From Solemya velum gill symbiont (GTDB taxonomy: Bacteria; Pseudomonadota; Gammaproteobacteria; Chromatiales; Chromatiaceae): a stretch of 64,000 nucleotides of DNA. Position numbers and translations under genes: made by a program. The stretch's first letter is position 1; each line of letters opens with the position of its first letter. The notes under the pieces were generated by a model. The model was not told where the DNA came from, did no database searches, and saw only the letters and a list, made by a program, of their open reading frames with translations. The DNA lies in contig NZ_JRAA01000003.1 of the NCBI RefSeq assembly GCF_000787395.1, positions 310,001 to 374,000 of the forward strand, read 5' to 3'. Positions 1 through 64,000 of the stretch are shown here, one piece after another.

Positions 1-2706
1 CGTGTCGCAGAGGGCATCTGCATTCGCCTCTACAGTGAAGAGGATTTCGAATCACGGCGCGAGTTCACCGAGCCGGAGATTCAGCGCACCAATCTCGCCT
101 CGGTTATTTTGCAGATGCAGTTGATGGGTGTTGGCAAGATTGAGGGCTTTCCTTTTATCGATGCACCTGACAGTCGTTTGATCAAGGATGGTTACCTCGT
201 GCTGACCGAGCTTGGATCAGTGACACCTGATCGCAAGGTCACGCGTATCGGTAAACAGTTAGCCCGGCTGCCGGTTGATCCACGCATCGGTCGCATGTTG
301 CTGGAAGCGGCGCATACACACTGTCTTAACGAACTCCTGGTGATTGCAGCTTCTTTGTCGATTCAGGATCCGCGCATGCGCCCGCTGGAGAAGCAGCAGG
401 CCTCAGATGAAGCGCACGCACTTTTCCATGACGAACTTTCCGATTACATGGCGATGCTCAACCTGTGGAGACATCTTGAGGAGCAGAAACGGCACCTCAG
501 CAGACGCAAGTTCAACAACCATTGCCGTGAACGCTTTCTCTCGTCGACACGCGTACAGGAGTGGTTTGATATCCATCACCAGTTACGTGGCCAGATGCAC
601 GAGATGGGCTACAAGGAGAGCATGGCAGAATCGGGTTACGAGGAGATTCACAAGGCGATTCTTTCCGGCCTGCTGTCGCATATCGGTTTTCGACACAGTG
701 GCAAGGAGATGGATTATCTTGGAGCAAGGAACAGCCGCTTCCATCTCTTTCCCGGTTCCGGTGTGTTCAAGAAACGTCCCAAGTGGGTGGTTGCCGCAGA
801 ACTGGTAGAGACAACACGTCTGTATGCCCGTGGTGTCGCCTCTGTTGAGCCGCAGTGGATCGAATCGATGGCAGGTCACCTGATCAAGCGAAGTTATTCT
901 GAACCACATTGGCAGAAGAAACGTGGCCAGGTCGGTGCATACGAGAAAGTGACTCTCTATGGTCTGACGCTGGTTCAGCGTAGACGGATCAACTACGGCC
1001 CGATTGATCCTGATCTGTCACGTGAAATATTTATACGCCAGGGATTGGTCGAGGAGGAGTTCGAGACACGCGCACCTTTCTGGCGACACAACCACGAACT
1101 GATTGCTTCGCTGCGAGACCAGGAGGCACGTTCCAGGCAACACGCCATCCTGTTCGACGAAGAACTGCTGTTTCGTTTCTATGATGAACGTATTCCGGCT
1201 GGCATCTATTCGAAACCCGATTTTGAGCGTTGGTCACGTAATCTGAAAGGAGGGCAGGGCAAGCTGTTGTTTCTGTCGGAAGAGGATGTCAGACCGTCTG
1301 ATGCACTTGTCTCTAAAGAGCAGTTTCCCGACAGCATGAATATCAACGGGATGCAGTTACCGCTGAGTTATCGATTTCAACCGGGTGCGACTGATGATGG
1401 AGTCACGCTGACGGTACCTCAGGATGTACTTGGCCAGGTGACCCAGGCGCAGCTTGAATGGCTGGTTCCCGGACTGCTTGAAGAGCGTATCACCATGATG
1501 ATCCGGGGGTTGCCAAAAGCGATACGCAAGCACTTTGTTCCCGTGCCTGACTTTGCGCGGCGCTGCGTGAATGAATTACCTCATGCGCAGGGATCGTTGA
1601 AACTGGCCGTGGCGCGTCTGCTGGGTAAGCATGCAGGTATACACATCTCGGATACTGACTGGCAGGAGGAGAAGTTGCCGGAACATTTGCAGATGAAGAT
1701 ACGCGTCGTTGATAGCGACGGAAAAAAGCTGGCACACGGGATTGATCTTGCTGCAATGAAACGCAAGTATGCCCGCAGTGGACAGGGAAACCAGCCGACT
1801 TCACTTGCTGATGCCAGTCATGAGATAGAAAATATCAAACGCTGGGAATTCGGTGATATCAGGCAGCGTATCAAGCTCAAACGCGGTGGTATCGAACTGA
1901 CCGCATTTTCCGCCCTCATCGATTGCAACGAGAGTGTCTCGCTGAAACTGCTGGAGAGTGAGGCGATTGCAGCGGCAGTTCACAGGCGTGGCCTGCGACG
2001 ATTGGCGATGCTGACGCTTCCGGAGCAGACGCGTTACCTGAAAAAGGCATTTCCGGGACTCGATAAAATGCGCTTGCAGTATGCCAAAGCCATATGCCCG
2101 GATGGAGTGCAACAAGGACAGAGCGAGCTTCTCGATGAACTGATTGCTGTGACTATCGACCAGGTATTTCTGCACGAGGGACTGATCTGGAAACAGGCTG
2201 ACTTTGAACAGGCAATCGAACAGAATCGCAGTCGCCTGGCCGAAGCTGCGAACAGGATTTCAGCACTGGTGGCCGAGATTCTTGAGACATATCGTGAGAT
2301 TCGTACGCGTTTGTCGTCACTTTCGGCTCTCAACCTGCTGAGCTCTGTGAACGATATGCAGCAGCAGCTCGATTCACTGGTTTACAGGGGATTTATTGAG
2401 CAGACAGACTGGCAGCATCTGCAGGCGTATCCCCGTTACCTCAAGGCGCTATTGCTGCGCCTTGAAAAACTCGGACATGCGGCCGCGAGGGATCAGCAGC
2501 AGATGCGTGTCATGTCGAACTTGCAACAGGAGTGGCAGCAGCGCTACCAGCAGATGCACAAGGATCATCTACAGGATGAGCGCATCGAGGAGATTCGCTG
2601 GATGCTTGAGGAGTTGCGTATCTCGCTGTTTGCGCAGGAAGTGAAAACAGCTTACCCGATCTCGATCAAGCGCATTGAAAAGCGCTGGAAGGAACTGGGT
2701 CTGTGA
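1..2706 (+). CDS. hrpA: ATP-dependent RNA helicase HrpA, C-terminal part (5' end outside window)
   Basis: The reading frame is open from base 1, so the annotated start lies upstream. The first residues (RVAEGICIRLYSEEDF) match the end of the DEAH-box helicase core, followed by the ratchet/OB-fold region and the long HrpA-specific C-terminal domain (DUF3418), here about 900 residues. HrpA is a cytosolic DEAH RNA helicase involved in mRNA processing and rescue of stalled ribosomes. The Walker motifs are not in the window. The gene is followed after 18 bp by darP on the same strand. Apart from the window edge there is no sign of damage. Confidence 0.95.
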   Translation, partial: RVAEGICIRLYSEEDFESRREFTEPEIQRTNLASVILQMQLMGVGKIEGFPFIDAPDSRLIKDGYLVLTELGSVTPDRKVTRIGKQLARLPVDPRIGRMLLEAAHTHCLNELLVIAASLSIQDPRMRPLEKQQASDEAHALFHDELSDYMAMLNLWRHLEEQKRHLSRRKFNNHCRERFLSSTRVQEWFDIHHQLRGQMHEMGYKESMAESGYEEIHKAILSGLLSHIGFRHSGKEMDYLGARNSRFHLFPGSGVFKKRPKWVVAAELVETTRLYARGVASVEPQWIESMAGHLIKRSYSEPHWQKKRGQVGAYEKVTLYGLTLVQRRRINYGPIDPDLSREIFIRQGLVEEEFETRAPFWRHNHELIASLRDQEARSRQHAILFDEELLFRFYDERIPAGIYSKPDFERWSRNLKGGQGKLLFLSEEDVRPSDALVSKEQFPDSMNINGMQLPLSYRFQPGATDDGVTLTVPQDVLGQVTQAQLEWLVPGLLEERITMMIRGLPKAIRKHFVPVPDFARRCVNELPHAQGSLKLAVARLLGKHAGIHISDTDWQEEKLPEHLQMKIRVVDSDGKKLAHGIDLAAMKRKYARSGQGNQPTSLADASHEIENIKRWEFGDIRQRIKLKRGGIELTAFSALIDCNESVSLKLLESEAIAAAVHRRGLRRLAMLTLPEQTRYLKKAFPGLDKMRLQYAKAICPDGVQQGQSELLDELIAVTIDQVFLHEGLIWKQADFEQAIEQNRSRLAEAANRISALVAEILETYREIRTRLSSLSALNLLSSVNDMQQQLDSLVYRGFIEQTDWQHLQAYPRYLKALLLRLEKLGHAAARDQQQMRVMSNLQQEWQQRYQQMHKDHLQDERIEEIRWMLEELRISLFAQEVKTAYPISIKRIEKRWKELGL

Positions 2707-2724
2707 TGAGTTATTATTAAGAGC

Positions 2725-3255
2725 ATGAAACAGATGAACGATGAAGAGAGCATGGATTTCGACGAGGAAGGCGTTGAGGTCAAGAGTAAATCACAGGTCA
2801 AGCGTGAGTTACTTGCGTTGAAAGATTTGGGTGCAGACCTTGTTACTCTGTCGACAAGTCAGCTCACTCGTCTTTCGTTGCCCGAGCACTTGTTTACAGC
2901 TGTGAAGAGTGCACAGACGATGAAGAAAGGTGCGCTTAAAAGGCAACTGCAGTATATCGGCAAACTGTTGCGCAAAGAGGATGCAGATCAGATCATCTCC
3001 AACCTTGAGTCCATGCGCCAGCCCCACAAGGAAGAGGTTGCGCATCTGCACCAGCTGGAAGCATGGCGCGATGCCCTGATCGATGGTGACGAGGAGTTGC
3101 TGCAGGAGATTATCACCAGTCATGCGCAAGTCGACCGTCAGCATCTCAGGCAGTTGATTCGCCAGGCGGGCAAGGAGAAAGAGAAGGAGCAGTCGCCGAA
3201 GTCGGCGCGCTTGCTGTTTCAGTATCTGAAGTCTTTGACTGAGAATGAGGCCTGA
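2725..3255 (+). CDS. darP: Ribosome-associated protein DarP (YjgA, DUF615)
   Basis: A 176-residue acidic and basic alpha-helical protein containing the family core (KSKSQVKREL near residue 20 and KRQLQYIGKLLR near residue 73). The DUF615/YjgA family associates with late 50S assembly intermediates and supports peptidyl-transferase-centre maturation. Its length matches the family norm of about 180. It lies 18 bp after hrpA and is probably cotranscribed. Its stop codon sits inside a terminator hairpin. Assignment rests on sequence resemblance to the family; the ribosome role is family knowledge. Confidence 0.92.
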   Translation: MKQMNDEESMDFDEEGVEVKSKSQVKRELLALKDLGADLVTLSTSQLTRLSLPEHLFTAVKSAQTMKKGALKRQLQYIGKLLRKEDADQIISNLESMRQPHKEEVAHLHQLEAWRDALIDGDEELLQEIITSHAQVDRQHLRQLIRQAGKEKEKEQSPKSARLLFQYLKSLTENEA

Positions 3256-3268
3256 GGGGCCTTTCTTA
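3247..3268 (+). terminator. Rho-independent terminator overlapping the darP stop
   Basis: AGGCC and GGCCT form a short GC stem around a TGAGG loop, followed by TTTCTT. The left arm overlaps the last codons of darP, so the hairpin would end the hrpA-darP transcript immediately after translation. Confidence 0.6.
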
Positions 3269-3600
3269 TCATGTGACGCTTCGCGTCGGTTTTATTTTGA
3301 AAGCGCGCGGTGGCACGCACCCACCCTGCTTTCTTGTGCTGACAAGAAAGTAGGCAAAGAAACAGCTCCTTACCGACGCCTGTCCGCACGCAACTTGATC
3401 ATCACAGCGGCCGCTCTTGCGCATCCTGCGCTCGCGGCATTTGTGCTTCCCTGCACATCACGAAGTAAAACTCGCGATCTTAGATCACTCAAACAGTTTT
3501 TCGCTTCTCCTGTGATGATCTGCATCGCGCACGGGCGCCGATAACGGAGAGTCCAGCCTGTTCAGGTTTGGGCGCCCTTTCTACAGGGCGTGGTGCAAAT
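3269..3600. repeat. Non-coding intergenic sequence with nested short palindromes, repeat-like
   Basis: About 330 bp without a credible gene. It contains small hairpins such as GACGCTTCGCGTC near 3280 and TTTCTTGTGCTGACAAGAAA near 3330. A 99-codon open frame (3245-3544) starts inside the darP tail with no ribosome binding site, and its translation is low-complexity and Arg/Ser rich, so I do not call it a gene. The composition resembles intergenic repeats dispersed in proteobacterial genomes. Only one copy is in the window, so repeat status is inference. Confidence 0.35.
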
Positions 3601-3607
3601 GATTGAA

Positions 3608-4792
3608 TCAGCTAATCGCCTTCTCGATACGGTCCATAGCTGTCTCAAGCTCTTCCATACTGGTCGCAATCGAAACACGAAAATAGCCGGCAAGCCCGAA
3701 TGCTGAACCAGGTACCACTGCTACCTCGGCTTTCTGAATAAGGTAGTCAGCCAGCTGCAGGTCATCTGAAATGCCTTCCAGTGACTCGATCAGGTCTGTC
3801 GCTTTCGGGAACAGGTAGAAGGTACCATCCGAAGGGAGGCATTCGATCCCCGGCATACGGTTAAAGCGATCAAGCACATAGTCGTGGCGTTGCTTGAATT
3901 GCACCATCATATCGTTAATGCAGGATTGTGGGCCATTGAGCGCCGTCTCGGCCGCATACTGGGATATTGAAGTCGGGTTCGATGTGCTCTGTGACTGGAT
4001 CTTCTTCATCGCCTTGATGATTTCGACGGGGCCACCGGCATAGCCAATGCGCCAGCCAGTCATCGCGTAGGCCTTGGAGACACCGTTGAGGACGATAATA
4101 CGATCCTCAAGCTGTGGGCAGGCGTTGAGAATGTTGCAGAAGCTTGTTCCTTCCCAGAGGATATGCTCATACATGTCATCAGTTGCGATGACAATCTTGG
4201 GGTGGCTCTCAAGCACCTTGCCAAGCGCTTCAAGCTCTTCCATGCTGTAGGCCATTCCGCTCGGGTTGGAAGGGCTGTTGATCACGAAGAGGCGTGTTGC
4301 CTCGGTGATGGATGTCTCGAGTTGCTGTGGCGTGATCTTGAAATTCTGTTCGGCATCAGCATTGATATAAACGGGAACGCCACCTGCCAGGATCGCCATA
4401 TCAGGATACGAGACCCAGTACGGCGCCGGTATGATGACCTCGTCGCCCGGATCGAGAATAGCCTGTGCAAGGTTGTAAAAACTCTGCTTGCCACCGCATG
4501 AGACCAGGATCTGGTCAGCCTCGAATGAAAAGTTATTATCACGCTTGAACTTGTCGATAATCGCCTGCTTGAGGCTGGCAGTACCATCGACTGCGGTATA
4601 ACGGGTTTTGCCGCTCTTGATCGCATCGATACCTGCCTGCTGGATGTGCTCAGGAGTGTCAAAATCGGGCTCGCCTGCTCCGAGACCAATAATATCCTTG
4701 CCTGCCGCCCTTAATTCAGCCGCGCGTGCGGTAATGGCCAGTGTGGGCGAGGGTTTTACAGCCTGGACTCGTTGTGACAGCTTTAATGACAT
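3608..4792 (-). CDS. aspC: Class I aminotransferase, aspartate aminotransferase type
   Basis: A 394-residue fold-type I PLP enzyme that reversibly transfers the amino group of aspartate to 2-oxoglutarate. Visible landmarks are the N-terminal GLGAGEPDFDTPEH, the substrate/PLP region PYWVSYPDM, NSPSNPSG, and the PLP lysine in SKAYAMTGWRIGYAGG. These are typical of the bacterial subgroup that includes Thermus-type AspAT, some members of which also act on prephenate. Length is normal. It is transcribed away from uvrB, with an 88-bp intergenic region between the two starts. Exact substrate preference is not decided by the sequence I can read. Confidence 0.93.
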   Translation of the reverse strand: MSLKLSQRVQAVKPSPTLAITARAAELRAAGKDIIGLGAGEPDFDTPEHIQQAGIDAIKSGKTRYTAVDGTASLKQAIIDKFKRDNNFSFEADQILVSCGGKQSFYNLAQAILDPGDEVIIPAPYWVSYPDMAILAGGVPVYINADAEQNFKITPQQLETSITEATRLFVINSPSNPSGMAYSMEELEALGKVLESHPKIVIATDDMYEHILWEGTSFCNILNACPQLEDRIIVLNGVSKAYAMTGWRIGYAGGPVEIIKAMKKIQSQSTSNPTSISQYAAETALNGPQSCINDMMVQFKQRHDYVLDRFNRMPGIECLPSDGTFYLFPKATDLIESLEGISDDLQLADYLIQKAEVAVVPGSAFGLAGYFRVSIATSMEELETAMDRIEKAIS

Positions 4793-4880
4793 CTTTATGC
4801 TTTCCTGACAGTTAAGATCGAAGTCGTGATCGATAATCTGTAATAATATCCAATTTACACACTCCCGCGTAGTTCTTTTT

Positions 4881-6887
4881 ATGTCCAGGCCATTTCAAAT
4901 TGCATCCAGTTACGAGGCCGCCGGCGACCAGCCTGCTGCAATCGCAAGTCTGGTCGAGGGTATCCATGACGGTGAGGCCGGGCTCACACTGCTCGGTGTA
5001 ACCGGCTCAGGAAAGACTTTTACCATCGCCAACGTGGTTCAGGCTCTGCAGCGTCCAACGATTATCATGGCTCACAACAAGACGTTGGCAGCGCAGCTGT
5101 ATGGCGAGATGAAGGAGTTTTTCCCTAACAATGCGGTTGAGTATTTCGTCTCCTACTATGACTACTACCAGCCTGAGGCTTACGTTCCAGCATCTGATAC
5201 TTTCATAGAGAAGGATGCATCGATCAACGAGCATATCGAGCAGATGCGCCTGTCGGCAACCAAGGCGCTGCTGGAGCGACACGACACGGTGATTGTCGCT
5301 ACTGTCTCTGCAATTTATGGCCTTGGTGACCCACGCCAGTATCTCTCCATGGTGTTGCACCTGGTTCGCGGCGACCAGGTTGCACAGCGCGACATTCTGA
5401 GGCGCCTTGCTGAACTGCAGTACAAGCGTAATGACGTGGTACTTGACCGCGGTACCTTCCGTGTACGCGGTGATGTGATCGATATTTTTCCTGCAGAATC
5501 GGAAGAGGAGGCGATCCGCATCGAATTGTTCGATGATGAGATTGAGCAGATCAGCCTCTTTGATCCTCTCACTGGCGAGGTCAGACAGCGCCCGGCACGC
5601 TACACCATCTATCCGAAGACTCACTATGTCACACCGCGCGAGACGATTCTCGCCGCGGTAGACGAGATCAAGGTTGAGCTGGCGGAACGACTTGCCCAAC
5701 TGCGTGATAACAACAAGCTGGTTGAAGCACAACGGCTTGAGCAGCGTACCCAGTTTGATATGGAGATGATGCTTGAGCTTGGTTACTGTTCGGGAATCGA
5801 GAACTACTCGCGCTATCTCTCCGGACGCAAGCCGGGGGAGTCACCGCCCACGCTGTTCGATTACCTGCCGGATGATGCCCTGTTGGTGATCGACGAGTCA
5901 CATGTCACGGTGCCGCAGATTGGCGGCATGTTCCGTGGAGACAGGTCTCGCAAGGAAAACCTGGTCGAATTCGGATTTCGCCTGCCATCGGCGTTGGATA
6001 ACCGTCCACTCAGATTCGAGGAGTTTGAAACGCGTTCCCCGCAAACCATCTATGTCACGGCAACACCGCGTGACTATGAACTTGCACATTCCGGAGCCGT
6101 GGTAGAGCAGGTTGTGCGGCCGACAGGGTTGGTTGATCCCGAAGTCGAAATTCGCCCGGCAACCACCCAGGTTGATGACCTGCTGTCAGAAATTCGCCTG
6201 CGTGCGGCTGCCGGTGAACGTGTACTTGTGACCACGCTGACCAAGCGCATGGCTGAGGATCTGACTGAGTACCTGATGGAGCACGATGTACGAGTGCGCT
6301 ACCTGCACTCCGACATCGAGACGGTTGAACGTATCGAAATTATTCGCGACCTGCGACTGGGGACTTTCGATGTACTGGTCGGGATCAACCTGTTGAGAGA
6401 GGGTCTCGATATGCCGGAGGTGTCACTGGTAGCAATCCTTGATGCGGACAAGGAGGGGTTCCTGCGTTCAGATACCTCTTTGATCCAGACTATCGGGCGT
6501 GCCGCACGTAATGTTAAAGGCAAGGCAATCCTTTACGCCGATAAGATTACAGGTTCCATGCAGCGCGCCATTGATGAGACAGAGCGCCGTCGTAAAAAGC
6601 AGATCGACTATAACCTTGAACATGGCATTACGCCGAAAAGTATTATCAAAAATGTTGCCGATATCATGGAGGGCGCCTATCCGGGAGCGCCGATGAAGGC
6701 GAAACAGTTCGCCAGGGTGGCGGAGCAGATGGCTGAATACGCATCGCTGACTCCAACGCAAATGGCGAAGAAGCTGAAGGAGATAGAAAAGCAGATGCAT
6801 CGCCATGCAGAAAACCTGGAGTTTGAAGAAGCGGCAAAGCTGCGTGACCAGTTAAAGTCGATCAGGGAGGCTGGATTTGTCTCCTGA
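4881..6887 (+). CDS. uvrB: Excinuclease ABC subunit B
   Basis: A 668-residue UvrB, the damage-verifying helicase-like subunit of nucleotide excision repair. Walker A is in [10 protein letters not shown], the beta-hairpin region is in [12 protein letters not shown], helicase motifs II and VI appear as LVIDESH and QTIGRAARN, and the C-terminal UVR motif ([14 protein letters not shown]) contacts UvrC. Length matches the family. The start follows a pyrimidine-rich leader without a strong Shine-Dalgarno. I looked for a LexA box (CTGT-N8-ACAG) upstream and did not find one. Confidence 0.98.
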
Positions 6888-6983
6888 ATTTTTCCAGGAT
6901 TGATAATTATCAAGGACACACCGCCTGGTTTAGAGCAAAGTCACAAGTGGTGATATCCAGGTCGTATATTCACCTCCGTAATT

Positions 6984-7019
6984 GGCCGTACCGCGAACGC
7001 GGGCACGGCCATTTTTTTG
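6984..7019 (+). terminator. Rho-independent terminator downstream of uvrB
   Basis: GGCCGT and ACGGCC flank a CCGCG/CGCGG inner stem with a tiny AA loop, followed by ATTTTTTTG. It lies about 100 bp after the uvrB stop and before the next rightward gene. The 97 bp between the uvrB stop and this hairpin hold no gene I can recognise. Confidence 0.85.
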
Positions 7020-7135
7020 TCTGATGATTTTATATCACCAACAATTTCTGAAAGTTTTCTCTTCTGCTGCGTGTCTCTTTTTACAAGGCCGTTCAAGACG
7101 ACCTTAAGAGAAAATAACCACGTTGGAGAAGGAAT

Positions 7136-7435
7136 ATGAATAAATTAATACAGACAGCAGGCATCGCTCTTCTTTTCGTATCAGGTGTAGCAATTGCTGA
7201 TGTGGAAGGTGCATTTCATACAGATGTCCACGAAGGTATCAGTGAGAGTATCGCTGAAACAGGCGGCAATTATGGTCGCAGTGCTGATCCGATTGCAGCA
7301 GCATTTCCGGGTAATCCTGAGCTCTATGCAGGACACGAAGCAGATGGAAGTGGCTCATCAGTAGCATCGAACCTCTCGTCATTAGACATGGTCAATGCCG
7401 GTAGCCCTGAATCAGAAATCTGCGGCTGCAGCTGA
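7136..7435 (+). CDS. Small secreted protein of unknown function
   Basis: A 99-residue protein with a good Shine-Dalgarno (GGAGAAGG, 4 bases before ATG) and a clear Sec signal peptide: basic MNK start, hydrophobic core to about residue 18, likely cleavage after AIA. The mature part is about 78 residues, rich in Gly, Ser, Glu and Ala, with few basic residues, and ends in a CGCS tail holding the only two cysteines. I do not recognise a family. It is monocistronic, between the uvrB terminator and the convergent nitrilase gene. The C-terminal Cys pair could bind metal or form a disulfide, but that is speculation. Confidence 0.6.
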   Translation: MNKLIQTAGIALLFVSGVAIADVEGAFHTDVHEGISESIAETGGNYGRSADPIAAAFPGNPELYAGHEADGSGSSVASNLSSLDMVNAGSPESEICGCS

Positions 7436-7586
7436 TACGCAGGCTGTTCAGATGATAATGCTACTCAAAGATGCATGTTCAACAGAGGGATGACCAGGCC
7501 AGGGATGGCACAAGCCGGGGGCTGGATCGAATCTATCGATGCCGCCCCGTGTGGTGAGGCTCCCTGCTTGATGCAGATTGAGAATC

Positions 7587-8519
7587 CTATTCGAAATCGA
7601 CAGGTGTCTGACTCTTCCGGTCAATATGCAGTGTAAAGATATCGGGTCTTGAATAATGACCTGCCACATCAAATCCCCGTCGCGCAATGGCGACCTCGTC
7701 CAGATCGATTTCAGCGGTGATAATCTCCTGGGTTTGATTAAAGGGACCGGCTACGAGGTTTCCACGGGGTGAGATAACAACCGAGTCTCCCGGATTAATC
7801 CACTCTTCGTCATCCGGATAGAGTCGTTCCTTTTCAGGAAAATCATCCGGAATATCATCGTGACGTGTGGCTACGCCCGCACTGATCACCCAGCAACAAC
7901 CTTCACGAGCTATGTGCTGCATGGTGCCGAGCCAGTCATCTCCGCTGTCGTATGTCGGTGCCACGTAGATCTCGACACCCTGCGCATAGAGTGCAAAGCG
8001 TGCCAGTGGCATGTAGTTTTCCCAGCAGATGAGAGAGCCGATGCGTCCACATGGTGTGTCGATGACTTTCAAACCGGATGCATCACCTTGGCCCCATACC
8101 ATGCGCTCGGGATTCGTGGGCATCAGCTTACGATGACGGTTGAGAAGGCTTCCGTCAGGACCGATAGTCACGACACTGTTATAAAGTGTGGAGCGGCTCA
8201 ATTGTCCATCACGTTCATTAATACCGGCAACAATCGTCAACTGATGCTCGGCAGCTGCTTCACGCAGGGGTTTCAGGTCATCGGTCTCAAGATCGACAGC
8301 ATTCTTCAACAGGCGATGGTGAACTTCATCCGAAATGCCCCAGTCACCACCCGGGCGTAATCGCCAGATCCATGCGGGATAGCCGGGAAAAAATGCTTCA
8401 GGAAAAATAACCAGTTTGGCACCGCCGGCTGCTGCTTCTGCGACAAGACCGATGGCTTTTTGCATCGTTTGTTGTGCATCAAGAATGACGGGGGAGTGCT
8501 GTACGATAGCAACTTGCAT
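7587..8519 (-). CDS. Nitrilase/carbon-nitrogen hydrolase, nitrilase branch
   Basis: A 310-residue member of the nitrilase superfamily, which hydrolyses nitriles or amides through a Glu-Lys-Cys triad. The Glu is in VIFPEAFFPGYP, the Lys in NRHRKLMPT and the nucleophile in SLICWENYMPLAR. The CWEN context and AREGCCWVISAG favour a true nitrilase over an amidase. I moved the start 20 codons inside the longest frame because MQVAIVQHSP matches the family N-terminus and is preceded by an AGGAGA Shine-Dalgarno. A terminator separates it from the upstream SH3/arg operon, so it should have its own promoter. The substrate is unknown. Confidence 0.9.
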   Translation of the reverse strand: MQVAIVQHSPVILDAQQTMQKAIGLVAEAAAGGAKLVIFPEAFFPGYPAWIWRLRPGGDWGISDEVHHRLLKNAVDLETDDLKPLREAAAEHQLTIVAGINERDGQLSRSTLYNSVVTIGPDGSLLNRHRKLMPTNPERMVWGQGDASGLKVIDTPCGRIGSLICWENYMPLARFALYAQGVEIYVAPTYDSGDDWLGTMQHIAREGCCWVISAGVATRHDDIPDDFPEKERLYPDDEEWINPGDSVVISPRGNLVAGPFNQTQEIITAEIDLDEVAIARRGFDVAGHYSRPDIFTLHIDRKSQTPVDFE

Positions 8520-8620
8520 AACCTGATCTCCTGTTTGGGGCCTGGATGTGTTCCGCTTGACTGGATATTGGCAAGACACATGGAATCAATGGTCTGCCAA
8601 ATGGGTGTAGGAAAATAGTA

Positions 8621-8650
8621 TAGCAAAACGGCCTGCAGATGCAGGCCGTT
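8621..8650 (-). terminator. Rho-independent terminator of the argD-argF-SH3 operon
   Basis: AACGGCCTGC and GCAGGCCGTT are perfectly complementary around an AGAT loop. Read leftward the stem is followed by TTTTGCTA. It lies about 33 bp past the SH3 protein stop and upstream of the nitrilase gene. Confidence 0.85.
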
Positions 8651-8682
8651 GTGACAGGTGTGTAGGCTGTTCGGGGTTGCTG

Positions 8683-9396
8683 TTACAGGTCACCCCAACC
8701 ACCAGAGCCTTGGCGACGTCCGAAGCTGAGCCTCGGAAGGATGAAGCCAAACAGGATGCCGAGGATCAGAACGCCGGCACCGATAATGAACCAGCGCTGA
8801 TTGTGACTGTTTTCAAAATCGCGCTTGACCTGCTGTAGGTCGGCAAGTTGACGGGTCAGATCTGTCACCTGCTTGCGTAGTTCAGTACGTTCCTTGGCAA
8901 TATTGATTGCATTGCTCGCTGTCTGGTGAATGCCTGCAAGCTCCTGCGTCAGTTTGTTCTTCTCGTCAGTAGCTCCCTGGTAACGTTCCTGCAACTTGGT
9001 ATAGTCAGTCGTCAGCTGTACGAAACGTGATCGGATCTGGTTGTTGGAGAGGTTTTCCAACTGTGCCAGTGTCGCTTCGGTGAGCGGTGGATTAACACAA
9101 GTGCGGGGCTCATCCATCAGTTGGCGTGATAAGACATATCCAACTTTGCCGGATTCGGTTTTGACCTTGGTGTAACCAGCTTTCTGGTTTACCGAGACTA
9201 TCTCGAGTGGGGTTCCGCTTCTCAGGCGTGCCAGGATCTTGTAATTGGTTCCTTCACCGGCGCGCATGTTAATCAGCAGGCTATTGGATACATACCTGGT
9301 TTGTGTGTCGGTTTCTGCTTCTTGCGCCATCGCAAGCGGTGCATTGAGACACAGTAGAACAAAGGCTGTCAGACAGAGATTAATTACTTTTTTCAT
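8683..9396 (-). CDS. SH3-domain periplasmic protein with C-terminal membrane anchor (TIGR04211-like)
   Basis: A 237-residue protein with a signal peptide (cleavage near AMAQ, residue 25), a bacterial SH3 domain at about 33-95 ([20 protein letters not shown]), a long coiled coil at about 110-200, and a C-terminal transmembrane helix ([20 protein letters not shown]) followed by a short basic Gly-rich tail. This order matches the SH3-and-anchor family that includes E. coli YgiM. The role is presumed to be in the cell envelope, with bacterial SH3 domains often binding peptidoglycan. The start overlaps the argF stop by 4 bp (ATGA), so the two are translationally coupled. Confidence 0.85.
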
Positions 9397-10298
9397 TGCA
9401 TCAGGAACTCGATCAGTGCTTTCTGGGCGTGCATTCTGTTTTCAGCCTGGTCCCAGACAACACTCTGGGAGCCGTCGATGACTTCAGCGCTGACTTCTTC
9501 GCCACGGTGTGCTGGCAGGCAGTGCATGAAGAGCGCATCTTTGTCGGCAACCTGCATAAATTCCTGTGTCACGCAGAAGCCCACGAAGGCTGCTTCGCGT
9601 GCCTTCTGCTCATCTTCTTGACCCATGCTCGCCCACACATCGGTCGTGACCAGGTGAGCGCCTTCAGACGCCTCCATCGGATCGCGAATGATCTTGCAGC
9701 GGTCACCGCCACGGGCAAGGATTTCAGGATCAGGATCGTAACCCTCAGGGCAGCCGATATTCAGCTGGAAGTCAAACTGGATCGCTGCATTGATATAGGA
9801 GTGACACATGTTATTGCCATCACCGATCCATGCGACTGTTTTTCCTTTAATGTCACCACGGTGTTCATGCCAGGTCTGCATGTCAGCGAGTAGCTGGCAA
9901 GGGTGGACAAGGTCAGTCAGGCCGTTGATAACGGGTGCATCCGAGTATTCAGCAAAGCGTTCGATCTTTTCATGTTCGAAGGTACGAATCATGATGATAT
10001 CGACCATGCGAGAGATGACGCGTGCTGTATCTTCGATTGGTTCACCGCGACCAAGTTGTGTATCTCGTGGAGAGAGAAACAGTGCATGGCCTCCAAATTG
10101 TGCCATGCCGGATTCAAAAGAAACACGTGTGCGGGTTGACGACTTCTCAAAAATCATCGCGAGGGTTTTACCGACGAATGGACGATAGTCCTCACCGGCT
10201 TTTCTCATCTGTTTCAGTTCAGTTGCACGCAGAATCAGCTGGCGCAGTTCTTCGGAACTGAGATCGTTGAGGGTTAGAAAATGGCGTTGTTGAGTCAT
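9393..10298 (-). CDS. argF: Ornithine carbamoyltransferase
   Basis: A 301-residue enzyme converting ornithine and carbamoyl phosphate to citrulline in arginine synthesis. The carbamoyl-phosphate site is [13 protein letters not shown], with HPCQ at the second site and HCLP ([12 protein letters not shown]) closing the ornithine site. Length is normal. It lies 17 bp after argD in the same direction and overlaps the following SH3 gene by 4 bp. Confidence 0.97.
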
Positions 10299-10315
10299 TA
10301 TGAGTTACTAAATTA

Positions 10316-11494
10316 TTAAGCTTGCGAGGCAAGAAATTGTTGAATGAGTGAAGCCAGCGTGTCACACAGCTGGTCAGCTTCTGAATATGTCATTGTCAGA
10401 GGCGGTAGCAGGCGCACGACACGTTCTGCGGTGACGTTGATCAGCAGTTTCTGTTCAAAGGCCATGCGTACCAGTTCGGTGCACGGATGTGCCAGTTCGA
10501 TACCGATCATGCAGCCAAGGTTGCGGATTGCAATGACCGCATCATCACTATCAAGCGCATCAAACAGCTTGTTGCTGATATATTCGCCGAGCTTTTCAGC
10601 ACTTTCTGCAATCGATTCACTCTTCATGACATCGATAACAGCGAGTCCTGCAGCACAGGCCAGCGGATTACCACCGAATGTTGAGCCGTGTGATCCCGGC
10701 GCGAAAAGTTCGGCTGCTTCGCCACGTGCGAGGCAGGCGCCGATGGGCATGCCGTTACCAAGGCCTTTGGCGAGTGTCATGACATCAGGGAGAACTCCTT
10801 CGTGCTGGCATGCAAAGTTGCGACCTGTTCTGCCCATGCCGGTCTGGATCTCGTCTGTCATCATCAGCCATTCGTTGCTGTCACACAGTGCCCGGATTCC
10901 GGACAGGTAACCACTTGGCGGAATGTTAACACCACCTTCACCCTGTACAGGTTCAACCAGTACAGCAACAATATCAGGATTGCCGGAGAGCGCTTCGAGT
11001 GCATCCAGGTCACCGTAGGGGATGCGCACAAAACCTTTCAGCAGTGGTTCAAAACCTGCCTGTACCTTGCGGTTGCCAGTCGCCGTGAGTGTTGCCATGG
11101 TGCGGCCATGAAAACTCTGTTCCATGACAACCGTGGTCGGGTTGCTGATGTTGCGCTTGCTGCCATACAGGCGTGCCAGCTTGATCGCTGCCTCGTTAGC
11201 CTCGGCACCGGAGTTGCTGAAGAAGACGCTGTCCATGCCGCTTAAGGATGTCAACGCATCACCGAGTCGCTCCTGGTTGGCAATACCATAGAGGTTGGAT
11301 GTGTGCATCAGCTGCTTTGACTGTGTGCAGATTGCTTCCGTTACTGCCGGGTGAGCGTGTCCCAGGTTGCATACTGCAACACCGGCAACTGCATCCAGAT
11401 AGCGTTCGCCTTTTGTGTCCCACAGCCACACGCCTTCACCTCGTTCAAAGGTGACAGGCAATGGTGCATAGGTTGTCATAAGGGTCCCTGTCAT
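10316..11494 (-). CDS. argD: Acetylornithine aminotransferase
   Basis: A 392-residue class III aminotransferase making N-acetylornithine in arginine synthesis. Landmarks are the N-terminal LDAVAGVAVCNLGHAHP, FFSNSGAEANEAAIKLAR, the MMTDEIQTGMGRTG acidic loop and the PLP lysine in TLAKGLGNGMPIGA. It is followed by argF. The start is a choice: ATG at 11494 follows GGAGAG at 7 bases, while ATG at 11479 follows AGGGA at 5 bases. The longest frame (ATG at 11518) has no good ribosome binding site. Length and neighbours support ArgD over a GABA or succinylornithine transaminase. Confidence 0.94.
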   Translation of the reverse strand: MTGTLMTTYAPLPVTFERGEGVWLWDTKGERYLDAVAGVAVCNLGHAHPAVTEAICTQSKQLMHTSNLYGIANQERLGDALTSLSGMDSVFFSNSGAEANEAAIKLARLYGSKRNISNPTTVVMEQSFHGRTMATLTATGNRKVQAGFEPLLKGFVRIPYGDLDALEALSGNPDIVAVLVEPVQGEGGVNIPPSGYLSGIRALCDSNEWLMMTDEIQTGMGRTGRNFACQHEGVLPDVMTLAKGLGNGMPIGACLARGEAAELFAPGSHGSTFGGNPLACAAGLAVIDVMKSESIAESAEKLGEYISNKLFDALDSDDAVIAIRNLGCMIGIELAHPCTELVRMAFEQKLLINVTAERVVRLLPPLTMTYSEADQLCDTLASLIQQFLASQA

Positions 11495-11536
11495 TGGTCG
11501 TTCTCTCCGCACCCGCATATATGAGAGTGCATTTAT

Positions 11537-11570
11537 CCGTTTTTCCGCCTTATTTGGCGGGAAAAACCGG
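11537..11570. promoter_or_regulatory. Imperfect inverted repeat in the argD/ppx divergent region
   Basis: CCGTTTTTCCGCC and GGCGGGAAAAACCGG form a long imperfect stem with a short AT-rich loop, placed between the divergent argD and ppx starts. There is no T-tract in either direction, so it looks more like an operator or 5' leader hairpin than a terminator. I could not match it to a known ARG box. Function is inference only. Confidence 0.35.
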
Positions 11571-11684
11571 ACATCTTATTGATTTTTTATTGATTTATCA
11601 ATCGTGCGATTCAACTTTTGCTTAAAGGCGTTAAATCCCGCATCATTGGCCCTGAATGATTATTAATTTTTTGCAGGGCGAATA

Positions 11685-13187
11685 ATGCAACAGGACAAGC
11701 CGGATGTAGTCGCAGCAATCGACCTGGGATCGAACAGCTTCCACATGATTGTCGCGCGTCTCGACGAGACAGGTACGCTGAAGGTTCTCGACAGGCTGCG
11801 TGAGTCAGTACGGCTTGGCGGCGGTCTTACCAAGAAGGGAAAGATCGACAAGAAGACACGTAAACGGGCACTCGATTGCCTTGAGCGTTTTGGTCAGCGC
11901 ATTAGTGACCTGCCGCGTGGTTCGGTGCGCGTGGTGGGAACAAATACACTGCGTGTGGCGAAGAATTCGAGAGCCTTCGTGCAGAAGGCGGAGCACATGC
12001 TGGGCCACGAGATAGAGATCATCTCGGGACAGGAAGAGGCGCGTATTATCTTCCTCGGTGTTGCCCATGGCCGTGCGACTCGAAACGGCAAGCGACTGGT
12101 TGTCGATATTGGTGGCGGTAGTACCGAACTGATTGTCGGTGAAGGAGCCATCAGTGAGATTCGCGAAAGCCTGCATATCGGCTGTGTCAGCGCGAGCCGT
12201 GACTATTTTGAGGATGACAAAATCACAGAGAAGCGCATGGAAAAGGCTGAGATGGCTGCGCGGCTCACAATCTATCCCCATGCACATGAATTCCACAAGA
12301 GCGACTGGCAAGAAGCGGTCGGCTGTTCTGGCACAATCAAGGCGATCAGGAATATCGCCCAGGCAGAAGGCTGGTGTGACAGCGGACTGACACTGGATGC
12401 ACTTTATGAAATGCGCGCTGCCATAATCAAGCAGGGTGATATCAGAAGTCTCAATCTGGCAGAAATGAAAGAGGACAGGAAGCCGGTCCTTCCCGGGGGG
12501 CTGGCAGTGTTGATCGCAGTCTTCGAAGCACTCAATATTTCACATATGCGGGTTTCCGACCTCGCCCTGCGTGAAGGTTTACTTTACGACCTCGTCGGCC
12601 GTATCAACCGCGAAGACGTACGCGATGCAACCGTCGATTCGGCTTTGCAGCGCTGGAGTATCGACAAGTCACATGCAGAAGCCGTTGCAGCTACGGCATT
12701 ACAGCTTTATAGCCAGGTGGCAGATAAATGGAAGTTGAACACTGAGCGAGAGAACATGCTCCGTTGGGCGGCGTTGCTGCACGAAATAGGCCTGCAGGTT
12801 GCACACAGCAGTTTCCAGAAGCATGGTGCCTATATTCTTGCGAATGCCGACCTGCCGGGTTTCTCACGCCCCGAGCAGGAGTTGCTTGCAACCCTGGTTC
12901 TGAATCACCGCAAAAAATTCCGCTTCGACACTTTTCTCGACCTGGTTGAAACTGCGCAGACTGCTGGCTCCAGGCTTTGCGTTATTTTGCGCCTGGCAGC
13001 CCTGCTGCATCGGGGGCGTCCAAGCGAGTCGGGTCCCGATGTGGGTATCGAGGTTGATGGGATGGAAATCAAGTTGAGTTTTCCTGAAGGCTGGCTTGAT
13101 GATCACCCTTTAACCAATGTTGATCTGAAGCGTGAGAAGGGGTACCTGAAACAGGCGGATTACCGATTGGTTTATCAGAAAGCCTGA
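11685..13187 (+). CDS. ppx: Exopolyphosphatase (Ppx/GppA family)
   Basis: A 500-residue phosphatase of the ASKHA fold that releases phosphate from the ends of polyphosphate, or removes the pppGpp gamma phosphate. The first phosphate loop is AIDLGSNSFHMIVARL and the second is VVDIGGGSTELIVGEG. A C-terminal HD-like domain carries LRWAALLHEIGLQVAHSS. Length and the C-terminal region match Ppx. The start ATG follows GCAGGG. The gene is followed by a PPK2 gene, which supports a polyphosphate role over GppA. Confidence 0.93.
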   Translation: MQQDKPDVVAAIDLGSNSFHMIVARLDETGTLKVLDRLRESVRLGGGLTKKGKIDKKTRKRALDCLERFGQRISDLPRGSVRVVGTNTLRVAKNSRAFVQKAEHMLGHEIEIISGQEEARIIFLGVAHGRATRNGKRLVVDIGGGSTELIVGEGAISEIRESLHIGCVSASRDYFEDDKITEKRMEKAEMAARLTIYPHAHEFHKSDWQEAVGCSGTIKAIRNIAQAEGWCDSGLTLDALYEMRAAIIKQGDIRSLNLAEMKEDRKPVLPGGLAVLIAVFEALNISHMRVSDLALREGLLYDLVGRINREDVRDATVDSALQRWSIDKSHAEAVAATALQLYSQVADKWKLNTERENMLRWAALLHEIGLQVAHSSFQKHGAYILANADLPGFSRPEQELLATLVLNHRKKFRFDTFLDLVETAQTAGSRLCVILRLAALLHRGRPSESGPDVGIEVDGMEIKLSFPEGWLDDHPLTNVDLKREKGYLKQADYRLVYQKA

Positions 13188-13270
13188 TCTCGATCAAAAC
13201 AAACAGTTATATATGGGCTATAATAATTCGTTTGACCCCTAGATAATTGACCAAAAAGGAGCGACTTGAG

Positions 13271-14173
13271 ATGTCCAGCAACGTCCCTGATAAAGAACTG
13301 AAAAAGGTGATGGAAAAACTCACCAATCCCAAGAAAGTACTCGAATCACCCAGCGTGATTTCTGGAAAGGAGTTACTCCGGATCAGCTATGAAATGGGTC
13401 AATACCCCTATGCTGAAAAGATGACGACGAAGCAATACGAGCACGAAAAGCACTTGCTGCAGACCGAGTTGCTCAAGGTCCAAGCGTGGGTTAAGGAGTC
13501 GGGTCAGAAGATTCTGGGCGTTTTCGAAGGGCGCGATGCAGCTGGCAAGGGTGGTACCATCAAGCGTTTCATGGAACACCTCAATCCTCGTGCCGCACAC
13601 GTGGTTGCTCTCGAAAAACCAAATGAGAGAGAGATGGGGCAGTGGTATTTTCAACGCTATATAAAACACCTGCCTACCAAGGGTGAAATGGTCTTCTTCG
13701 ACCGTTCCTGGTACAACCGTGCCGGTGTAGAGCGTGTCATGGGCTTCTGTACTGATGAAGAGTACCTTGAGTTCCTGCGCCAGGCACCCCAGATCGAACG
13801 TATGCTGGTGCGTTCAGGCATTATCTTCTACAAGTACTGGTTCTCCGTTACCCAACAGGAGCAGTTGCGCCGTTTTCACTCCCGTCGCCATGACCCGCTG
13901 AAGCATTGGAAACTGAGTCCGATTGATATCCAGTCTCTCGACCGCTGGGGTGAGTACACCGAAGCAAAGAATGCGATGCACTTTTATACAGATACTGCAG
14001 ATGCGCCCTGGACCGTGATCAAGTCGGATGACAAGAAACGTGCACGTCTCGCCTGTATGCGTCACTTTCTGTATAACCTTGATTATCCTGACAAGGACAC
14101 TACCATTGCATGCGCTCCGGACCCCCTTATTTGCGCTTCGGTGAAAGATGCCTACGGCAAAGGGGAGGAGTGA
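13271..14173 (+). CDS. ppk2: Polyphosphate kinase 2
   Basis: A 300-residue PPK2-family kinase that transfers phosphate between polyphosphate and nucleoside diphosphates. Walker A is FEGRDAAGKGGT, Walker B and lid are FFDRSWYNRAGVERV. It is single-domain and of normal length for the short PPK2 type. I chose ATG at 13271 because AAAGGAG lies 9 bases upstream; the longest frame starts 8 codons earlier without such a site. Its stop overlaps the next start by one base (TGATG), so it is coupled to the lysine-rich gene. Whether ADP or AMP is the acceptor cannot be read here. Confidence 0.94.
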   Translation: MSSNVPDKELKKVMEKLTNPKKVLESPSVISGKELLRISYEMGQYPYAEKMTTKQYEHEKHLLQTELLKVQAWVKESGQKILGVFEGRDAAGKGGTIKRFMEHLNPRAAHVVALEKPNEREMGQWYFQRYIKHLPTKGEMVFFDRSWYNRAGVERVMGFCTDEEYLEFLRQAPQIERMLVRSGIIFYKYWFSVTQQEQLRRFHSRRHDPLKHWKLSPIDIQSLDRWGEYTEAKNAMHFYTDTADAPWTVIKSDDKKRARLACMRHFLYNLDYPDKDTTIACAPDPLICASVKDAYGKGEE

Positions 14174-14571
14174 TGGCGAGTGTAAAAAACAGCAGCGCCA
14201 AGAGCCGAAAACGCGTGGTTGAATTACAGTCCGCCATTAAAAAAGCGGAAAAGTCCGCAGAGAAGGCCGGCAAAGCCGCGAAACGCGCATCCCACTCTGC
14301 AAGCAAGGCGAAAAAGGCTCGCCATGAGGCGATTGATGCGATCAAGGAGATGCGCAGCGAAAATCGTGAGACACGGGCGAAACTGGAGAAATATGCCAAG
14401 CAGCGGGCGAAAGATGCCTTGCGCAAGAAAGAGGCAATCAAGAAAGCCAGGAAGGCGCTGAAAAAGAAGTTGAAGAAACAGGCTGAAGCCGACAAAACGA
14501 AGGCAAAAACAAAGAAAGCCAAGGAAAAAGCAAAGAAAAAAGGCAGTAAAAACAAGAAGAGCAAGAAATAG
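14173..14571 (+). CDS. Lysine/alanine-rich basic protein coupled to ppk2
   Basis: A 132-residue protein with about 42 lysines plus many Ala and Arg. Residues 1-90 look helical or coiled-coil (QSAIKKAEKSAEKAGKAAKR), and the last 40 are a nearly pure Lys tail ending in KNKKSKK. It resembles histone H1-like and granule-associated low-complexity proteins in composition only. The start overlaps the ppk2 stop (TGATG) and follows a strong GGGGAGGAG, so it is surely translated with ppk2. I infer that it may bind polyphosphate or be non-enzymatically polyphosphorylated on lysine. DNA binding is an alternative. Confidence 0.72.
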   Translation: MASVKNSSAKSRKRVVELQSAIKKAEKSAEKAGKAAKRASHSASKAKKARHEAIDAIKEMRSENRETRAKLEKYAKQRAKDALRKKEAIKKARKALKKKLKKQAEADKTKAKTKKAKEKAKKKGSKNKKSKK

Positions 14572-14584
14572 GGCGATCTTTGCA

Positions 14585-15865
14585 ATGCAACTTGATCAGG
14601 CCTTGCGTGACTTCGATCGCGATCATCTCTGGCACCCATACACCAGCCTGACGAATCCACTTCCTGTTTACCCCGTCTCATCAGCAGACGGGGTCATGCT
14701 GACATTTGATGACGGGCGCCAGGTCATTGATGGCATGGCCTCGTGGTGGTGTGTCATTCATGGCTATAACCATCCACACCTCAACCAGGCAGCAAAGCAA
14801 CAGATCGATGCCATGTCGCACGTGATGTTCGGCGGGCTTACGCATCAGCCGGCTATCGAGCTTGGACAAAAGCTGGTTGGCATGACGGCAGAGCCACTTG
14901 AGCATGTTTTTCTGACCGATTCCGGCTCAATCTCCGTTGAAGTAGCACTGAAGATGGCGCTGCAATACTGGCAGGGTGTTGGCAAGCCAGACAAACAGCG
15001 TTTTCTCACTGTGCGTGGCGGTTACCATGGTGACACCTTTGGCGCCATGTCTGTGTGTGATCCTGTTGGGGGTATGCACCAGCTGTTTCAGGGCATGTTG
15101 CCGCAGCAGCTGTTTGCGCCTCGACCTGACATTACTCCGGGTGATTCCTGGTCGGATGATGCGATTAGCGATTTTGCTGAATTAATCGACAGGTACAGTG
15201 ATGAAATTGCGGCGGTTATTCTCGAGCCGGTTGTGCAGGGTGCAGGGGGTATGCGTTTTTACCATCCGAACTACCTGCGCAAGATGCGTGAATTGTGTGA
15301 TCGACATGATGTACTACTGATCTTCGATGAGATTGCAACAGGATTTGGCCGTACCGGAAAACTCTTCGCATACGAACATGCAGAGGTGACCCCCGATATT
15401 CTCTGTGTCGGCAAGGCAATCACTGGCGGTTACATGACACTCGCAGCGACCATTGCCACGGACAAGGTGGCGAAAGGTGTTTGCAGTGATGACATGGTCT
15501 TTATGCACGGACCTACCTTCATGGCAAATCCGCTCGCCTGCGCTGTTGCCAATGCCAGTATTGAACTGTTGCTCGAAAGTCCCTGGCAGAGTCGCGTGCA
15601 GTCAATCGAGTCACATTTCAACACTGCACTGGAACCACTCAGGGCACTGGATGCCGTGGCGGATGTGCGCTCACTGGGTGCCATCGGTGTGGTTGAGATG
15701 AAAGAATCGCTAACTGTTTCGGCAGTACAGGAAGCACTGATCGATGAAGGTGTCTGGCTCAGGCCATTTGGAAAACTGCTTTATGCCATGCCTCCCTACG
15801 TGATGGAGCAAGAGCAACTGCATAAGGTGACGGATGCGATGTCCAGAGTAGTAAACAGACTCTAG
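14585..15865 (+). CDS. bioA: Adenosylmethionine-8-amino-7-oxononanoate aminotransferase
   Basis: A 426-residue class III aminotransferase that uses S-adenosylmethionine as amino donor to make diaminopelargonate for biotin. Landmarks are HLWHPYTSL at the start, MASWWCVIHGYNHP, YHGDTFGAMSVCDP, FDEIATGFGRTGKLFAYE and the PLP lysine in VGKAITGGYMTLAAT. It is separated from other bio genes and lies 13 bp after the lysine-rich gene, so it may be read through from ppx-ppk2. Its stop overlaps the tail of the convergent GGDEF-EAL gene. Confidence 0.96.
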   Translation: MQLDQALRDFDRDHLWHPYTSLTNPLPVYPVSSADGVMLTFDDGRQVIDGMASWWCVIHGYNHPHLNQAAKQQIDAMSHVMFGGLTHQPAIELGQKLVGMTAEPLEHVFLTDSGSISVEVALKMALQYWQGVGKPDKQRFLTVRGGYHGDTFGAMSVCDPVGGMHQLFQGMLPQQLFAPRPDITPGDSWSDDAISDFAELIDRYSDEIAAVILEPVVQGAGGMRFYHPNYLRKMRELCDRHDVLLIFDEIATGFGRTGKLFAYEHAEVTPDILCVGKAITGGYMTLAATIATDKVAKGVCSDDMVFMHGPTFMANPLACAVANASIELLLESPWQSRVQSIESHFNTALEPLRALDAVADVRSLGAIGVVEMKESLTVSAVQEALIDEGVWLRPFGKLLYAMPPYVMEQEQLHKVTDAMSRVVNRL

Positions 15866-17769
15866 ATTGATTCTGATACTCTCTGGTATTCAAGCAGGGT
15901 GACCAGTTCCGATACTGGCAGGGGCTTGGAGAACAGGTAACCCTGGGCATAGTGGCAGCCGATGTTTTTCAGATATTCAAACTGTTCCCGGGTTTCCACA
16001 CCTTCAGCCACGATACGCAGTTTATAGATCTCGGCAAGATTCAGAATGATCTCAACCATTTTTCTGCGTGTATCATCTTGACTGAAAATACCGGCGACAA
16101 ATGAACGATCGATCTTCAGACTATTGACCGGATAGTTGATTAACTGACTGAATGCGGTGTAACCGGTACCAAAATCATCAAGCGACAGGGTAATGCCCAG
16201 TTCTCTGAGACGACGGAGTATGTCGACACTTTTGACATTATCTGCAACCAGTGCTGTTTCGGTTATCTCGATTTCAAGATATTTCGGGTTTATGCCATGC
16301 TTTTTGAGTGTTTTTGCAACAATCTGCGGGTATTTGTCTGTATGCAGTTCGGCACCAGACATGTTGACACATAGAACGCCGTCAAATCCAATCTGCTGCA
16401 GGTTTGTTAATTCATGCAGGGCGTTCTCGAGCACCCATTTATCCAGCCATTTGATGCGTCCTTTTGATTCTGCAACAGGAATGAATTCGTCCGGTCCAAT
16501 ACCTTCAAGCGATGGATGGTTACTACGTAACAGGGCCTCAATACCGACAATTTTGAGTGTCTGGCAGTCGTAAATTGGCATGTAGACGAGATGGAAGCTT
16601 TTACTCTCGATTGCCTCGGACAGGCCGCTCTCTATTTTCTGGCTTCTGTAAACAATTTGCGAGATCTCATCGGTGAAAAACTGGAAAGTATTACCACCAG
16701 AACGCTTTGCTTCGTTCATTGCCACTTCAGCGTCCCTTAACAGTGTGGATTCCTCTCCTGATTCATTCTGCGAGACAGCAATCCCGATGCTGGCATGGAT
16801 AGGGTGGACCAGGCCACCTGCTTCAAAACCACCGTCGAACTGCATAAGAATACGTTGTGCGATGGCAGCTGCATCGGCCGGGTGTTTCAGATCCGACAGC
16901 AGGACAACAAACTCATCACCGGCCAGCCTGGCAAGATTCCCGCTTTCACTCTCACCCTCACCATCTCCCTTGGCGACCAGGTCTCTTGTACGTACTGTAT
17001 GTTGCAAACTCTCGGCAAAAGTCACCAGCAGTTGATCACCAGTCTGGTGGCCATAAAGATCATTGACTGTATGGAAGTTGTCGAGGTCGATGTAGAGTAA
17101 ACCGAGATACTGATGTTTGCTGTGGGTTCTTGGCACGATGCGCGCAAGCTTGCGCTTGAAGCTGTTGCGGTTGGGTAGCCCTGTGAGGCCATCATAGTAT
17201 GCCAGTTTGTGCAGATCCTGGTTATGCATTGCCTGAATCGTACGGTAGGCCTGCTGTTCATAATGCAAGCCGATCAGGGAGATGATATAGAGGAGTGTGA
17301 GAGTGACGATAAAACGTGTTGCAGTCGTTTGCGAGTACTCGGCGGTAATGAAGTCAGAGAGCGGAGTAAACAGCAGCAGGGTGCTGATAAGAACGAGAGT
17401 ACCACCAGTAATAGCGGCTGATCGAAATACGTTGACAGAAAGAGTCGTGATAAGAACCGGGTAAATCCACAAGATGCCTGTGTTATCGCGGCCTCCGCTT
17501 ATCAGCAGATAGAGGCAGAAGAAGATGATGATGATATTCAGGCTGGTCATTGCACGGCCTGAATTGTCTGATCGGCGGTAAGTGAGGAATATGAGCAGGA
17601 TGACCAGTGAAAAAGCCAACAGCATTCCACCTAGCCTGTAGTTCTGATCAGCAAGGTTGACGAGGCTGAAAATCAACAGCAGCAGTGCACCTATCGATGA
17701 CAACAACTTCCATAACTGAAAGCGTTTATGGCTGCGGATATCAGGCAGTTCATGACTCAACTTTTTCAC
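15862..17769 (-). CDS. Membrane GGDEF-EAL cyclic-di-GMP protein
   Basis: A 635-residue protein with about six transmembrane helices in the first 170 residues, a GGDEF domain at about 185-365 and an EAL domain at about 380-625. The diguanylate cyclase signature reads AGDEF, a common active variant. An acidic Gly/Glu/Ser insert of about 13 residues precedes it, and no RxxD inhibitory site is visible. The EAL part keeps EALLR, EITE and DDFGTGYTAF, so it is predicted to be a competent phosphodiesterase. No periplasmic sensor domain is evident; the membrane bundle may sense directly. The gene is convergent with bioA. Confidence 0.92.
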   Translation of the reverse strand: MKKLSHELPDIRSHKRFQLWKLLSSIGALLLLIFSLVNLADQNYRLGGMLLAFSLVILLIFLTYRRSDNSGRAMTSLNIIIIFFCLYLLISGGRDNTGILWIYPVLITTLSVNVFRSAAITGGTLVLISTLLLFTPLSDFITAEYSQTTATRFIVTLTLLYIISLIGLHYEQQAYRTIQAMHNQDLHKLAYYDGLTGLPNRNSFKRKLARIVPRTHSKHQYLGLLYIDLDNFHTVNDLYGHQTGDQLLVTFAESLQHTVRTRDLVAKGDGEGESESGNLARLAGDEFVVLLSDLKHPADAAAIAQRILMQFDGGFEAGGLVHPIHASIGIAVSQNESGEESTLLRDAEVAMNEAKRSGGNTFQFFTDEISQIVYRSQKIESGLSEAIESKSFHLVYMPIYDCQTLKIVGIEALLRSNHPSLEGIGPDEFIPVAESKGRIKWLDKWVLENALHELTNLQQIGFDGVLCVNMSGAELHTDKYPQIVAKTLKKHGINPKYLEIEITETALVADNVKSVDILRRLRELGITLSLDDFGTGYTAFSQLINYPVNSLKIDRSFVAGIFSQDDTRRKMVEIILNLAEIYKLRIVAEGVETREQFEYLKNIGCHYAQGYLFSKPLPVSELVTLLEYQRVSESI

Positions 17770-17932
17770 TTTACCTTTCTACAAGGTCCGGTATATGAAA
17801 ATATAACCTTAATTACAGTTGGGAAATAGTTCCCACTAATAAATATGCTTTGATCATAATACCAATCAGCACAAAGGGGAAGCAGTAAACCTGAATAAAA
17901 TTAACGCTTTGAAGTGTTTATTGGAGGGGTTC

Positions 17933-18919
17933 TTAGTTTGGAACTGAATCCATGTAGTCGCGTGCGGGCTGCATGACAGCGCGTCCGGTGGGTGTCAGTT
18001 TTGCATGTTGTTTAACGACACCGTAGCCGTTTTCGAAATTGACTTTGTCAGCCTGCATGTGGCTTGTGGCAAGTTCAAGTTGAGGTTGGGTGAGTTGACC
18101 ACTATTGATCAGCTGCGACATGGCCCAGTGCATGCGGGCAGAGACCCAGGTGGCGTGGTAGATGCCATCCATTGGACGCGGATCAAACCGCAGAGGTGAC
18201 GGGAAAAGTTCATCGTCACTGTTGCTCACGAGCATTTCATCCCTGCAGAAGCCAAACAGCAGCATGTGGGCGCTTTCATGGGCAAGTACCTCGAGCAGGG
18301 CGATTTCATTTTCATGCGCCAGGGCGTTAAGAAATAATCCACCCCACATCATGTAGCTTGATCCGCCATCAAAGCGGTAGTCACTCTCAGAGTCAGGAAC
18401 GACCATGATGATCTGGCTGATAAGCGCATTGATTTCACCGGCAAGTTCGGGAATCGTGCTCTCCATCAACTTCATTGTCTCCCCGAGCCTGGAGGTGAAG
18501 GTTTCGGTTACCTGTTGCGATGGTGCCGTGATTGGGAATTCTGTGTCCGGATCTGAACCCATCAGTTGCTTCATCCTCTCGGCCTGCCTGGCTAGCAGGG
18601 GTGAATCGAGAGGTGCTATTTGTGGTGTGTTCGTGACGGGCTTTTCCTGTAGTAGCTCTGCGAGCAGTCCTTCAGCTTCTGCAAAATTCCCGGCAAGCAG
18701 TATCTTGACCAGTTCGGTGTAAATCGCAAAAGTCGAGGGAGGATATTTCTCCCCCTGTTTCAGTCGAGTTGCGATGTTCTGCAACTGCTCCTCGTTAAAG
18801 CTGATTTGCCCCCTGATCTGATCAGCGATGTGTTCAAGGCTCTCGCCAAGCAGGGTACGCATGCGGTGGTCAATCAGCCTGGCGCGTTGTGCATCTGGTG
18901 CAAATCGAAAATCATTCAT
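17933..18919 (-). CDS. HEXXH-motif protein, putative RiPP peptide-modifying enzyme
   Basis: A 328-residue soluble protein. HESAH is at 214-218 within LLEVLAHESAHMLLFG, and a second conserved block (RFDPRPMDGIYHATWV, 244-258) supplies a likely third metal ligand, H255. This spacing and the DPRP-G-H block resemble the TIGR04267 HEXXH family found beside RiPP precursors, some members of which are 2-oxoglutarate-dependent peptide beta-hydroxylases rather than proteases. It has no signal peptide or membrane segment. It is the last gene of a leftward set of ATP-grasp, peptide and HEXXH, 124 bp after the peptide gene. A metallopeptidase acting on the peptide is the main alternative. Confidence 0.7.
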   Translation of the reverse strand: MNDFRFAPDAQRARLIDHRMRTLLGESLEHIADQIRGQISFNEEQLQNIATRLKQGEKYPPSTFAIYTELVKILLAGNFAEAEGLLAELLQEKPVTNTPQIAPLDSPLLARQAERMKQLMGSDPDTEFPITAPSQQVTETFTSRLGETMKLMESTIPELAGEINALISQIIMVVPDSESDYRFDGGSSYMMWGGLFLNALAHENEIALLEVLAHESAHMLLFGFCRDEMLVSNSDDELFPSPLRFDPRPMDGIYHATWVSARMHWAMSQLINSGQLTQPQLELATSHMQADKVNFENGYGVVKQHAKLTPTGRAVMQPARDYMDSVPN

Positions 18920-18971
18920 GGGAAAGTTGGTCTGCAGGTGGAAGTGAAGTGATGAATAATTCAGAGTAAAG

Positions 18972-19003
18972 CAGCCGGTGATTCAAATTGAATGCACCGG
19001 CTG
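18972..19003 (-). promoter_or_regulatory. Stem-loop between precursor peptide and HEXXH gene
   Basis: CAGCCGGTG and CACCGGCTG are a perfect 9-bp stem with an AT-rich, itself palindromic loop. Read leftward it is followed only by CTTTACTCT, a weak T-run. It lies about 40 bp after the peptide stop. A leaky terminator or mRNA-stabilising hairpin here would raise peptide transcript over the downstream enzyme, as in many RiPP operons. Confidence 0.55.
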
Positions 19004-19043
19004 TTTAGAATGGCTTTTTTGACCAGTTGCTGCCGGTCCTTGA

Positions 19044-19229
19044 TTACATGGTTTTAACGCCAATTTTTCCTAAACCAATCTTGGCAGGAAGTATTGTCGC
19101 TGGTGCAGGTGGAACCTTGCCGCCCCCGCCAATTTTTGATGCGATGCACTTTTCCTTTACTTCTTCTTCTACAATTTTGTAGCCATATAGCTTGGACAGG
19201 TCGAGGTTGATGCTCTTGCTATCGTTCAT
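19044..19229 (-). CDS. Putative RiPP precursor peptide (61 residues)
   Basis: A short gene with an excellent ribosome binding site (GAGGAG, 7 bases before ATG). The N-terminal half is leader-like and charged (LDLSKLYGYKI, then VEEEVKEK) with a single Cys at 28. The C-terminal half is unlike it: no acidic residues, Gly4 at 34-37, then a Pro/Ala stretch and repeated K-I-G units ending in GVKTM. That two-part build, the size, and its position between an ATP-grasp enzyme and an HEXXH protein point to a ribosomally made, modified peptide. There is no signal peptide and no double-Gly export site that I would trust. I know no described family for it. Confidence 0.7.
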   Translation of the reverse strand: MNDSKSINLDLSKLYGYKIVEEEVKEKCIASKIGGGGKVPPAPATILPAKIGLGKIGVKTM

Positions 19230-19273
19230 GGTTGGTCTCCTCAGGCAGGTAATATTATTTCGTTATGTGATAT

Positions 19274-21139
19274 TTATTCAGGATTATCCTGAACTGGCTC
19301 AACTATATAAGATTGCAAGAGGCGCAACAACTGCCTGAATCTGTCACTGTTCTCCATTTCGCCTGTCTCAGGCGCATGAGCAATCTCCTCATCAATGATA
19401 GTTAGCTGATTAATACTGTCTATCGGGAGTCCCGTGGCGAGGAATTCATCACTATCTATAGCGATGACCAGCGCTTCAACAACGCGATTCATCAGCAGGG
19501 AACGGCATTTTCCAAACAGGTTAGGGGCTGCAATATGAATTTCATCGCCAGTTGGGTAGCGGTTCACAATGTGACTGGTCATGAAGCAGTCGATACCCTT
19601 GCCTACATATGATTTCTGGCAGTCAATTGCTGCAGGCACGCTTTTTTTTCCGACGAAAACCTCAACAGGAATGCGGCCATTTCCCGGAACATGATTCTCA
19701 ATAAATTGTGCGAGTGCACCTTCAAGTTTAAATCCGGTCCGGTGGCTGCCAAGCAGGGGCGCAAAATTGACTTCGTTAATAATAGCGCCATTGTTGTGCC
19801 AGGGGACGCTGACATCCGGGGTAATTAAATCGATACCAGCAGAATCCAGTCCGAAGAGCTCTGCTGCCTGAATAGCAATCTCGCGGTTGTGCGGGTGGAT
19901 ATTGTCACTATGATCGTCACTGGCGCCGCCCCAGGCAGTCGCTTCAATTCGTCTGAGGGGCGCACGTTCTCCTTCAGCAGGTATGCTCGACATATCGAAT
20001 CCGGCCTGCTTGAGAGACAGAAGCGCCTCCTGGTCGGAAGGGCAGGATTTCAGTCTTCGCCAGGGTAACTTTTTCAATTCTGTATTGTTGGCCGTCTCGA
20101 TCAACTCGGCAACAGTGTGGATGCCATCACCAGTGACGGATTTTGCCAGCCTGCTATTGGCATACAGCACTTCACCATTGGAGACATAGATACGATGGCA
20201 GACGCCTGCCACTTGCTTTTCTACCAGTACTCCTGGTGAAAGTTTGTGCGCCTCCCTGTAGGCATGCAGCAACCTGTTGTTGTCATGGATATCGACAACA
20301 ATGCCTTCGCCACGCTCACGGTCGACTGGTTTGATAACGACAGGCCAGCCAATACGCTGTGCCGCGTTGATTGCCTCCTGTTCATTATTCACAAATATGT
20401 GCTGTGGTGCAGGTAGGCCAGCCTGTTCCAACAGGGTTGCGGTAAAGCCTTTGTTGGTGCTGAGTCGCGAGCCAATCACAGAGTCTGAGTCAACCGCAGA
20501 GCGATCGACAAGTCTGGCCTGTTTGCCCCAGCCGAGTTGATAGGTGCCCTTGCCAATGTGATGGAACGGGATTCCCTTGTGATGGGCGTTAGCGAGCACC
20601 GGTACCGTAGACTCTCCGCCGGGCACCATTTTGTATGTTTGTTTGATAAAGTTGTCAAGCAGTTGCTGCAGAATAAGTGCAACATTCCGTGGTTCTGTGC
20701 CGTTCTTTGCAACAGCCATAAACACACGGTTGGCTGCCTGGTAGGCGCGCTGAAGCGGAATAGTCGATATGTGATCAAACCAGGGCACAATGATACGCAC
20801 GGCATAGTGGCCGTCCTGGTTCTGTGTCGCTTTGATCGCGAGGATTTTACCTGGATCGAAAACAGGGGCCCTGACCGCTTGTAACAATTCTCTGCTGAGT
20901 ATCATGAGACGCCAGGCCACTTCGGTACATGCGTGCTGCTGCTCATTTAGCTTTTCAGCATCTATCACTTGCTTGCCGCTTGGTTCAACTTCGAAATTAT
21001 CAAGCAGAAATTTGTCGAAATTGACCAGGTGGGGTGTCATCAAAGGGTTGATTGCCAGAGTCAGTATCTTGCCGGGTTGGCGAATACCTGCAAGGTATGT
21101 GCAAGTCTGCTCTGTTCTTATACGCTGTTGATGAGGCAT
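19274..21139 (-). CDS. Cyanophycin-synthetase-like ATP-grasp ligase with degenerate Mur-ligase region
   Basis: A 621-residue protein. Residues about 185-480 match the ATP-grasp part of cyanophycin synthetase: IPFHHIGKGTYQLGWGKQ, GWPVVIKPVDRERGEGIVVD, VTGDGIHTVAELIE, then the metal-binding SAGIDLIT and IINEVNFAP. Cyanophycin synthetase next has a Mur-ligase domain opening with a GTNGKT P-loop; here the same place reads RIPVEVFVGKKS, the P-loop is lost, and only about 130 residues remain. So it probably keeps one ATP-dependent amide ligase activity. No cyanophycinase or second CphA is nearby. It is the first gene of the set, 44 bp before the peptide gene. The start lacks a clear Shine-Dalgarno. 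Confidence 0.8.
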   Translation of the reverse strand: MPHQQRIRTEQTCTYLAGIRQPGKILTLAINPLMTPHLVNFDKFLLDNFEVEPSGKQVIDAEKLNEQQHACTEVAWRLMILSRELLQAVRAPVFDPGKILAIKATQNQDGHYAVRIIVPWFDHISTIPLQRAYQAANRVFMAVAKNGTEPRNVALILQQLLDNFIKQTYKMVPGGESTVPVLANAHHKGIPFHHIGKGTYQLGWGKQARLVDRSAVDSDSVIGSRLSTNKGFTATLLEQAGLPAPQHIFVNNEQEAINAAQRIGWPVVIKPVDRERGEGIVVDIHDNNRLLHAYREAHKLSPGVLVEKQVAGVCHRIYVSNGEVLYANSRLAKSVTGDGIHTVAELIETANNTELKKLPWRRLKSCPSDQEALLSLKQAGFDMSSIPAEGERAPLRRIEATAWGGASDDHSDNIHPHNREIAIQAAELFGLDSAGIDLITPDVSVPWHNNGAIINEVNFAPLLGSHRTGFKLEGALAQFIENHVPGNGRIPVEVFVGKKSVPAAIDCQKSYVGKGIDCFMTSHIVNRYPTGDEIHIAAPNLFGKCRSLLMNRVVEALVIAIDSDEFLATGLPIDSINQLTIIDEEIAHAPETGEMENSDRFRQLLRLLQSYIVEPVQDNPE

Positions 21140-21185
21140 TTCAGGGAGGTGTCGAGTGAACAGGGAATGACAGGAATCTGTATGA

Positions 21186-21215
21186 AATGCCGGATTGATA
21201 AATCAATCCGGCATT
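21186..21215 (-). terminator. Long palindrome ending the metY transcript
   Basis: AATGCCGGATTGAT is followed, after AA, by its exact complement. The hairpin sits 8 bp past the metY stop and upstream of the ATP-grasp start, and reads leftward into TTTCAT. It probably separates metY from the peptide cassette, implying a promoter in the remaining 46 bp or readthrough. Confidence 0.6.
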
Positions 21216-21223
21216 GTCACTTC

Positions 21224-22495
21224 CTAAACGGCGTCGAATGCCTGCGAGATATCGGCAATGATGTCATCGATGTGCTCAATACCGATACAAAGACGGATCA
21301 TCTCCGGTGATACGCCTGCCTTGGCCTGCTCTTCTTCATTCAACTGGCGATGAGTTGTAGATGCGGGGTGGCAGGAGAGGCTCTTGGCATCACCGATATT
21401 GACCAGTCGCTTGATCATTTTCAGTGCATCATAGAACCTGACGCCTGCTTCGTAGCCACCCTTGATACCGAAGGTCATCAGTGACGATGGCCTGCCATCA
21501 AAGTATTTCTGTGCCAGATCGTAGTACTTGTCGCCTTCGAGTCCCGCGTAATTGACCCATTCGACTGATGGATGATCCTTGAGGAACTGGGCCACGGCTA
21601 TGGCGTTGTCACAGTGGCGTTCCATGCGCAGCGATAGCGTCTCGATACCCTGCAACAGCATGAAGGCGCTCATTGGCGAGAGTGCGGAACCCGTGTTACG
21701 CAGGGGTACGGTACGCGCGCGGCCGATAAAAGCGGTTGGCCCAAATGCTTCTGTATAGACGACGCCGTGATAGGAGGGTTCCGGATTATTCAGAACCGGG
21801 AAACGCTCCTTGTTCTGGTCCCATGGGAACTTGCCGGAATCGACAATGATGCCGCCGAGGGTGGTGCCATGTCCGCCCATGTACTTGGTCAGTGAGTGCA
21901 CCACGATGTCCGCGCCATACTCGATTGGATTCATCAGCGCCGGAGTCGCAACAGTGCTGTCGACAATCACGGGTACGCCATGAGAGTGCGCCATTGTCGT
22001 GATTGCTTCCAGGTCGACAATATTGCCAGCAGGGTTACCGATTGTTTCACAGAAGACTGCCTTGGTTTTGTCATCAATCAGCTTGGCAAGATCCTCTGCG
22101 CTGTCACTCTCGGCAAAACGCACATCGATTCCCTGCTTGGGCAACATATGTGCAAACAGGGTATAGGTTCCACCATAGAGCTGGGGTGTTGCAACGATGT
22201 TGTCACCCGCTTCGGCAATCGTCAGGATTGCATAGTTGATGGCGGCACTGCCTGCGCTGACCGCGAGAGCGGCAATTCCACCCTCAAGGGCTGCAACTCG
22301 CTGTTCCAGCACATCCCAGGTGGGATTCATGATGCGCGTGTAAATGTTGCCCGGAACTGCAAGATCGAAGAGGTCGGCGCCATGCTGTGCATCATCGAAC
22401 TCGTAGGCAACTGTCTGGTAAATTGGCACAGCAACAGACTTGGTTGTCGGGTCTGTCTCATAGCCTGCGTGGATGGAAAGTGTCTCTTTTTTCAT
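21224..22495 (-). CDS. metY: O-acetylhomoserine sulfhydrylase
   Basis: A 423-residue Cys/Met-metabolism PLP enzyme that makes homocysteine from O-acetylhomoserine and sulfide. The start KKETLSIHAGYETDPTT, the YTRIMNPT substrate loop and the PLP lysine in VVHSLTKYMGGHGTTLGG are characteristic of MetY rather than MetB or MetC. Length matches. It fits a sulfide-rich organism. The neighbour cysQ begins upstream in the same direction 40 bp away. Confidence 0.95.
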   Translation of the reverse strand: MKKETLSIHAGYETDPTTKSVAVPIYQTVAYEFDDAQHGADLFDLAVPGNIYTRIMNPTWDVLEQRVAALEGGIAALAVSAGSAAINYAILTIAEAGDNIVATPQLYGGTYTLFAHMLPKQGIDVRFAESDSAEDLAKLIDDKTKAVFCETIGNPAGNIVDLEAITTMAHSHGVPVIVDSTVATPALMNPIEYGADIVVHSLTKYMGGHGTTLGGIIVDSGKFPWDQNKERFPVLNNPEPSYHGVVYTEAFGPTAFIGRARTVPLRNTGSALSPMSAFMLLQGIETLSLRMERHCDNAIAVAQFLKDHPSVEWVNYAGLEGDKYYDLAQKYFDGRPSSLMTFGIKGGYEAGVRFYDALKMIKRLVNIGDAKSLSCHPASTTHRQLNEEEQAKAGVSPEMIRLCIGIEHIDDIIADISQAFDAV

Positions 22496-22535
22496 GGTGG
22501 TATCCTCGTCTTTTTTAATTATCTGTGTGTTGATA

Positions 22536-23321
22536 CTACAGGTATTTCAGCCAGTCTTTATTCTTGTCACCGAATGCCAGGAAGTGGGGGTTCAACAGCG
22601 ACTCCTTTGCATTGTATTTCAGTATTTCACCCTGCAAGTCTGTCACCTCACCACCAGCCGCAGTGACGACAGCATGTGCAGCTGCGGTGTCCCACTCGGA
22701 AGTTGGCCCAAGGCGCGGGTAGATATCTGCCTTGCCCTCTGCAACCAGGCAGAGTTTTAGTGAGCTGCCCATTGAGACCAGTTCATGCTCTCCGAGCTTC
22801 TCGAGGTAGCGCTGCAGGGATTCGCCTGCATGCGAACGGCTGCCTGCAACCCGTAAGGGTGCCTGTGCCTGTGATGTGACCGAGATTTCTGTTCGCATAC
22901 CATCCTCGACAACAAAAGCCCCCTTGCCTGTTTCACCTGCATAGGTACGACCACTGACCGGTACGTGCACAACACCGAGTATCGGAGCGTGATTTTCGAT
23001 GAGGGCGATGTTGACCGTGAATTCACCGTTTTTCTTGATGAACTCCTTTGTGCCGTCGAGCGGATCGATCAGCCAGTAGCGTTGCCATCCTTTTCGCTCA
23101 CTAAAATCTGTCTCGGCTGACTCTTCCGACAACAGTGGAATCTCCGGTGTTAGCTGTGCCAGTGCATCAACGATGATGTGATGTGCTGCCAAGTCTGCCT
23201 CTGTCAGGGGTGACTTGTCTTCCTTCTCGTCGATCTGGAAGTCACGTGCATAAATCTCAAGTATCGCCTTGCCAGCGGTTTCGGCAATCGCCATGACCTG
23301 ATCGATTCTGGTCTGTGTCAT
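22536..23321 (-). CDS. cysQ: 3'(2'),5'-bisphosphate nucleotidase
   Basis: A 261-residue inositol-monophosphatase-fold enzyme that hydrolyses PAP to AMP, relieving inhibition during sulfate assimilation and other PAPS-using reactions. Metal ligands are in LLSEESAETDF, DPLDGTKEF and SEWDTAAAHAV. The longest frame starts at 23360, but residues 1-13 do not resemble the family; I prefer the ATG at 23321 (MTQTRIDQVMAIAETAG). Neither start has a strong ribosome binding site. It is divergent from the HAD gene at 23462 and probably cotranscribed with metY. Confidence 0.92.
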   Translation of the reverse strand: MTQTRIDQVMAIAETAGKAILEIYARDFQIDEKEDKSPLTEADLAAHHIIVDALAQLTPEIPLLSEESAETDFSERKGWQRYWLIDPLDGTKEFIKKNGEFTVNIALIENHAPILGVVHVPVSGRTYAGETGKGAFVVEDGMRTEISVTSQAQAPLRVAGSRSHAGESLQRYLEKLGEHELVSMGSSLKLCLVAEGKADIYPRLGPTSEWDTAAAHAVVTAAGGEVTDLQGEILKYNAKESLLNPHFLAFGDKNKDWLKYL

Positions 23322-23461
23322 TTTGTCTGTAGTCAGTTGTCGGTTATGAAAGAGAGCCATGTTGACAGAAAAGTGACCACTTTGTCATGTCTGTGGGTTC
23401 GATTTCTCAATCGAGCCGGAATCAGCGACAATGCACCATTACCCGATAACCCCTGAATAGC

Positions 23462-24133
23462 ATGGATCAACAACAGATACCCGACTGGCAGCAGATCGAT
23501 ACCATTTTTCTCGATATGGATGGCACCCTGCTGGATCTCTATTTCGACAACCATTTCTGGCTGGAACACCTGCCGATGCGATTTGCCGAGGAGGCCTCGA
23601 TTGATATTGAGGCAGCCCGTGCACATCTGTCTGAGCTCTACCAGAGTCGCCAGGGCACTCTCGACTGGTATTGTATTGACTACTGGGGTGACAAGCTGGG
23701 GCTGGATATTCTTACCCTGAAAGAGGAGGTTGATCATCTCATTCGCATGCATCCGCATGTCGAGGAGTTTCTGCACAAATTACGCGCATCAGGTAAAACA
23801 GTCGCCCTTGTGACCAACGCGCATCCGGGCACCCTGGCGTTCAAGCTGGAACGGATACCGATGGCTGACTATTTCACGCACCTGGTTTCGTCACATGAAT
23901 TCGGCCATCCCAAGGAGTCACAACAGTTCTGGGAATCACTTCAAAAACATTTACCGTTCGAGCGTGAACGCACACTCTTTATTGATGACTCCGAGGCGGT
24001 ATTACGCTCAGCACGTGAATACGGCATCGGGCACCTGGTCGCAATTTCGCAGCCGGACAGCCAACTGCCCGGCCAGGCGCTGGAAGACTTTATCTCCATC
24101 AGCAACTTCTCAGAGCTGCATAAGCCGTCCTGA
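23462..24133 (+). CDS. yrfG: HAD-family GMP/IMP nucleotidase (YrfG-like)
   Basis: A 223-residue HAD phosphatase. Motif I is FLDMDGTLLDL, motif II is ALVTNAHPGTL, the motif III lysine is in GHPKES and motif IV is LFIDDSEAVL. The helical cap lies between residues 30 and 110. Overall length and the WEHLP-like cap region match YrfG, which dephosphorylates purine nucleotides. Divergent from cysQ. Substrate is inferred from the family. Confidence 0.85.
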   Translation: MDQQQIPDWQQIDTIFLDMDGTLLDLYFDNHFWLEHLPMRFAEEASIDIEAARAHLSELYQSRQGTLDWYCIDYWGDKLGLDILTLKEEVDHLIRMHPHVEEFLHKLRASGKTVALVTNAHPGTLAFKLERIPMADYFTHLVSSHEFGHPKESQQFWESLQKHLPFERERTLFIDDSEAVLRSAREYGIGHLVAISQPDSQLPGQALEDFISISNFSELHKPS

Positions 24134-24168
24134 TTTTCGGGAAATCAGAGAGGGATGAGGCTTTTTTT

Positions 24169-24280
24169 CTGTAGGAGCCCCGTCCTCGGGGCGATTGCTT
24201 TGGTATGGCTGCGGTTCCTGTTAAGATTGCGCTATCCACACTATGTGTTTTTCATCGCGGCGAAGACGCCACTCCTACAG
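24169..24280. repeat. REPIN: two inverted REP sequences
   Basis: CTGTAGGAGCCCCGTCCTCG at the left end and CGAAGACGCCACTCCTACAG at the right end are inverted copies of the well-known GTAGGAG-type REP motif, each with its own GC hairpin, separated by about 57 bp. This is the standard REP doublet found between genes in many gammaproteobacteria. No RAYT transposase is in the window. Confidence 0.85.
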
Positions 24281-24308
24281 CCAACGACGACCGAGTTAAC
24301 TACCAACA

Positions 24309-26195
24309 ATGCCACTCCTGACGCTGCGTGACATCTCGCTCCAGTTCAGCGGGCCTCCGCTGCTGGACCATATCAATCTCGTTGTAGACGCAAGGGAGCG
24401 CGTTGCGCTGATCGGGCGAAATGGTGAGGGCAAGTCGACCCTGCTCAAGGTGATCGCAGGACTCCAGCCTGCTGACGACGGCCTGATCCAGCTTGGCTCG
24501 ACTCGTGTCAGTTACATGACCCAGGATGTGCCGCGTGATATACACGGCAGCGTCTTCGATGTTGTCGCCGGGGGACTGGATGACAAGGCCGATTTGCTGA
24601 CTGACTACCATCATGCAGTCGTTGCAATCAGCAGTGATGCCAGCGAAGCGGCCCTGGAACGATTGTCGCGTGCCCAGCAGGCACTCGAAAATGCCGATGG
24701 CTGGCAGCTCGAGCAGCAGGTTGAAACTGTTTTGTCCCGTCTTAACCTGGATCCCGATGTCGGTTTTGATTCCCTTTCAGGTGGTTTGAGGCGCCGCGTG
24801 CTACTGGCGCGTGAGCTGGTCAAGTCACCCGATCTGCTGATCCTTGACGAGCCCACCAACCATCTCGACATTGAAAGCATCGCCTGGCTCGAAGAGTTTC
24901 TTCTCAACTGGTCTGGTGCATTGCTGTTTGTCACCCATGACCGTGCTTTCATGCAGAGCCTGTCAACACGTATCCTCGAACTCGATCGTGGACAGCTGAC
25001 CGACTGGCCCGGTGATTACCAGAACTACCTGCGTCGCCGCGAGGAGAGAGCCAATGCCGAGGCGCTTGAGAATGCGCGCTTCGACAAGAAACTGTCGCAG
25101 GAGGAAGTTTGGATACGCCAGGGAATCAAGGCGCGTCGTACCCGTAACGAGGGACGTGTTCGTCAACTCAAGAAAATGCGCGAGGAGCTCAGCCAGCGGC
25201 GCAAGCAGCAGGGGAGTGTCTCGATTCGTCTGCAGGAAGCCGACAGATCCGGCAAGCTGGTTGCCGATGTCGACTCGGTCTCCTATGCCTGGGATGGCAA
25301 GCCTGTGATTCGTGATTTTTCGACACGTATTCTGCGTGGTGACAAGATTGGCATTATCGGACCCAACGGTGCTGGAAAATCAACCCTGTTGAACCTGCTG
25401 CTGGGTAAACTCGAGCCTGACAGCGGCACCATACAAAGCGGCAGCAACCTGGAGGTTGCCTATTTCGACCAGTTACGTTCGGCCCTCGATCTTGACAAGT
25501 CGGTGCGTGACAACGTTGCCGGTGGCTCAGACCAGGTTGAAGTCAATGGCAAGTCGCGTCATATCATCTCCTATCTGCAGGATTTCCTCTTCTCGCCCGA
25601 GCGTGTACAACAGCCGGCCAAGGCACTTTCCGGTGGCGAACGAAATCGCCTGTTGCTGGCAAAGCTGTTTACCAAGCCGGCCAACGTACTGGTGCTAGAC
25701 GAACCAACCAATGATCTGGATATCGAAACGCTGGAACTGCTTGAAGAGTTACTTGTCGAGTATAAGGGAACCATCCTGCTGGTCAGCCATGACCGTGCAT
25801 TTCTCGATAACGTGGTCACCTCGACGCTGGTTTTCGAGGGAGACTGCCGTGTGGCTTCCTATGTTGGCGGTTTCGAGGATTGGCAACGTCAGCGCCAGTC
25901 CGTGAAGGTCGCCAAGACGGAGCAGCCGCTGCCGGTTCAGAAGAAGTCAGCAGCAGCGAAGGAGCAGGCTAAACCGACCAAGCTCAGCTACAAGGATCAG
26001 CGTGAGCTGGAACAGTTGCCGGAACTGATCGAGTCTCTCGAGACGAAAGCCGAAGAGCTGCAGCAGTCACTCGCCGACCCTGCACTCTATCGTGACCGTC
26101 CCGATGAGGTGGCTGCACTGACAAATGAGCTGGATACCGTCAATGCCGAGCTTGAAACAGCGTATGGGCGTTGGGAAGAGCTGGATAGTCTTTAA
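24309..26195 (+). CDS. uup: ABC-F ATPase Uup
   Basis: A 628-residue soluble protein with two ABC ATPase domains: Walker A GRNGEGKSTLL and GPNGAGKSTLL, signatures LSGGLRRRV and LSGGERNRLL, Walker B LLILDEPTNHLDI and VLVLDEPTNDLDI. The linker and the C-terminal coiled coil (ELEQLPELIESLETKAEELQ) identify Uup among ABC-F proteins. ABC-F proteins act on ribosomes; Uup is linked to tandem-repeat deletion and branched DNA intermediates. No membrane domain is present. Confidence 0.95.
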   Translation: MPLLTLRDISLQFSGPPLLDHINLVVDARERVALIGRNGEGKSTLLKVIAGLQPADDGLIQLGSTRVSYMTQDVPRDIHGSVFDVVAGGLDDKADLLTDYHHAVVAISSDASEAALERLSRAQQALENADGWQLEQQVETVLSRLNLDPDVGFDSLSGGLRRRVLLARELVKSPDLLILDEPTNHLDIESIAWLEEFLLNWSGALLFVTHDRAFMQSLSTRILELDRGQLTDWPGDYQNYLRRREERANAEALENARFDKKLSQEEVWIRQGIKARRTRNEGRVRQLKKMREELSQRRKQQGSVSIRLQEADRSGKLVADVDSVSYAWDGKPVIRDFSTRILRGDKIGIIGPNGAGKSTLLNLLLGKLEPDSGTIQSGSNLEVAYFDQLRSALDLDKSVRDNVAGGSDQVEVNGKSRHIISYLQDFLFSPERVQQPAKALSGGERNRLLLAKLFTKPANVLVLDEPTNDLDIETLELLEELLVEYKGTILLVSHDRAFLDNVVTSTLVFEGDCRVASYVGGFEDWQRQRQSVKVAKTEQPLPVQKKSAAAKEQAKPTKLSYKDQRELEQLPELIESLETKAEELQQSLADPALYRDRPDEVAALTNELDTVNAELETAYGRWEELDSL

Positions 26196-26389
26196 TTCGT
26201 CACCCTGGGCTTTGAACCGGGATTTATCAGCGGCAGTTCAAGCACTCAATGGATGTTGCCCCAGGGCCGGCATGAAGAGGATTGCTTTCCTGAAGGACCA
26301 ACAGCTAATACCAACAACCAAACGCATGAAACCGTCACATTGCTCTGGTATGCTCAAAGGATGTATTAAATCCGTTGGGTAGTGGTTGA

Positions 26390-27112
26390 TTGAAAGCGTT
26401 CTTCAACGCCATATTTGAGAGTTTCAGGGATCTTTCGCCGATCCTGCTGGTGATTGCCTTTTTCCAGCTCTTCGTCCTGCAGCAGCCGATTCCGAACATG
26501 ATGCAGATGCTCGGCGGCATACTCATGGTCGTCATCGGACTGTCGCTTTTTGTCCATGGTTTGCGTATTGGCCTCTTTCCTGTCGGCGAGAACATGGCCT
26601 ACGATTTCGCACGCAAGGGCAGCCTCATGTGGCTGTTGCTGTTTGCCTTTGCGCTCGGCTTTGGCACCACGGTGGCAGAACCGGCCCTGATCGCGGTTGC
26701 CGCAGAGGCAGCAACAGTTGCGGTAAACGGTGGCATGATTGAAAACACGCCGGAACGAATCGAAAGCTACGCTTATAACCTGCGTATGACGGTTGCTGTC
26801 TCAGTCGGCTTTGCCATCGTTCTTGGTGTGTTCCGAATCCTCAAGGGGTGGCCGGTGCAGTACCTGATCATCTCCGGTTATATCGGTGTTGTCATCATGA
26901 CGGCATTCGCACCGCCGGAGATCGTCGGTATCGCCTATGACTCGGGTGGTGTCACCACGTCGACCATTACCGTCCCTCTTGTTACCGCACTCGGTGTTGG
27001 TCTTGCCAGCAGTATCTCGGGGCGTAATCCCATGACTGATGGTTTTGGCCTGATCGCATTTGCCTCGCTGACACCTATGATTTTCGTCATGGGATACGGG
27101 ATGTTGATATGA
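26390..27112 (+). CDS. DUF1538 membrane protein, first copy
   Basis: A 240-residue protein with about six to seven transmembrane helices, starting at a TTG codon because an in-frame TGA immediately precedes it and no ATG fits. It carries the DUF1538 hallmark [19 protein letters not shown] near residue 185 and [15 protein letters not shown] near residue 87. It overlaps the second DUF1538 gene by 4 bp (ATGA). The two related halves suggest a heterodimeric transporter or channel. The substrate is not known for the family. Intergenic 26196-26389 shows no other feature. Confidence 0.88.
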
Positions 27113-27918
27113 CGGAATGGTTCGAACATTTCGCCACGGTTTTCGTCAGCACGATTCATGACGTGTTCCCGATAGTCGTGATTATTTTTGGCTTTCAGCT
27201 TGTCGTACTACGTCGTCCGATTCCTCACCTGAAGCGGGTGCTGATTGGTTTTGTCTTTGTCATTTTCGGTCTTGTTTTCTTTCTCATGGGACTTGAAGAG
27301 GCACTGTTTCCGATTGGCAAGCTGATGGCAAAGCAGTTAACAGATCCGGTTTTTCTGGGAATTGAACTTGACGCAATCGGTGGTGACATCGCGTCTCACT
27401 GGTATGAATACTACTGGGTCTACCTGTTTGCATTTGCCATCGGTTTTTCCACTACCATTGCTGAGCCCTCCCTGATTGCGGTGGCAATCAAGGCGAGCGA
27501 GGTGTCGGGTGGTGCAATCAACCCCTGGGGGCTGAGGATTGCTGTTGCCATAGGTGTCGCAGTGAGTATCGGGCTGGGCACATTCCGCATAGTGACCGGT
27601 ACACCGCTCTATATCTACATTATTGTCGGCTATATCATCGTTATCATACAGACGGTTTATGCTCCTAAATCAATCATTGCGCTTGCCTACGACTCTGGCG
27701 GCGTGACGACATCAACAGTGACCGTTCCACTGGTCACTGCACTGGGTCTTGGCTTGTCCACTACGGTGCCAGGACGTGATCCCCTGCTGGATGGATTTGG
27801 CCTGATCGCCTTTGCCAGCGTGTTTCCAATTATGTCAGTTATGGGTTATGCACAACTCGGAGAGTGGCTTGCAGCCCGTAACAGTAAGTCAGACAATACA
27901 ACTTCAGGAGAAGAGTAA
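27109..27918 (+). CDS. DUF1538 membrane protein, second copy
   Basis: A 269-residue paralogue of the preceding gene, again with about seven transmembrane helices. It repeats both hallmarks: [18 protein letters not shown] and [19 protein letters not shown]. The shared G-TT-AEP-LIAVA and DSGGVTTST blocks, one per protein, look like pore or substrate elements. It is translationally coupled to the first copy and followed after 2 bp by a P-II-like gene, which suggests regulated transport. Confidence 0.88.
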
Positions 27919-27920
27919 GC

Positions 27921-28271
27921 ATGCATTTCAAACTATTAATTGTTCTGGTCGAGGATGAACATACTGATATTGTTCTCGAAACAGCACGCGAACTCGGTGC
28001 CACCGGAGCGACTGTCTTGTCCCAGGCGCGTGGTGAGGGTATCGAGAAAAAGAAAACTTTTATGGGGCTGTCCCTGAGCTCTGCCCGCAATGTCATTCTG
28101 TTGCTGGTCGAGGAGCACATGAGCCGTCGTATTCTCGAGACTGTCGGTGAGGTGTGTGAATTCGATGACAAACCGGGTACGGGAATCGCATTTCAGATTG
28201 ATGTCGAGGATGCGGTGGGTGTCAGTCAACAGATCAACAAGCTGGCAAGTGAAGTAGAGGAGCGCATATGA
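27921..28271 (+). CDS. P-II-like signalling protein
   Basis: A 116-residue protein with the P-II ferredoxin-like fold pattern (FKLLIVLVEDEHTDIVLETA, then GATGATVL). A loop follows where GlnB has its T-loop, but without the uridylylated Tyr context. It belongs to the P-II-like, not canonical GlnB/GlnK, group. Lying directly after two DUF1538 membrane genes, it is likely to bind a nucleotide or ion and gate them, as P-II-like proteins do for other transporters. Overlaps the CBS gene by 4 bp. Confidence 0.8.
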   Translation: MHFKLLIVLVEDEHTDIVLETARELGATGATVLSQARGEGIEKKKTFMGLSLSSARNVILLLVEEHMSRRILETVGEVCEFDDKPGTGIAFQIDVEDAVGVSQQINKLASEVEERI

Positions 28272-28669
28272 GCAAGGAAATTATTCGCGTGCGGGATGTC
28301 ATGAAACGCGATTTTGACATGGTCGATGGCATGGCGACGGTTGCAGAAGCACTCAAGAACATGAATTTCATTGAAACCAAGACTTTGATCGTCAACAAGC
28401 GTCATGAGGATGATGAGTATGGCATCGTGACCCTTTCCGGCGTTGCCAGCCAGGTGCTTGCTGCTGACCGTTCACCTGAACGGGTGAATGTTTACGAAGT
28501 CATGACCAAGCCGGCATTTTCCGTCGACCCAGAGATGAATATCCGTTACTGTGCGAGGATGTTCGAACATTTTGGCCTGGTGAGAGCGCCGGTTGTCGAG
28601 CACCGAACTGTTATCGGTATCGTATCCATGTCTGACATGGTGCTCAAGGGACTCGGATCCGGGAGTTAG
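28268..28669 (+). CDS. CBS-domain pair protein
   Basis: A 133-residue protein made of two CBS motifs (VRDVMKRDFDMVDG and VYEVMTKPAFSVDP as the starting segments, each ending in an IVS/TLSGV strand). Such stand-alone Bateman modules bind adenine nucleotides. It ends the DUF1538 operon and is coupled to the P-II-like gene by a 4-bp overlap, so two separate ligand-sensing modules sit behind the membrane pair. Confidence 0.88.
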   Translation: MSKEIIRVRDVMKRDFDMVDGMATVAEALKNMNFIETKTLIVNKRHEDDEYGIVTLSGVASQVLAADRSPERVNVYEVMTKPAFSVDPEMNIRYCARMFEHFGLVRAPVVEHRTVIGIVSMSDMVLKGLGSGS

Positions 28670-28779
28670 ATAGCAGGGTATAGCTCTATTTACATTAGAT
28701 TGCGCTAATATTAGAATATTACTCTTCTGTTGGCCTCTGGTCAGGCACAACTCAACTAAATCACAGGTTTAGAAAACTT

Positions 28780-31704
28780 ATGCTGGATCCGGTAACCCAT
28801 TCAGACCGCGATTTGGGTCGTGAAGAAGTCAAAAACACGACCTGTTACATGTGTGCCTGTCGCTGCGGAATCCGCGTCACACTGCGTGACGGCGACGTAC
28901 GCCATATCGAGGGCAATCCCGAGCATCCGCATAACAAGGGCGTCATTTGTGCCAAGGGTGCCTCCGGCATCATGAAGCAGTATTCACCTGCGCGACTGAC
29001 CAAACCACTGCTGCGCAAAAAGAATGCAGTGCGTGGTGAAGCTGATTTCGAGGAAATTTCATGGGACAGGGCGTTCCAGATCATGGAAGAACGCCTCTCG
29101 CACCTGCGTGAAACAGATCCCAAGAAATTTGCCCTGTTTACCGGTCGTGACCAGATGCAGGCGCTCACCGGTATGTTCGCCAAGCAGTTCGGTACACCCA
29201 ACTACTCGGCCCACGGCGGTTTCTGTTCGGTCAACATGGCAGCCGGCCTCATCTATACAATCGGTGGCTCTTTCTGGGAGTTCGGCGGTCCTGATCTTGA
29301 TCGTTCCAAGCTGTTCGTGATGATCGGTACGGCCGAGGATCACGACTCCAACCCGATGAAGATTCATCTCTCCAAGTTCAAGCGTAACGGCGGTCGTTTT
29401 ATCTCGATCAACCCGGTACGCACAGGCTATTCGGCGATTGCCGACGAGTGGGTGCCGATCAAGCCCGGTACCGATGGTGCGCTGCTGCTCGCTATCAATC
29501 ACGAGATCATCAAGCAGGGTCTCTACGATCGTGAGTTCCTGACCCAGTACTCAAATGCTGCAGAGCTGGTGGTTAATGATCCGGCAAGCGACGATTTTGG
29601 GTTATTTCACCGTGTAGAGATGCATATCGAAGAGGGCTGTTTCGATCCTGAGAACAAAATCTGGTGGGATCGCGAAATCGGTCCTATTGGTACACATACA
29701 CCGGGTGCAGATCCTCTTCTTCTGGGTGAATTTGAACTCCCGGATGAAAACATCAGGGTCAAACCGGCATTCCAGTTGCTGAAAGATCGTATCGACGAGT
29801 ACACCCCGGAGTGGGCACAGGCGATTACCGGTATTCCTGCTGATACCATCAGGCGTCTTGCCCACGAGATGGGTGTTACGGCACGTGACCAGCGCATCGA
29901 ACTGCCGATCGCCTGGGAAGATTGCTGGGGCAACAAGCACAACTCGGTCAAGGGCAACCCGGTTTCCTTCCATGCCATGCGTGGCCTGGCTGCACACTCG
30001 AACGGTTTCCAGACGATTCGTGCACTCGGCATCCTGATGACCCTTTTGGGTACGATTGATACCCCAGGTGGTTTTCGTCACAAGGCACCATTCCCGCGTC
30101 CGATTCCACCTTGCCCCAAGCCGCCGAAAGGCCCGGAAGATGTTCAGCCGATGACGCCGCTCAACGGCATGCCTCTTGGCTGGCCGGCTGATCCGGACGA
30201 TCTCTTTGTTGACGATGAGGGAGAGCCGGTACGTATCGACAAGGCGTTCTCATGGGAGCATCCGCTCTCAGTACATGGCCTGATGCATAACGTCATCACC
30301 AACGCATGGCGCGGCGATCCCTACAAGATTGACACCCTGTTGCTGTTTATGGCGAACATGGCGTGGAACTCGTCGATGAACACCGAGAAGGTGCGCGAGA
30401 TGCTCTCCGACAAGGATGAGGATGGCGAATACAAGATTCCGTTCATCATCGTGTGTGACGCTTTCCAGTCAGAGACAGTCGCCTATGCAGACCTGGTGCT
30501 GCCGGATACGACCTATCTTGAGCGCCATGACGCCATGTCATTGCTGGATCGCCCGATTTCACAGTTCAGCGGTCCGGTCGACTCAGTACGTATTCCTGTT
30601 GTCGCACCAAAGGGTGAGTGCAAGCCATTCCAGGAAGTGCTGGTGGAGATGGGCGGCCGTCTCGGCCTGCCTGCTTTTGTGAACGAGGATGGCAGCCGCA
30701 AGTACCGTGACTATCCCGACCTGATTACCAATTTCGAAACCGCGCCCGGTTCCGGTATCGGTTTCCTCTCCGGCTGGCGTGGCAAAGATGGCACCAAGTC
30801 GATGAAAGGTGAACCCAATCCGCGCCAGTGGGAGATGTACGCCAAGCACAACTGCCTGTTCCATTACGAACTGCCCAAGTCGTACCAGTACATGCGTAAC
30901 TGGAACAAGGGTTACCTCGAGTGGGCGCGTGCACATGGTATGACACGTTATGCTGAACCGATCACGCTGCATCTCTACTCGGAAGTGCTGCAGAAGTTCC
31001 GTCTTGCCGCACAGGGCAAGCGTCAAGGCAAGCAGCCGCCAGATCGACTGCGCAAACGTGTCGATACCTATTTTGATCCGCTGCCGTTCTACTACCAGCC
31101 CATTGAAGACAGGCTGATTGATACGCATAAATATCCGTTGCATGCGTTGACCCAGCGCCCCATGGCGATGTATCACTCGTGGGATTCGCAGAATGCCTGG
31201 TTGCGTCAGATTCACCTCTACAACTATATGTTCATCAATCCAAAAACTGCCGATGCCGGTGGTTATGGTGATGGTGACTGGATCTGGGTTGAATCACCAC
31301 ATGGCAAGGTGCGCTGCATGTGCCGCCTCTCAAATGCGGTCGAGCCCGGCACAGTGTGGACCTGGAATGCAATCGGCAAGGCTTCCGGTGCATGGGGGCT
31401 GTCAGATAATGCAAATGAATCTCAGAAAGGCTTTCTGCTCAACCACCTGATCTCGGAAGAGCTGCCGCCATGTGAGGCAGGAAGCCATATCTCCAACTCC
31501 GATCCGATCACAGGTCAGGCTGCCTGGTTTGATGTGCGCGTTCGCATCTACAAGGCTGATGATTCCGAGCCAAAGGTCACATATCCCCAGTTCAAGCCGA
31601 TGCGCAAGGTGCCCGGTCAGGACAGCAAGCGCGGTAAATGGCAGGCCTATTTCGCCGGTATGCTTGGCAGGAAGAAAGCAGGTTTTGGGGAGAAGTCAAA
31701 ATGA
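28780..31704 (+). CDS. soeA: Sulfite dehydrogenase (quinone) molybdopterin subunit SoeA
   Basis: A 974-residue molybdopterin oxidoreductase of the DMSO-reductase family. The N-terminal [4Fe-4S] motif is CYMCACRCGIRV with the fourth Cys in HNKGVICAKGASG. There is no Tat signal, so it faces the cytoplasm. Length and order with a four-cluster ferredoxin and a DmsC/NrfD-type anchor match SoeABC, which oxidises sulfite to sulfate in purple and other sulfur bacteria. A related polysulfide or thiosulfate reductase is the alternative, though those carry Tat signals. Overlaps soeB by 4 bp. Confidence 0.9.
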   Translation: MLDPVTHSDRDLGREEVKNTTCYMCACRCGIRVTLRDGDVRHIEGNPEHPHNKGVICAKGASGIMKQYSPARLTKPLLRKKNAVRGEADFEEISWDRAFQIMEERLSHLRETDPKKFALFTGRDQMQALTGMFAKQFGTPNYSAHGGFCSVNMAAGLIYTIGGSFWEFGGPDLDRSKLFVMIGTAEDHDSNPMKIHLSKFKRNGGRFISINPVRTGYSAIADEWVPIKPGTDGALLLAINHEIIKQGLYDREFLTQYSNAAELVVNDPASDDFGLFHRVEMHIEEGCFDPENKIWWDREIGPIGTHTPGADPLLLGEFELPDENIRVKPAFQLLKDRIDEYTPEWAQAITGIPADTIRRLAHEMGVTARDQRIELPIAWEDCWGNKHNSVKGNPVSFHAMRGLAAHSNGFQTIRALGILMTLLGTIDTPGGFRHKAPFPRPIPPCPKPPKGPEDVQPMTPLNGMPLGWPADPDDLFVDDEGEPVRIDKAFSWEHPLSVHGLMHNVITNAWRGDPYKIDTLLLFMANMAWNSSMNTEKVREMLSDKDEDGEYKIPFIIVCDAFQSETVAYADLVLPDTTYLERHDAMSLLDRPISQFSGPVDSVRIPVVAPKGECKPFQEVLVEMGGRLGLPAFVNEDGSRKYRDYPDLITNFETAPGSGIGFLSGWRGKDGTKSMKGEPNPRQWEMYAKHNCLFHYELPKSYQYMRNWNKGYLEWARAHGMTRYAEPITLHLYSEVLQKFRLAAQGKRQGKQPPDRLRKRVDTYFDPLPFYYQPIEDRLIDTHKYPLHALTQRPMAMYHSWDSQNAWLRQIHLYNYMFINPKTADAGGYGDGDWIWVESPHGKVRCMCRLSNAVEPGTVWTWNAIGKASGAWGLSDNANESQKGFLLNHLISEELPPCEAGSHISNSDPITGQAAWFDVRVRIYKADDSEPKVTYPQFKPMRKVPGQDSKRGKWQAYFAGMLGRKKAGFGEKSK

Positions 31705-32426
31705 CACAACTTGCTTTGGTTATCGATTTGAATGTTTGCGTCGGCTGTCATGCTTGCGTGACATCCTGTAAAGAATGGAATACATCAGGCTGGGCTGGTC
31801 CCATGGTCGATCATAATCCCTATGATGCAGATCCTAATGGCACCTTCTTCAACCGTGTGCAGACTTTCGAGGTGGGTGAGTATCCTGCTACCGAGACAGT
31901 CCACTTTCCGAAGAGCTGCCTGCACTGCGAGGATCCACCCTGTGTGCCTGTCTGCCCGACCGGTGCATCCTACAAGCGTGAGGACAACGGTGTCGTACTG
32001 GTCGACTATGACAAGTGTATCGGCTGTAAATACTGCTCCTGGTCCTGCCCCTATGGCGTGAGGGAACTCGACGAGCAGGAGAAGGTGATGAAAAAATGCA
32101 CCCTCTGTATTGACCGCATTACTGACAAGAGCAAGCCTGAGAGTGAGCGTAAGCCTGCTTGTGTTTTGGCTTGTCCTACAAGTGCACGCCTGTTTGGTGA
32201 TGTGCATGATCCTGATTCGGAAGTGTCACTCGCAATACGCGAGGAGGGTGGTTACCAGTTGATGCCGGAGTGGGGGACCAATCCTGCAAACCACTATCTG
32301 CCACGTCGCAAGACACGCATCAAGATTCACGAAGACGAGCTGCAGCGTGTTGATAATCCGCTGCACGAAGAAGAGCGCGAAGAGACGGTCAGTGTCGGCG
32401 CTTCTATCGACGACGTCGCCTTCTAA
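31701..32426 (+). CDS. soeB: Sulfite dehydrogenase iron-sulfur subunit SoeB
   Basis: A 241-residue ferredoxin-type electron-transfer subunit with four [4Fe-4S] motifs: CVGCHACVTSC, CLHCEDPPCVPVC, CIGCKYCSWSC and CTLCIDRI with CVLAC. The longest frame starts at 31638, but the family N-terminus MTQLALVIDLNVCVGC begins at 31701, an ATG overlapping the soeA stop. It passes electrons from SoeA to the membrane subunit SoeC. Confidence 0.93.
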   Translation: MTQLALVIDLNVCVGCHACVTSCKEWNTSGWAGPMVDHNPYDADPNGTFFNRVQTFEVGEYPATETVHFPKSCLHCEDPPCVPVCPTGASYKREDNGVVLVDYDKCIGCKYCSWSCPYGVRELDEQEKVMKKCTLCIDRITDKSKPESERKPACVLACPTSARLFGDVHDPDSEVSLAIREEGGYQLMPEWGTNPANHYLPRRKTRIKIHEDELQRVDNPLHEEEREETVSVGASIDDVAF

Positions 32427-32438
32427 GGAGTATCCAGC

Positions 32439-33419
32439 ATGCATCCCGCCTTTTCGGTCATCTTTCTTACCACGCTTCTCGGTGTAGCCCAGGGGCTTTT
32501 TCTGGCCCTGGTTACCGGGCAGTATTACTCGCTGGCTAACCTGATTCCGGCGCAGGACAGCGCAACCTTTTACGGTATGGGCAGTTTCCTCGTACTGGTA
32601 TTTCTGGGTCTTGGCCTGTTTTCATCATTTTTCCATCTGGGGCGCCCAGAGCGTGCATGGCGCTCTGCCACCATGTGGAGAACTTCCTGGCTTTCACGTG
32701 AAGTTATCGCACTGCCGGTGTTTATGTGCCTGGTTTTCCTCTATGGACTCGCACACTACATGCAGTGGAATGAACCTATGTTTACCATCGGTGATGACGT
32801 CGGCATTGACCTGACTATCATCATTGGTCTGTTTGCCAGCATTGCTGCTTTCGTGCTCTTTATCTGTACCGCGATGATCTACGCGAGCGTACGTTTCATG
32901 CAGGAGTGGCACCACTGGCTGACGGTCGCCAACTACATCTTCCTTGGTCTGACATCAGGTTTTACCCTTGCGGCTGCCTTTACAGCCTGGAGAGGGATTG
33001 AGCTGGTTAACTTCTTTGGTTTCTGGGCTGCTTTCTTCCTGGTCGCCGGACTGGTTACTCGCGGCTGGTCGCTCTACAGGAATGTAACGCTAAAGCACAA
33101 ATCAACCAGCAGTACCGCAATTGGTGTCCGCCATAACGCGGTGGTTCAAAAATCGCAGGGTTCAATGGGTGGCAATTTCAACACACGTGAATTTTTTCAT
33201 GGCCAGAGTGAAGCAGTACTTAAATTGGTTCGTTATACATTCCTGGTGCTGGTGTTTGCCGTTCCTGCAGTACTGCTTGCTGCAGCATGGGCGACTGCAT
33301 CGCCATACCTGCCAATGATTGCCTTTGCGGTTCAGTACCTTGGTCTGTTGTTTGAGCGTTGGTACTTCTTTGCGGAAGCAAAGCATCCACAAAACCTTTA
33401 TTACCAGTCAATCGCCTGA
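32439..33419 (+). CDS. soeC: Sulfite dehydrogenase membrane anchor SoeC
   Basis: A 326-residue integral membrane protein with about eight helices, of the DmsC/NrfD-like anchor type, with the HLGRPERAWRSATMWRTSWL segment common to these subunits. It would deliver electrons to the quinone pool. It begins 12 bp after soeB and ends before a strong terminator. Confidence 0.9.
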   Translation: MHPAFSVIFLTTLLGVAQGLFLALVTGQYYSLANLIPAQDSATFYGMGSFLVLVFLGLGLFSSFFHLGRPERAWRSATMWRTSWLSREVIALPVFMCLVFLYGLAHYMQWNEPMFTIGDDVGIDLTIIIGLFASIAAFVLFICTAMIYASVRFMQEWHHWLTVANYIFLGLTSGFTLAAAFTAWRGIELVNFFGFWAAFFLVAGLVTRGWSLYRNVTLKHKSTSSTAIGVRHNAVVQKSQGSMGGNFNTREFFHGQSEAVLKLVRYTFLVLVFAVPAVLLAAAWATASPYLPMIAFAVQYLGLLFERWYFFAEAKHPQNLYYQSIA

Positions 33420-33479
33420 TCTGAAAAACCTGAACTGCCCGTTAACCCGGCCCTTAGCCGGGATGACGATAGTGTAATT

Positions 33480-33501
33480 AGCCCGCATCAGCGGGCTTTT
33501 T
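33480..33501 (+). terminator. Rho-independent terminator of soeABC
   Basis: AGCCCGC, loop ATCA, GCGGGCT, then a T-run. It is 60 bp beyond the soeC stop. A second small hairpin (CCCGG/CCGGG near 33446-33462) precedes it. Confidence 0.88.
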
Positions 33502-33604
33502 AGTCTTTGTGGATTGAGGATTGCCGCCTTGCCCTGTATGTCAGGGTGGAGCAATGGTAGAATCCTGAAGATTCAAATGACGTGGATATCGAAGAGGATT
33601 CTGC

Positions 33605-34348
33605 ATGGCAGGACATAGTAAATGGGCCAATATCAAGCACAAGAAAGCGGCCAACGACAAGAAGCGCGGAAAAATCTGGACCAAGCTGATTCGCGAGATC
33701 ACAGTTGCGGCCAAGCAGGGCGGCGGCGATCTCGAGAGCAACCCGCGTCTTCGTCTTGCAATTGACAAGGGCAAGGCTGCGAATATGCCCAAAGACACCA
33801 TTGATCGCGCTGTTAAAAAAGGTGCCGGTGGCGATGATGATGGCGATTACGAGGAGATTCGTTACGAGGGTTACGGTGTCGGCGGAATCGCGGTGATCGT
33901 TGATTGCATGACGGACAACCGCAACCGTACAGCTTCAGAAGTGCGCCATGCATTCAGCAAGCACGGTGGCAACCTTGGCACCGATGGCTCGGTTGCCTAC
34001 ATGTTCAACAAGCAGGGGATCATCTCCTTTGGCGAAGGTGACGAGGATGCCCTGATGGAAGCTGCACTCGATGCCGGTGCAGAAGATGTTCTGGTTAACG
34101 ATGACGGCAGTGTCGATATCCTCACCACGCCGGAAGATTTCGAGGATGTGCGCGATGCGATTACCGCTGCAGGTCATGAGCCGGACAATGCTGAAGTGAC
34201 CTTCAGTGCCGAGAACAACACGCCTGTCACTGCAGATGATGCAGAGAAATTGATGAAGATGATCGACACGCTCGAGGATCTCGACGACGTGCAGGATGTC
34301 TTCACCAATGCTGACATTCCGGACGAGGTGTTGGAGGCGTTGGGTTAA
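33605..34348 (+). CDS. yebC: YebC/TACO1-family protein
   Basis: A 247-residue protein beginning [14 protein letters not shown], the invariant YebC signature, with [19 protein letters not shown] in the second domain. YebC/PmpR proteins have been described as DNA-binding regulators and, more recently, as translation factors. It leads the conserved yebC-ruvCAB run. Confidence 0.97.
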
Positions 34349-34359
34349 CCCGCCTCGCC

Positions 34360-34860
34360 ATGATGCGAAAAATCCTAGGTATTGATCCCGGTTCCCGTTA
34401 CACAGGTTACGGGCTCATAACGTCGGATGGGCGCCACAGCCAGCATCTTGTCAGCGGTCGCTTGCGTCTCGATCAATTCGGATTCTGCGATCGACTCGGC
34501 GAGATTTACAAGGGTATCGATGCCCTGATCAAGGAGTTCACACCGGATGAAGTGGCTATTGAGCAGGTTTTCATGGCAAAGAATGCAGCCTCGGCACTCA
34601 AGCTGGGGCAGGCGCGCGGCGCCGCAATTTCTGCAGCCGTGGTGCGCGGCTACAAGGTTCATGAATATGCCCCACGCCTGGTCAAGCAGGCGGTTGTCGG
34701 TACCGGTGGTGCGGACAAGACGCAGGTGACCCACATGGTGCGTGTATTGCTCAATCTCAAAACTGAAGAACTGACCGAAGACCAGGCCGATGCTCTCGCT
34801 ATCGCCCTCTGCCATGCTCATACGGGTGATGCTGAAAAACGCATCGAGGCGCTCTCATGA
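34360..34860 (+). CDS. ruvC: Holliday junction endonuclease RuvC
   Basis: A 166-residue RuvC resolvase. The first catalytic Asp is in LGIDPGSRYTGYG, the Glu in AIEQVFMAKNAASALKLGQA, and the last acidic cluster in EDQADALAIALCHAH. The start may be either of two adjacent ATGs (34360 or 34363). It overlaps ruvA by 4 bp. Confidence 0.97.
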   Translation: MMRKILGIDPGSRYTGYGLITSDGRHSQHLVSGRLRLDQFGFCDRLGEIYKGIDALIKEFTPDEVAIEQVFMAKNAASALKLGQARGAAISAAVVRGYKVHEYAPRLVKQAVVGTGGADKTQVTHMVRVLLNLKTEELTEDQADALAIALCHAHTGDAEKRIEALS

Positions 34861-35465
34861 TCGGACGTCTTTACGGTACTTTGCTGGTTAAACAAGCGCC
34901 ATTTCTGCTGATTGATGTCAACGGTGTCGGCTACGAAGTCGAGGCGCCGATGTCGACATTTTACGAACTGCCGGATACGGGCGAGCAGGCACAGCTCTAT
35001 ACACATCTCGTGGTTCGCGACGACGCACATATCCTGTTCGGTTTCTATCGTGAATCCGAACGTGCCCTTTTCAGGACCCTGCTCAAGGTGAGCGGTGTCG
35101 GAGGCAAGATGGCATTGGCAATTCTCTCGGGTATGAGTGCAGATGATTTTGTTCTGTGTGTGCAGAGTGATGATCACGCCACCTTGACCAGGATTCCAGG
35201 TGTCGGCAAGAAAACCGCGCAACGCCTGGTTATCGAGATGAAGGATAAGGTTGTTGATTTCGCCGGTGCGCCACCTGTAGCGGGCAGGGCGCAGGTGCAG
35301 GCAGTTACCGAATCGCCGGAGTCGGAAGCAGTCAGTGCGCTGGTTGCGCTTGGCTACAAGGCTGCCGATGCAACTAAAATGGTCAAGAGTGTTGCAAGTG
35401 AAGAGGCAACAAGTGAAGAGTTGATCCGCTCGGCGCTGCAATCCACAGTGAAGGGAAAAGGCTGA
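34857..35465 (+). CDS. ruvA: Holliday junction DNA helicase subunit RuvA
   Basis: A 202-residue RuvA: N-terminal OB fold ([20 protein letters not shown]), tandem helix-hairpin-helix motifs ([19 protein letters not shown] and [19 protein letters not shown]), flexible linker and C-terminal domain III that binds RuvB. Length is normal. Confidence 0.97.
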
Positions 35466-35466
35466 T

Positions 35467-36522
35467 ATGGACGATCACGAACGACTCGTCAGTGGTTCCG
35501 AAATGAGCGAAGAGGCTGCGATTGATCGCGCTATTCGTCCACGCACGCTTGCAGAATATGTCGGCCAGCCGGCGGTGCGCGAGCAGATGGATATATTTAT
35601 CAGTGCAGCGCGCGGACGCAGCGAAGCACTCGATCATGTGCTGATTTTCGGCCCGCCCGGACTCGGTAAAACGACATTGGCGCACATCGTTGCCAATGAG
35701 ATGCAGGCGAACCTGCGTCAAACTTCAGGCCCCGTTCTTGAGAAAGCGGGTGATCTTGCCGCACTGCTGACTAACCTCGAACCTCACGATGTGCTGTTCG
35801 TTGATGAGATTCATCGCCTGAGTCCGGTTGTCGAGGAGATTCTCTACCCGGCGATGGAGGATTATCAACTCGATATCATGATTGGCGAGGGGCCGGCAGC
35901 GCGTTCGATCAAACTCGACTTGCCGCCATTCACGCTGATTGGTGCAACCACCCGTGCAGGTCTGCTGACATCACCTTTGCGTGACCGCTTTGGTATCGTT
36001 CAGCGGCTGGAATTTTATAACGTCGAGGATCTCGCCAGTATCGTGCAGCGCTCGGCGCATATCGTGAATGTCAGCATAGATGCAGAGGGCGCGCATGAGA
36101 TTGCCAGGCGTTCTCGCGGTACCCCGCGAATTGCTAACCGGTTGCTGCGACGTGTGCGTGACTACGCCGATGTCAAGGCAGATGGCAATGTCACGGCGAC
36201 GGTCGCGCATGATGCCTTGAACATGCTCAAAGTTGACGAGAACGGTTTTGATCACATGGACAGGCGCCTGCTGACAGCAATACTTGAGAAATTTGAAGGT
36301 GGTCCTGTCGGTGTCGACTCACTTGCTGCCGCGATCGGTGAAGAGCGCGGCACAATTGAAGATGTACTTGAGCCTTTCCTTATTCAGCAGGGCTTCCTGG
36401 TACGCACACCGCGTGGACGTATGGCAACACGACAGACGTGGCTCCATTTTGGCATGACCCCACCGAACCGGGAGATGCCGAAAGCCGATGATCTCTTCGA
36501 TGATATGGCATCCGGAGAATAA
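35467..36522 (+). CDS. ruvB: Holliday junction DNA helicase ATPase RuvB
   Basis: A 351-residue AAA+ motor with Walker [14 protein letters not shown], Walker [13 protein letters not shown], sensor [19 protein letters not shown] and arginine sensor in [19 protein letters not shown]. It begins one base after the ruvA stop codon. Branch migration partner of RuvA. Confidence 0.98.
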
Positions 36523-36572
36523 GAGGGAACAATGCGTGTCATGACTTGTCACAAAAAGAGTGGTGAATTGCA

Positions 36573-36977
36573 TTGAATCATTATGAATGGCCGGTGCGGG
36601 TCTACTACGAGGATACGGATGCAGGCGGCGTGGTTTACTACGCCAACTACCTGGCCTACATGGAACGAGCGCGTACCGAGTGGCTGCGTGCGAGCGGATT
36701 TGAGAACCAGCGATTGATGGATGAGGATGGCGTGGTTTTTGCCGTGCGTCGTGCCAGTATCGAGTACCTCAAGCCGGCACGCCTGGATGATGAATTAACT
36801 GTACATGCTAGCGTGGCGCAGTTGAAACGGGCATCCCTGCTGTTTAAACAAGAAATCAGGAGAGGGGACGAGTTGTTGTGCAGTGGCGAGATACTGCTCG
36901 TCTGTGTTGATACACAATCTTTTCGTCCAACCTCCATTCCCGACAAAATCAGAGATAGGATAGACAGGACAAGATAA
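36573..36977 (+). CDS. ybgC: Acyl-CoA thioesterase YbgC
   Basis: A 134-residue hotdog-fold thioesterase with the catalytic block YYEDTDAGGVVYYANYLAYM. It starts at TTG; an in-frame stop lies 9 bases upstream and no earlier start exists. It belongs to the tol-pal cluster, as in most gammaproteobacteria, where it is thought to act in phospholipid metabolism. Confidence 0.94.
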   Translation: MNHYEWPVRVYYEDTDAGGVVYYANYLAYMERARTEWLRASGFENQRLMDEDGVVFAVRRASIEYLKPARLDDELTVHASVAQLKRASLLFKQEIRRGDELLCSGEILLVCVDTQSFRPTSIPDKIRDRIDRTR

Positions 36978-36980
36978 ACA

Positions 36981-37646
36981 ATGGCAGGTGAACTCGATTT
37001 TTTAGAACTGGTATTACATTCAGGCCCTGTGGTCAAAGCAGTATTGCTGCTTCTGTTGCTGGCATCAGTCTTTTCATGGGGAGCGATCATCGATCGCTCA
37101 CGTGCCTTCAGCAAGGCACGCAAGACCGCAAAAACTTTCAGGAAGAAATTCTGGGAAGGTGAAGACCTGGGTTCGTTCTTCAAGAGAGCCAAGCCAAAGA
37201 AATATGGTGGCATGTGCTCAATTTTTACTGCCGGCTTCAAAGAGTTCACGACCACCAGGGAGCATGGCGGCGATCACATTACCATTATCAACAACAGCCG
37301 GCGTGCCATGCGTGTTGCACAGAATCGCGAGCTGACCAGGCTCGAAAACCAACTCACGCTGCTTGCCACTGTCGGTTCAACCAGCCCCTATGTTGGTCTC
37401 TTCGGTACCGTGTGGGGAATCCTGAACTCCTTCCAGGCGCTGGGCTCTGTCCAGCAGGCGACTCTCAACATGGTCGCTCCCGGAATTGCCGAGGCGCTGG
37501 TTGCAACCGCTCTTGGCTTGTTTGCCGCGATTCCCGCAGTCATTGCATACAACAAGTACACGGCTGAAATCGAACGCCTTGAGGGTGAGTACGATGACTT
37601 CATCGAGGAATTCACCAACGTGCTTCAGCGCCAGTTAATCCGCTGA
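36981..37646 (+). CDS. tolQ: Tol-Pal system proton channel subunit TolQ
   Basis: A 221-residue inner-membrane protein with three transmembrane helices (about 15-38, 125-150 and 165-190) and the conserved [18 protein letters not shown] and [20 protein letters not shown] blocks. With TolR it uses the proton motive force to drive TolA during cell constriction. Confidence 0.97.
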
Positions 37647-37662
37647 GCGGAAGGCAGTATCC

Positions 37663-38103
37663 ATGTCACGTCGCAGCCGTAAAAGCATGTCGCAGATCAA
37701 TGTTGTTCCCTTCATTGACGTAATGCTGGTGCTCCTGATTATCTTCATGGTGACCGCTCCATTGCTGGTGCGAAATGTCGATGTCGAGTTGCCGGTTTCC
37801 AAGGGTGATCCAACCCAGGTCGCTGAAATCCTGCCGCCTGTTGTCGTTGGTGTCGATGAGCAGGGGCTCTATTTTTTGTACAACGATGATGGTGTCCGTG
37901 AATACGTCGAATCCAGAGAGGCAGCGATTGCGCGTGCTGCTGCAGTTTACGCACTCGATGCCGATGCGGGTACTGAACGCGAAATCATGGTCTACGGAGA
38001 TAAGCGAGTCGAGTATCAAAAGGTTCTTGACCTGCTCAGCCTGCTATCGCCCTACGTACGTGAAGGTGACAGCGTCAAGTTGATGACAGTATTGGGTGAG
38101 TAG
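37663..38103 (+). CDS. tolR: Tol-Pal system subunit TolR
   Basis: A 146-residue ExbD/TolR protein with one N-terminal membrane helix carrying the proton-binding Asp in [20 protein letters not shown], and a periplasmic domain ending in [22 protein letters not shown]. It lies 16 bp after tolQ. Confidence 0.96.
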
Positions 38104-38105
38104 AG

Positions 38106-39248
38106 GTGTTTTCTCTCTTCAGGAGCAACCCGGTTGCCATGGTGATATCACTGCTGTTGCACCTGCTGTTGCTCTACCTGCTGTTTTTAAAGGCGGACGA
38201 GTTGCTCACCATGGACGCGCCTGCACCGATTGTGGCCGAGGAAGCTGAAGAGCAGACTCCAATCCCTGTGATGGTGCCGAAAGAGACGGTGCAACAGGTT
38301 ATCAAGGATCTGCGTGAAAAACGCGAACTGCAGGAGAAGAGTGCAATAGGCCTGAAGAAGCGCGAAGACGAAGCGTTGCAACTGGCTCGAGAGGCGAAGG
38401 AGAAAGAGAGGCAACTTGCAGAGCTGCAAAAACAGCGCGAGGAAGCCGAGCGTAAGCGCAAGGAAGAGGAAAAGCGTCTCAAGCAACTTGAAGCCGAGCG
38501 CATCGCAGCCGAGAAGGAGGTAGAGCGTAAACGTCTTGAAGAGGAAGAGCGCTTAAAGCAGCTTGAACTTGAACGTATCGCGGCTGAAGAAGAGGCAGAA
38601 CGTCAACGTCTTGAAGAGGAAGAGCGTTTAAAGCAGCTTGAACTTGAACGTATCGCAGCCGAGGAAGAGGCAGAACGTCAACGTCTTGAAGAGGAAGAGC
38701 GTTTAAAGCAGCTTGAGCTTGAACGCATCGCAGCTGAGAAAGAGGCTAAACGCAAGGAAGATGCGCGTATTGCTGCCGAGAAAAAAGCGCAGGAAAAAAA
38801 GCGTAAAGAGGAAGAAGAGAAGAAAAAATACGCCGAGGCCAAGCGCAAGCAGGAGATTGCTGCCCGCAAAAAGGCTGAAGCAGCCGCTGCGGCAGCCAGG
38901 CAGAAGAGTAAGGGTAAAGGATCTGGTAGCGGTACAAGTCGCAAGGCTGGTGGCGGTGGCGGCAAGAACTATAATAAGTACATTGGACCGATCAGATCCA
39001 AGATTACGCGGAACTGGCGCCGGCCATTGGGCAGCAGTTCCGATCTCGTGGTGAAAATGCGCCTGAAGCTTTTTCCCGGGGGCGGCATTGCCAATGTACA
39101 AGTGATAAAATCGAGCGGGAATGTCGCTTTTGATCGTTCGGCAGCAGATGCTGTCAGGCTTTCAGATCCTCTGCCGGTACCAAAAGGCAAGGATTTTGAC
39201 GCGTTTCGTTCATTTGTTTTGGAATTTACACCAAACAGGATTCGATGA
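38106..39248 (+). CDS. tolA: Tol-Pal system protein TolA
   Basis: A 380-residue TolA starting at GTG: one N-terminal membrane helix (about 11-30), a long charged periplasmic helix (about 55-255) and a C-terminal TonB-like domain (NKYIGPIRSKITRNWRRP to the end) that contacts TolB and Pal. The helical part contains four 25-residue repeats. It spans from inner membrane to the outer-membrane Pal. The end overlaps tolB by 4 bp (ATGA). Confidence 0.95.
   Translation: MFSLFRSNPVAMVISLLLHLLLLYLLFLKADELLTMDAPAPIVAEEAEEQTPIPVMVPKETVQQVIKDLREKRELQEKSAIGLKKREDEALQLAREAKEKERQLAELQKQREEAERKRKEEEKRLKQLEAERIAAEKEVERKRLEEEERLKQLELERIAAEEEAERQRLEEEERLKQLELERIAAEEEAERQRLEEEERLKQLELERIAAEKEAKRKEDARIAAEKKAQEKKRKEEEEKKKYAEAKRKQEIAARKKAEAAAAAARQKSKGKGSGSGTSRKAGGGGGKNYNKYIGPIRSKITRNWRRPLGSSSDLVVKMRLKLFPGGGIANVQVIKSSGNVAFDRSAADAVRLSDPLPVPKGKDFDAFRSFVLEFTPNRIR
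38460..38759 (+). repeat. Four 75-bp in-frame repeats in tolA
   Basis: Units begin at 38460, 38535, 38610 and 38685, each encoding a version of LEEEERLKQLELERIAAEEE plus AERQR. The second and third are nearly identical at nucleotide level; the first and last are more diverged. Copy-number change would alter the length of the TolA helix without a frameshift. Confidence 0.9.
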
Positions 39249-40528
39249 TGAAAATCAGAACTCTACTCATTGCGTGGCTGCTGATGTTGCCACTTGCAGC
39301 GCAAGCAGAACTGACCATCAAGATTACCGGTGGTAACGTTGATGCGATTACGATAGCCATTGCACCCTTCGAATGGGAAGGTGGAGGAACTCCGCCAACG
39401 GCAGAATTTGACAGGATTATCTCTGATGACCTGCAGCGCTCGGGTGAATTCAAACCCTCTTCGCGAAGCGATCAGCCACCTGCTGCTCCATTTGGACAGC
39501 CGGTGAATCATGCCACCTGGCGCGACCGCGGCATCAATAACCTGGTGACAGGTAAGGTGACCAGTGTTGCCGGGCGCTACAGGGTTGAGTTTGTTCTGCA
39601 TGATACTGCTGGAGGAAAGCAGATCACCAAGGATACGGTCTACGCCGCAACCAAGGATCAGCGTTTTGCTGCACACCACGTGGCCGACCTGGTTTACGAG
39701 GCGTTGACGGGGGAACGCGGCGCTTTTGCTACACGCATCGCTTTCGTCGTAGCTAACCGCAGGGCCAACAGCCTGCAGGTGTCAGACTCGGACGGTCATG
39801 GTGCAAAAACCATCTTGGCAACTAACGATCCAATCATGTCGCCCTCATGGTCGCCTAATGGCAAGAAGCTCGCCTATGTCTCTTTTGAGGGAGGCCAGCC
39901 TGCCATCTATGTACAGAATGTCGAATCAGGCAGCCGCAGGAAACTGACCAGCTTCAAGGGCATCAACGGTGCACCGGCCTGGTCGCCGGATGGTTCACGT
40001 CTTGCGATGACCCTGTCGAAGGATGGTGATCCCGAGATTTATGTTATGTCTGCCGGTGGTGGCGGAGTGCAGCGTATTACCCGGTCACCTGGTATCGATA
40101 CTGAACCATCGTGGTCGCCTGATGGTAATTCCCTGGTCTTTACGTCAGATCGTGGCGGATCACCGCAAATCTACCGGGTGTCTGCTGCTGGAGGGGCTCC
40201 TACAAGGCTAACCTTCGAGGGTAAATACAACTCGAATGCTTCCTTTGCCCCTGACGGCAAGAGTATTACACTGGTAACCAGAACTTCAGGGGGCTACCAG
40301 GTCGCTTTGCTTGATTTGGAAACACGCGGTATGCAGATACTCAGCGACGGCCCGCTGGATGAATCTTCCAGCATCGCTCCCAATGGCAAGATGGTTATTT
40401 ACGCCAGTGGTCTGCGCGGTACCTTGCATGTTGCTGCGACTGATTATGATGTTGAGACGCGCCTGGCCGCGCAGTCCGGTGATGTCCGGAACCCGGCCTG
40501 GTCGCCATTCCTGATAAAACGGAGATAA
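39245..40528 (+). CDS. tolB: Tol-Pal system periplasmic protein TolB
   Basis: A 427-residue periplasmic protein with a signal peptide (cleavage near AQAE, residue 21), an N-terminal alpha/beta domain and a six-bladed propeller visible as repeats of the form SPSWSPNGKKLAYVS, APAWSPDGSRLAMTL and EPSWSPDGNSLVFTS. It binds Pal and TolA. Either of two adjacent ATGs (39245 or 39248) may be used. Confidence 0.97.
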   Translation: MMKIRTLLIAWLLMLPLAAQAELTIKITGGNVDAITIAIAPFEWEGGGTPPTAEFDRIISDDLQRSGEFKPSSRSDQPPAAPFGQPVNHATWRDRGINNLVTGKVTSVAGRYRVEFVLHDTAGGKQITKDTVYAATKDQRFAAHHVADLVYEALTGERGAFATRIAFVVANRRANSLQVSDSDGHGAKTILATNDPIMSPSWSPNGKKLAYVSFEGGQPAIYVQNVESGSRRKLTSFKGINGAPAWSPDGSRLAMTLSKDGDPEIYVMSAGGGGVQRITRSPGIDTEPSWSPDGNSLVFTSDRGGSPQIYRVSAAGGAPTRLTFEGKYNSNASFAPDGKSITLVTRTSGGYQVALLDLETRGMQILSDGPLDESSSIAPNGKMVIYASGLRGTLHVAATDYDVETRLAAQSGDVRNPAWSPFLIKRR

Positions 40529-40530
40529 GC

Positions 40531-40971
40531 ATGAAAAGAAGAGAATTGCTGGGCTTTATGGGCGCTGGCGCGCTACTTGGCCTTGCGGGTTGTTCAAGCA
40601 CAGGTGGGGTCGGCGAAGACGACTTCATGATCGACGGCCGTCGTGCGCTGGATATCAAGACCATCCACTTCGATTTTGATGAATACATCATCAAGCCAAA
40701 ATACCGTCGTGTACTCAGTGCGCATGCGAAGAAGCTCAACGAGACTGGTGCCAGCATCAGAATCGAGGGCCATTGTGACGAACGTGGTACGCGTGAATAT
40801 AACATCGGCCTTGGCGAGAGACGTGCCAACGCTGTACGCAACTACCTGATCGCAGAAGGCCTCTCCTCGTCGCAGATTTCTACCATCAGTTACGGTGAAG
40901 AGCGTCCGGTCGACTATGCACACAACGAATCTGCATGGGCTAAAAACCGTCGTGCGGAACTGCTCTACTAA
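40531..40971 (+). CDS. pal: Peptidoglycan-associated lipoprotein Pal
   Basis: A 146-residue outer-membrane lipoprotein with lipobox LAGC at about 18-21 and an OmpA-like peptidoglycan-binding domain (IHFDFDEYIIKPKYRRVL; EGHCDERGTREYNIGLGERR; NRRAELLY). It anchors the outer membrane to the wall. The stop overlaps the next start by one base. Confidence 0.97.
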   Translation: MKRRELLGFMGAGALLGLAGCSSTGGVGEDDFMIDGRRALDIKTIHFDFDEYIIKPKYRRVLSAHAKKLNETGASIRIEGHCDERGTREYNIGLGERRANAVRNYLIAEGLSSSQISTISYGEERPVDYAHNESAWAKNRRAELLY

Positions 40972-41225
40972 TGGAAAGGGCAATTCTTATATGCGGGGTT
41001 CTGCTGCTGTCACAGTTCGCTGTCGCCGGTACCTCTGACCGCCTTGAGGCGCTTGAGCGCCGCATCGGCGTTGTCACCGACCTGACACTGCGGGTTGAAG
41101 AGCTGCAGCTGTCCAATAACCAGCTGCGCGGTGAGATCGATTTGCTCAGGCATGAGCTTGAGCAACTCAAGCAGCAACAGCGCGAGATGTATCTGGATGT
41201 TGAACGTCGTCTTGGCCGGCGCTAA
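40971..41225 (+). CDS. cpoB: CpoB/YbgF reduced to signal peptide and coiled coil
   Basis: An 84-residue protein in the exact position of cpoB, between pal and queE. It has a signal peptide (cleavage near AVAG, residue 19) and the trimerising coiled coil including QQREMYLDVERRL, the segment that normally precedes the TPR domain. The TPR repeats (about 150 residues in E. coli CpoB) are absent. Only 37 bp separate its stop from queE, so they are not simply out of frame. The start overlaps the pal stop (TAATG). It could still bind TolA through the coiled coil but not recruit TPR partners. Confidence 0.82.
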   Translation: MERAILICGVLLLSQFAVAGTSDRLEALERRIGVVTDLTLRVEELQLSNNQLRGEIDLLRHELEQLKQQQREMYLDVERRLGRR

Positions 41226-41262
41226 CAGCGCACAAGACTGAACCATCGGCTGAGCTGCTTTT

Positions 41263-41904
41263 ATGACGCAACTGCGGATTACAGAGATTTTCTGCTCGTT
41301 GCAGGGTGAGAGCCGCAGTGTCGGGTATGCGACTGTATTCGTGCGCCTGACAGGCTGTCCGCTGCGCTGTTATTACTGTGATACCAAATATGCCTACAGT
41401 GGCGGAACCCTGATCGATATTGATGCCATTGTCGAACAGGTTCAGGGGTATGCTGTTCCATACGTGACTGTGACTGGCGGTGAGCCGCTTGCACAGGAAG
41501 GCGCAAGCGAACTCATCGATAAACTGTGTGATGCAGGCCTGAAGGTTTCGCTCGAGACCAGCGGTGCACTCGATATTGGATCCGTTGATACGCGTGTTTC
41601 CAGGGTGTTGGATATCAAAACTCCGGGTTCCGGCGAGGCCTCGAAAAACCATTGGAATAATCTTTCCCTCCTGACTTCCAATGACCAGGTCAAGTTCGTT
41701 ATCTGTGACAGGAACGATTTCGACTGGTCAAAACGTATCCTGGAAAAATACCAACTGACAGACACTTGCGAAGTGCTCTTCTCTCCGAGTGTGGATGAAA
41801 TGGATGCCACCCAGCTGGCCGACTGGATTGTCGAGGAGCGTCTTCCTGTGCGCTTTCAGCTACAGCTGCACAAGATACTGTGGGGAGACAAACCTGGTGT
41901 CTGA
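41263..41904 (+). CDS. queE: 7-carboxy-7-deazaguanine synthase
   Basis: A 213-residue short-form radical SAM enzyme making the 7-deazaguanine core of queuosine. The start [20 protein letters not shown] and the atypical cluster motif [11 protein letters not shown] are diagnostic; VTGGEPL follows. It overlaps queC by 8 bp. Confidence 0.95.
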
Positions 41905-42577
41905 GCAGAAAAAGAGGGCGGTTATTCTCCTCTCCGGCGGGCTTGATTCGGCTACAGTGCTGGCAATTGCCCAGCATGCCGGATACGACTGTTATGCACT
42001 CAGCTTCGATTATGGCCAGCGCCATAACACTGAGCTTCATGCAGCGAAGAAGATTGCTCAACAGTTTAACGTCAGGCAACACCTGGTGTTGCCAATGGCA
42101 CTGGATGCAATTGGTGGATCTGCGCTGACGGATGAAGCGATTGATGTGCCGGAGACACTGGCAGAAGGCATACCGGTCACCTATGTACCTGCAAGGAATA
42201 CCGTGTTTCTCTCGATAGCCCTGGGCTGGGCGGAAGTACTCGGTGCGCGCGATATCTTCATTGGTGTGAACGCTGTCGATTACTCTGGCTACCCCGACTG
42301 CCGGCCAGAATTTATCGAGGCGTTTGAACAGCTTGCAAACCTTGCGACAAAGGCAGGCGTAGAGGGTGACCATTTCAGCGTACAGGCGCCACTGATTGAA
42401 ATGAGCAAGTCCGACACCATTCGCCGCGGGATCGAACTGGGCGTTGACTACAGTAAAACAGTCTCCTGCTACCAGGCTGATGAAGAGGGCCGCGCCTGTG
42501 GTGTGTGTGACTCATGCCGACTCAGAAAGGCCGGATTCGAACAGGCGGGGGCAGGGGATCCGACAAACTATCAATAA
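41897..42577 (+). CDS. queC: 7-cyano-7-deazaguanine synthase
   Basis: A 226-residue PP-loop enzyme converting carboxydeazaguanine to preQ0. The ATP loop is [14 protein letters not shown] and the zinc site is [21 protein letters not shown] chose GTG at 41897, which overlaps the queE end and has GGGGAG upstream; the ATG-initiated longer frame reads into queE and gives an unrelated N-terminus. Confidence 0.94.
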
Positions 42578-42667
42578 CCCCGCCAGATATGGTTAAATTA
42601 GAAGTTATAACTACAGTGGCTACACCACTGAATCTGAAAAAAACAGAAATCTGCTGAGGATTCAATT

Positions 42668-43933
42668 ATGTTAATGGACAGTTTTGCAGAGGCTCAAAGC
42701 CTCTTTCTGCTGCTTGTTTTCGCCATCGCCTTCATCATGGGTGCGGTGGTCAATAAAACCAATTTCTGCACCATGGGTGCCATCTCCGACTGGATCAACA
42801 TGGGTGACAAGGGTCGTCTTGGCGCCTGGTTTTTTGCGATAGGTGTGGCCATGATCGGGGTGGTCATCTTTGAGATGTTCGGGATGGTTGATGCCGATGG
42901 CTCTTTTCCTCCCTACCGTAACGGTCAGCTGATCTGGGCTGAAAACCTGGTTGGTGGCATTATTTTCGGTATCGGCATGACCCTGGCTAGCGGCTGCGGT
43001 AACAAGGCGCTGATTCGTGTCGGTGGCGGTAACATCAAGTCGGTTATGGTGGTCGCCATTATTGCCGTAATCGCTTACTACATGATTAACCCGTTCCCGG
43101 ACAGTGACAGCACGCTCTTTACCGTGCTCTTTTATGACTGGCTGCGTCCTCTCGCCATCGACCTTCCGTCCAACCAGGATCTTGGAACCCTGCTGGCCGG
43201 AGATAAAGGAGCGTTATCTGCACGCCTTGCAATCGGCCTGTCGATTGGTGCCGTGCTGGTGGTCGTCGCTTTTGTCACCAGCGAATTCCGCGGCAGTTTC
43301 GACAATATCCTCGGTGGACTGGTTGTTGGTCTCGCCGTTTTTGCTGCCTGGTATGTCTCCAGCAATGTCATGGTCAACGTTGATGATGAACCGATGCGAA
43401 TGGCTGAGTATGTGCAAAACTGGGACTTCATCGCCGAAGATGCCGAGGGCCAACCTGATGACAGCCGTCCACTCAATGCCCAGTCATTTACGTTCATCAA
43501 TCCAATGGGGCAAGCCTTTGGGTACGCCAAATCGGGTTTTGATGCTGCCTTCCTCACATTTGGCATCATGGCACTCGCAGGTGTGATTCTGGGCTCCCTG
43601 GTGTGGTCGCTAATATCAAAGGGCTTCCGCATCGAGTGGTTTGCATCGGTTGGAGATTTCTTCTCGCACTTCATCGGTGCCATTCTCATGGGCTTGGGCG
43701 GCGTGCTGGCGATGGGTTGCACCATCGGGCAGGCGATTACGGGCGCCTCGACGCTCGCAGTCGGCTCCTTTGTCGCCTTTGGTGGCATCGTTTTCGGCAG
43801 TGCGCTGACGATGAAAATCCAGTACTACAAGCTGGTTTATGAGGAAGAGGCGAGCTTCGGCAAGGCCTTGGTGGCGTCGCTGGCGGATATGCGCCTGCTA
43901 CCCAACAGCATGCGTAAACTGGAGAAGGTATAA
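42668..43933 (+). CDS. YeeE/YedE (TsuA-type) sulfur-compound transporter
   Basis: A 421-residue membrane protein with about eleven helices in two related halves. The three conserved cysteine motifs of thiosulfate-importing YeeE proteins are present: NKTNFCTMGA near residue 33, LASGCGNKAL near 108 and AMGCTIGQAITGAS near 353. A soluble loop (about 240-280) separates the halves. No TusA/YeeD gene follows. It fits sulfur metabolism with soeABC. The exact ion is unknown. Confidence 0.9.
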   Translation: MLMDSFAEAQSLFLLLVFAIAFIMGAVVNKTNFCTMGAISDWINMGDKGRLGAWFFAIGVAMIGVVIFEMFGMVDADGSFPPYRNGQLIWAENLVGGIIFGIGMTLASGCGNKALIRVGGGNIKSVMVVAIIAVIAYYMINPFPDSDSTLFTVLFYDWLRPLAIDLPSNQDLGTLLAGDKGALSARLAIGLSIGAVLVVVAFVTSEFRGSFDNILGGLVVGLAVFAAWYVSSNVMVNVDDEPMRMAEYVQNWDFIAEDAEGQPDDSRPLNAQSFTFINPMGQAFGYAKSGFDAAFLTFGIMALAGVILGSLVWSLISKGFRIEWFASVGDFFSHFIGAILMGLGGVLAMGCTIGQAITGASTLAVGSFVAFGGIVFGSALTMKIQYYKLVYEEEASFGKALVASLADMRLLPNSMRKLEKV

Positions 43934-43959
43934 CAGGGTAAAATTGGTTGTCCGGACTC

Positions 43960-43987
43960 TTGCCAAATTCGGATCATTCTGTATAAT
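43960..43987 (+). promoter_or_regulatory. Sigma-70 promoter of tRNA-Lys
   Basis: TTGCCA and a perfect TATAAT are separated by 16 bases, and the -10 ends 38 bases before the mature tRNA. A GC-rich stretch between them fits a stringent-type discriminator. Confidence 0.75.
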
Positions 43988-44020
43988 CGTGCGCTTCCGG
44001 GATTTCCCCCGGTTGCAGCA

Positions 44021-44101
<81 letters not shown>

Positions 44102-44110
44102 TATAAATCA

Positions 44111-44142
44111 AAGGCTTAGCTAGAAATAGCTAGGCTTTTTGT
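44111..44142 (+). terminator. Terminator after tRNA-Lys
   Basis: TAGCTA, loop GAAA, TAGCTA with further partial pairing below, followed by GGCTTTTTG. It lies 10 bases after the tRNA. Confidence 0.7.
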
Positions 44143-44450
44143 TTGTCTGAGTTACCACTGAGTTACCATGACGCGAAAAAAATATTGTATGTTTTTTTAG
44201 TCCGAGGCCGTCAACATTTTGTTCAAACTTCGCTCTTATGATATCGATAGATCAGTCGATACGTTGAATGTCTGCTTTCGGCCACAAGCGGACATTCATT
44301 TCATCTTAATGAATAGTTGAGATCTATCACAGTAATCATGAGTGTCATCTCAATCAGAATTATTATTCAATGATTGGAAGGTATTTGAGAGTGATGATTT
44401 CCTCAACTAAACTATTTACATAGGGTTATTCACAAACAAGGCGGATGATC
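44143..44450. other. Non-coding island edge with a palindrome
   Basis: About 300 bp without a gene. It begins with GAGTTACCACTGAGTTACC (a direct repeat of GAGTTACC), commonly seen where elements integrate at tRNA 3' ends. Positions 44266-44297 are palindromic: GAATGTC and GACATTC close a stem that encloses TGCTTTCGGCCACAAGCG. A related half (GAATGTCCGCTTTGGGTCGG) recurs at 61013, next to the integrase-like fragment. Confidence 0.5.
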
Positions 44451-45275
44451 ATGCATTCATCTGATCAAAATGCCATTTTACGTGTTCAGTTCAACCGTGT
44501 GGTTTGCTCTTTCTACACGGTACTGACACACTTTTCCTGGTCCATATTTGTACCTCTCGTTGTTACTGCGGCTCTTGCGTGTCAGGTAGTGTTATCTGAT
44601 GAAATCGACACGGCTGGGAGTGCACTTCTGCCTCCTCTAGAAGATCCTCCACCAATTACATTTCAGCCTGAAATATCAACTGATGGTAGCATTCGTCTTC
44701 CCGATGAAAATGACTTTCAACAAGGGGATTATTCTGTTTTCTCACGTTGGCCTTCAGAAGAATGGTGGGATGAAGCTGAAACAGAATATGTGACCCCTTT
44801 ATTCTCTGTTGGATCTTTTGCTGAAGAAGCGGAACGAATGAATAGTGATGGGCCTAGAGCCGGACTGATCCGTATGATGTTATTTGATGAAACACTGATT
44901 CCCAAAATGAGATATGTTGCTGAAGAACAACCAGATAACGAGGAACCAGGAAACGAAGAACAACCTTATTACCTAGACCCAGGAAACCCGGCCGGCTGGG
45001 GAGAGGGAGAAACCGCAAATGATGGCGATATGGTGCCAGTTCCTTCGGGACCAGTTGCTACAGACCTGACTCCAGAGTTAGGCCCTCCTATTCGAACAGA
45101 CAATGAATCGGCAGAAGATGCGCCACAGGGTAGTTCCGGTAACGAAGCCTCTCTTCCGATAGGCAGTACATACGATACGGAAAAACTGCAACCGCAAGTA
45201 GCTGATGGGCCTGTGAAGGATACTCCAACGGGTAGTTTGACCTGCCCCCAACAAGTGGTCCAGTTTGAATGTTAG
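44451..45275 (+). CDS. Membrane-anchored acidic protein of unknown function, 3' end replaced by IS
   Basis: About 262 native residues, then 12 residues read from the end of the IS3 element before a stop. An N-terminal cytoplasmic segment is followed by one hydrophobic helix (about 30-50), then a Pro/Glu/Gly-rich, low-complexity extracellular or periplasmic region with few basic residues. The second ATG (44451) has AAGG at proper spacing, so I prefer it to 44445. I do not recognise a family. Because the IS entered the coding region, the original C-terminus is lost. Confidence 0.5.
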   Translation: MHSSDQNAILRVQFNRVVCSFYTVLTHFSWSIFVPLVVTAALACQVVLSDEIDTAGSALLPPLEDPPPITFQPEISTDGSIRLPDENDFQQGDYSVFSRWPSEEWWDEAETEYVTPLFSVGSFAEEAERMNSDGPRAGLIRMMLFDETLIPKMRYVAEEQPDNEEPGNEEQPYYLDPGNPAGWGEGETANDGDMVPVPSGPVATDLTPELGPPIRTDNESAEDAPQGSSGNEASLPIGSTYDTEKLQPQVADGPVKDTPTGSLTCPQQVVQFEC

Positions 45276-46078
45276 TTCATCGCCGGTTTCAGCTCCAGTG
45301 GAATGATGGATTCAGGAGCTGGAGGGCGATAGCCCAGCGAGCTATGTGGCCGCTTGGTGTTGTAATGTTTTCTCCATTGTTCAATGATCACTTTCGCTTC
45401 GTGTAGCGTGTAAAAGACCTCACCATTGAGCAATTCATCCCTGAACCGGGCATTGAAGCTCTCGCAGTAGCCGTTCTCCCAAGGTGAGCCTGGTTCGATG
45501 TATGCCGTTTTAGCGCCGACAGCAGCGATCCACTTCCTCACGGCTTCTGCAATAAACTCGGGGCCGTTATCCGAACGGATATAGGCCGGTACCCCACGCA
45601 GAATGAACAGGTCAGTCAGCACATCAATGACATCGGCTGAGTTCAACTTACGTTTCACCCGGATTGCCAGACATTCCCGACTGTATTCATCAATCAGGTT
45701 CAATGTCCGGAAGGCTCTGCCATCATCGGTTCTATGGTGGACAAAGTCGTAGGACCAGACATGATTTCTGTATTGTGCACGGAGTCTGATACAAGAGCCA
45801 TCATTGAGCCATAAACGGCCACGCGGCTTCTGCTTGGCAGGTATTTTCAGCCCCTCTTGTCGCCATAACCGCTCGACACGCTTGTCGTTAACTTGCCAGC
45901 CTGCCTCTCTCAGGAGAGCGGCGATACGACGGTAACCATAACGGCCATACTCCCTTGCTAGAGCGATCATATCAGCGACAAGTCGTGTTTCATCACGACG
46001 CCCCTGTGGAATACGGCGCTGGGTTGAGCGATGTTGTCCGAGTACACGGCAAGCCCTGCGCTCGGAAACAGCCATCAT
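45272..46078 (-). CDS. IS3 transposase OrfB (DDE integrase domain), copy 1
   Basis: A 268-residue rve-type integrase catalytic protein. The DDE residues are in WSYDFVHHRTDDGR, YIRSDNGPEFIAEAV and SPWENGYCESFNARFRDELL, and the end RPHSSLGYRPPAPE is typical. The reading frame continues upstream of this ATG into the orfA overlap, so the working protein is expected to be an OrfAB fusion made by -1 frameshifting. Confidence 0.93.
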   Translation of the reverse strand: MMAVSERRACRVLGQHRSTQRRIPQGRRDETRLVADMIALAREYGRYGYRRIAALLREAGWQVNDKRVERLWRQEGLKIPAKQKPRGRLWLNDGSCIRLRAQYRNHVWSYDFVHHRTDDGRAFRTLNLIDEYSRECLAIRVKRKLNSADVIDVLTDLFILRGVPAYIRSDNGPEFIAEAVRKWIAAVGAKTAYIEPGSPWENGYCESFNARFRDELLNGEVFYTLHEAKVIIEQWRKHYNTKRPHSSLGYRPPAPESIIPLELKPAMN

Positions 46079-46119
46079 GCAACAAACGTTTTCGATACAG
46101 GCCCTGCGACGCGAGGGGC

Positions 46120-46398
46120 TCAGAAGTTTCCCTTGGCAGCCTCCGACAGAATCTGCTTATCCAGTGTCAGATCAGAAACGGCCTTGCGCAAACGTTCATT
46201 CTCCTTCTGTAGCCGTTTCAGTTCTTTTAACTGGTCAATCCCCATCCCACCGTACTTTTTGCGCCAGCGGTAGTAAGTCTGCTCAGTGATGCCAATTTCG
46301 CGGATCGCATCGATGCGGGCAGTGCCTTGTCCAACCAGGACTTCAACTTGCCGCAGTTTCTGGACGATTTCTTCCGGTTTGTGTCGTTTGATTCCCAT
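46120..46398 (-). CDS. IS3 transposase OrfA (helix-turn-helix), copy 1
   Basis: A 92-residue protein with the IS3 OrfA helix-turn-helix (RIDAIREIGITEQTYYRWRK) and a leucine-zipper-like tail (KELKRLQKENERLRKAVSDL). A slippery heptamer lies 2 codons before its stop, so it also forms the N-terminus of OrfAB. Confidence 0.92.
   Translation of the reverse strand: MGIKRHKPEEIVQKLRQVEVLVGQGTARIDAIREIGITEQTYYRWRKKYGGMGIDQLKELKRLQKENERLRKAVSDLTLDKQILSEAAKGNF
46126..46132 (-). promoter_or_regulatory. -1 frameshift slippery heptamer, IS3 copy 1
   Basis: On the minus strand GGGAAAC is read as GGA AAC in the OrfA frame, an exact X-XXY-YYZ heptamer. Slipping back one base gives GGG AAA CTT CTG and enters the OrfB frame (LLSPSRRRACIE). 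The OrfA stop follows two codons later. Confidence 0.75.
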
Positions 46399-46455
46399 TT
46401 TCGGTCCTCCGTTTTACTCATCATAAGGGTGGACCAACTTATTGGGGGAGGATCA

Positions 46456-46965
46456 GTAGCGGCCCTGCATTGGATAATTCCGCATACTCACTTGGTGGAC
46501 GAGAAAGGTTCATTTCGCCCGAATTTGCTGAGAACCGCCTACCTTGTGGCATTTGGCCTCATCCTGCACGACGTGCCCGAAGGATTCGCCATGGCCAACT
46601 CCTACATCGCCTCACCCTCACTGGGCATATTAATGGCGATTGCGATTGCGATACATAACGTCCCCGAGGAGTTCGCCATGGCTGTACCTATCGTTGCGGT
46701 GAAGAAGAGACGGTTTCTGTACACAGCAGCGTTCCTGTCAGGGCTCGCAGAGCCAGTGGGAGCCATTATCGGGCTTGTGGCGGTACATTTCCATCCCGCC
46801 CTCAACTCTTTTTTCATGGCCTTTGCCGCCGGGGCAATGATATTCGTTTCTATCCATGAGCTGCTGCCGATGGCCAGGAGATACCACAAGATACACTTGT
46901 TTGTCCTGGGTTCGGTAATAAGCGTGTTCGTCTACATGCTGCTGACCGCGGTGGTTCCAGGATAA
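46456..46965 (+). pseudogene. ZIP-family metal transporter, 5' truncated by IS3
   Basis: About 169 residues of the C-terminal part of a ZIP/GufA-type transporter, keeping LILHDVPEGFAMANSY and AIHNVPEEFAMAVP, the histidine-containing metal-path helices. The frame enters directly from the IS right end, so the native start and about 80-100 N-terminal residues are missing. A different, intact ZIP gene lies at 49630. Confidence 0.82.
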
Positions 46966-46979
46966 GCACTACGAGAAGG

Positions 46980-47099
46980 CTATTCAGACCATTCCATCTT
47001 CTTCCGATATTCCTCGGCAACCGTGAGTTCCGCCTTTAGCATCTTGACGTATTCGTCGAGACATTCCTTCTCTTCTTCAGGCGTTGGGCTTCCCCAACT
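46980..47099 (-). pseudogene. Fragment of a small coiled-coil protein (DUF5320-like tail)
   Basis: Reading leftward from 47096, TGG GGA AGC opens the sequence WGSPTPEEEKECLDEYVKML and about 18 more charged residues to a TAG at 46980. An in-frame TAA lies just upstream and there is no start codon. The PTPEEE-plus-helix pattern resembles the C-terminal end of DUF5320 proteins that accompany NifX-like genes. Too short to be sure. Confidence 0.4.
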
Positions 47100-47421
47100 T
47101 TAGCTGCTCTGTGGGCCATAAGGTGACATGGAATGGTGCCATGTCCCCATATAGTAGCCATGGGGCCAAAAAAGCCCAAATGCCGTCTTATTGGCACGGT
47201 TGGTCTCCTACCTTTAGTTACACATAGGCTATTTCGGCCCCGACTAAAGAGATGCGTACAAAATCATACGGACTGTCTCGCCTTATGAATGAGCATAGGC
47301 GACAGTCGGCTTGTTTCCACTTCTTGCTGATACGAATAGCGGGCCTCCAGATAGCCCGAAATTATTATGGAAGGATTAGTCATGAGTATTGAGATCATCG
47401 ACGTAGAATCCCTAAGGATAC
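47100..47421. other. Degenerate intergenic DNA
   Basis: No gene that I can support. A short start at 47382 (ATG after GGAAGGA, giving MSIEIIDVESLRIRD) looks like the first codons of a gene cut off by the adjoining IS remnant. Confidence 0.4.
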
Positions 47422-47550
47422 GTGACCTATGCTGTTGCCAGGGAGTATGTGGCGGTGTATTACAACTCAACACGCCTGCATTCAATGTTGGGTTACAAGA
47501 CACCGATGGATCATAAAAAGAACCTTAACAGAGTGTCCAAAAATAGTTGA
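47422..47550 (+). pseudogene. 3' remnant of an IS3-type transposase
   Basis: The frame reads AREYVAVYYNSTRLHSMLGY, then KTPMDHKKNLNRVSKNS and TGA, the typical C-terminus of IS3 OrfB (YN..R.HS.LGY.(T/S)P). Everything upstream is missing. It is not from the 1218-bp IS3 of this window, whose OrfB ends differently. Confidence 0.75.
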
Positions 47551-47677
47551 CCACAACATGTTTTGTATCTTAAAGACAAAGACAAAAATGCTCATTGTTA
47601 ACGACTAATAACGTTAGAGCTTATGAAGTATCATATATAATCCTTCAAAAACAATACTCTTTACGAGAGGATATGTA

Positions 47678-48622
47678 ATGACTATTGCCTTTGGCCCTGT
47701 CCCGTCGCGTCGGCTTGGGCGCAGTCTAGGGATTAACAATATCCCACCTAAGTCATGCTCTTATTCCTGCCTTTATTGCCAAGTAGGGTCAACCGTAGAG
47801 AAAATCGTTGAGCCACAGCTGTTTTTTACACCCGAAGAAATCTATCAAGCAGCCAATACAAAAGTTAAACAGTCTTATGCTGCAGATGAACCTATCGAAT
47901 ATTTAACCTTCGTTCCTGATGGTGAACCGGCGTTAGACATTAATCTAGGAAAGACAATTGAATTATTGCGCAGCTTAGACATACCGATTGCCATTATTTC
48001 TAATGCCTCGCTGCTCTCACGCAGGGATGTTCGCGAGATATTTTGCCTGGCTGATTGGGTGTCGGTAAAAGTTGATAGTATTTCAGAAAATATCTGGAAG
48101 AATCTCAATCGTCCTCATGCATCATTGCACCTGCATGACATTCTCAATGGTGTCCGTGATTTTGCGAAACAATTCAGTGGTCAATTGGTATCTGAGACGA
48201 TGTTGATCGAGAATATCAACGATAGTCTGGATAGTGTAGAAGGCATTGCTGATTTCCTCAGTGAGGTTGGTGTATCAAAGGCCTATCTTTCCATTCCGAC
48301 CAGACCCACAGCTGAGATTGGCATTCGAGCCCCAAGTGAGTTGGTTGTAACCCAGGCCTATCAATGCTTTAGTCGCACCTTACCTCATGTGGAATACCTC
48401 ATTGGTTATGAAGGGGATGCTTTCGCAGTTACTGATGATATTCAAGAGGATTTACTCAGCATTACCGCTGTGCATCCGATACGCGAATCAGCGATCAAAG
48501 AAATGCTAATCCGAGCCAAAGGGGACTGGTCAATGATAGATGAATTAATTGATGACGGTAAGATCAAGGAAGTAGACTATCTTGGGCAACGCTATTATGT
48601 AAGGCGTTTTGCAGAAAAGTAG
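47678..48622 (+). CDS. Radical SAM protein (COG0731-like)
   Basis: A 314-residue radical SAM enzyme. N-terminal GPVPSRRLGRSLGINN is followed by the cluster motif KSCSYSCLYCQVG, then FVPDGEPALD. The C-terminal 60 residues form a winged-helix-like segment (HPIRESAIKEMLIRAKGDWS). This build is found in COG0731 proteins of unknown substrate. It opens a set with two permease halves, a ZIP transporter and, past IS30, a NifX-like protein; that company suggests metal-cofactor or metal-homeostasis work. Codon choice is more AT-rich than the left half of the window. Confidence 0.85.
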   Translation: MTIAFGPVPSRRLGRSLGINNIPPKSCSYSCLYCQVGSTVEKIVEPQLFFTPEEIYQAANTKVKQSYAADEPIEYLTFVPDGEPALDINLGKTIELLRSLDIPIAIISNASLLSRRDVREIFCLADWVSVKVDSISENIWKNLNRPHASLHLHDILNGVRDFAKQFSGQLVSETMLIENINDSLDSVEGIADFLSEVGVSKAYLSIPTRPTAEIGIRAPSELVVTQAYQCFSRTLPHVEYLIGYEGDAFAVTDDIQEDLLSITAVHPIRESAIKEMLIRAKGDWSMIDELIDDGKIKEVDYLGQRYYVRRFAEK

Positions 48623-48646
48623 TGAGTAACGAGGACAGAAGATTAC

Positions 48647-49084
48647 ATGCAGGTACAAAACCGTTTATTGATTAGCTTTAAAAAGACCATACTGGCGTTC
48701 GTCAATATGCTGCCCATCATAGTGGGCATGCTTTTGCTGACCAGTCTGATCATTACTCTATTTCCAGAGCAGATTTCAACAAGCATCTTTGGAAATGGAG
48801 ACACTCTCGATACCTTACTCGGTGCAACTATCGGTAGTCTTGCCGTAGGACATCCCTTGGCAAGTTATCTTCTCGGTGGGGAGTTACTCGGTGGCGGTAT
48901 AAGCCTGATAGCTGTAACGGCATTACTGATTACCTGGGTAACAGTCGGGGTAGCGCAGCTACCGGCAGAATCTCTTATGCTTGGAGTCAGATTTGCCTTA
49001 TATCGTAATGCCATCTGTTTTTTTGCTGCCATTATCATTGCTTTCTTGACTGTCTTTACTCTGCGATTTATTGAGATGATTTAA
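48647..49084 (+). CDS. Half-size permease, N-terminal type
   Basis: A 145-residue membrane protein with four predicted helices and GSLAVGHPLASYLLGGELL in the centre, a glycine-rich motif of permease-like proteins of the DUF318/ArsP sort. The next gene, one base later, encodes a complementary membrane protein, so the two probably form one transporter. The substrate is unknown. Confidence 0.65.
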   Translation: MQVQNRLLISFKKTILAFVNMLPIIVGMLLLTSLIITLFPEQISTSIFGNGDTLDTLLGATIGSLAVGHPLASYLLGGELLGGGISLIAVTALLITWVTVGVAQLPAESLMLGVRFALYRNAICFFAAIIIAFLTVFTLRFIEMI

Positions 49085-49594
49085 ATGCCTAAAAAGCAAC
49101 AAAAGGGGCGCGGTGGCTGGCTGTTTCTTGGACTGGTTTTGGCCGGGTACGGACTGTTCTATCTAGTGAAGCCTGATGAAATAAGTCAAGCACTTACCTT
49201 TTTTACTCATGTAATGCGTCAAGTGCTTCCTGTACTGGGTATTGTCTTTTTGTTGCTTTTCATTAGCAATCTACTACTTAAACCCAAGTGGATTAAACGT
49301 TATTTGGGAAAAGAGAGCGGCACTAAAGGATGGGGCATGGCTGTGTTAGGAGGCATTCTCTCAATTGGGCCTGTCTATGTTTGGTATGAAGTACTGGCCG
49401 AACTTAAGACAAAAGGCATGAGAACTGCGCTGGTTGCAACATTCCTTTATAGTCGTGCAGTCAAACTCCCATTGTTGCCACTGATGATTTATTACTTTGG
49501 ATTAACCTATACTTTAGTATTGTGTTTGTACCTGGTTGTTTTTTCAGTTATTAACGGCATTCTAATTGAAAGACTGATGCCGCCTAAAACATGA
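49085..49594 (+). CDS. Half-size permease, C-terminal type
   Basis: A 169-residue membrane protein with about five helices. GGILSIGPVYVWYEVLAELK and the RAVKLPLLPLMIYYFG block look like the counterpart of the preceding protein; together they have the size of an ArsP/DUF318-type permease. The ATG follows the previous stop directly. Function inferred from pairing only. Confidence 0.65.
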   Translation: MPKKQQKGRGGWLFLGLVLAGYGLFYLVKPDEISQALTFFTHVMRQVLPVLGIVFLLLFISNLLLKPKWIKRYLGKESGTKGWGMAVLGGILSIGPVYVWYEVLAELKTKGMRTALVATFLYSRAVKLPLLPLMIYYFGLTYTLVLCLYLVVFSVINGILIERLMPPKT

Positions 49595-49629
49595 TTGATT
49601 AAAGTTCGCTAGATGGGATTAATAAAAGC

Positions 49630-50370
49630 ATGTTATTAGCATGGATCATTGCGTTCAGTGTATTGGGAAGTATTGGAGCCATTGTTGGCGCAGCATTGCT
49701 GCTTCTTTTTAAGGAGCCCACAAGAAAAGTTTTGTTGCCATGTCTGCTCAGTTACGCCATTGGAACATTGCTTGGAGCGGCTTTTCTAGGGATGATCCCT
49801 AATGCATTAGCGCAGGAAACAGCATTAGCCATATCTGGAACAGTACTTGCCGGGATTGTAATCTTTTTTTTCCTTGAAAAAATAATCATCTGGCGTCACT
49901 GCCACAATGCAGAATGTGAGGTGCATGGAACTGCTGGGCCATTAATATTAATCGGAGACGCTTTCCATAATTTTGTCGATGGCTTCGTGATAGCAGCTGC
50001 CTTTCTCACATCTGTGCCATTAGGAATCGCAGCTTCTTTGGCCGTAATTGCCCATGAGATTCCACAAGAGGTTGGTGATTTTGCCATCCTTCTTGACAAT
50101 GGCTATTCAAAAAGACGTGCTTTAGCTCTTAACTTATTATCATCATTAACCACTTTACCAGGCGCAGTAATTGCGTATTTTTTTCTCGGAGCAACTCGTG
50201 AGGTCGTGCCATTCATCCTTGCGCTATCCGCAGCTAGCTTTATATATATTGCTATTGCTGATCTGGTGCCGAGCCTGCATCGTAAGGCAGGTTTAAAACC
50301 TGCGATATGTCAGCTATGCCTTATATTGGCAGGCATAGGAACAATCGCGGTTTTTAGACTCGTACATTAA
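49630..50370 (+). CDS. ZIP-family metal transporter
   Basis: A 246-residue protein with about eight helices. The metal path is visible in LIGDAFHNFVDGFVIAAAF and VIAHEIPQEVGDFAILLDNG. A cytosolic His/Cys-containing loop (WRHCHNAECEVHG) precedes them and may bind metal. It follows the permease pair by 35 bp. ZIP proteins import Zn, Fe or Mn into the cytoplasm. Confidence 0.88.
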   Translation: MLLAWIIAFSVLGSIGAIVGAALLLLFKEPTRKVLLPCLLSYAIGTLLGAAFLGMIPNALAQETALAISGTVLAGIVIFFFLEKIIIWRHCHNAECEVHGTAGPLILIGDAFHNFVDGFVIAAAFLTSVPLGIAASLAVIAHEIPQEVGDFAILLDNGYSKRRALALNLLSSLTTLPGAVIAYFFLGATREVVPFILALSAASFIYIAIADLVPSLHRKAGLKPAICQLCLILAGIGTIAVFRLVH

Positions 50371-50375
50371 TACGT

Positions 50376-51439
50376 GAATTCAATTTCCAAGTGCAACTCA
50401 ACAGAGTTGGTTAGAGGGCAAGCTGCGGTAGCATAGGTAGCTTCTCTCACCGACCAAAGTTAGAGGAGCACCATGTACACGCAGCTTACCCAGGAAGAAC
50501 GATACCAGATTCAGGCACTGATGAAAGCAGGTCACAATCAAACAGAGATAGCCAAGATACTTGGGCGCCACAAATCCACTGTCAGCCGCGAACTGAGGCG
50601 TAACCGTGGCTTGCGCGGCTATCGCCCCAAACAGGCCCATCGGCTGTCTGTAGAGCGCCGTCAGAGCAAGAGCCAGCCCCGTATTGCCACTACCCACTGG
50701 GAGCGAGTCGAGCATCTGTTGCGCGAGGACTGGAGTCCGGAACAAATCAGCCTGTGGCTGTGCAATGAGGCTGACATTCAAATCTCTCATGAGTGGATTT
50801 ACCAGTACGTTCTCCAGAACAAATCCATGGGCGGTAACCTATACCGCCACCTGCGTTGCCAGAAGCAGCGTCGAAAGCGCTATGGCAGCTATAGCCGCCG
50901 AGGGCAACTGATTAACCGAGTCAGCATCGATGAACGTCCTGCCGTGGTTGATGAGCGTTCACGCTTCGGTGATTGGGAACTTGATACCATTATCGGAAAA
51001 GGCCACAAACAGGCCATCGTTTCAATCACCGAGCGTAAATCCCGATTGACGCTCATCCATAAGGTGGAGAGAAAAACCGCCAGCAACGTCACCAGCGCTA
51101 TCCTCAAACTGCTCAAACCCATCGCCGGCCGCGTTCACACGCTGACCTCAGATAATGGTAAGGAATTCGCCGGTCACGAGACCATCGCTAAAGGCCTCAG
51201 TGCCAGGTTCTTCTTTGCCCATCCCTATGCCTCCTGGGAACGTGGCTTGAATGAGAACACCAATGGACTCATTCGCCAATACTTCCCAAAGCATCGGGAC
51301 TTTACAACCATCACTCAGGCGGAAATCAACCAGGTGATGAATAAACTGAACAATCGTCCCCGAAAATGTCTTGGCATTAAAACGCCCAATCAAGTATTTT
51401 TCGGGATTAACCCATCCGTTGCACTAGTGAGTTGAATCC
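50376..51439 (+). mobile_element. IS30-family insertion sequence
   Basis: About 1.06 kb. The left end GAATTCAATTTCCAAGTGCA and the complement of the right end GGATTCAACTCACTAGTGCA are imperfect inverted repeats. It separates the ZIP gene from the NifX-like gene, both in the same direction. The exact outer bases are uncertain by a few positions. Confidence 0.8.
50473..51435 (+). CDS. IS30-family transposase
   Basis: A 320-residue transposase: N-terminal HTH (LTQEERYQIQALMKAGHNQT and EIAKILGRHKSTVSRELRRN), then a DDE domain with GDWELDTIIGKGHKQAIVSI, LTSDNGKEFAGHE and the ERGLNENTNGLIRQYFPKH glutamate block. It is full length and apparently intact. Confidence 0.95.
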   Translation: MYTQLTQEERYQIQALMKAGHNQTEIAKILGRHKSTVSRELRRNRGLRGYRPKQAHRLSVERRQSKSQPRIATTHWERVEHLLREDWSPEQISLWLCNEADIQISHEWIYQYVLQNKSMGGNLYRHLRCQKQRRKRYGSYSRRGQLINRVSIDERPAVVDERSRFGDWELDTIIGKGHKQAIVSITERKSRLTLIHKVERKTASNVTSAILKLLKPIAGRVHTLTSDNGKEFAGHETIAKGLSARFFFAHPYASWERGLNENTNGLIRQYFPKHRDFTTITQAEINQVMNKLNNRPRKCLGIKTPNQVFFGINPSVALVS

Positions 51440-51463
51440 GCGATATCAATAAGAGAATCGATA

Positions 51464-51772
51464 ATGAAAATAGCCATAGCAGTAACGTCATCGGAGGAGG
51501 ATGCTCATGTGGACAGGCGTGGCGCTCGAGCACCTTATTATTTAATTCTGACCACAGATAGCGGCTTGTCCAAGATTCTGTCTAATCCTGTGTCACAAGA
51601 TGAACGACGAGTTGGCCCACAAGCTGCCGCTTTTCTTGTTAGCGAAGGTGTGGATGAAGTCGTGGCAGGAGATTTTGGCCCTAAATTTCGTGCTGAGCTA
51701 GAAAATAACAAAATTACTTGTACAGAAATGACAGGTACTGCATCACAAGTTATTGATAAGTTGATGAGCTAA
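51464..51772 (+). CDS. NifX/NifB-type FeMo-cofactor-domain protein
   Basis: A 102-residue single-domain protein of the dinitrogenase iron-molybdenum cofactor biosynthesis family (PF02579): MKIAIAVTSSEEDAHVD, a central AAFLVSEGVDEVVAGDFGPK and TASQVIDKLMS at the end. No nif genes are present, so a nitrogenase role is unlikely; such stand-alone domains are common beside metal transport and radical SAM genes. It probably once followed the ZIP gene directly. Confidence 0.85.
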   Translation: MKIAIAVTSSEEDAHVDRRGARAPYYLILTTDSGLSKILSNPVSQDERRVGPQAAAFLVSEGVDEVVAGDFGPKFRAELENNKITCTEMTGTASQVIDKLMS

Positions 51773-51797
51773 ACTTGGGAACGTTCCTAACGTCCGT
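51766..51797 (+). repeat. 32-bp direct repeat, copy 1
   Basis: GAGCTAAACTTGGGAACGTT and the next 12 bases recur at 53081-53112 with two mismatches. The first copy contains the NifX-like stop codon and the palindrome GGAACGTTCC. Together the copies bracket the serine hydrolase gene. Confidence 0.75.
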
Positions 51798-51846
51798 ATA
51801 TGGATGTTCGTGGATTGCTATCTCAAATCCAATTGTTTCGAATCTT

Positions 51847-52932
51847 TTATAAGTACTTTGGGTCTACCATGTCCAGAAATTTGCCCACATCAAAACTAGT
51901 AGCGTTAGTCATGACAATAGTGGCAATTTCCGAACCAGGATATATACGCATCATGGCATGGAAACCTCCGCCCAAGCCTTCCTTATAGAAGAATCTAGTA
52001 CTACCAACCATTCCAATATGCCATCCAAGCGTCATTGGTATGCTTGCTCCTCGCTTGTTACATTGAGAAGCATAGAATAGTTGCCGTGTCGAATCATTGA
52101 ACAGCACCGAATGTGGACGCAGCTGATCCTTAAGAAACTTACCGAGCCCTGTGGCGTTACCAATTAATCCACCAAATGCAGGCCCGTTCGCATAATGATT
52201 TTTAATGTGTAACCACTTGCCCTCGTAAGCACCAATCAATTCCGTGTCTATCAAGAAGCGTTTGGTAAAGTTCATTAATGAATACATTTCTAGATAGCCT
52301 TTAGCATGATTACCATCATCTGTAATTTTATATCCAAGTTCTTGTGGAAGGATTCCAAGAGGATGAAATATATGGTCGGTAACATACGATGAAAACAGCT
52401 TGCCACTTACGTGCTCTACTATTTGTCCTAGCAGCCAGTAGCCGATATTTGAGTATATGTATTTTGTTCCTGGAAAGGAGGATAATTTTGGATGCTTAAG
52501 CAATATACGAGTCAGTTCAGAACGTTCATCAAAGGTGTCATGAGTCGCAACTTTATGCACCCATCGTAACGGAATTGGATTCGGAATCCCTGATGAATGT
52601 GATAACAACTGCCGAACGGTCACATCAGGCCCGTAAGGCTGGAATTCAAGGTAATCATCTATCGGTTTGTCGAGCATCACATTTTGCGTTTCAGCAAGTT
52701 GTAGTACTGCAACTGCAGTGATTGTTTTGCTCACCGAGTAAGCCGACAATGTTGTTGAGGAGTGAAGTGGGCGGCGTCCCTTGATATCTGCCCAGCCACC
52801 AGCATAATTGAAGACAGTCTGATTAGGCCCAACTGCGAGGTACTGGATTCCCGGTACTTTCGCATCCTGGACAAGCCTGTCTAAATAGAAGCGAGTAGTC
52901 TCATCACTACTCATAGGAAATTCATCCGCCAA
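51847..52932 (-). CDS. Serine hydrolase, beta-lactamase/esterase fold (PF00144)
   Basis: A 361-residue protein with the SxxK nucleophile motif in AYSVSKTITAVAVLQLAE (about residue 66), the YSN motif in KYIYSNIGYWLLGQ (about 158) and GLGGGFHAMMRIYPG near the C-terminus in the KTG/HxG position. No signal peptide is seen, so it looks cytoplasmic, like many class C-related esterases rather than secreted beta-lactamases. It is isolated and opposite to its neighbours, and is flanked by a 32-bp direct repeat. Natural substrate unknown. Confidence 0.85.
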   Translation of the reverse strand: MADEFPMSSDETTRFYLDRLVQDAKVPGIQYLAVGPNQTVFNYAGGWADIKGRRPLHSSTTLSAYSVSKTITAVAVLQLAETQNVMLDKPIDDYLEFQPYGPDVTVRQLLSHSSGIPNPIPLRWVHKVATHDTFDERSELTRILLKHPKLSSFPGTKYIYSNIGYWLLGQIVEHVSGKLFSSYVTDHIFHPLGILPQELGYKITDDGNHAKGYLEMYSLMNFTKRFLIDTELIGAYEGKWLHIKNHYANGPAFGGLIGNATGLGKFLKDQLRPHSVLFNDSTRQLFYASQCNKRGASIPMTLGWHIGMVGSTRFFYKEGLGGGFHAMMRIYPGSEIATIVMTNATSFDVGKFLDMVDPKYL

Positions 52933-53053
52933 TGTATTGATGGTGTACGCATAGTATATACCCTGGATAGCGAACGTCCTCTATCTGCCCGGGGGTTTTA
53001 CCCCGATTTTCCGGATAACCTAAAAAGGCTCATAATGAGCGAGGAGGTATTCG

Positions 53054-53083
53054 ATGAGAAAGCGCAGAAATTTTTCAGACGAG
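53054..53083 (+). pseudogene. 5' remnant of an IS3-type orfA
   Basis: GGAGGTATTCG precedes ATG, and the first codons read MRKRRNFSDE, the common opening of IS3 OrfA proteins. The similarity stops at the start of the second 32-bp repeat, so only the first ten codons remain. Confidence 0.5.
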
Positions 53084-53112
53084 CTAAACTTGGGAGCGTT
53101 CCTAACATCCGT
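53081..53112 (+). repeat. 32-bp direct repeat, copy 2
   Basis: Matches 51766-51797 except for two bases (A to G in GGGAACG, G to A in AACGTCC). It begins exactly where the OrfA remnant ends. Confidence 0.75.
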
Positions 53113-53194
53113 TTTTAGCTGTTGCTTGGCTCTATTCAGAGTAAACTCGAAACAGTTAAAGTATGGATAGAAACCGAATCGGGGCAATATCATT

Positions 53195-53647
53195 ATGAAC
53201 GCGGCATCATTGATGAAACCAGATCCAATCACTCTCAGTCCTGATGACAGTATTAGTACTGCAGCCAAATTCATTATGGCAAATCGTTATCGGAGTCTGC
53301 CAGTAGTAGATGCGGATGGATGTTTTTTGGGGGTTTTCGGTGTCAACTGCCTATTGAAGAAAGTACTGCCAAAAGCAGCCCTAATGGATGATGGGCTAAC
53401 GAATGTTTCATTTATTCATGAGACTTTATCCGATCTGAAAGAACGATTCCGCGAAGTGGAAAATGAGTCGATCTCGATGTGTATGCAGAGGGATATCAGA
53501 ACTCTCCCGCCTGATACGCCACTGATCGAAACGTTGCATACACTCTATAATAATCGAGCTAGCATTCCGGTTGTCGAAGAAGGGAGCTGCAAACTACTTG
53601 GCATGATTTCCTACTGGAATGTAGGCGAAAAAATTCTTTCGGCATAG
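53195..53647 (+). CDS. CBS-domain pair protein
   Basis: A 150-residue Bateman module: LMKPDPITLSPDDSISTAA opens the first CBS motif and CMQRDIRTLPPDTPLIETL the second. Each closes with a PVV-plus-LGM/LGV strand. It lies 11 bp before an ArsB/NhaD-type transporter in the same direction and probably regulates it by nucleotide binding. The upstream 52933-53194 holds only the IS remnant and repeat. Confidence 0.87.
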   Translation: MNAASLMKPDPITLSPDDSISTAAKFIMANRYRSLPVVDADGCFLGVFGVNCLLKKVLPKAALMDDGLTNVSFIHETLSDLKERFREVENESISMCMQRDIRTLPPDTPLIETLHTLYNNRASIPVVEEGSCKLLGMISYWNVGEKILSA

Positions 53648-53658
53648 GATTCTGACGA

Positions 53659-54999
53659 ATGCATGGGGAAGACCAAATAAATATGCTCTTTGGCATGAAT
53701 CCCGTCTGGTACGCTGGGCTGCTCTTTGTCGCCACTTATGTTCTGATCATGACAGAACGGATAAACCGGGCAGTCGTCTCAATAACTGCAGCAGGCCTAA
53801 TGATTCTCGGTGGTGTATTGACTCAGGAGTCCGCTATGCAGGGTATTGACTTCAATACCCTTGGACTGTTGACCGGGATGATGATCATAGTTGGCATCGC
53901 CAAAAATTCAGGTATCTTCCAGTTCCTTGCAATCTGGTCGGCTAAGCTGGTAAATGCAAGCCCGTGGGGCATCCTTGTAATGTTAGTTCTGGTAACGGCA
54001 GTACTTTCTGCACTCCTAGACAATGTCACCACAGTACTTCTCATTGCTCCGGTTACGCTTCTGATCACAGACACTCTAAAGCTCAATGCTTACCCTTACC
54101 TCTTTGCTGAAATATTCGCTTCAAATATTGGTGGAACAGCGACCTTAATCGGAGACCCTCCAAATATCATGATCGGTTCAGCAACAAATCTTGGTTTCAA
54201 TGATTTCTTTCTAAACCTGGCACCAATCGCGGTTGTGATTCTCGTAGTGACTATGTTTCCAATCTATATATTCTGGGGGCGCCATCTACAAGCGCAACCA
54301 GAGCTTCGTCAAAAAGTGATGAACTACCGGGAAAAAGATGCAATAAAGGATTTACGGTTGTTAAAGCAGTCGTTACTGGTACTCGCCCTGGTGATGCTGG
54401 GATTCACAGTAGGTCATAGTTATGGACTACAGCCTGCGTCTGTAGCCATGTTTGGTGCTGCATTACTGCTCATTTTTTACAGCCTGCCTCATGACTCACG
54501 CAAGCAATCAAAACTGGTTCACAAGACATTCTGCGAAGTGGAATGGACAACCCTGTTTTTCTTTATTGGTTTGTTTGTGGTTGTCTACGGTGTTGAAACG
54601 ACCGGGTTGCTCAATGTCATGGCAAACCAAGTCATGAGTCTGACTGGTGGTGATCGGAGTGTTACGGCAATCTTGATACTCTGGGTTTCCGCCATTGCAT
54701 CCAGCATTGTTGACAATATTCCGTTCGTTGCAACCATGATTCCACTTATCAAAAACATGGCTGCCAGTTTTGGAGGTGGAGATGAATTACTTCCTCTCTG
54801 GTGGTCTCTGTCATTGGGTTCATGTCTTGGGGGAAATGGTAGTCTTGTGGGTGCCAGTGCAAACCTTATCGTTGCTGGTTTTGCAGATAGATCAGGACAA
54901 CCTATTAATTTTGTGAAATTTATGATCGGGGCATTTCCTCTTATGCTGCTTTCAATTTTCATAAGCACAATCTATATCTATTTTCGATATTTGATTTAG
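53659..54999 (+). CDS. ArsB/NhaD-family ion transporter
   Basis: A 446-residue membrane protein of the ion transporter superfamily with about eleven helices. The duplicated signature is visible: ALLDNVTTVLLIAPVTLLIT followed by GGTATLIGDPPNIMIGSATN, and in the second half SIVDNIPFVATMIPLIKNMA with GGNGSLVGASANLIVAGFA. This is the NhaD/ArsB/P-protein pattern; Na+/H+ antiport, arsenite or other anion transport are all possible. Two alternative ATGs exist near the start (53659, 53683). Confidence 0.87.
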   Translation: MHGEDQINMLFGMNPVWYAGLLFVATYVLIMTERINRAVVSITAAGLMILGGVLTQESAMQGIDFNTLGLLTGMMIIVGIAKNSGIFQFLAIWSAKLVNASPWGILVMLVLVTAVLSALLDNVTTVLLIAPVTLLITDTLKLNAYPYLFAEIFASNIGGTATLIGDPPNIMIGSATNLGFNDFFLNLAPIAVVILVVTMFPIYIFWGRHLQAQPELRQKVMNYREKDAIKDLRLLKQSLLVLALVMLGFTVGHSYGLQPASVAMFGAALLLIFYSLPHDSRKQSKLVHKTFCEVEWTTLFFFIGLFVVVYGVETTGLLNVMANQVMSLTGGDRSVTAILILWVSAIASSIVDNIPFVATMIPLIKNMAASFGGGDELLPLWWSLSLGSCLGGNGSLVGASANLIVAGFADRSGQPINFVKFMIGAFPLMLLSIFISTIYIYFRYLI

Positions 55000-55128
55000 C
55001 GCGCGATGACTGCATTTACAACACGATCCTAGTAATTAAATGCGAACAACAACCAATCCTGCAAACTATAAAGTCCAACGCTTACTTGCAAGCGAGGAGG
55101 AGTCCATATACGGACATTTATAAGCTAA

Positions 55129-56871
55129 CTACCAGCACTCTTTGAAAATTAGCGCATTACACTCTTTGCAAACAGAGTCATCTAATTTCTTCTTTATCTC
55201 TTTTATTGCTACTGTTTTCCTGTCAAAGAAATGATCGCCTCCAATATTTCGTACTAAATTTACTTTCGCGATGAATTCATAAACTGAAGGTTTTAAGCCG
55301 ACAAAGTAGATCCCGCCATTCATTTTTTTCAGTCGGTTATTCTCTGAAGCCAATGCTTCGGCACCAGCCATGTCAATAAAGTTGATGCCGCTACCTACAA
55401 TCAATATATGGTAAATCCTTTCAGATTCTACAATGCTCGATATGCGATTCTGTATGTGGTTTATCGAACCAAAATAGACAGACATATCGATTCTGATGAT
55501 TTTAAGCTGTGGACATTGCTTTAAAGGTTTTTCATCAATAGGCATCAATTTTCTTCGGCTTGAAGAGATGTCCCCATCAATGGCTAAAGTCGGGATATGT
55601 GGAGTCGAGGTTTTAGCAAGAAAAAATAGTAGGGAGATTAAAACGCCTAAATAAATCGCAAATTCAAGTTCCAGAAAGAGTGTTGCCAAAAATGTTGTAA
55701 GCAGAATGACAGTCTCAGACCGACTCATTTTAAAAACATCTTTTATGTGATGAAAATCAATAAGGTTATACGCCACTAATAAAATAATTCCTCCCATGGC
55801 AGCAATGGGCAAATATGCTGTCAGTGGAGCAATCAGCAATACTATTCCCATCAGCAAGACTGCTGCAAAGATTGCAGACAATGGTGTCCGCGCACCAGCT
55901 TCATAATTCAAACCAGAACGTGTGAATGAGCCTGAGCCTGCGTAACTTGAGAAAAAACTCCCGAATATATTGGAAAGTCCTTGCCCGATAAATTCCTGAT
56001 TAGCATCAATACGCTGGTTAGATTTTGTTGCTACTGCACGGCTGATGGAAACAGCTTCAATCAGACCAAGCAAGGCGACTGCAAATGCTTCGGGAGCTAG
56101 CATTTTGATTGTCTGGAATGAAAAAATTGGTGATGAGAGTGGTGGCAAATGAGCGGGAATTTCTCCAACTAATTGAATCGTATCTGTGTGCCTCCCGAAA
56201 AGCATGGCCAGTAGACTGCCAACGATCATTCCAACCAGTAAATTCGGGGCACGTGGGAAAAATCGTTTTGTTAGCATCGCCGATGCCAGTGTTGCCAGGG
56301 CGATGACAACCAGGTAGATATTGATGTCGCCAGCTGCTACATAGATGTCATACCAGGTATGCAGGAATGACTCTCCTTTGGGTACGAATACTCCCAAAAT
56401 GTGCTTCATCTGACTCGTGACAATGAGTATGGCGGCTCCCGCAGTAAAACCAATCACAACTGTATGTGAAACGAAATTAACTAATGCGCCTAATCTGGCC
56501 AGCCCAAATGCCAGTTGATACAGGCCAGCCAGGAATGTCAGAGTGAGTACCTGGTAAATAAATTCAGGTGTTCCAGGTTCTGCATGGTGACTGATCGCAG
56601 AGAAAACCACGATTGAGATAGCTGTTGTTGGCCCTGACACCAAATGATAAGAAGAGCCAAAGAGTGCAGCAATAATCGGTGTGACCATTGCAGTATACAA
56701 ACCATACTCAGGTGGTAATCCAGCGATTGTTGCAAACGCAACACCTTGCGGAAGGACTATGACAGCCCCGGTAAGTCCTGCGATAAAATCTGCTTTTAGT
56801 GAATCTTTCGAAACGAGATGAAACCAGCGGAGAAATGGGAACAATGCAGTAAATATGGGCGAATTTGTCAC
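55129..56871 (-). CDS. SulP-family anion permease with STAS domain
   Basis: About 580 residues from GTG at 56871: a 14-helix SulP core (FIAGLTGAVIVLPQGVAFAT near the start, LSNIFGSFFSSYAGSGSFTR in the middle) and a C-terminal STAS domain (IIRIDMSVYFGSINHIQNRI, then GSGINFIDMAGAEAL). The open frame extends 73 codons further upstream to 57090, but that part is unlike SulP and would exceed normal length. SulP proteins carry sulfate or bicarbonate. Gene order gives no decision. 55000-55128 has no gene; it contains TCCATATACGGAC, an inverted copy of a motif at 51792. Confidence 0.88.
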   Translation of the reverse strand: MTNSPIFTALFPFLRWFHLVSKDSLKADFIAGLTGAVIVLPQGVAFATIAGLPPEYGLYTAMVTPIIAALFGSSYHLVSGPTTAISIVVFSAISHHAEPGTPEFIYQVLTLTFLAGLYQLAFGLARLGALVNFVSHTVVIGFTAGAAILIVTSQMKHILGVFVPKGESFLHTWYDIYVAAGDINIYLVVIALATLASAMLTKRFFPRAPNLLVGMIVGSLLAMLFGRHTDTIQLVGEIPAHLPPLSSPIFSFQTIKMLAPEAFAVALLGLIEAVSISRAVATKSNQRIDANQEFIGQGLSNIFGSFFSSYAGSGSFTRSGLNYEAGARTPLSAIFAAVLLMGIVLLIAPLTAYLPIAAMGGIILLVAYNLIDFHHIKDVFKMSRSETVILLTTFLATLFLELEFAIYLGVLISLLFFLAKTSTPHIPTLAIDGDISSSRRKLMPIDEKPLKQCPQLKIIRIDMSVYFGSINHIQNRISSIVESERIYHILIVGSGINFIDMAGAEALASENNRLKKMNGGIYFVGLKPSVYEFIAKVNLVRNIGGDHFFDRKTVAIKEIKKKLDDSVCKECNALIFKECW

Positions 56872-57105
56872 TTCTTTTCTTACTTGCCTAGGTTGATTTG
56901 TATGGGATTGCCTATTTGATAAACAGAGAAAACAAGAATTGTTGCTGGAACTAGATGTGAAATGTTCGCTAGTATCACCCTGAATATCATGTGAGATATT
57001 AGCACACACTAATAAATCAGTCAGGAAAATGATCCCATATTGCATAGGATAATTTAATCTTTCTTGATTCAATGGGGTAGGGAAGGGCATTCCATCGACG
57101 CCACC

Positions 57106-57188
57106 TCTCCAGGTTCCCAGAATGCCAGCTTTTCAGTTTCCCAGATTTCCAGTTTTTCAGGTTCTCAGGTTTCCGGGTTTTCACTTCC
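57106..57188. repeat. Degenerate short tandem repeat (TTTCCAG-like unit)
   Basis: A pyrimidine-biased run of variants of CAGnTTTnCAGnTTTCC, with units of about 8-10 bases. The complementary strand translates as KSGKLKSWHSGNLERW-type low complexity. It lies between the SulP gene and the IS481 element. Confidence 0.65.
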
Positions 57189-57304
57189 TTTGCACCCCCA
57201 CTATGAAAACCCACCAAGGGACTCCCCGAAATCCATAGTCCCTTGGTCATCCAAAAGATAACGGCCCATGGTTTTCCATAAGCCGTTGATTTTATATCGT
57301 GTGC

Positions 57305-58585
57305 TTCCTGAGACATCATTTACAGCAAATACCGGAGACATGGTTTACACATTAAAGCATTTGGGAGTGTCTCAAATGCCCTGGAAAGAGTGTAAACCGA
57401 TGGATGAAAGACTGAAATTTGTTGCTCGCCTTCTGGAAGGCGAAAACATGGCACCCTTATGTCGAGAATTTGGCATCTCCCGTGTGACCGGGTACAAGAT
57501 ATTTAACCGCTACAAAGATTGTGGTCTGGACGGACTGCATGATCAAAGCCGACGGCCCTACCGGAATCCCAGCAAAATCCCGTTCCAGATCGAGCGAACG
57601 ATCTTGCAGGTCAAGAAAGAACACACATCATGGGGCGCACCGAAGATCCGTGACAAGCTGATCCAGGACTATCCAATGATCAAGCCGCCCGCAAAGAGCA
57701 CGGTGCATGCCATTCTGGAACGTCATGGTCTCGTCAAAAAGAACAAAAAACGCCGTTATAAGGCAAAGGGGACACCACTGAGCGATGTGACACGCCCTAA
57801 CGGTTTGTGGTGCGCTGATTACAAGGGCGAGTTCCTGCTGGGTAACAGGCAGTACTGCTATCCATTAACCATCTCTGATTACAGCTCGCGCTATCTGCTT
57901 GCTTGCGAGGGGCTGGAATCAACCAAATCCATCTTTGCGTTCAGTGTCTTTGAGCAAGTCTTCAAGGAGTATGGCCTGCCGGAGGCAATCCGGACCGATA
58001 ATGGTATTCCCTTTGCATCACCCAATGCCTTCTTCGGCCTGAGCAAACTCTCAGTCTGGTGGTTGCGACTGGGCATCAACATTGAACGTATCCGGCCTGG
58101 CCACCCGGAACAGAATGGGCGGCATGAACGTATGCACCTGACCCTGAAAAAGGAAACGACCAAGCCCGCAGCATACAACTTTCTGCAACAGCAAGACCGC
58201 TTTGACCACTTTATCGGGGTTTACAATCATGAGCGCCCTCACCAAGCGCTGGGAGGGCGTTACCCTGGTCAACTGTATACAGCATCCGGGAGGGCCTATA
58301 CACCGCCAGATGAGCCGGAATACCCGTACCACGACCGCTCTGTGCATGTAACCCAGTGCGGCAGAATCTGTATCGGCAGGCGGAAGATCAGCCTAAGCCA
58401 ATCATTTGCCGGACAAAATATGGGAATCAGGGAGGTTGATGACAAGATCTGGCTTGTCAGCTTCATGCAATATGATTTAGGATTTTTTGATGAGGAAGAA
58501 GGCCGGGTGGTCCCGGCCTCTAATCCTTTTGTACCGAAAGTGTAAACCATGTCTTCGGTATGATGTGTAAAGGATGTCTCCGGTA
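57305..58585 (+). mobile_element. IS481-family insertion sequence, complete
   Basis: Long imperfect terminal inverted repeats of about 45 bp: the left end contains GAGACATC and CCGGAGACATGGTTTACAC; the complement of the right end contains GAGACATC and CCGAAGACATGGTTTACAC at the same spacing. One transposase gene fills the element. A hairpin (AGGCCGGGTGGTCCCGGCCT, 58500-58519) sits inside the transposase end. Confidence 0.85.
57376..58545 (+). CDS. IS481-family transposase
   Basis: A 389-residue transposase from ATG at 57376, which follows GGGAG at 8 bases; the longer frame reads into the terminal repeat. An HTH region (LCREFGISRVTGYKIFNRYK) precedes a DDE domain: WCADYKGEFLLGNRQYCYPL, AIRTDNGIPFASPNAFFGLS and RPGHPEQNGRHERMHLTLK. 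The C-terminal 70 residues after YPYHDRS are typical of this subgroup. Confidence 0.93.
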   Translation: MPWKECKPMDERLKFVARLLEGENMAPLCREFGISRVTGYKIFNRYKDCGLDGLHDQSRRPYRNPSKIPFQIERTILQVKKEHTSWGAPKIRDKLIQDYPMIKPPAKSTVHAILERHGLVKKNKKRRYKAKGTPLSDVTRPNGLWCADYKGEFLLGNRQYCYPLTISDYSSRYLLACEGLESTKSIFAFSVFEQVFKEYGLPEAIRTDNGIPFASPNAFFGLSKLSVWWLRLGINIERIRPGHPEQNGRHERMHLTLKKETTKPAAYNFLQQQDRFDHFIGVYNHERPHQALGGRYPGQLYTASGRAYTPPDEPEYPYHDRSVHVTQCGRICIGRRKISLSQSFAGQNMGIREVDDKIWLVSFMQYDLGFFDEEEGRVVPASNPFVPKV

Positions 58586-58594
58586 CACACCTCG

Positions 58595-59412
58595 TGTCCT
58601 TATCGACACATGGGTAACACTTTATTCCGGGCACATAGGTTACACATTTCATAATCAGGTATTTGAAGGAGAGATCCTCAGATGCCGTGGAAAGAGTGTA
58701 ATCGTATGGAAGAACGTCTCCGTTTCGTTGCTCGCCTGCTGGATGGTGAGAAGATGACCGTGGTCTGCCGGGATTTTGGGATTTCCAGGAAGACTGGCTA
58801 CAAGATATTCAATCGATACAAGGACTCCGGCATTCGTGGTCTCGAAGATTTGTCGAAGAGTCCTTACAGGCACCCGAACAAGTTACCGTTTCAGGTTGAG
58901 CGATCGATTCTCAAGATCAAGAAGGAGTATACAACCTGGGGTGCGCCGAAGATTCGGGAGAAACTGGTTAAACTCTATCCCGGGATCAAGCCGCCGGCAG
59001 TCAGCACGATCCATGCTGTGCTGGACAGAAATGGGCTCGTTAAACGTCGTAAGCGCCGCAGATACAAGGCGCAAGGCACCAGGCTGGGGAAGAGCACGCA
59101 GCCCAACATGCTGTGGTGTGCTGACTACAAGGGCGAGTTTCAGCTAGGCAACCGGAAGTATTGTTATCCACTCACAATCACAGACCATTTTTCACGCTAC
59201 CTGATTGCCTGCGAGGGGTTGGAGTCAACCCGGCAGAATGGCGCTATCGCTGTATTTGAACGGGTCTTTAAAGAGTTTGGTCTGCCGTCTGCGATACGTA
59301 CCGACAACGGGATACCGTTTGCTTGTCCGAATGCCATGTTTGGGCTCAGCAGGCTTTCTGTCTGGTGGCTACAACTTGGTATTGCCATCGAGCGTATCAA
59401 GCCGGGTCATCC
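58595..59412 (+). mobile_element. IS481-family element, right part lost
   Basis: Starts about 9 bp after the complete IS481, with a left end containing TGGGTAACAC and CATAGGTTACAC as in the first copy's inverted repeat. It stops where IS3 copy 2 begins; no matching right half is found after that element. Confidence 0.7.
58682..59412 (+). pseudogene. IS481-family transposase, 3' truncated by IS3
   Basis: About 243 residues closely resembling the neighbouring IS481 transposase (MPWKECNRMEERLRFVARLL; WCADYKGEFQLGNRKYCYPL; AIRTDNGIPFACPNAMFGLS) but diverged from it throughout. The frame is broken just before the catalytic Glu, at KPGHP, by the IS3 end, so it is inactive. Confidence 0.9.
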
Positions 59413-59446
59413 TGACCTGCCCCCAACAAGTGGTCCAGTTTGAATG

Positions 59447-60253
59447 TTAGTTCATCGCCGGTTTCAGCTCCAGTGGAATGATGGATTCAGGAGCTGGAGG
59501 GCGATAGCCCAGCGAGCTATGTGGCCGCTTGGTGTTGTAATGTTTTCTCCATTGTTCAATGATCACTTTCGCTTCGTGTAGCGTGTAAAAGACCTCACCA
59601 TTGAGCAATTCATCCCTGAACCGGGCATTGAAGCTCTCGCAGTAGCCGTTCTCCCAAGGTGAGCCTGGTTCGATGTATGCCGTTTTAGCGCCGACAGCAG
59701 CGATCCACTTCCTCACGGCTTCTGCAATAAACTCGGGGCCGTTATCCGAACGGATATAGGCCGGTACCCCACGCAGAATGAACAGGTCAGTCAGCACATC
59801 AATGACATCGGCTGAGTTCAACTTACGTTTCACCCGGATTGCCAGACATTCCCGACTGTATTCATCAATCAGGTTCAATGTCCGGAAGGCTCTGCCATCA
59901 TCGGTTCTATGGTGGACAAAGTCGTAGGACCAGACATGATTTCTGTATTGTGCACGGAGTCTGATACAAGAGCCATCATTGAGCCATAAACGGCCACGCG
60001 GCTTCTGCTTGGCAGGTATTTTCAGCCCCTCTTGTCGCCATAACCGCTCGACACGCTTGTCGTTAACTTGCCAGCCTGCCTCTCTCAGGAGAGCGGCGAT
60101 ACGACGGTAACCATAACGGCCATACTCCCTTGCTAGAGCGATCATATCAGCGACAAGTCGTGCTTCATCACGAGGCCCCTGTGGAATACGGCGCTGGGTT
60201 GAACGATATTGTCCGAGTACACGGCAGGCTCTTAGCTCTGAGACAGGCATCAT
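59447..60253 (-). CDS. IS3 transposase OrfB, copy 2
   Basis: A 268-residue protein matching the copy 1 OrfB except near the N-terminus (MMPVSELRACRVLGQYRSTQ against MMAVSERRACRVLGQHRSTQ, plus PRDEAR against RRDETR). The DDE residues are kept. It is expected to be made as an OrfAB fusion. Confidence 0.93.
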   Translation of the reverse strand: MMPVSELRACRVLGQYRSTQRRIPQGPRDEARLVADMIALAREYGRYGYRRIAALLREAGWQVNDKRVERLWRQEGLKIPAKQKPRGRLWLNDGSCIRLRAQYRNHVWSYDFVHHRTDDGRAFRTLNLIDEYSRECLAIRVKRKLNSADVIDVLTDLFILRGVPAYIRSDNGPEFIAEAVRKWIAAVGAKTAYIEPGSPWENGYCESFNARFRDELLNGEVFYTLHEAKVIIEQWRKHYNTKRPHSSLGYRPPAPESIIPLELKPAMN

Positions 60254-60294
60254 ACGGCGAACGTGTTCGATGCAGGCCCTGCGACGCGAGGGGC

Positions 60295-60573
60295 TCAGAA
60301 GTTTCCCTTGGCAGCCTCCGACAGAATCTGCTTATCCAGTGTCAGATCAGAAACGGCCTTGCGCAAACGTTCATTCTCCTTCTGTAGCCGTTTCAGTTCT
60401 TTTAACTGGTCAATCCCCATCCCACCGTACTTTTTGCGCCAGCGGTAGTAAGTCTGCTCAGTGATGCCAATTTCGCGGATCGCATCGATGCGGGCAGTGC
60501 CTTGTCCAACCAGGACTTCAACTTGCCGCAGTTTCTGGACGATTTCTTCCGGTTTGTGTCGCTTGATTCCCAT
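60295..60573 (-). CDS. IS3 transposase OrfA, copy 2
   Basis: A 92-residue protein identical in translation to OrfA of copy 1, with the same helix-turn-helix and zipper-like tail. Confidence 0.92.
   Translation of the reverse strand: MGIKRHKPEEIVQKLRQVEVLVGQGTARIDAIREIGITEQTYYRWRKKYGGMGIDQLKELKRLQKENERLRKAVSDLTLDKQILSEAAKGNF
60301..60307 (-). promoter_or_regulatory. -1 frameshift slippery heptamer, IS3 copy 2
   Basis: Same GGGAAAC heptamer in the same phase as in copy 1. Confidence 0.75.
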
Positions 60574-60630
60574 TTTCGGTCCTCCGTTTTACTCATCATA
60601 AGGGTGGACCAACTTATTGGGGGAGGATCA

Positions 60631-60895
60631 CTTTGGTCAGGATGGTTGCCAATACGGATTTTTGTAATTCACTCAGGCATTTTGCTTTATAGGCGCTCAT
60701 TGAAAAGTCAGGTATGCCGGTAAGATTACGTAGGAAGGCTTCAGTCACACCGTAGTAGCGGGAAGTGTAAAAAAACAGTTCCTCAACAAAGCCTCCCCAG
60801 CCGGGGTGAAATATTTCGTAATAATGACCATCAATGTAGTTACATTTTGTCATACGCTGGTCCGGCCTTCTGGATTTCAGCAGACATTTCATCAC
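60631..60895 (-). pseudogene. Unknown protein, 3' end removed by IS3
   Basis: About 88 native residues before the IS. A better start than the first ATG may be the Met of MTKCNYIDGHYYEIFHPGWG. The sequence is well-ordered and aromatic-rich (FFYTSRYYGVTEAFLRNLTG) but I do not recognise the family. It has the same direction as the TupA-like gene further right. 60896-61086 contains no gene, only a GAATGTCCGCTTTGG motif. Confidence 0.5.
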
Positions 60896-61086
60896 TGAGT
60901 TACTTGAAGCTCTCCTGAGACATTCAAGTCAGTTTATTAGCATGTGTATCGTAATCTGCCTCACTGTTGTTTACACGATACAAGTATAGCAATTAGCGAA
61001 GTATAGTCATTGAATGTCCGCTTTGGGTCGGAAGGTGTTATTGAGAAACGATACTTTGATTCCTACCACGATCCGGAGGAATCAAC

Positions 61087-61314
61087 ATGTATCTGCTCAC
61101 CTACCATCCGAAAACCAGGCCGCCCTGGAACAAAGGTCGGCTGATCGGCCAGAAGCCACCTCTCAAGCCTCGTGAAATTTGGTCAATTCTCGTTCGACTG
61201 CAAATAGCAAAGCGTAGTCGCGATCTGGCGCTGTTTAACATCGCACTCGACAGCAAGCTCAGAGGCTGCGATACCGTGCGTCTACGCGTTTCTGTAGCGT
61301 CCGATCGGTTTTGA
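61087..61314 (+). pseudogene. N-terminal fragment of an integrase-like tyrosine recombinase
   Basis: 75 residues with a good ribosome binding site (GGAGG, 6 bases upstream). PPWNKGRLIGQKPPLKPREI and LALFNIALDSKLRGCDTVRL match the N-terminal core-binding part of the short phage-type integrases of gammaproteobacteria. The catalytic R..HxxR..Y part is absent, as a stop follows at residue 76. It marks the right part of the accessory region. Confidence 0.72.
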
Positions 61315-61329
61315 TGAAATAAACTATTA

Positions 61330-62324
61330 TTATTCAAATAGTGCGGAACGGATCGTCTCTTCCATTGTGTCCGGGTGGTACACATGGGTGCCTGAACCAA
61401 CGCAGAAAGAGAGTTCACCAAGAACAGGTTTTGAATTTTTCTTTGTGAAAATGTCAACACGCACCAAATCAAAAGGTTTGCCGATTTCCGCTGCACACAA
61501 AAGGTATTCATCAATATTCTCTATCGACGTTAGAATATGATCAGTTATTGTGTGTTCGCCATTTCTACCGTAACTTCTTGTGCCTTTAATTATTTGTTTA
61601 TTGGCATCAAAATAATTTACCGTCATAGATCCCGGGTATTCCTTGTCGTAGATCACGTTGTGATAGATTTTCGGATGACCGTTTCGCACAAAAAAAATTT
61701 TATCTCGGTCCCTTGTAAAATAACTTCTGAAAGGTCTTCTTCCAGAAAGATTCGCTGCTCTCCTATGCCGTACCACCATTCACCATTAGCAAGGCCATGA
61801 CGATGGCCATTCATCCAACTTTCACATTTTTCATTCAGTCTCTTTCGTTCTGCCAGGCTTGGTGGCCATTCAATTATTTCTTGTGCGTGCCAACCGAGAT
61901 CAAGTTTTAGCCAATAAGTGCCAGCAGGTATTTCCTCGTCCGGCGGCAATGTGGGCGTTGTTGAACTCCAGTAACAAACGGGTGGCCTAATCAAATCTTT
62001 AATTTCGTTCGGAATGTAGCGTCGGGCATTCAATTTACTGGCCGGGTTAGGCCGCATTAGCATCTGGTTAAAAAATTTCATTTTGAAAAAATGATCACAG
62101 GTTTTCGGGAGGTTAACCAGGTCTGGTAATCTTTGATGATTGAAATGAAATTCTTGTAACGTAGTAGACAATACGGAAAGAAAAGCAGATGTAGCGTAAT
62201 AGTCGAGACCACGTCCCTTTCCTGGCACCCTGGGAGCTTCAAACAGGGAGGGGTTGTCAATCAGGAGTGAACTCAAAAACTTTTTTGCAGTCTCCTTCCA
62301 ATCTGTATTTTTCTTCATATTCAC
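61330..62324 (-). pseudogene. TupA-like ATP-grasp protein, frameshifted
   Basis: Two overlapping frames make one protein of about 330 residues. The upstream frame (62324 to about 61690) carries YWLKLDLGWHAQEIIEWPPS and GEWWYGIGEQRIFLEEDLSE. The downstream frame (to 61330) carries KIYHNVIYDKEYPG and FDLVRVDIFTKKNSKPVLGE followed by LSFCVGSG, the metal-binding end of TupA-type ATP-grasp enzymes (teichuronopeptide or glycan-peptide ligases). The break is at an 8-base A run (61690-61697; T run in the gene); adding one T restores the frame. Mutation, slippage or sequencing error are all possible. Confidence 0.7.
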
Positions 62325-62415
62325 ATTTTAACCCTCACATAGAAAAGTCCCACGCCTTATAAGAGTTATCCGGTATAAGCTACCAGGTAAATAATAAAAG
62401 TACTCTGCGTAGCAA

Positions 62416-63171
62416 TCAGTGCCCCAGTTGTGCAGAGAGTTTTTTGCCGGCTTCGATGAGATCATCGGCCCAGGCGTCTCTGCGTCGATCTATCGGGGAA
62501 GAGACGGACAATCCGGCAACAGCAGTATTGGTATTGTCATAGATGAGTACGCCTATACAGCCGACATCGATTTCTGCTTCTTCATTATCGAATGCAAAGC
62601 CGCGAGAGACTGCCTCGTTACACTCCTTTCTCAGTCGCTCGACACTGTTGATAGTATTTCTTGTATAGGCAGGAAGGTTTGTACGTGTTGCATAGCCGTC
62701 TATGGCTTCATCACCTGCAACACCCAGCATCAATTTACCGACTGCAGTTACATGCAGTGGTGCCCGGCTTCCAACCAGTTGTTGAACGTGCATCATGCGT
62801 TTTGGCGTGGCTTTTTCGATATAGACCACTTCGTCACCTTCCCGGATCGTCAGGTTGACCGATTCGTTCAGTCTGTCGCGAAGGTCTTCCATTATGGGCA
62901 TCGCCAGTGAGCGTATGTCAATATTGCTGTGAAGCCTGGCACCCAGTTGCAGCAGGCGCATGCCGAGTCGGTAGTTGCCGGCACTGTCCTTTTCTACCAA
63001 CCGGTTGTGGATCAGCGCAGCGAGAATTCTGAAAGTGGTTGAGCTATGAAAGCCTGTCTCTGCACTCAGGATCTTCAGGCTGACCGGTTCCGGATAGCGC
63101 GCTATTGCGTTTAATAGCTCTGTGGCGCGGTCGATCGCCTGGATGCGGTACTCCTTGTTGTTTTCTTTCAT
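62416..63171 (-). CDS. IclR-family transcriptional regulator
   Basis: A 251-residue regulator: winged HTH at about 10-65 (AIDRATELLNAIARYPEPVS, LSAETGFHSSTTFRILAALI) and a C-terminal effector domain (about 80-250) with VGSRAPLHVTAVGKLMLG and the AEIDVGCIGVLIYD-plus-AVAGLSVSSP block. It is divergent from a PLP-dependent dehydratase gene and very likely controls it. IclR proteins usually respond to small organic acids. Confidence 0.93.
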   Translation of the reverse strand: MKENNKEYRIQAIDRATELLNAIARYPEPVSLKILSAETGFHSSTTFRILAALIHNRLVEKDSAGNYRLGMRLLQLGARLHSNIDIRSLAMPIMEDLRDRLNESVNLTIREGDEVVYIEKATPKRMMHVQQLVGSRAPLHVTAVGKLMLGVAGDEAIDGYATRTNLPAYTRNTINSVERLRKECNEAVSRGFAFDNEEAEIDVGCIGVLIYDNTNTAVAGLSVSSPIDRRRDAWADDLIEAGKKLSAQLGH

Positions 63172-63201
63172 CTGTCATCAATCCTGGTAGGAAGGTGGGG
63201 T

Positions 63202-63216
63202 TTTCATAATGTAAAA
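63202..63216. promoter_or_regulatory. Operator-like site 1 upstream of the IclR gene
   Basis: TTTCATAATGTAAAA resembles the two sites at 63296 and 63374 (12 of 15 matches to the first). It overlaps a perfect 9-bp inverted repeat, ATGTAAAAA and TTTTTACAT (63209-63236), placed to allow autoregulation. Confidence 0.4.
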
Positions 63217-63295
63217 AATATGATTCATTTTTACATAAAAGCACAATAACGCAAATGTTTTCCCTCACTACAAATAAAAAATAACACGATTATAG

Positions 63296-63310
63296 TTTCA
63301 CAATATGAAA
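63296..63310. promoter_or_regulatory. Operator-like site 2 (TTTCA-N5-TGAAA)
   Basis: TTTCACAATATGAAA is a perfect 5-5-5 inverted repeat of the size IclR-type regulators bind. It lies mid-way between the divergent genes. Confidence 0.5.
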
Positions 63311-63373
63311 AAAATATCAGTTATCGATCTGAAAACCGCATTAAATAAGGGAGTAGATGATGTGTCCTTTGAT

Positions 63374-63388
63374 AATTACATAATATGA
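63374..63388. promoter_or_regulatory. Operator-like site 3
   Basis: TTACATAATATGAAA matches site 2 at 13 of 15 bases and lies 78 bp from it, close to seven helical turns. The rest of the 63172-63566 intergenic region is AT-rich with no gene. Confidence 0.45.
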
Positions 63389-63566
63389 AAACATATCCGT
63401 ATTGCGAAATTCATTCCAGTCATTTACTTTAGCTCCATTGAAACTGAGACGAAAGATTCATCCGGAGCTATTTCATGCATGACCTGAAGGATCCGATTAC
63501 CACGGTTACCGGTGTCATCAGGGTGCAGAAATATAACCGAATGAGAATAAACAACAGGAGTTCGTC

Positions 63567-64000
63567 ATGACCATACAGGCTGAGACTATGATAATCCCGA
63601 CATTCGATGATGTATTGATAGCGCATGAACGTATCAAGCCGTATATCCATCGCACCCCGGTATTGACATCAACATTCCTGAACGAGTTGACCGGTGCAGA
63701 GTTGTTTTTCAAATGCGAAAATTTCCAGAAAGCCGGAGCTTTCAAGGCGCGTGGAGCATCGAACGCGGTATTCAGCCTGTCGGAAAATAAAGCAGCAGTT
63801 GGTGTTGCGACTCATTCCTCTGGAAATCATGCTCTCTCGCTGTCATACGCTGCTGGTCGGCGCGGCATTCCGGTCACGGTCGTCATGCCACACTCAGCAC
63901 CGCAGGCCAAGAAGGATGCAGTGAGGGGATATGGTGGAACCATCGTTGAATGTGAGCCATCGCTCAGTTCAAGAGAGTCCACTTTTGCCCAGGTCGTGGC
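63567..64000 (+). CDS. PLP-dependent threonine/hydroxyaspartate dehydratase-like protein (3' end outside window)
   Basis: The first 144 residues of a fold-type II PLP enzyme, from ATG at 63567 with CAGGAG 6 bases upstream. FFKCENFQKAGAFKARGA contains the PLP lysine and THSSGNHALSLSYAAGRRG the phosphate-proximal loop, as in threonine dehydratase and serine racemase. Pairing with a divergent IclR gene recalls the beta-hydroxyaspartate cycle (BhcR/BhcB) and also ectoine catabolism (EutB); the deciding genes would lie to the right of the window. Confidence 0.85.
   Translation, partial: MTIQAETMIIPTFDDVLIAHERIKPYIHRTPVLTSTFLNELTGAELFFKCENFQKAGAFKARGASNAVFSLSENKAAVGVATHSSGNHALSLSYAAGRRGIPVTVVMPHSAPQAKKDAVRGYGGTIVECEPSLSSRESTFAQVV

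Follow-up and report, generated by a model that had tools for sequence, protein, structure and literature searches.

A candidate RiPP cassette pairing an ATP-grasp ligase and an αKG-HExxH enzyme with a K-x-G-rich peptide in the Solemya velum gill symbiont

Among the closest described systems are the αKG-HExxH RiPP oxygenases (ChlH, PflC/PosC, PesO, BpmH), the cyanophycin synthetases CphA1/CphA2 and the graspetides of the microviridin type. β-Hydroxylation is the reaction most often reported for the αKG-HExxH family in the portion of the literature examined. According to the accessible part of PMC12636437, related HExxH enzymes act as hydroxylases on several Gln residues in a row, which gives multi-site action a precedent, and backbone cleavage by PflC/PosC is oxidative and yields a C-terminal amide. 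The cassette described here shares with these oxygenases the TIGR04267 profile, the fold and an adjoining precursor, and with ChlH the HExxH motif and the SPxRxDxRPxxGxxHA block. Conversely, its leader and core are different, and the partners of the known HExxH enzymes, as far as the accessible texts go, are radical SAM, MNIO or Asn-synthetase-like enzymes; the term "ATP-grasp" does not occur in the main texts of three αKG-HExxH papers. Graspetides likewise combine an ATP-grasp ligase with a leader-bearing precursor, but the cores of the cassette carry no conserved acidic acceptors, and the main texts of the graspetide surveys PMC8939145 and PMC13097080 mention neither "HExxH" nor "cyanophycin". 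An earlier note on this DNA knew of no pathway pairing a CphA-type ligase with an HExxH enzyme; likewise, we found no ATP-grasp ligase paired with a RiPP HExxH enzyme in the accessible text of the open PMC literature. Since the three-gene cassette recurs in dozens of bacteria and no description of it was found in the open literature, we regard it as a candidate new natural-product family, namely a candidate new RiPP class.

The window is a 64,000-nucleotide stretch of the Solemya velum gill symbiont genome (contig NZ_JRAA01000003.1, positions 310,001 to 374,000). As the earlier note had read, three ORFs lie in one block at 17933–21139, all on the minus strand (Table 1). GAGGAG precedes the peptide ATG with a spacer of 7 bases, and neither the ligase gene nor the HExxH gene has a comparable ribosome site as judged by eye, which bears out the claim that the peptide gene has the strongest one. 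The stem-loop between the peptide and HExxH genes is stable (−30.9 kcal/mol, z −3.66), so expression of the three genes need not be equal. There was no second precursor copy in the symbiont genome, and no protease was recognised in the window cassette.

Table 1. Features of the cassette, in window coordinates.
Feature	Position	Strand	Basis
CphA-like ATP-grasp ligase of 621 aa; has N + G domains, lacks the P-loop of a Mur-type M domain	19274..21139	-	
Precursor peptide, 61 aa	19044..19229	-	
Leader part of peptide, MNDSKSINLDLSKLYG	19182..19229	-	family leader profile; boundary inferred
Core part of peptide, residues 30-61, K32-I-G, K50-I-G, K55-I-G	19047..19142	-	K-x-G enrichment; boundary inferred
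Ribosome binding site GAGGAG, peptide gene	19237..19242	-	
Stem-loop between peptide gene and HExxH gene	18967..19007	-	
αKG-HExxH (TIGR04267) enzyme, 328 aa	17933..18919	-	
HESAH metal motif, residues 214-218; H214, E215, H218 invariant in 70/70	18266..18280	-	
DPRPMDGIYH block, residues 246-255; R248, G252, I253, H255 invariant in 70/70	18155..18184	-	

Profile and fold both place the HExxH protein in the αKG-HExxH family. It scored 100.1 bits against TIGR04267 (curated cut-off 40), the type to which the earlier note had assigned it, and its structure model (pLDDT 96.8) matched the HExxH domain of ChlH (8s5f) with Z 26.2 and rmsd 3.3 over 307 aligned residues; after two HExxH structures, the next match had Z 7.7. 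The ligase scored 254.9 bits against the cyanophycin synthetase profile NF010623, below the cut-off of 877, and the match stopped at profile position 572 of 871. Thus, the cyanophycin-synthetase-like protein of the earlier note is a relative rather than a full cyanophycin synthetase, and it falls outside CphA1 as defined by that cut-off together with G and M domains. It resembles CphA1 and CphA2 in the N and G domains (profile E 2.9e-78) and in its predicted fold, and it has neither the Mur P-loop nor the HxxEH primer site. CphA1 His267 in the G domain, whose Ala mutant served as an inactive form (PMC9262961, accessible part), aligns with Arg276, an Arg that all 16 cassette ligases in the alignment share. 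A branch with 100/100 support separates the ligase from the 873-aa CphA of the same genome. In the ligase tree, from which fragments of loci L011, L017 and L045 were excluded, the cassette ligases do not form one clean clade: the cassette label needs three changes, and a 611-aa homologue from the same genome is placed among them.

We examined whether the linkage recurs. At least 78 loci were collected with two short patterns, which leaned to close relatives; L010, L013 and L014 were removed as duplicates of L020, L057 and L069, and several remaining loci are near-copies (Burkholderiales, Stappia). Here, we discuss the 58 loci with an HExxH score above 320 bits, a threshold drawn after seeing the scores; they include the window, L011 and L012, and L036, L077 and L086 fall outside them for want of a full HExxH ORF. 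Among the matches listed, an ATP-grasp gene lay within 2 kb of the HExxH gene in 52 of the 58 loci and was cut by a contig end in three more, giving 55/58 (L011 was scored as linked despite a broken ligase). A recognised precursor was present in 51 and a precursor together with an ATP-grasp gene in 45, again among the matches listed, so that a short ribosomal precursor does stand beside modifying enzymes across genomes. The earlier note had named the lack of such linkage as what would refute it; instead, the three genes are conserved together. The ATP-grasp gene was not found in L026, L054 and L063 (the last a 3-kb contig), and no precursor scoring above 25 was found in L019, L032, L038, L041, L052, L057 and L065. 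The 20 lower-scoring HExxH loci had a CphA-like gene within 2 kb in 7 cases and a leader-type precursor in 1, and no ligase was detected in the stretch examined at Moraxella-type loci. Pseudomonadota and Verrucomicrobiota are represented among the loci, and Methylohalomonas lacus and Stappia stellulata are cultured carriers. Among 274 Gammaproteobacterial genomes, HExxH was found in 5 (E≤1e-10), exactly those with strong RimK-like ligase matches (E≤1e-77). The single HExxH protein as query also found relatives in 5 of the 274 and nothing in viral contigs; relatives in genome contigs required an alignment query, and the single ligase found nothing there.

The precursors share the leader LDxSKLLGF[KR]. 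The 15-residue leader profile was built from the same precursors that were then scored, so its evidential weight rests on the controls: control DNA of 166 kb contained no match above 15, and the loci after block-of-three shuffling (3.7 Mb) none above 20, whereas the real loci gave 65 above 25, a count that takes in duplicate loci and double hits and comes down to 61 distinct precursors. These controls, together with recurrence in other loci, rule out a chance ORF. None of 14 precursors tested matched Pfam or NCBIfam. Behind the conserved leader, the core is variable and repetitive: K-x-G occurred 181 times in the 61 precursors, compared with 57.3±6.4 in 500 shuffles, with K at +4 in 123 units, K at −4 in 67 and G at −2 in 130. 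K-x-G was absent from 7 precursors, which by eye carry G-x(1,2)-K-P. Lys is present in all 61 tails, and at least one Asp or Glu in 56. The four Asp/Glu in the tail of the window peptide lie between leader and core. The other five tails have none, and both ligase types are represented among them, indicating that a side-chain carboxylate of the peptide is not needed in general.

The ligase is exchanged among loci. In 41 of the 52 linked loci (among the matches listed) it is a RimK/Ddl-like ATP-grasp enzyme of another family than the window's; this and the K-x-G-rich core had gone unseen by the earlier note. The copy of this type in the window's genome lies apart from the cassette, in an apparent sugar operon. 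On the HExxH tree, the label CphA-like or RimK-like needs five changes, at least four of these being forced by supported branches; in its deep part the tree is flagged for long branches that join one another. L081, L087 and L092 have, in the ligase's place, an AMP-binding enzyme whose gene shares 4 bases with the HExxH gene, and small peptides upstream bear GAPKVG or GAAKVG; in L071, an NRPS-like module stands beside HExxH. The property common to the CphA-like, RimK-like and AMP-binding families is ATP activation of a carboxylate.

The reading we favour, tentatively and at a little short of an even chance, is a RiPP cassette in which the ligase acylates the K-x-G lysines with a free acid and the HExxH enzyme hydroxylates the repeats while the precursor is held by its leader. 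The LDxSKLLGF-like leader would be gripped by the HExxH enzyme and probably by the ligase as well; with ATP, the ligase would activate a free acid, in the simplest case an amino acid, at its carboxylate and attach it to core lysines through their side-chain amines; and HExxH, as an iron/αKG oxygenase, would hydroxylate at lysine or its neighbour. Peptide modification itself, lysine as the site, the peptide as source of the amine, the identity of the acid and the order of the steps are proposals, set beside the observed genes, linkage, leader and core, enzyme families and ligase exchange. Leader removal and export would presumably fall to proteins encoded elsewhere. Linkage, K-x-G enrichment, the universal tail lysine, the tails free of Asp/Glu, the variable C-terminus and ligase exchange speak for lysine acylation. 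Against it stand the precursors devoid of K-x-G, the frequent Asp/Glu, the separate RimK-like copy, the Moraxella-type loci, and polarity: RimK and CphA activate the peptide's carboxylate and accept a free amine, opposite to our proposal. Extended to a modular, branched K-x-G class, in which CphA-like, RimK/Ddl-like, AMP-binding and perhaps NRPS-like ligases interchangeably acylate lysines with amino acids or other acids and αKG-HExxH enzymes hydroxylate, the reading is possible, with the balance tilted somewhat against it.

The polarity established for the G domain of CphA (PMC9262961, accessible part), the retained N and G domains and the modelled CphA1/CphA2 fold would instead suit a peptide serving as scaffold or primer, with amino acids added at its activated C-terminal carboxylate and HExxH hydroxylating added or neighbouring residues. 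We consider this unlikely: the C-terminus varies (16 different last residues among 61 precursors) while the internal K-x-G is enriched, and the His267-to-Arg276 replacement is invariant. The cyanophycin primer idea in particular is weakened by the missing P-loop and HxxEH site. Amide closure by the ligase, linking core Lys to the C-terminus or to side chains of Asp/Glu, with HExxH hydroxylating, recalls the lactams made by ATP-grasp enzymes in graspetides and would fit the 56 acidic tails. Yet the surroundings of K-x-G in the 61 precursors show no prominent Asp/Glu position, five tails lack any, and AMP-binding enzymes replace the ligase in three loci; we hold this reading to be quite doubtful. 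The RimK-like profile gave weak D-Ala-D-Ala ligase matches only, and its list of PDB chains at E≤1 contained no graspetide synthetase, an absence that excludes nothing, and with the CphA-like structure model the graspetide ligase PsnB (7dro) ranked 31st, far below CphA.

The cleavage by PflC/PosC (PMC12636437, accessible part), the K at +4 and the lack of a recognised protease would be consistent with HExxH dicing the repeats oxidatively into short amidated lysine peptides that the ligase caps. This is improbable, as β-hydroxylation is the commoner reported reaction in the accessible literature, and L020 has one K-x-G unit and L069 none. Finally, the peptide might be a regulatory or cellular small protein, both enzymes acting elsewhere. 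Modification of this peptide family was not found in the literature examined, which counts against our favoured reading too, and two partial surveys found no conserved transporter, protease or further enzyme beside the main group. When 434 neighbour ORFs were clustered by blast, 14 clusters spanned at least 3 loci (largest 7); beyond Burkholderiales flank genes these were AMP-binding (6 loci), a transporter (6 loci, of the distant Moraxella type) and others in 3–5, and when 110 of 211 listed neighbours were compared with Pfam, no family among the best 25 of 154 had more than 4 members. Conversely, precursors typically combine a conserved leader with a variable repeat core, L058 encodes six in tandem, and the enzymes are linked; we judge a non-RiPP role very improbable. 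The RiPP-like reading of the earlier note is thus supported by linkage, leader and core, and the HExxH family, with hydroxylation and amide formation as its putative chemistry.

If the favoured reading is true, a widespread RiPP class would be added in Pseudomonadota and Verrucomicrobiota, with chemistry not found for RiPPs in the open literature; cyanophycin-type ligases would gain a role beyond cyanophycin, and leader-guided enzymes would decorate lysines at regular spacing. A 2009 amidoligase survey reportedly may describe related neighbourhoods. Lysine modification of EF-P by EpmA/EpmC is similar in placing an amino acid onto a lysine amine before hydroxylation, but there the enzymes are unrelated and the substrate is a folded protein.

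We found all three leftward genes that the earlier note had described in the window, encoding a cyanophycin-synthetase-like (CphA-like) ATP-grasp ligase, a 61-residue peptide, and an HExxH protein. As it had also claimed, the peptide gene carries the strongest ribosome binding site (GAGGAG, with a 7-base spacer to ATG), those of the flanking genes being worse by eye. A strong stem-loop separates the peptide gene from the HExxH gene. The outer neighbors, a GGDEF/EAL protein on one side and a Cys/Met-metabolism PLP enzyme-like protein (labeled by sequence) on the other, seem unrelated to the cassette. The genome (2.7 Mb, 99.74% complete) contains a single HExxH gene of the cassette family, and no further precursor copy was found in it.

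Coordinates of the cassette and of features at related loci (L, numbered loci; G, genomes; C, contigs)
Feature	Sequence	Position	Strand	Remark
CphA-like ligase	window	19274-21139	-	621 aa
Precursor peptide	window	19044-19229	-	61 aa
HExxH protein	window	17933-18919	-	328 aa
tRNA-Lys	window	44026-44101		sole tRNA gene found in the window
RimK-like ligase	L121 (window's genome, G000 C3)	8066-8998		
Split CphA-like ligase	L011 (G067)	6592-8420		two ORFs
AMP-binding–CphA-like ATP-grasp fusion	L082	6784-10101		near HExxH cassette
AMP-binding–CphA-like ATP-grasp fusion	L025	8572-10968		near HExxH cassette
Precursor array	L058 (Histidinibacterium lentulum)	3746-4980		six tandem genes upstream of one HExxH gene
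AMP-binding, PP-binding (carrier), thioesterase protein	L071 (Bradyrhizobium diazoefficiens)	5973-9392		1139 aa, directly after HExxH
Small ORF	L065	4541-4714		57 aa, upstream of HExxH

An alignment of six HExxH proteins led to at least 78 loci in named genomes, and 81 loci were scored (the 78, the window, L011, and L012). The HExxH protein exceeded 320 bits in 58 of these. An ATP-grasp gene lay within 2 kb in 52 of those 58 loci (11 CphA-like and 41 of the different RimK-like family), and a precursor scoring above 25 likewise in 51; both were present in 45, bearing out the co-occurrence that had been proposed as a check. Among the six loci remaining for the ligase, the RimK-like gene was truncated at contig ends in three (L042, L055, and L064; tblastn), and neither the 2-kb check nor tblastn found an ATP-grasp gene at L026, L054, and L063.

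Among 274 genomes of Gammaproteobacteria, the window's class, HExxH was detected at E ≤ 1e-10 in five and the RimK-like ligase in seven, of which two were weak (4.7e-13 and 4.4e-11) and the five strong ones were the five HExxH genomes. The RimK-like copy in the window's genome lies away from the cassette, in a sugar-operon-like setting beside GNAT/FemAB-like, PIG-L-like, and glycosyltransferase-like genes (labels by eye), and is therefore a paralogue of the cassette type, not part of the cassette itself. Only two of 194 sampled genomes of the window's family matched, the other one weakly (2.9e-18); the cassette is thus patchily distributed and may have moved horizontally.

Sixty-one distinct precursors scored above 25 with a 15-residue leader profile, which gave nothing above 15 on a 166 kb control sequence, nothing above 20 on 3.7 Mb of block-shuffled loci, and nothing above 12 within the loci at more than 4.5 kb from HExxH. 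The precursor lay at most 600 bases upstream of HExxH on the same strand in 47 of the 58 loci. The core was enriched in G-[AS]-K-[VI]-G-x-K, with a K-x-G count of 181 versus 57.3 ± 6.4 in 500 shuffles (maximum: 77). K-x-G was present in 54 precursors, and the remaining seven had G-x(1,2)-K-P instead (by eye). Every precursor tail contained lysine (1 to 15, median: 6), and five of the 61 had no Asp or Glu. Fourteen precursors searched against Pfam and NCBIfam had no match at E ≤ 0.01.

The window ligase aligned with cyanophycin synthetases across the N and G domains, in agreement with its earlier annotation, but lacks their Mur-type P-loop and HxxEH primer site. Furthermore, His267 of the CphA1 G domain, whose change to Ala is used as an inactivating mutation in PMC9262961, corresponds to Arg276 in the cassette ligases, invariant in 16 of 16 aligned. 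A tree of 26 proteins, including these 16 and five homologues from the window's genome, was split by a 100/100 branch into 19 and seven rows: the former comprised the cassette ligases, two AMP-binding–CphA fusions, and the 611-aa homologue, and the latter included the 873-, 807-, 650-, and 606-aa homologues. These five additional CphA-like ORFs (G000 C3/C1, L103-L106) occur in differing settings; one adjoins a β-keto acid cleavage enzyme-like gene and another P450-like and prenyltransferase-like genes (labels by eye). In G067, whose L011 ligase is split, the RimK-like ligase ORF of the second cassette (L012) is intact.

The HExxH protein scored 100.1 bits against TIGR04267 (cut-off: 40), the type assigned previously. 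In the PDB, a profile of six relatives picked up ChlH (8s5f, 1.2e-8) and another HExxH protein (22nu, 3.3e-8); the AlphaFold model (pLDDT: 96.8) matched 8s5f (Z = 26.2) and 22ob (Z = 23.8), the next chain reaching 7.7. The TIGR04267 score and the ChlH-like modeled fold thus place it in the αKG-HExxH family. H214, E215, H218, R244, R248, G252, and H255 were the same in all 70 relatives that were aligned; H255 is probably an iron ligand.

In the 77-row HExxH tree, five changes of the ligase label are required, at least four of them forced by supported branches, versus 15.7 in shuffles. The label is therefore clustered, yet different enzymes that activate carboxylates have taken each other's place while the type of core stayed the same. 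The core retains its lysines and shows no prominent acidic position, and the precursors vary at the C-terminus; from this we infer that the peptide would supply lysine amines and the ligase would bring in a carboxylic acid. The HExxH enzyme would hydroxylate the peptide; according to two reports, relatives act on several consecutive Gln, with backbone cleavage also possible (PMC12636437), and another hydroxylates Pro (PMC13060819).

The enzyme families are already known. Their combination did not turn up in searches of open-access papers, and the main texts of two graspetide surveys (PMC8939145 and PMC13097080) mention neither HExxH nor cyanophycin. The cassette is a candidate new RiPP class with predicted chemistry.

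Sub-classes were chosen by eye. In a deeper HExxH clade, nine loci (L072, L075, L076, L078, L079, L080, L082, L083, and L093) have a small upstream ORF with a different start, LxPY(G), yet with [AST]K[VI]G units, and a CphA-like gene within 2 kb in six. In L081, L087, and L092, an AMP-binding gene overlaps the HExxH gene by 4 bases, and the peptides contain GAPKVG or GAAKVG. In L071, a multidomain AMP-binding protein follows HExxH (see table). Six distant loci of Moraxella type (L084, L085, L086, L088, L089, and L091) in Moraxella, Acinetobacter, Histophilus, Vibrio, and Xenorhabdus share a transporter-like neighbor, which is MFS in L084. No ligase was detected within 2 kb of HExxH at these six, and three (L084, L086, and L091) have a small LDxSKVVGLK peptide, pointing to HExxH as the enzyme that the leader serves. 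The small L065 ORF contains two VSSTGVSVG[VI]KPA units and is possibly a precursor of another type.
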